From positions 1 through 11,925 of the forward strand of contig CAIMDR010000529.1 in NCBI GenBank assembly GCA_903839795.1: 11,925 bases of DNA, in the 5' to 3' direction. The notes under the pieces are model-generated. The model was not told the DNA's origin. It worked only from the letters and a program-made list of their open reading frames with translations, and ran no database searches. The DNA comes from an uncultured Methylococcaceae bacterium (lineage in GTDB: Bacteria > Pseudomonadota > Gammaproteobacteria > Methylococcales > Methylomonadaceae). Below are positions 1-11,925 of the stretch, one piece after another. The translations under genes were made by a program, and so were the position numbers. Every line of letters begins with the position of its first letter. Within the stretch, counting starts at the first letter, position 1.

Positions 1-47
1 AACGTAACTTCATCTCATCTTATGGATAGCAACTTAGTACGAGGGAC

Positions 48-80
48 AGACCTGACAGGTTTTATAAACCTGTCAGGTCT
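48..80. repeat. 33-bp perfect palindrome, copy 1 of 2
   Basis: The arms are 15 bp (48-62 and 66-80, starting AGACCTGACAGG) around a 3-base centre. The same 33-base element recurs at 7961-7993 with only the central bases changed. Two copies in 12 kb point to a dispersed extragenic palindrome of the host genome. No T-tract follows, so it is not a classical terminator. Confidence 0.9.
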
Positions 81-115
81 AACATCGGGATTTTTGTCAT
101 GATTAAAGTGGGTAG

Positions 116-212
116 TGAAGCGTGACGGGGCTTGCAGCCCAGTTATTCACGTTTTAAAAGTTATTGAAGTCTTTAAATGTTTCGGGGGGGGGGGGGCAAC
201 CCCCTACCGGCA
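116..212. repeat. ~95-bp dispersed repeat, left copy flanking the DUF1640 gene
   Basis: It matches 579-674 without indels over at least the first 60 bases, at a constant offset of 463. A 23-base block (151-173 against 614-636) is identical. Each copy begins TGAAGCGT and carries a small hairpin built around TTGCA. This copy ends in a run of 13 G (184-196) followed by CAACCCCC, which can pair back on the G run. Confidence 0.8.
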
Positions 213-239
213 TCCTAATTTAGGGGCGGTGTTGTCAAT

Positions 240-512
240 TTAGAAAAAAGATTTAACCACAATCGACAGTACACCGGCTAACAGTACACCAAGCATCCAT
301 CTATTTAGTTTTAGCTCTCCATCAATTCTTTCAAAGCGTACATTCATGTTTGACTTAATTTCGTTTTTTGCCTCGGTTAGATCATGTTTGGTTACTAGCC
401 CATCTTGAGCCTCGGCAATTACTCTGATAACAGTTTCCGATTGTTTTTGGTCAAACCCCGCTATTTTTAGCTTATCGACTAACGCAAGCATGTCAAAAGT
501 TATAGTGGTCAT
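240..512 (-). CDS. DUF1640-type small coiled-coil membrane protein
   Basis: This 90-residue protein starts at 512, with AAGGAA seven bases upstream on the minus strand. Residues 1-40 (TFDMLALVDKLKIAGF, then an EAQDGLVTKHDL segment) follow the pattern of the DUF1640/CCDC90-like family. Residues 40-70 are charged and helix-forming, suited to a coiled coil. Residues 72-90 form one hydrophobic C-terminal membrane anchor (WMLGVLLAGVLSIVV). There is no signal peptide. In bacteria the family has no firmly assigned function; the mitochondrial relatives include MCUR1. The gene lies opposite to the Cas genes and is bracketed by two diverged direct repeats, so it may have moved or been copied as a cassette. 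No clear terminator is seen, though CCTAATTTAGG at 214-224 is a weak palindrome downstream. Family assignment is fairly sure, function unknown. Confidence 0.75.
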   Translation of the reverse strand: MTTITFDMLALVDKLKIAGFDQKQSETVIRVIAEAQDGLVTKHDLTEAKNEIKSNMNVRFERIDGELKLNRWMLGVLLAGVLSIVVKSFF

Positions 513-519
513 TTTGAAT

Positions 520-525
520 TTCCTT
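520..525 (-). promoter_or_regulatory. Ribosome binding site of the DUF1640-type gene
   Basis: TTCCTT on the plus strand reads AAGGAA on the minus strand, seven bases before the start codon. It supports the start at 512. Confidence 0.6.
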
Positions 526-578
526 TAAGTTAATTTCGACAAAATAGACGCTCGGAACAGTATTGTCAAATTATTGAC

Positions 579-674
579 TGAAGCGTAACGGAGTTTGCAA
601 CCCCGTTACTCCTGTTTTAAAAGTTATTGAAGTCTTCAAACGTTTTAGTTGGGTTTGCAAACCCCGATCGGTAT
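579..674. repeat. ~95-bp dispersed repeat, right copy flanking the DUF1640 gene
   Basis: This is the partner of 116-212. Here the hairpin is clearer: AACGGaGTT-TGC-AACcCCGTT at 588-608. A second short palindrome, GGGTTTGCAAACCC, lies near 650-664. The structure suggests a family of GTTTGCAAC-centred palindromes. Confidence 0.8.
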
Positions 675-696
675 GGGTTTATGAGCCAAAATGCTT

Positions 697-798
697 AGGA
701 ATGCGTATGAAATAACTTAGGCATCTTGCTCCCTCTCCCTTCGGGAGAGGGCTGGGGAGAAGGGATATAAATGGTCAAGTTATTTCATGCATGCTCCT
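697..798. repeat. 102-bp MITE-like nested inverted repeat
   Basis: The outer arms are 697-718 and 777-798. They pair over 22 positions with 5 mismatches, the inner 12 (ATGAAATAACTT, 707-718 and 777-788) being perfect. Inside lies a perfect 9-bp hairpin, CCCTCTCCC-TTC-GGGAGAGGG (731-751), a motif known as a dispersed repeat in many proteobacteria. No transposase is present, so any movement would need an enzyme supplied elsewhere. Confidence 0.75.
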
Positions 799-1071
799 TA
801 CTACTTTTATGTAAAAATGAAGGATGCGAAATATTACACGGTTATCCACTGTAAATCACATATAGATTTTTAGATAAATAATTTCGATCTTAACGGATAC
901 CATCCCTTTAAGGGATTTTATCTGTATGAGCTTACAACAACGTGAATGGAAATTTAATTTCTGAAAAACTATAGAGCCGTTTTTTTTTCGGGTAGTTAAA
1001 ACTTAAAATAATTTTTCGTAATATGACACCAAGGCGTTAAAAAAGTGTTATTTTATGCAAAATTATAGGTA

Positions 1072-1095
1072 ATGACATTACAAACAGCCTGTCAT
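1072..1095. promoter_or_regulatory. Candidate operator upstream of the WYL regulator
   Basis: ATGACA (1072-1077) and TGTCAT (1090-1095) form an inverted repeat with 12 bases between. A further direct half-site, ATGACA, lies at 1023-1028. This is a plausible autoregulatory site for the WYL protein that starts 74 bases downstream, or for an unrelated regulator. The promoter hexamers could not be placed with confidence. Confidence 0.35.
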
Positions 1096-1168
1096 GTATT
1101 TTTCCGTTGTATAACTACCTAAATACATAGCCTTAAACTACGACTGCAATAAATAACCTGGGAAAGAA

Positions 1169-2149
1169 ATGGATCGATTCGACAGAATTTACCGGTTACA
1201 TGGGCTCTTAATCAACCGGCGCACACCGATTCCGTTAACGGATATCATGGATAAACTGCAATGTTCAAAATCCACAGTAACCCGCTGCATTGAAGAATTA
1301 AGGAATTATCTTAATGCCCCCTTGGAGTATGACAGGCAACGGCACGGCTACTTTTACAACCAACAACACGCAGATAAGCCCTACGAATTGCCCGGATTAT
1401 GGTTTAGTGCCGAAGAACTTAACGGCCTGCTTATTTGTCATCAAATTCTGCAAAACATCAGCCCCGGCATCCTTAGCCAGCAGATAACCCAGCTACAACA
1501 AAGAATCGACGATATCTTTAAAATACGCCATCAGGCATCCGCCAATATTTCACAAAAAATAAAACTTCTCTCCACCGGACGACGCTTAAAAGACGACGCC
1601 CAATTTAAAAAAACTGCCTCCGCCTTATTTAACGGCAAACAAATCAACATCCACTATAACGGCAGAGGCGAAAACGCCACCCAAACTGACCGAACCATCT
1701 CACCACAACAACTGATCTACTACCGGGATAACTGGTATATCGCCGCCTTTTGCCATCATCGTAATGAGTTACGGGTATTTGCCATCGACAACATCAGCTC
1801 GTCAAAAATACTGGATAAACAAATCGCTAAAACCATTGACCCCACGCAAGTTGAGCAATTTCTCACCTCATCTTATGGCATCTTTAGCGGCACTGCCAAA
1901 CATATCGCCGTACTGGAATTCTCAAAATTTAGAGCCCAATGGGTCGCTGACGAAAGCTGGCATCCCAACCAACAAGGCCAATGGCTGGAGAATGGCAACT
2001 ACCAACTTGGCATCCCCTTTAACGACAGCCGCGAATTGATCATGGACATACTCAAACACGGAGCCGAAGTGGAAGTTAAAGCGCCTGAATTTTTACGCGA
2101 GGCAGTCATCCAGCAAATAGCGGCCATGCAAAAAAAGTATAAAAAATAA
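1169..2149 (+). CDS. WYL-domain transcriptional regulator next to the Cas operon
   Basis: This 326-residue protein begins with a DeoR/HTH_11-type winged helix-turn-helix (about residues 1-65, recognition segment KLQCSKSTVTRCIEELR). A linker follows, then a WYL domain (about 140-225) with the signature written WYI at 189-191 and RVFAIDNI at 202-209. A WCX-type C-terminal domain spans about 243-320. WYL domains are ligand- or nucleic-acid-sensing and are often found next to CRISPR-Cas genes, where some act as repressors (established for the family). Regulation of cas3 or Cascade here is inference. The start is preceded by GGAAAG at a short distance. A hairpin and 69 bases separate it from cas3. 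It uses C-ending codons (AAC, ATC, GGC) much more than the cas genes, which prefer T-ending ones, so it may have a different history from the rest of the locus. Confidence 0.85.
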   Translation: MDRFDRIYRLHGLLINRRTPIPLTDIMDKLQCSKSTVTRCIEELRNYLNAPLEYDRQRHGYFYNQQHADKPYELPGLWFSAEELNGLLICHQILQNISPGILSQQITQLQQRIDDIFKIRHQASANISQKIKLLSTGRRLKDDAQFKKTASALFNGKQINIHYNGRGENATQTDRTISPQQLIYYRDNWYIAAFCHHRNELRVFAIDNISSSKILDKQIAKTIDPTQVEQFLTSSYGIFSGTAKHIAVLEFSKFRAQWVADESWHPNQQGQWLENGNYQLGIPFNDSRELIMDILKHGAEVEVKAPEFLREAVIQQIAAMQKKYKK

Positions 2150-2152
2150 ATC

Positions 2153-2175
2153 ACAACCTCATGTTCTGAGGTTGT
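2153..2175 (+). promoter_or_regulatory. Hairpin in the cas3 leader
   Basis: ACAACCTCA-TGTTC-TGAGGTTGT forms a perfect 9-bp stem with a 5-base loop, starting 3 bases after the WYL stop. The bases after it (CAGTGTGG) are not a T-tract, so termination on this strand is doubtful. Its 3' arm contains GAGG (2168-2171), the only good Shine-Dalgarno sequence for the upstream GTG start at 2180. Read on the other strand it is followed by a T-rich run. Confidence 0.6.
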
Positions 2176-2218
2176 CAGTGTGGATAATGGGAATTACGTT
2201 AAGAGTTGGGGCAGAAAC

Positions 2219-4825
2219 ATGACGGAAAAGTTATATTACAAGTATTGGGGCAAGGCCAGTTCAGATAATGACAGCGGCGCAAGTTACCATTTGTTGCCTT
2301 ACCATTGTTTGGATGTGGCTGCGGTGGCTGATCAATGGTGGTTGCATAGTTCAAGTTTACGGCGACAATTTACCCAAGCTATGCAGGTTGAAACGGAAGG
2401 TCAAGCATATTCATGGGTATTGTTTTTTGTAGCGTTACATGATTTGGGAAAATTGGATATTCGTTTTCAGTGGAAAGCAAAAGAAACGGCTATTGAATTG
2501 CAACCTGATCTACTTGAAAATATCAGGCAAGTAAATACTGGTTATTATCACGGCGATGCTGGGTACGCTTGGTTCTTATACGAATCAAAATCTTATGGAT
2601 TTAATTCTTCAATTGCAGCTCAAGCAAGCGAATGGATGATACAGGTTGCAGGGCATCACGGTGTTATTCCAGTCAATAGGCAAGATAAACAACAAGTTTC
2701 TGGCGTAAGTCCTTTATTGATAGCAAGAGACTGGCAAGCACGGATTGATTGGATAAGCGATTTGAAACAATTGTTTTCAGTCGATTTAAATGCTATTCCC
2801 GAAAATATTCCGCAGCTAATAGCAGGTTTTTGCAGTATCTGTGATTGGATTGGTTCAAGTGTTGAGTATTTTAACTACGAAACGAAATCTGATATCACCC
2901 TAAAAGAATATTTTGATTCCCGCACTGACAATGCAAAGCATGCTTTAAAAGGCTTCGGCATTCTTTCTCAGCTTACAGCCAATAATACATTAGAAACACT
3001 CTTTCCTCTGTATGCCACTGATGGCTCATTGTACAAGCCGCGTGGCTTACAAACGTTAACGTCGAAGTTGTCCTTGGAACAAAATTTAACTTTGATTGAA
3101 GCGCCGACGGGTTCGGGTAAAACCGAAACTGCATTGGTTTATGCAGCAAACCTGTTACATCAAGGGTTTGCTGACAGTATTATTTTTGCCTTGCCGACAC
3201 AAGCCACTGCAAATGCCATGTTAGACCGCTTGGAAGCAATGGCTGGTAATTTATTTGTTGAAGGTGCGAATGTGGTATTAGCGCACGGCAAAAGTAGCTT
3301 TAGGTTAGAAAAAATCCTGGATATTCATAAAGAAACGGCACAAGGTCAGGAGGAAGCTACCCAACAAGCTATGCGCTGGCTAACTGCAAGTAAAAAACGC
3401 GCTTTTTTAGGGCAAATTGGAGTATGCACGATTGACCAGGTTTTATTGTCTGTTTTGCCTGTGAAGCATAAATTTGTCCGTAGTTTTGGCATTCAAAAAA
3501 GTGTGTTGATTGTTGACGAAGTTCATGCGTATGACAGTTATATGTATGGCTTACTGGAAGCGGTTTTGAAGCGACAATATGAAGCGGGCGGAAGTACGTT
3601 GTTATTATCTGCTACCTTGCCTCAACAACAGCGTGAAGCTTTAGCGCGAAGTTGGGGCGATGCAAAAATCGAGATAACGAAAACCTATCCGCTGATTACT
3701 CAAGTTTATGCCGATAAAACCAGTCAGTCTTTTCAAATTTTAGATGTTAGCCAATTACCCGAACCAAGAGAAGTGCATTTAGAGGCATGGGTATTGGCTG
3801 ATTTGCAATTTACTGATGACAGCTTGCAGGAAATCATTACTGTCGCCAAACAAGGCGTGAAAGTCGCGGTGATTTGTAATTTAGTTGCTGATGCTCAAGA
3901 CTTAGCCATGCGATTAAAAGAACGTGCTGGCATAGATGGTATAGAAGTCGATTTATTTCATTCCCGCTTTCGTTTTATAGATCGTCAGCAAAAAGAAGAA
4001 ACAGTTAAGGCCTTATACGGTAAAGACAACGCCAAACGCGCTGTGGGCGGACGTATCTTGGTGGCAACTCAGGTTGTTGAGCAAAGTCTGGATTTAGATT
4101 TTGATTGGATGATAACGCAACTTTGCCCTGTTGATTTGTTGTTTCAGCGCATGGGGCGATTGCACCGTCATGCGCGTGATAAATCTGAACGTCCAATTAA
4201 TTTTGCAGAGCCGCGTTGTGTCGTTATCGTGCCAGAACAGGAGGGAAAATATGGGAATAGCCAGTACGTCTATAAAAATACTCGTGTTTTATGGCGTACT
4301 GAACAGTTCGTATCTAAAAGTGTGTCTGTTATTTTTCCAGAAGCTTATCGTGATTGGATAGAGCAAGTTTATCAAGATGAGGCTTGGCAAGATGAAGCAC
4401 CAACAATGACTGCAACCTATGAGAAATATAAAGACGAGGTGCAGTTTGTTGCAAAAATAACTGCCAATATGGTTACTGAGCTGCAAACAAAACCTTTATC
4501 CGATGAAGATGATAGAGCCAGCACCTTAACTCGCGATGGCGAAATGAGCTTAACAGTTTTACCAGTAGTTGAGAAAAGTGGAAAAACATATACCTTGGAA
4601 GGTGAGTGGATTGATGGAGAAAGTAAGAGGTACTGGGAGCAAGTGAGCTTAAATAGTGTTTGTGTACCCGATACTTGGAAGCATTTGTTTGTAAATGCTT
4701 CCAAAAAGGACGGAGTTATTTACCTGGTGATGCAAAAAACCGAGGAAGATGCTTGGCAAGTAGAGCTTGAAAAAGATCATTTGCTGTATTCTGTTCAACA
4801 AGGATTGGAACGGAAGAAAAAATAA
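2219..4825 (+). CDS. cas3: Cas3 helicase-nuclease, type I-E
   Basis: Cas3 is recruited by Cascade after R-loop formation, nicks the displaced strand with its HD nuclease, and unwinds and degrades DNA with its SF2 helicase. From the ATG at 2219 the protein has 868 residues. The HD domain shows H29, H74-D75 (ALHDLGKLD), H111 and H146-H147. Helicase motifs follow: Walker A APTGSGKT (295-302), DEVH (433-436), SAT (464-466) and QRMGRLHR (643-650). The C-terminal domain retains TRDGEMSL (771-778). All key residues are present, so it should be active. I chose 2219 because the result starts in register with E. coli Cas3 (YxxYWGK near residue 8). A GTG at 2180 would add 13 residues and has the better Shine-Dalgarno sequence, so the start is not settled. 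A strong terminator follows at once, separating cas3 from Cascade. Confidence 0.97.
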   Translation: MTEKLYYKYWGKASSDNDSGASYHLLPYHCLDVAAVADQWWLHSSSLRRQFTQAMQVETEGQAYSWVLFFVALHDLGKLDIRFQWKAKETAIELQPDLLENIRQVNTGYYHGDAGYAWFLYESKSYGFNSSIAAQASEWMIQVAGHHGVIPVNRQDKQQVSGVSPLLIARDWQARIDWISDLKQLFSVDLNAIPENIPQLIAGFCSICDWIGSSVEYFNYETKSDITLKEYFDSRTDNAKHALKGFGILSQLTANNTLETLFPLYATDGSLYKPRGLQTLTSKLSLEQNLTLIEAPTGSGKTETALVYAANLLHQGFADSIIFALPTQATANAMLDRLEAMAGNLFVEGANVVLAHGKSSFRLEKILDIHKETAQGQEEATQQAMRWLTASKKRAFLGQIGVCTIDQVLLSVLPVKHKFVRSFGIQKSVLIVDEVHAYDSYMYGLLEAVLKRQYEAGGSTLLLSATLPQQQREALARSWGDAKIEITKTYPLITQVYADKTSQSFQILDVSQLPEPREVHLEAWVLADLQFTDDSLQEIITVAKQGVKVAVICNLVADAQDLAMRLKERAGIDGIEVDLFHSRFRFIDRQQKEETVKALYGKDNAKRAVGGRILVATQVVEQSLDLDFDWMITQLCPVDLLFQRMGRLHRHARDKSERPINFAEPRCVVIVPEQEGKYGNSQYVYKNTRVLWRTEQFVSKSVSVIFPEAYRDWIEQVYQDEAWQDEAPTMTATYEKYKDEVQFVAKITANMVTELQTKPLSDEDDRASTLTRDGEMSLTVLPVVEKSGKTYTLEGEWIDGESKRYWEQVSLNSVCVPDTWKHLFVNASKKDGVIYLVMQKTEEDAWQVELEKDHLLYSVQQGLERKKK

Positions 4826-4826
4826 T

Positions 4827-4853
4827 AAAAAGGGCGATGTTATCGCCCTTTTT
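4827..4853. terminator. Bidirectional terminator shared by cas3 and the mini-CRISPR
   Basis: AAAAAGGGCGAT-GTT-ATCGCCCTTTTT is a perfect 12-bp stem with a 3-base loop. It gives a GC-rich stem and a T-run on either strand. It begins one base after the cas3 stop and ends exactly where the degenerate CRISPR repeat begins, so it can also end a leftward transcript of that array. Confidence 0.9.
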
Positions 4854-4942
4854 ATTTAAGCCCCACGGGTGTGGGGAATATTTTTCTGTTTAGCTACAAC
4901 ACTAGGTGTAGTAAGGTTCATCCCCACGAGTGTGGGGAGAAT
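4854..4942 (-). CRISPR. Two-repeat, one-spacer type I-E mini-array
   Basis: The two repeats lie at 4915-4942 and 4854-4881, with a period of exactly 61 bases, the type I-E unit length. On the minus strand the first repeat reads ATTCTCCCCACACTCGTGGG and then GATGAACC. This matches the I-E form: a 6-bp stem CCCCAC/GTGGGG, a 4-base loop and an ATGAACC handle. The second repeat keeps the stem (CCCCAC-ACCC-GTGGGG) but its 3' end has decayed to CTTAAAT, as expected for the last repeat of an array. The spacer is 33 bases (4882-4914) and contains an imperfect palindrome (4894-4911). Cas6e could still release one complete crRNA, because the 5' handle comes from the intact repeat and the 3' stem from the decayed one. 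No further repeat is seen 61 bases to either side. Confidence 0.85.
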
Positions 4943-4945
4943 TTA

Positions 4946-5023
4946 ATTTTACACGGTGTGACTAATTTTTGCATCTTGATAATTAGGTATAGTACTTGAT
5001 ATTTAAAGTGTGTCGTGTAAAAT
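4946..5023. promoter_or_regulatory. Divergent intergenic control region with 10-bp inverted repeat
   Basis: ATTTTACACG (4946-4955) and CGTGTAAAAT (5014-5023) are perfect inverted copies 58 bases apart. They enclose the only room for a leftward promoter of the mini-array and a rightward promoter of the DUF3800 gene. A rightward candidate is TTGATA (4976-4981) with TATTTA (5000-5005). Leftward candidates are weaker. The inverted repeat could be an operator pair or the ends of a small mobile remnant. Confidence 0.4.
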
Positions 5024-5049
5024 CAAGCCCAATAAAAAAATCGCTTGGT

Positions 5050-5055
5050 AGGAGA
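5050..5055 (+). promoter_or_regulatory. Ribosome binding site that sets the DUF3800 start
   Basis: AGGAGA lies seven bases before a TTG at 5063. The in-frame GTG at 5057 is one base away, too close, and the TTG at 5045 lies upstream of the site. It therefore favours initiation at 5063. Confidence 0.6.
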
Positions 5056-5062
5056 CGTGTGT

Positions 5063-5680
5063 TTGATTATTTATTTGGATGAATCTGGCGATTTGGGATT
5101 TGATTTTGAGAACAAATCGCCCTCGCATTATTTTGTAATTGCTGTTCTTGTTTGCAAAGATGCCGTAATGGATAAACAGCTACAGAAGGCCATCAGCCGG
5201 ACTATTAAAAATAAGCTTGGTGCTAAAGCAAATGAACTGAAAGGGACAAAAATCGAGTTGAAAATAAAAACTTATTTTTTAGCTCAATTGCACAAGTTGG
5301 CAGTAAACGATTTTGAAATTTACGCTGTTATAGTTGACAAGCGTAAGCTTCTAAAAACAGATACTCAAAATAAATCAGAGCTTTATAACCAAATAACCAG
5401 CATGTTGCTTCAACAGATAACAACACAGGATGTGAGCGCAGTGACATTGATTGTTGATAAAAGCAAAAACAAATATGGGATGAAAATTTTTGATGACTAC
5501 CTTAAACGGCAACTGAACTTGGAAATGCCTTTTTTCATTCATCATTACAGCTCTAGCGCAAGTAGAGGTTTACAAGCTGTTGACTTGTTTTGTTGGGGGA
5601 TTTACCGAAAGTACGAGCATCAAGATGCTGAATGGTATCAGGCTTATGAATCAATGATAAGCTACGAGAAAGAATATTAA
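5063..5680 (+). CDS. DUF3800 protein, RNase H-like fold, inside the Cas locus
   Basis: From the TTG at 5063 the protein has 205 residues and begins MIIYLDESGD, the usual DUF3800 start. An upstream TTG at 5045 would add six. Conserved acidic positions fit an RNase H-like metal site: D6-E7 in LDESGD, the ELKG motif at 58-61, D132 in LIVDKSKNK and D174 in LQAVDLF, the last in the SRGLQAVDLFCWGIYRK segment typical of the family. DUF3800 proteins are common in phages and defence islands and are predicted nucleases; the activity is not generally shown. The gene sits between the mini-CRISPR and cas8e, on the same strand as both neighbours, where standard I-E loci have nothing. An accessory nuclease, a regulator-processing enzyme or an unrelated passenger are all possible. 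The residues look intact, so it is probably a functional gene. Confidence 0.85.
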   Translation: MIIYLDESGDLGFDFENKSPSHYFVIAVLVCKDAVMDKQLQKAISRTIKNKLGAKANELKGTKIELKIKTYFLAQLHKLAVNDFEIYAVIVDKRKLLKTDTQNKSELYNQITSMLLQQITTQDVSAVTLIVDKSKNKYGMKIFDDYLKRQLNLEMPFFIHHYSSSASRGLQAVDLFCWGIYRKYEHQDAEWYQAYESMISYEKEY

Positions 5681-5686
5681 GCGACC

Positions 5687-5752
5687 CCTGTTATGCCGAA
5701 TTCCCAAAGCTTAGCCAACCTACGGAAGGGAACACCAAGGGCGCATAACAGG
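5687..5752. repeat. 66-bp element with 10-bp terminal inverted repeats
   Basis: CCTGTTATGC (5687-5696) and GCATAACAGG (5743-5752) are perfect inverted copies. The interior is not symmetric. It resembles a small MITE-like or dispersed element lying between the DUF3800 gene and cas8e. It does not fit an integron attC site, because the arm order is the reverse of that arrangement. Confidence 0.6.
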
Positions 5753-5808
5753 ACTTACTCGCTTGGTGGAAATATTACCACAGAGGCAAAAAATGTCCTA
5801 CAGCGATT

Positions 5809-5837
5809 TTGATTTAAAAAAGTAAAGACGGTATATG
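5809..5837 (+). promoter_or_regulatory. Candidate sigma-70 promoter of the Cascade operon
   Basis: TTGATT (5809-5814) and TATATG (5832-5837) are separated by 17 bases and lie 28 bases before the cas8e start. Each matches 4 of 6 consensus bases. With the 184-base gap and the inverted repeat upstream, it suggests that Cascade is transcribed on its own rather than only by read-through from the DUF3800 gene. Confidence 0.45.
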
Positions 5838-5864
5838 GCTTAACAATACTTAGGAAAAATCTAA

Positions 5865-7409
5865 ATGAATTTATTAACTGATAACTGGATACCCGTTGAA
5901 TTAAAAGATGATTTACAACGGATTTCTCTAAAAACACTACTGTGCGAAGAGCAGGATTTTAAAATAAAAACTTTTAGGGACGATATGGAGCTTGCAACTT
6001 TACAGTTGTTGGTCTGTATCATGCAGGTGGTATTTATACCCGATGATAAAAAGGCATTAGAAAATTGTCAGCATAGTCCACTATCAGAAACGGACTATCA
6101 AAAAGGCATAGAAAACTATCTGGATTGGTTTGATGTCTTGCATCCTGAAACGCCGTTTATGCAAACGGGTACTGTAAAACCGGAAAAAGGCAAAAAAAAC
6201 TGGGCCTCTCTGCAAAAATTATTTATGGGCTTGCCTGAAAAAAGCAGTTCTAGCCCTACATCCAGTGCGTTTTTTGATACCCCTGATGAAATTTCCGCAA
6301 TATCCATAGGCGATGCTGCTATTGCTTTATTTCAGCAAGCAACTAATGGTTTTAGTTTAGGCGGCGTAGGTTATTCTGTGGGTTTAAAAGGCTCAATGCC
6401 TCTAACGACATTAATTATTAGCGATAACTTAAGGAAAAGTCTATGGTGCAATGTGTTAAGCCGAGAGTTTCTAATACAAAAAGTACCGCACATTTTAAAT
6501 GCCCCTTTGCAAGAACCTACATGGGTTATTCCACCGCATAGCAAAATACCTGAAGAACACACGCATCATATTGGTTTAATGCGTGGTCTATTTTGGCAAC
6601 CTGCCAAAGTCAAATTAGAGTTGATTAATGGTGAAGTGACAGGGTTTTATAAGGAAGCAGGAACGTGTACCGTCAAAGGTTTTTGGTTACATCCTCACAC
6701 GCCCATTGATACAGAGCGCTTAAAAGCAAACGACCCTAAAGAAAAACCTTATCTTTCTGCACGCGGCGATCAACCTTTGTGGGGACAAATGTTGAGCTAT
6801 TTTTATACGAAGGAACAAATTAAAGTAGTCGATGCAAAAAAAGAAGGGTCAAGTTGTGCCTTGGTTGTACAGCAGTACGAACAAATATGGTTAACAAATG
6901 GTATTCAATTGGCTGTCGGCGGTTACATAAAAGGCGGTAGCGCTGAAAGTCTCGCAGGTAGGCGGCATGAAATTTATAGTCTTGCCGAAGGTTGGCAGAA
7001 TAACAGTCCTGAATTAAATGACTTGATTGATTTTGCTGTTTCATGCCAGCAACGCTTAAGCCTCGCGGTAGCTGATTTTGTCGATAAGGCGAACACTGCT
7101 TTTAAAGACCGTAATAATGACTCTCCAAAAAAATTTACCGGTAAAGAGCCGCATTTTAAGAAGCATCTTAAAGCTAATGCCAAACAAGTTTATTTCAATA
7201 ATTCTGAAACCATCATGCACAGCCTATTAAAAGAGTTTCAGTGGCATGATGATTTAAAACCACATCAGAAGAAATTCATAAGATTAGCTGAAAAAGTTTT
7301 TGAACAGCTAGTAAGTCCTTATGAACATGAAGATAAAATGTTAGAACCCGTGATTAAAAGCCGTCAGTTTTTACACAATATGCTCAATAAATTAACTCAA
7401 CCGTTGTAA
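5865..7409 (+). CDS. cas8e: Cas8e/Cse1, large Cascade subunit, type I-E
   Basis: Cas8e recognises the PAM, helps open the target duplex and recruits Cas3. The protein has 514 residues (E. coli CasA has 502) and opens with MNLLTDNWIPV, almost identical to E. coli. Other shared segments are FRDDMELATLQLLVCI (37-52), HPETPFMQT (93-101), the AIALF segment (153-157), GLMRGLFWQPA (237-247), VKGFWLHPHTP (270-280) and RRHEIYSLAEGW (366-377). The C-terminal part (about 380-514) is the four-helix bundle that contacts Cse2. The PAM-sensing loop region (about 125-145) is serine-rich. The CxxC pairs that bind zinc in E. coli CasA are absent: only one cysteine lies near the second site, at 268. ATG at 5865 has AGGA nine bases upstream. 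It is first of five tightly linked genes. Confidence 0.95.
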   Translation: MNLLTDNWIPVELKDDLQRISLKTLLCEEQDFKIKTFRDDMELATLQLLVCIMQVVFIPDDKKALENCQHSPLSETDYQKGIENYLDWFDVLHPETPFMQTGTVKPEKGKKNWASLQKLFMGLPEKSSSSPTSSAFFDTPDEISAISIGDAAIALFQQATNGFSLGGVGYSVGLKGSMPLTTLIISDNLRKSLWCNVLSREFLIQKVPHILNAPLQEPTWVIPPHSKIPEEHTHHIGLMRGLFWQPAKVKLELINGEVTGFYKEAGTCTVKGFWLHPHTPIDTERLKANDPKEKPYLSARGDQPLWGQMLSYFYTKEQIKVVDAKKEGSSCALVVQQYEQIWLTNGIQLAVGGYIKGGSAESLAGRRHEIYSLAEGWQNNSPELNDLIDFAVSCQQRLSLAVADFVDKANTAFKDRNNDSPKKFTGKEPHFKKHLKANAKQVYFNNSETIMHSLLKEFQWHDDLKPHQKKFIRLAEKVFEQLVSPYEHEDKMLEPVIKSRQFLHNMLNKLTQPL

Positions 7410-7419
7410 GGAGTCGAGA

Positions 7420-7968
7420 ATGACCCAGCTTAAAATTGAAAAAGCGGATGAACAGGCTTGTTTAAGTGCTCTGTTTACTGAATATGGCCTGTTAAGCAAC
7501 GGCGATAAAGCCAGTATCCGTAGAACGGTAGAGCCAGATGATTTACAGACGAACCCCGTTTTTTACCGCCTAATTCTACAAACTATGGATAGCTTTAATG
7601 AGCCAAAAAGCAAAGCAAAGGCGCGGGTATTTTTTGATAACCTGCCCAATATAGGGCGCGTGGTTTATTTCTTGCCATTTATTAAACATCAGGCCAATAG
7701 CAAAAGCTTAGGGGGGATACTCAAAGAAAAAAATATCAGTGAACGTCGCTTGTTTCTAGTGATGCGCTCTGAATATCCCGAAGATTTAAAACATCTACGC
7801 CGTTTGTGCCAGCAATTTGAGGAAAGTGTTGATGGCGTGAAGTCGGGAAACTTATTATTTTTTTGGGGAAAAGACAAAAATAGTAGCGAACGCAGTAAGC
7901 GCCAATTGATGAGGGACTTTTATTTATCGAAAAAGCCTGATGAAAGCACTGTTGCTGAAGAGACCTGA
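7420..7968 (+). CDS. cse2: Cse2/Cas11e, small Cascade subunit
   Basis: Two copies of this alpha-helical protein run along the Cascade belly and hold the displaced strand and the crRNA-target duplex. The protein has 182 residues against 160 in E. coli. Family segments are SIRRTVEPDDL (32-42), NPVFYRLI (45-52), ISERRLFLVMR (106-116), DLKHLRRL (122-129), the WG at 149-150 and MRDFYLS (164-170). The start has AAGGAG (7408-7413), overlapping the cas8e stop and six bases before the ATG. The last two residues (E-T) and the TGA stop use bases of the 33-bp palindrome that begins at 7961, so that insertion set the present C-terminus. The tail after residue 170 is unlike the conserved core and probably not needed for assembly. 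Confidence 0.93.
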   Translation: MTQLKIEKADEQACLSALFTEYGLLSNGDKASIRRTVEPDDLQTNPVFYRLILQTMDSFNEPKSKAKARVFFDNLPNIGRVVYFLPFIKHQANSKSLGGILKEKNISERRLFLVMRSEYPEDLKHLRRLCQQFEESVDGVKSGNLLFFWGKDKNSSERSKRQLMRDFYLSKKPDESTVAEET

Positions 7969-7993
7969 CAGGTTTTTAAAACCTGTCAGGTCT
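7961..7993. repeat. 33-bp perfect palindrome, copy 2, inside the Cascade operon
   Basis: It has the same arms as 48-80 (AGACCTGACAGG and its complement). It overlaps the last eight bases of cse2, provides its stop codon (7966-7968), and fills half of the 74-base gap before cas7e. As RNA it would form a long stable hairpin. No T-tract follows, so it is more likely to affect mRNA stability or processing than to end transcription. Confidence 0.9.
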
Positions 7994-8042
7994 AGGTGGC
8001 GCTTTAAAAATGATTTAATTTAATTTATCCAAGGAAAAACCG

Positions 8043-9206
8043 ATGACAACTAAAAATTTTGTAAACTTCCACATCTTAATATCACACAGCCCTTCTTGCT
8101 TAAACCGTGATGATATGGGCATGCAAAAAACCGCTATATTTGGCGGCACTCGGCGGGTGCGCATTTCCAGTCAGAGTTTAAAGAGAGCGATACGCACCTC
8201 GCCTTATTATGAAGCGCAGTTTGGTAAACCTTCCGAGCGCACCAAGCAACTGACTCTATTGCGTAATAAATACCGTGAGTTGCTAAAAGACAAGTTTCCA
8301 CAAGATATAATTGATACTGTTTTAATGGCAGTGGCGGGTGTCAAAGAAATTAACGATTTAGAAACAGAAGCTAAAGACGGCAAAAATAATGAAGCAGCGA
8401 AAACTAAAACAACGGGGACGGTATCCGGCGCAGTCGCCGCATGGTCAGTTTATGAAATAGAGAAATATTGTGACTTTTATCAGCAATTGAAAGAAGAGCA
8501 TACAGACGAGAAAGTCTTTCAAAAAACATGGGAAAAAGAAACTAAAAAAGACAGCTTTAAAAAATTCAATGCGGCTTTTCAAAACAGCGTTGATATTGCC
8601 TTATCAGGCAGAATGGCAACCTCCGGCATTATGACCTCGGTGGATGCGGCGTTAGCCGTTGCTCATGTCATTACCACACACACCGTTGATGGCGACCTGG
8701 ATTGGTTTACCGCTGTGGATGATTTAAACCAGGAAGCAGGCGAAACAGGTTCAGCGCATTTGGATACCCAAGAGTTCAGTGCCGGTGTTTTTTATCGATA
8801 TGCCAGTTTAAATCTCATCCAATTACAAGAAAATTTAGGCGAAGTCAGCCGTGAAAAAGCATTAGAAATTGCAGCCCACACCTTGCATTTACTAGCCACA
8901 GTCATTCCAGATGCCAAACGTAACAGCACGGCTGCGGATAATCCTGCGGATTTTGTTTGTGTCTCCTTAAGCGACCAACCCATTTCCTTAGCCAATGCTT
9001 TTGAAGAACCTGTTAAAAGTAAAAACGGTTTTCTTAAACCGTCAGTTAAACAATTTGTCGATTACAAAGAAAAAGTTTATCAAGGTTATGAACTGCGAGA
9101 TCAAGTAGCCTTTTTTAGTTTAGATAAACAAGAGGCTTTACAAGGCAAAGCTTGCAATACACTTAGTAGCCTTGAAAACTGGATTAAACAAGATGGCAAG
9201 GAATAA
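8043..9206 (+). CDS. cas7e: Cas7e (CasC), Cascade backbone subunit
   Basis: Six copies wrap the crRNA spacer in Cascade. The protein has 387 residues (E. coli 363). The N-terminal RRM-like core is nearly identical to E. coli: ILISHSPSCLNRDDM (11-25), then AIFGGTRRVRISSQSLKRA (31-49). SGRMATSGIMT (188-198) and AHVITTHTVDGDLDWFTAVD (207-226) form the palm and thumb region. The extra length is mostly a lysine- and glutamate-rich insertion near 107-125. AAGGAA (8031-8036) lies six bases before the ATG. The gap to cse2 carries the palindromic repeat, directly upstream of the subunit needed in the greatest number of copies. Nothing suggests loss of function. Confidence 0.96.
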   Translation: MTTKNFVNFHILISHSPSCLNRDDMGMQKTAIFGGTRRVRISSQSLKRAIRTSPYYEAQFGKPSERTKQLTLLRNKYRELLKDKFPQDIIDTVLMAVAGVKEINDLETEAKDGKNNEAAKTKTTGTVSGAVAAWSVYEIEKYCDFYQQLKEEHTDEKVFQKTWEKETKKDSFKKFNAAFQNSVDIALSGRMATSGIMTSVDAALAVAHVITTHTVDGDLDWFTAVDDLNQEAGETGSAHLDTQEFSAGVFYRYASLNLIQLQENLGEVSREKALEIAAHTLHLLATVIPDAKRNSTAADNPADFVCVSLSDQPISLANAFEEPVKSKNGFLKPSVKQFVDYKEKVYQGYELRDQVAFFSLDKQEALQGKACNTLSSLENWIKQDGKE

Positions 9207-9208
9207 TC

Positions 9209-9883
9209 ATGCCTAGCTACCTGATTCTAAAATTGCAGGGGGCGATGCAAGCTTATGGTGGGCATACCTATGAAGATTATCGCCCCAGTCTAATCTTTCC
9301 TACTCGCAGTGCGGTAGTGGGTTTATTGGGTGCATGTTTAGGCTTGGAGCGTGAAAAGCCGCAAGCCTTGGAAGCTCTAAACGATAGTTTTGAACTTGGA
9401 CTCAGTGTGCTTGCTCACTCGCGTTTAGTTGAGCAACGCCATTTTGATAAAAAACTTAAACCTCGAACTGTTACCTTGCACAAAATTACAGACTATCACA
9501 CTGTTTTAGATGCTCGCAGGGCAGACGGTGGAAAACGCGATGATGCTATTGTGTCACGGCGTGAATACCTGTGTGATGCAGAATTTACTCTTGCACTTTC
9601 ATTTAAAGATAAAGCAGGTTTGGATGCCGTTGTGAAAGCAGTTAAAAAACCACACTACACACCTTACTTAGGGAGGCGCTCATGCCCTTTGCAACGCCCC
9701 TTATTTGAAGCCATTGTTGATGCAGACACAGCAGAACACGCTTTACGGCACATTCAACCAGAAGGTACGTTGTATAGCGAGACTGAATTATCACAAAGTT
9801 ATCCCATGCCGGTACGTGATTTACCCCTGTTTGGTAATAGACGCCGTTTTGTCACACGCACCGTTCATGTTGTAGGAGGCTGA
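9209..9883 (+). CDS. cas5e: Cas5e (CasD), crRNA 5'-handle-binding Cascade subunit
   Basis: Cas5e caps the backbone and grips the 5' handle of the crRNA. The protein has 224 residues, the same length as in E. coli. Family segments are SYLILKLQGAMQAYG (3-17), FPTRSAVVGLLGACLG (30-45), TDYHTVLDAR (94-103), REYLCDAEFTLAL (118-130) and TPYLGRRSCPL (151-161). The ATG is two bases after the cas7e stop, and its AAGGAA site (9198-9203) is inside the end of cas7e, which points to coupled translation. Confidence 0.95.
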   Translation: MPSYLILKLQGAMQAYGGHTYEDYRPSLIFPTRSAVVGLLGACLGLEREKPQALEALNDSFELGLSVLAHSRLVEQRHFDKKLKPRTVTLHKITDYHTVLDARRADGGKRDDAIVSRREYLCDAEFTLALSFKDKAGLDAVVKAVKKPHYTPYLGRRSCPLQRPLFEAIVDADTAEHALRHIQPEGTLYSETELSQSYPMPVRDLPLFGNRRRFVTRTVHVVGG

Positions 9884-9884
9884 T

Positions 9885-10610
9885 ATGTACCTAAGTCGCG
9901 TTACTGTGTCACCTGAGCACTTGGAAGAATTCGCAAAAATTTTTCAATATAACTATTACCAACTGCATCAACTACTATGGAAACTTTTTCAGGATAAGCC
10001 CGATAAAACGCGTGACTTTTTATTTCGTCAAGATAGCTATAAAGGCTTGCCTGTATTTTATATACTTTCTCAAAGTGAGCCGAATCAAAACCTTAGTGCT
10101 TTGAAAGTAGAATCCAAACCATTTAACCCACAACTCCAAGCAGGCGACAAGCTGCGTTTTACCTTACGTGCAAATCCGGTAGAACAGATTACAAAAGAAC
10201 GAACCTTGGAAGAACAAGAATTGCTGCGGATTGATCGGAAAAAAAAGGGTTTAAGAGATAAGGAAATTATTCCTATGAAAAGAGTTCGGCATGATGTCGT
10301 CATGCAGCTTAAAAAAACACTGACTGATGCTGAAAGGTCGGATTATTCCCAGTCGGAATTGGAGCAACAGGCAGGTGCGGCATGGTTAGAAAAAAAAGCT
10401 CAAAAAAATGGCTTTAAAGTGTTGTCAGTTACTGCTGAAGGGTATCAACAACATCATTTTAAAAAACGTGGCATCAAAATCAGTACGCTTGATTTTAATG
10501 GTGTATTAGAAGTCACTGAGCCGGAGTTATTTATTCAAGAAGCACTTTATAAAGGCATCGGCCCTGCCAAAGCCTTCGGTTGTGGTTTGCTTTCTTTAGC
10601 CAGAATCTAA
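9885..10610 (+). CDS. cas6e: Cas6e (CasE), crRNA-processing endoribonuclease
   Basis: Cas6e cleaves the repeat at the base of its stem and stays bound to the 3' hairpin of the crRNA. The protein has 241 residues against 199 in E. coli. MYLSRV opens the first RRM-like fold, and the catalytic histidine is H28 in YYQLHQLLW (24-32), matching E. coli H20. FTLRANPV (92-99) and the C-terminal glycine-rich loop GIGPAKAFGCGLLSL (224-238) are conserved. The added length is a charged stretch at about 103-165. AGGAGG (9874-9879) lies five bases before the ATG, and the start is one base after the cas5e stop. In most I-E loci cas1 would follow directly; here noncoding repeat DNA does. Confidence 0.95.
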   Translation: MYLSRVTVSPEHLEEFAKIFQYNYYQLHQLLWKLFQDKPDKTRDFLFRQDSYKGLPVFYILSQSEPNQNLSALKVESKPFNPQLQAGDKLRFTLRANPVEQITKERTLEEQELLRIDRKKKGLRDKEIIPMKRVRHDVVMQLKKTLTDAERSDYSQSELEQQAGAAWLEKKAQKNGFKVLSVTAEGYQQHHFKKRGIKISTLDFNGVLEVTEPELFIQEALYKGIGPAKAFGCGLLSLARI

Positions 10611-10664
10611 TTGCAATTGAATGTCATGGGGTAAGTAAAATCTGTTGGCTAAGGCTTAAAGTAA

Positions 10665-10841
10665 CTCGCAATAAATACCACCCAATCGTTGCTTGACTCT
10701 GGGGACGCTACCGACTTAATGATTCCTGTAGGAGCTGGCCATGCCTGCGATATAACGAAGCCTTCGCAGGCATGGCCAGCTCCTACAAAGCTGTGTACGA
10801 AGCGTGTAGAGACTATAAAGTCGGGGCTTATTTATTGCGAG
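10665..10841. repeat. 177-bp imperfect inverted repeat enclosing a REP palindrome
   Basis: The outer ends CTCGCAATAAATA (10665-10677) and TATTTATTGCGAG (10829-10841) are perfect 13-bp inverted copies. Further inward, weaker pairing continues (for example ACCGACTTA against the complement of TAAAGTCGG). This suggests an old palindrome or MITE into which the central REP was inserted. It lies 54 bases after cas6e and may mark the end of the operon transcript, as no separate terminator is seen. Confidence 0.75.
10727..10787. repeat. REP-type palindrome, 24-bp perfect arms
   Basis: The arms at 10727-10750 and 10764-10787 are exact inverted copies, beginning TGTAGGAGCTGGCCATGCCT, with a 13-base loop. 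The sequence is very like the TGTAGGAGC...GCGA REP elements of Pseudomonas and other gammaproteobacteria. Such elements are spread by RAYT transposases; none is present here. Confidence 0.85.
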
Positions 10842-11256
10842 CTGCTTAATTATTACCCGCTATCTGTCATATTAATCCAGTGAGCCTACTGATTTAGGGT
10901 TGCCGATGATTAAATAGGAGTAGAATTTTTTATTATTAAAACATTATAATAAATAAAGTTAATGCTTCTCGAAAATAAACCTCTTCTTTAAAAAGAATCT
11001 ATTATATATATTCCATATTCCCTCAACAACATTTGTAGAGAAAGATACTCTCAATAGATTGGTTTTCAAAAATTTATGAAACATTAGAAAAAAATGGATT
11101 TATCAACTCATAAAATTACATTTGAAAGTATAATAGATTAATAAAATCCATCAAGTGATTGGATTTAATTTGTGTACCATTAGAAAATAGCAAATTAAAT
11201 GGTTGATCATTATATTTGCTTCTTGAATATAAATGAACTAGGCAAAAATATGAATT
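10842..11256. other. AT-rich stretch containing the bacterial-to-ciliate junction
   Basis: Base composition falls sharply in AT after about 10900, and no bacterial gene is seen. The junction cannot be placed to the base. On the plus strand, 10962-11273 has no TGA in one frame and could be coding if TAA and TAG are glutamine, but 104 codons is short enough to be chance in AT-rich DNA. That frame would run into the next one with a frameshift or a short intron near 11254-11273. Confidence 0.5.
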
Positions 11257-11877
11257 ATGAAATCTTAAATGATTGAAGAAAACTAGTTTTAAAAGATAGA
11301 CATCCGCGACACCCCATCTTGGAAGAGACAAATCAACTTGATACATGATCCAAAAAATACTTACTTATTCGACGAATACACCAAAGCTAATTTAGATAAA
11401 ATGTTAGATCAAGTATCTTTTTTCCCACAGATTGAGTTAGGAATTACCGTGAATGATTTCGTAATAGAAGAGAGGAGTTTAAGTCAGTTATTCGTGCCAG
11501 TGGCATCATTTGATGATGATCGCAAAAAAAACAGAAACGAAGAGATGGTCGCAATGATTGAAGGTATTGTCTATCCTTGGTTCGGTATCGGCTACAGAAT
11601 TGACTAGATATAATTCGCATTCGGTGATGATAGTCATCTGTTTATCGACCACTCAAGATTAGCAATTTTACATGCCTAAAAAATAGCTAACTTTTTTGTG
11701 GATGAGTGTCGACTGTCAGCAAATGAATTCGAGTTTATTGATCAAGAGCTTGAATAAGTTGATAAAATAAAGTTTGCTGATGTTCATGAAGTATAAATAC
11801 CTGCTATGGTTAATACTCCTTCCATGGATTGGAGGGAGGAAAGTATGTTATATCCAACTGAGCTTTATCTTTTCTGA
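11257..11877 (+). CDS. Gamma-glutamyl-hydrolase-like protein in ciliate genetic code (partial)
   Basis: Read with TAA and TAG as glutamine, this frame gives 206 residues and stops at TGA (11875-11877). Eight reassigned codons occur (11266, 11284, 11290, 11605, 11611, 11677, 11755, 11794) and no TGA in 206 codons. In the standard code only 11338-11604 is open. The C-terminal half follows eukaryotic gamma-glutamyl hydrolase (peptidase C26): IEGIVYPWFGIGY (101-113) matches the MEGYKYPVYGVQW region, and AQKIANFFVDECR (140-152) matches the AFYLAEFFVNEAR helix. The catalytic histidine of the WHPEK motif is an arginine here (R114 in YRID), so it is perhaps an inactive paralogue. The catalytic cysteine domain is missing, so the gene is 5'-truncated or interrupted. 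The start is uncertain. A decayed bacterial gene is the alternative, but the telomere beside it argues for a ciliate. Confidence 0.6.
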
Positions 11878-11901
11878 ATTATTATTATTTTTCAAATGGA
11901 A
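11878..11901 (+). other. Short 3' untranslated and subtelomeric segment
   Basis: Only 24 AT-rich bases separate the TGA stop from the telomeric repeats. Very short flanks are typical of gene-sized hypotrich chromosomes. Confidence 0.5.
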
Positions 11902-11921
11902 GGGGTTTTGGGGTTTTGGGG
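11902..11921 (+). repeat. Hypotrich ciliate telomere, (G4T4)2G4
   Basis: The 20 bases are exactly GGGGTTTT twice followed by GGGG, G-rich strand pointing to the window end, as expected at the right end of a chromosome. Oxytricha and Stylonychia macronuclear telomeres have a 20-bp duplex of this very sequence. The four bases after it (AGAT) do not continue the repeat. Confidence 0.85.
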
Positions 11922-11925
11922 AGAT

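Follow-up and report, generated by a model that had tools for sequence, protein, structure and literature searches.

The closest described relatives of the locus analyzed here are the crRNA-like guides of the CreR, CreTA, and CrePA systems (passages of PMC12737573), with CreR guides described in types I-B, I-E, and V-A (passages of PMC13131331). CreR is, like our locus, a crRNA-like gene with partial complementarity to a promoter and predicted autorepression of cas genes (passages of PMC13131331 and PMC12737573). In the haloarchaeal type I-B CreTA systems the CreA RNAs of Halobacterium hubeiense and Haloarcula hispanica are reported to have a seed of exactly bases 1-5 and 7-11; bases 6 and 12 are free and two degenerate repeats flank the spacer, as in our locus, whereas the type, the TTC PAM, and the tRNA-sequestering RNA toxin are not (passages of PMC8501985). 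A type I-F CreTA of the same layout as ours lies between cas3 and csy1 in Acinetobacter, with two degenerate repeats, a spacer that partly matches a nearby PAM-flanked site, and a divergent passenger before the first Cascade gene, the whole being absent from relatives whose cas operon is continuous; unlike ours it belongs to type I-F, has a CC PAM and no canonical seed rule, and its toxin is a small RNA with a 33-bp ORF, whereas the passengers described below are proteins of 35-211 residues (passages of PMC10097628). CrePA, finally, places a KilA-N protein toxin under a CreA guide and so shares with our locus the control of a protein gene (passages of PMC12737573).

The window, by which we mean the whole stretch of 11,925 nt that was analyzed, is contig C529 of a genome of 3.56 Mb in 748 contigs (83% complete). 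The closest named relatives of its cas3 are from Methylomonas, Methylobacter, and other Methylococcaceae, and the host is probably a methane-eating bacterium. The window carries a type I-E cas locus with these parts:

1169-2149, plus strand: WYL/WCX-domain transcriptional regulator upstream of cas3 (Pfam WYL, WCX, HTH_11), a possible further regulator
2180-4825, plus strand: cas3, type I-E helicase-nuclease (Pfam, NCBIfam)
5045-5680, plus strand: DUF3800 protein (Pfam PF12686, alignment, structure model)
5679-5764, minus strand: structured RNA DUF3800-V (Rfam RF02964), directly against the stop codon of DUF3800, opposite strand
5865-7409, plus strand: cse1 (casA) (Pfam, NCBIfam)
7420-7968, plus strand: cse2 (casB) (NCBIfam TIGR02548)
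8043-9206, plus strand: cas7 (casC) (Pfam, NCBIfam)
9209-9883, plus strand: cas5e (casD) (Pfam, NCBIfam)
9885-10610, plus strand: cas6e (casE), the predicted guide processor (Pfam, NCBIfam)

Cas1 (PF01867) was not found in this 83% complete assembly, nor was Cas2, for which PF09707 was the only family tried and gave a positive control in just 2 of 14 genomes. Behind cas6e there are no convincing cas1 or cas2 remnants, and the remaining ~1.3 kb of the window (10611-11925) holds a single frame of at least 80 residues, which has no Pfam match. Elsewhere in the genome the repeat core occurs only in a second two-repeat array on a prophage-like contig, the search having consisted of one exact repeat-core pattern and one loose DNA search, which arrays of different repeats would escape.

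The interval between cas3 and cse1 contains, on the minus strand, a pair of type I-E repeats, both degenerate, that enclose a spacer of 32 nt and end in a terminator, followed on the other side by a control region:

4942-4914, minus strand: repeat 1, degenerate, which would give the 5' handle ATGAACCT
4913-4882, minus strand: spacer, 32 nt, whose seed (bases 1-11) matches 4984-4994 of the minus strand and whose predicted internal hairpin takes in seed bases
4881-4853, minus strand: repeat 2, degenerate, with the last 8 nt decayed, which would give the 3' hairpin of the mature guide
4856-4824, minus strand: terminator of the guide transcript, a perfect 15-bp stem with a 3-nt loop and a T run
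4946-4951, minus strand: TAAAAT, 3 nt upstream of repeat 1, by reading a candidate -10 box for the guide promoter
4963-4994, minus strand: the guide's protospacer, within its own control region (19/32 identical, seed 10/10)
4995-4997, minus strand: AAG PAM of that protospacer
4996-5023, plus strand: divergent promoter-like site, TTGATA (4996-5001), 16 nt, and TAAAAT (5018-5023), with the -35 overlapping the PAM

Degenerate CRISPR repeats flanking a spacer near cas genes are the anatomy of a CreR or CreA gene. The earlier note on this DNA had described two leftward I-E repeats with a 61-base period and a terminator at the end, and this is what we find: the repeats are 29 nt long, their period is exactly 61 nt, and the stem-loop scores as a terminator on the minus strand. 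Its spacer (4882-4914) was rightly placed, although one base too long. The note had also taken the decay to be confined to the dispensable part of the last repeat. Measured against the intact repeat of the same genome (G000:C386), which has zero mismatches to GTGTTCCCCACACCCGTGGGGATGAACCG, repeat 1 carries 5 changes and repeat 2 carries 7 in their 29 positions. Of those in repeat 2, five do lie at positions 22-29, outside the predicted mature crRNA, but the other two (positions 1 and 3) lie inside it and repeat 1 is decayed as well. Specifically, G29 of repeat 1, the last base of the predicted 5' handle, has become T, a change that could weaken loading and that speaks against a regulatory guide. 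From 4945 to 4824 (122 nt) the predicted fold has four hairpins, formed by repeat 1, the spacer, repeat 2, and the terminator, and lies 7.3 sd below that of 200 shuffles. The predicted guide RNA would be read leftward, with a length of ~61 nt and a 5' start of ATGAACCU, and its spacer begins TACTACACCTAGTG. The control region has two near-symmetric -10-like boxes (inverted repeat 4943-4955 / 5014-5026), and its description as a divergent promoter region was a fair one.

The target of the guide lies on the same strand, starts 52 nt upstream of repeat 1, and reads AAG followed by TACTATACCTAATT. The spacer matches it at all ten seed positions (1-5 and 7-11), and the mismatches at positions 6 and 12 fall on bases that are unpaired in a type I crRNA. 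In the genome as assembled there is one exact copy of the AAG plus seed site, next to the guide itself, and no such match arose in 3000 dinucleotide shuffles of the window's 120-nt control region. A seed-limited, PAM-flanked match of the kind that the earlier note had proposed to look for, especially at cas promoters, is therefore present beside the guide. The complement of the AAG is the CTT of CTTGATA, and the PAM thus lies over the -35 of the rightward promoter-like site, which is a consensus match; since the guide's own candidate -10 stands just before repeat 1, the target sits between two divergent promoters. Such a PAM-flanked seed match to a nearby promoter is the second mark of CreR and CreA guides. 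The rightward site points to DUF3800 and then to cse1 on the same strand, and a simple perfect-stem script found no plus-strand terminator in 5030-5870. By these anatomical tests the guide fits a known kind, from which its function is predicted, and we consider it very probable that the feature is a CreR/CreA-type crRNA-like regulatory gene of the type I-E system that would repress the unit from DUF3800 to cas6e together with itself.

One alternative is that the feature is a remnant of an ordinary memory array, consisting of leftover repeats and an old phage spacer, with a promoter match that is accidental or an old self-spacer. The repeats are indeed degenerate, the array is minimal, and cas1 was not found in the genome. 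An ordinary type I-E memory array would have intact repeats and a spacer of foreign origin, and here the repeats carry the 5 and 7 changes given above while the spacer had no match in the viral contigs (positions 6, 12, 18, and 24 free, otherwise exact) or in plasmids. Its one match in phages was a chance-level stretch of 23 nt (E 0.9, query bases 10-32), and foreign origin was dropped as an explanation, with nothing else found in these three collections. The perfect phage or plasmid match that, according to the earlier note, would have spoken against a regulatory guide was thus not found. Further, a remnant would not account for the unique AAG-flanked 10/10 self-match, nor for the recurrence of the same relation, with conserved position and orientation, in all 20 of the guides described next, whose spacers are largely different, nor for the match profile given below, which drops to chance at positions 6 and 12 and stays above it at 13-17. 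We regard a memory-array remnant as extremely improbable.

The relatives were collected with a detector that used hairpins, handle, and spacing as its criteria and made no use of the target. Its input comprised 122 sequences (the window, 82 stretches from around relatives of cas3, 28 behind further cas3 genes, and 11 loci from DNA searches), and several of the 82 stretches were the same locus fetched twice. We kept 20 distinct hits behind cas3, the window included, and dropped same-locus duplicates, ordinary arrays, and chance hits inside genes; at six loci (the window, L037, L038, L040, L059, and L061) the target site had been read by eye before the detector was run. In all 20 guides the best seed match within 1000 nt upstream precedes repeat 1 by 39-70 nt and shares its strand. 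The seed score at the guide's own target, which lies in the cas3-cse1 interval, is 10/10 in 16 and 9/10 in four, and the PAM is AAG in 19 and AAA in one (L138). By comparison, 6000 shuffles of the 20 control regions gave a best AAG seed score of 9 in five and never 10. When spacers and regions were swapped, an AAG with a score of at least 9 was seen in 8 of 380 pairs, all of which belong to four reciprocal pairs with similar seeds (29 of 380 if the PAM requirement is dropped), and 383 ordinary array spacers set against the 20 regions gave AAG with 9 in 2 of 7660 comparisons and never 10. The loci are related, and the counts are not all independent events. The spacers differ widely among the 20 guides and the relation of each to its own upstream region is kept; as the sequences read, spacer and promoter have changed jointly across the relatives. 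The note had looked to conservation of the spacer in relatives as support for a regulatory role, and what is conserved is for the most part not the letters of the spacer but its relation to its own promoter. The regulatory reading that the note had favored over a memory array hence gains from the unique self-match, from its absence in the shuffles, and from its recurrence in relatives.

The match profile was computed for n = 20 guides, namely 18 of the above (without the near-duplicates L038 and L051) plus L136 and L074. Positions 1-5 and 7-11 match at frequencies of 0.95-1.0, but the sites were chosen by these positions and only the others are independent evidence: the frequency is 0.30 at position 6, 0.35 at position 12, 0.73 at positions 13-17, and 0.29 at positions 18-32, compared with 0.32 by composition. 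Pairing of this kind is what one would expect from a crRNA in Cascade. The overlap with a promoter also recurs. In a sigma-70 scan of the 20 loci the mean score peaks, at 7.95, where the -35 starts on the PAM complement, compared with 5.55 (sd 0.31, maximum 6.55) in 500 shuffles that keep the PAM, and the score at the PAM is at least 8 in 13 of the 20 loci. It is poor (4-7) in five (L038, L040, L091, L142, and L148); by reading, L038, L040, L091, and L148 seem to have a better promoter 11-14 nt beyond the PAM position, none was seen in L142, and in L086 and L146 a better -35 lies one base further on. The sequence itself shows the anatomy of the guide, its unique self-match, the overlap with the promoter, and the joint change of spacer and target.

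A further guide detector was blind to targets on the other strand (L136 and L140) and to three repeats (L074), and those loci were found otherwise. An AAG site on the opposite strand is present in L136, L140, and L176. L074, from Xenorhabdus kozodoii (12679-13154), has three repeats and two tandem AAG sites that score 10/10 and 9/10, and the same guide design is found in L061, from a Thiotrichaceae genome (12700-13074). Among 237 genomes of the family we count at least 22 guide loci, comprising 18 with the peptide described below, the window, G203, G115, and G233; this number is a minimum, as some 20 further cas3 matches (E > 1e-80) lie outside the count. This further detector reported no guide in L039, L046, L052, L068, L073, L096, L099 (where a masked stretch precludes a judgment of absence), L117-L119, L122, L128, L130-L132, and L137, and gave only weak non-AAG chance matches in L041 and L092.

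We now put forward a mechanism for this locus, in which guide processing, binding without cutting, repression, and co-transcription of DUF3800 with cse1 are the steps that we infer. Type I-E Cascade can bind without cutting where complementarity is short. Transcription of the guide would run leftward from the promoter just before repeat 1, Cas6e would cut at both degenerate repeats, and the one resulting guide would be taken up by Cascade. Cascade would then bind the AAG-flanked site between the divergent promoters without effective cutting by Cas3, because pairing is limited to the seed and a few further bases. The bound complex would cover the rightward -35 along with the stretch where the -35 of the guide promoter is presumed to lie, thereby repressing the DUF3800-cse1-cse2-cas7-cas5-cas6e unit as well as the guide itself. 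If Cascade were lost, blocked by an anti-CRISPR, or filled by other crRNAs, the unit would be derepressed.

The hairpins could in principle act without Cascade, solely as an operator in the DNA or an attenuator in the RNA of the cas3-cse1 interval. They are strong inverted repeats in an intergenic position. A crRNA in Cascade, however, would give such a relation of spacer and target, with a PAM and with bases 6 and 12 free, whereas this kind of variation would be surprising in an ordinary operator, and we consider a Cascade-independent element very improbable. In favor of the regulatory guide, repeat 1 retains its hairpin while its sequence drifts: 19 sequences show 21 two-sided compensatory cells, a number reached in none of 500 shuffles, although on one of the five measures (pairs changed on both sides) the real value was reached in 50 of 500 shuffles. 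Paired cells make up 95.6% of the repeat-1 stems, a figure biased by the detector's demand for at least five of six stem pairs. The regulatory guides have a further trait, in that their spacers fold. The mean percentile of the spacer fold among its own shuffles is 0.18 for the 20 guides versus 0.47 for 200 ordinary spacers (Mann-Whitney p 6e-6), with a percentile of 0.05 or less in 7 of 20 versus 14 of 200, and a mean of 5.1 of the first eight spacer bases are paired versus 2.7 in 383 ordinary spacers (p 2e-5, uncorrected for base composition). These hairpin p values are optimistic as the rows are related, and the effect exists only at the level of the group, the hairpin of the window spacer alone being nonsignificant (0.31 of its shuffles fold equally well). 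The tendency of the seed to fold into a hairpin in these guides is apparently a new trait; the passages searched in PMC8501985 and PMC10097628 make no mention of folded CreA spacers. Such a fold may make the guide a weak competitor for Cascade or may keep the repeats from mispairing.

Unlike in CreR, as far as review descriptions allow the comparison, a DUF3800-RNA pair stands between the guided promoter and cse1. The DUF3800 protein (PF12686, 60.6 bits with a cut-off of 21) probably starts, by reading, at TTG 5063 after AGGAG 5050-5054. Residues D12, E13, D138, and D180 are invariant in 42 aligned sequences, and the structure model and structural alignment predict an RNase HII-like fold that matches over most of the domain; the DUF3800 profile found no match among the sequences of solved structures. 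The DUF3800-V RNA is arranged tail to tail with a DUF3800 gene in all three relatives found within the taxonomic order (window 5679-5764, L037 8016-8105, and L151 2173-2269, each on the minus strand), and this tight protein-RNA pair might be a toxin with an RNA antitoxin. The literature passages searched state no function for the DUF3800-V RNA. DUF3800 proteins of RNase H fold have also been described near the effectors of V-A2 and VI-F CRISPR loci, in a family linked to putative noncoding RNAs (passages of PMC10910872 and PMC12669027); unlike there, the window's DUF3800 belongs to a type I-E locus, stands behind a guide-targeted promoter, and has its RNA on the opposite strand.

The guided slot of L037 holds a relative of the window's DUF3800 protein, that of L091 a ParE-family toxin (PF05016, 46 bits), and that of other loci a conserved small hydrophobic protein. 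A Pfam search of ten window proteins found no KilA-N domain, and unlike in CrePA the passengers are DUF3800, ParE, or the small hydrophobic protein. In 237 family genomes a profile of 14 rows for this peptide gave 20 matches at E ≤ 2e-4, most of them its own source loci and eight of them outside the profile (G016, G063, G106, G112, G127, G164, G168, and G196). Eighteen of the 20 adjoin a guide with an AAG seed target, and in the two that do not, G168 (at a contig edge) and G063, the peptide gene appears to be broken. Seven weaker matches (E > 1e-3), with no guide present, were judged spurious, and a search of 369 class-wide genomes found no peptide, which shows little since the set held no positive control. 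These kinds of passenger behind a guided promoter (DUF3800 with its structured RNA, ParE-family toxin, and small hydrophobic protein) are apparently new, none having been found as guide passengers in the literature searched, which did not extend to the primary CreR paper and the repeat-element survey.

The passengers raise the possibility, to which we give somewhat less than an even chance, that the locus works as an addiction module like CreTA or CrePA, in which the guide mainly silences a passenger that is toxic on Cascade failure, so that Cascade cannot be lost. This is compatible with a regulatory guide and differs from it in emphasis alone. The occupants of the slot, a ParE-family toxin in L091 and a DUF3800 protein of predicted RNase HII fold in the window with a relative in L037, would suit such a role, as would the association of the peptide with guides and its apparent breakage in the two exceptions; L039 and L130 retain only repeat relics and no peptide. 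Persistence of Cascade in a genome in which no Cas1, no PF09707 Cas2, and no other repeat-core array save the prophage-like one were found points the same way. However, the toxicity of the passengers is putative, and in L138 cse1 lies directly behind the guided promoter of a guide without evident passenger. In L068, outside the family, the peptide (47.6 bits, also a row of the profile) occurs with one repeat-like hairpin and no guide was found beside it. By reading, a Phd-like antitoxin gene is still present upstream of the guide in L091, so ParE need not depend on the guide, and as the passengers appear to share a promoter with cse1 they may simply be operon riders.

More speculatively, the cas3-cse1 interval would be an RNA-guided addiction slot for exchangeable toxin cassettes, with the window's cassette a new type of toxin, a DUF3800 nuclease of RNase HII fold with its own structured RNA, silenced by the Cascade guide that also silences Cascade. 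The seed hairpin would lead to poor loading, the circuit would in this way sense free Cascade, and immune crRNAs or anti-CRISPRs would readily prevail, setting free Cascade and the toxin alike. We think it unlikely that this picture as a whole is correct.

Regarding the regulatory guide itself, the relatives amount to a sizeable natural collection of sequences for the study of Cas autorepression by guides in type I-E. From the way these guides evolve one can read that bases 6 and 12 are free and how far complementarity extends, and the collection makes it testable whether partial complementarity is tuned for binding without cutting. DUF3800, together with its RNA, and the conserved small hydrophobic protein emerge from it as candidate toxins, and a possible role for the DUF3800-V RNA is indicated as well.

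Several minor observations were made along the way. Genes that by reading resemble toxin-antitoxin genes (HicA/HicB-, YafQ-, and Phd/RelE-like) occur in the cas3-cse1 or cas6e-cas1 intervals of these type I-E loci, at the L142 gap, L086, L132, L137, L038 8687-9282, L039 18071-18666, and L041 18873-19931, which suggests that the cas intervals of these loci are a hotspot for such genes. A short inverted repeat around cctgacaggttt..aaacctgtcagg is found at 51-80, near the left end of the window, and at 7962-7994, over the end of cse2, and looks like a dispersed repeat of this genome. The second array of the genome, L018 (G000:C386, 2220-2309, plus strand), has two intact I-E repeats and one spacer directly behind what by reading is an integrase-like gene, with a dusA-like gene next to that gene and phage-like genes beyond (likewise by reading), and looks like a prophage-borne mini-array; its spacer had no match in the viral contigs and, elsewhere in the genome, only seed-length matches with one mismatch. 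A run of the same repeats stands at the contig end of L153. In the viral contig L154 (IMGVR_UViG_3300006467_001040, 2540-2632, plus strand), whose genes by reading include replication- and terminase-like ones, the same repeat occurs twice around one spacer and forms a virus-borne mini-array.
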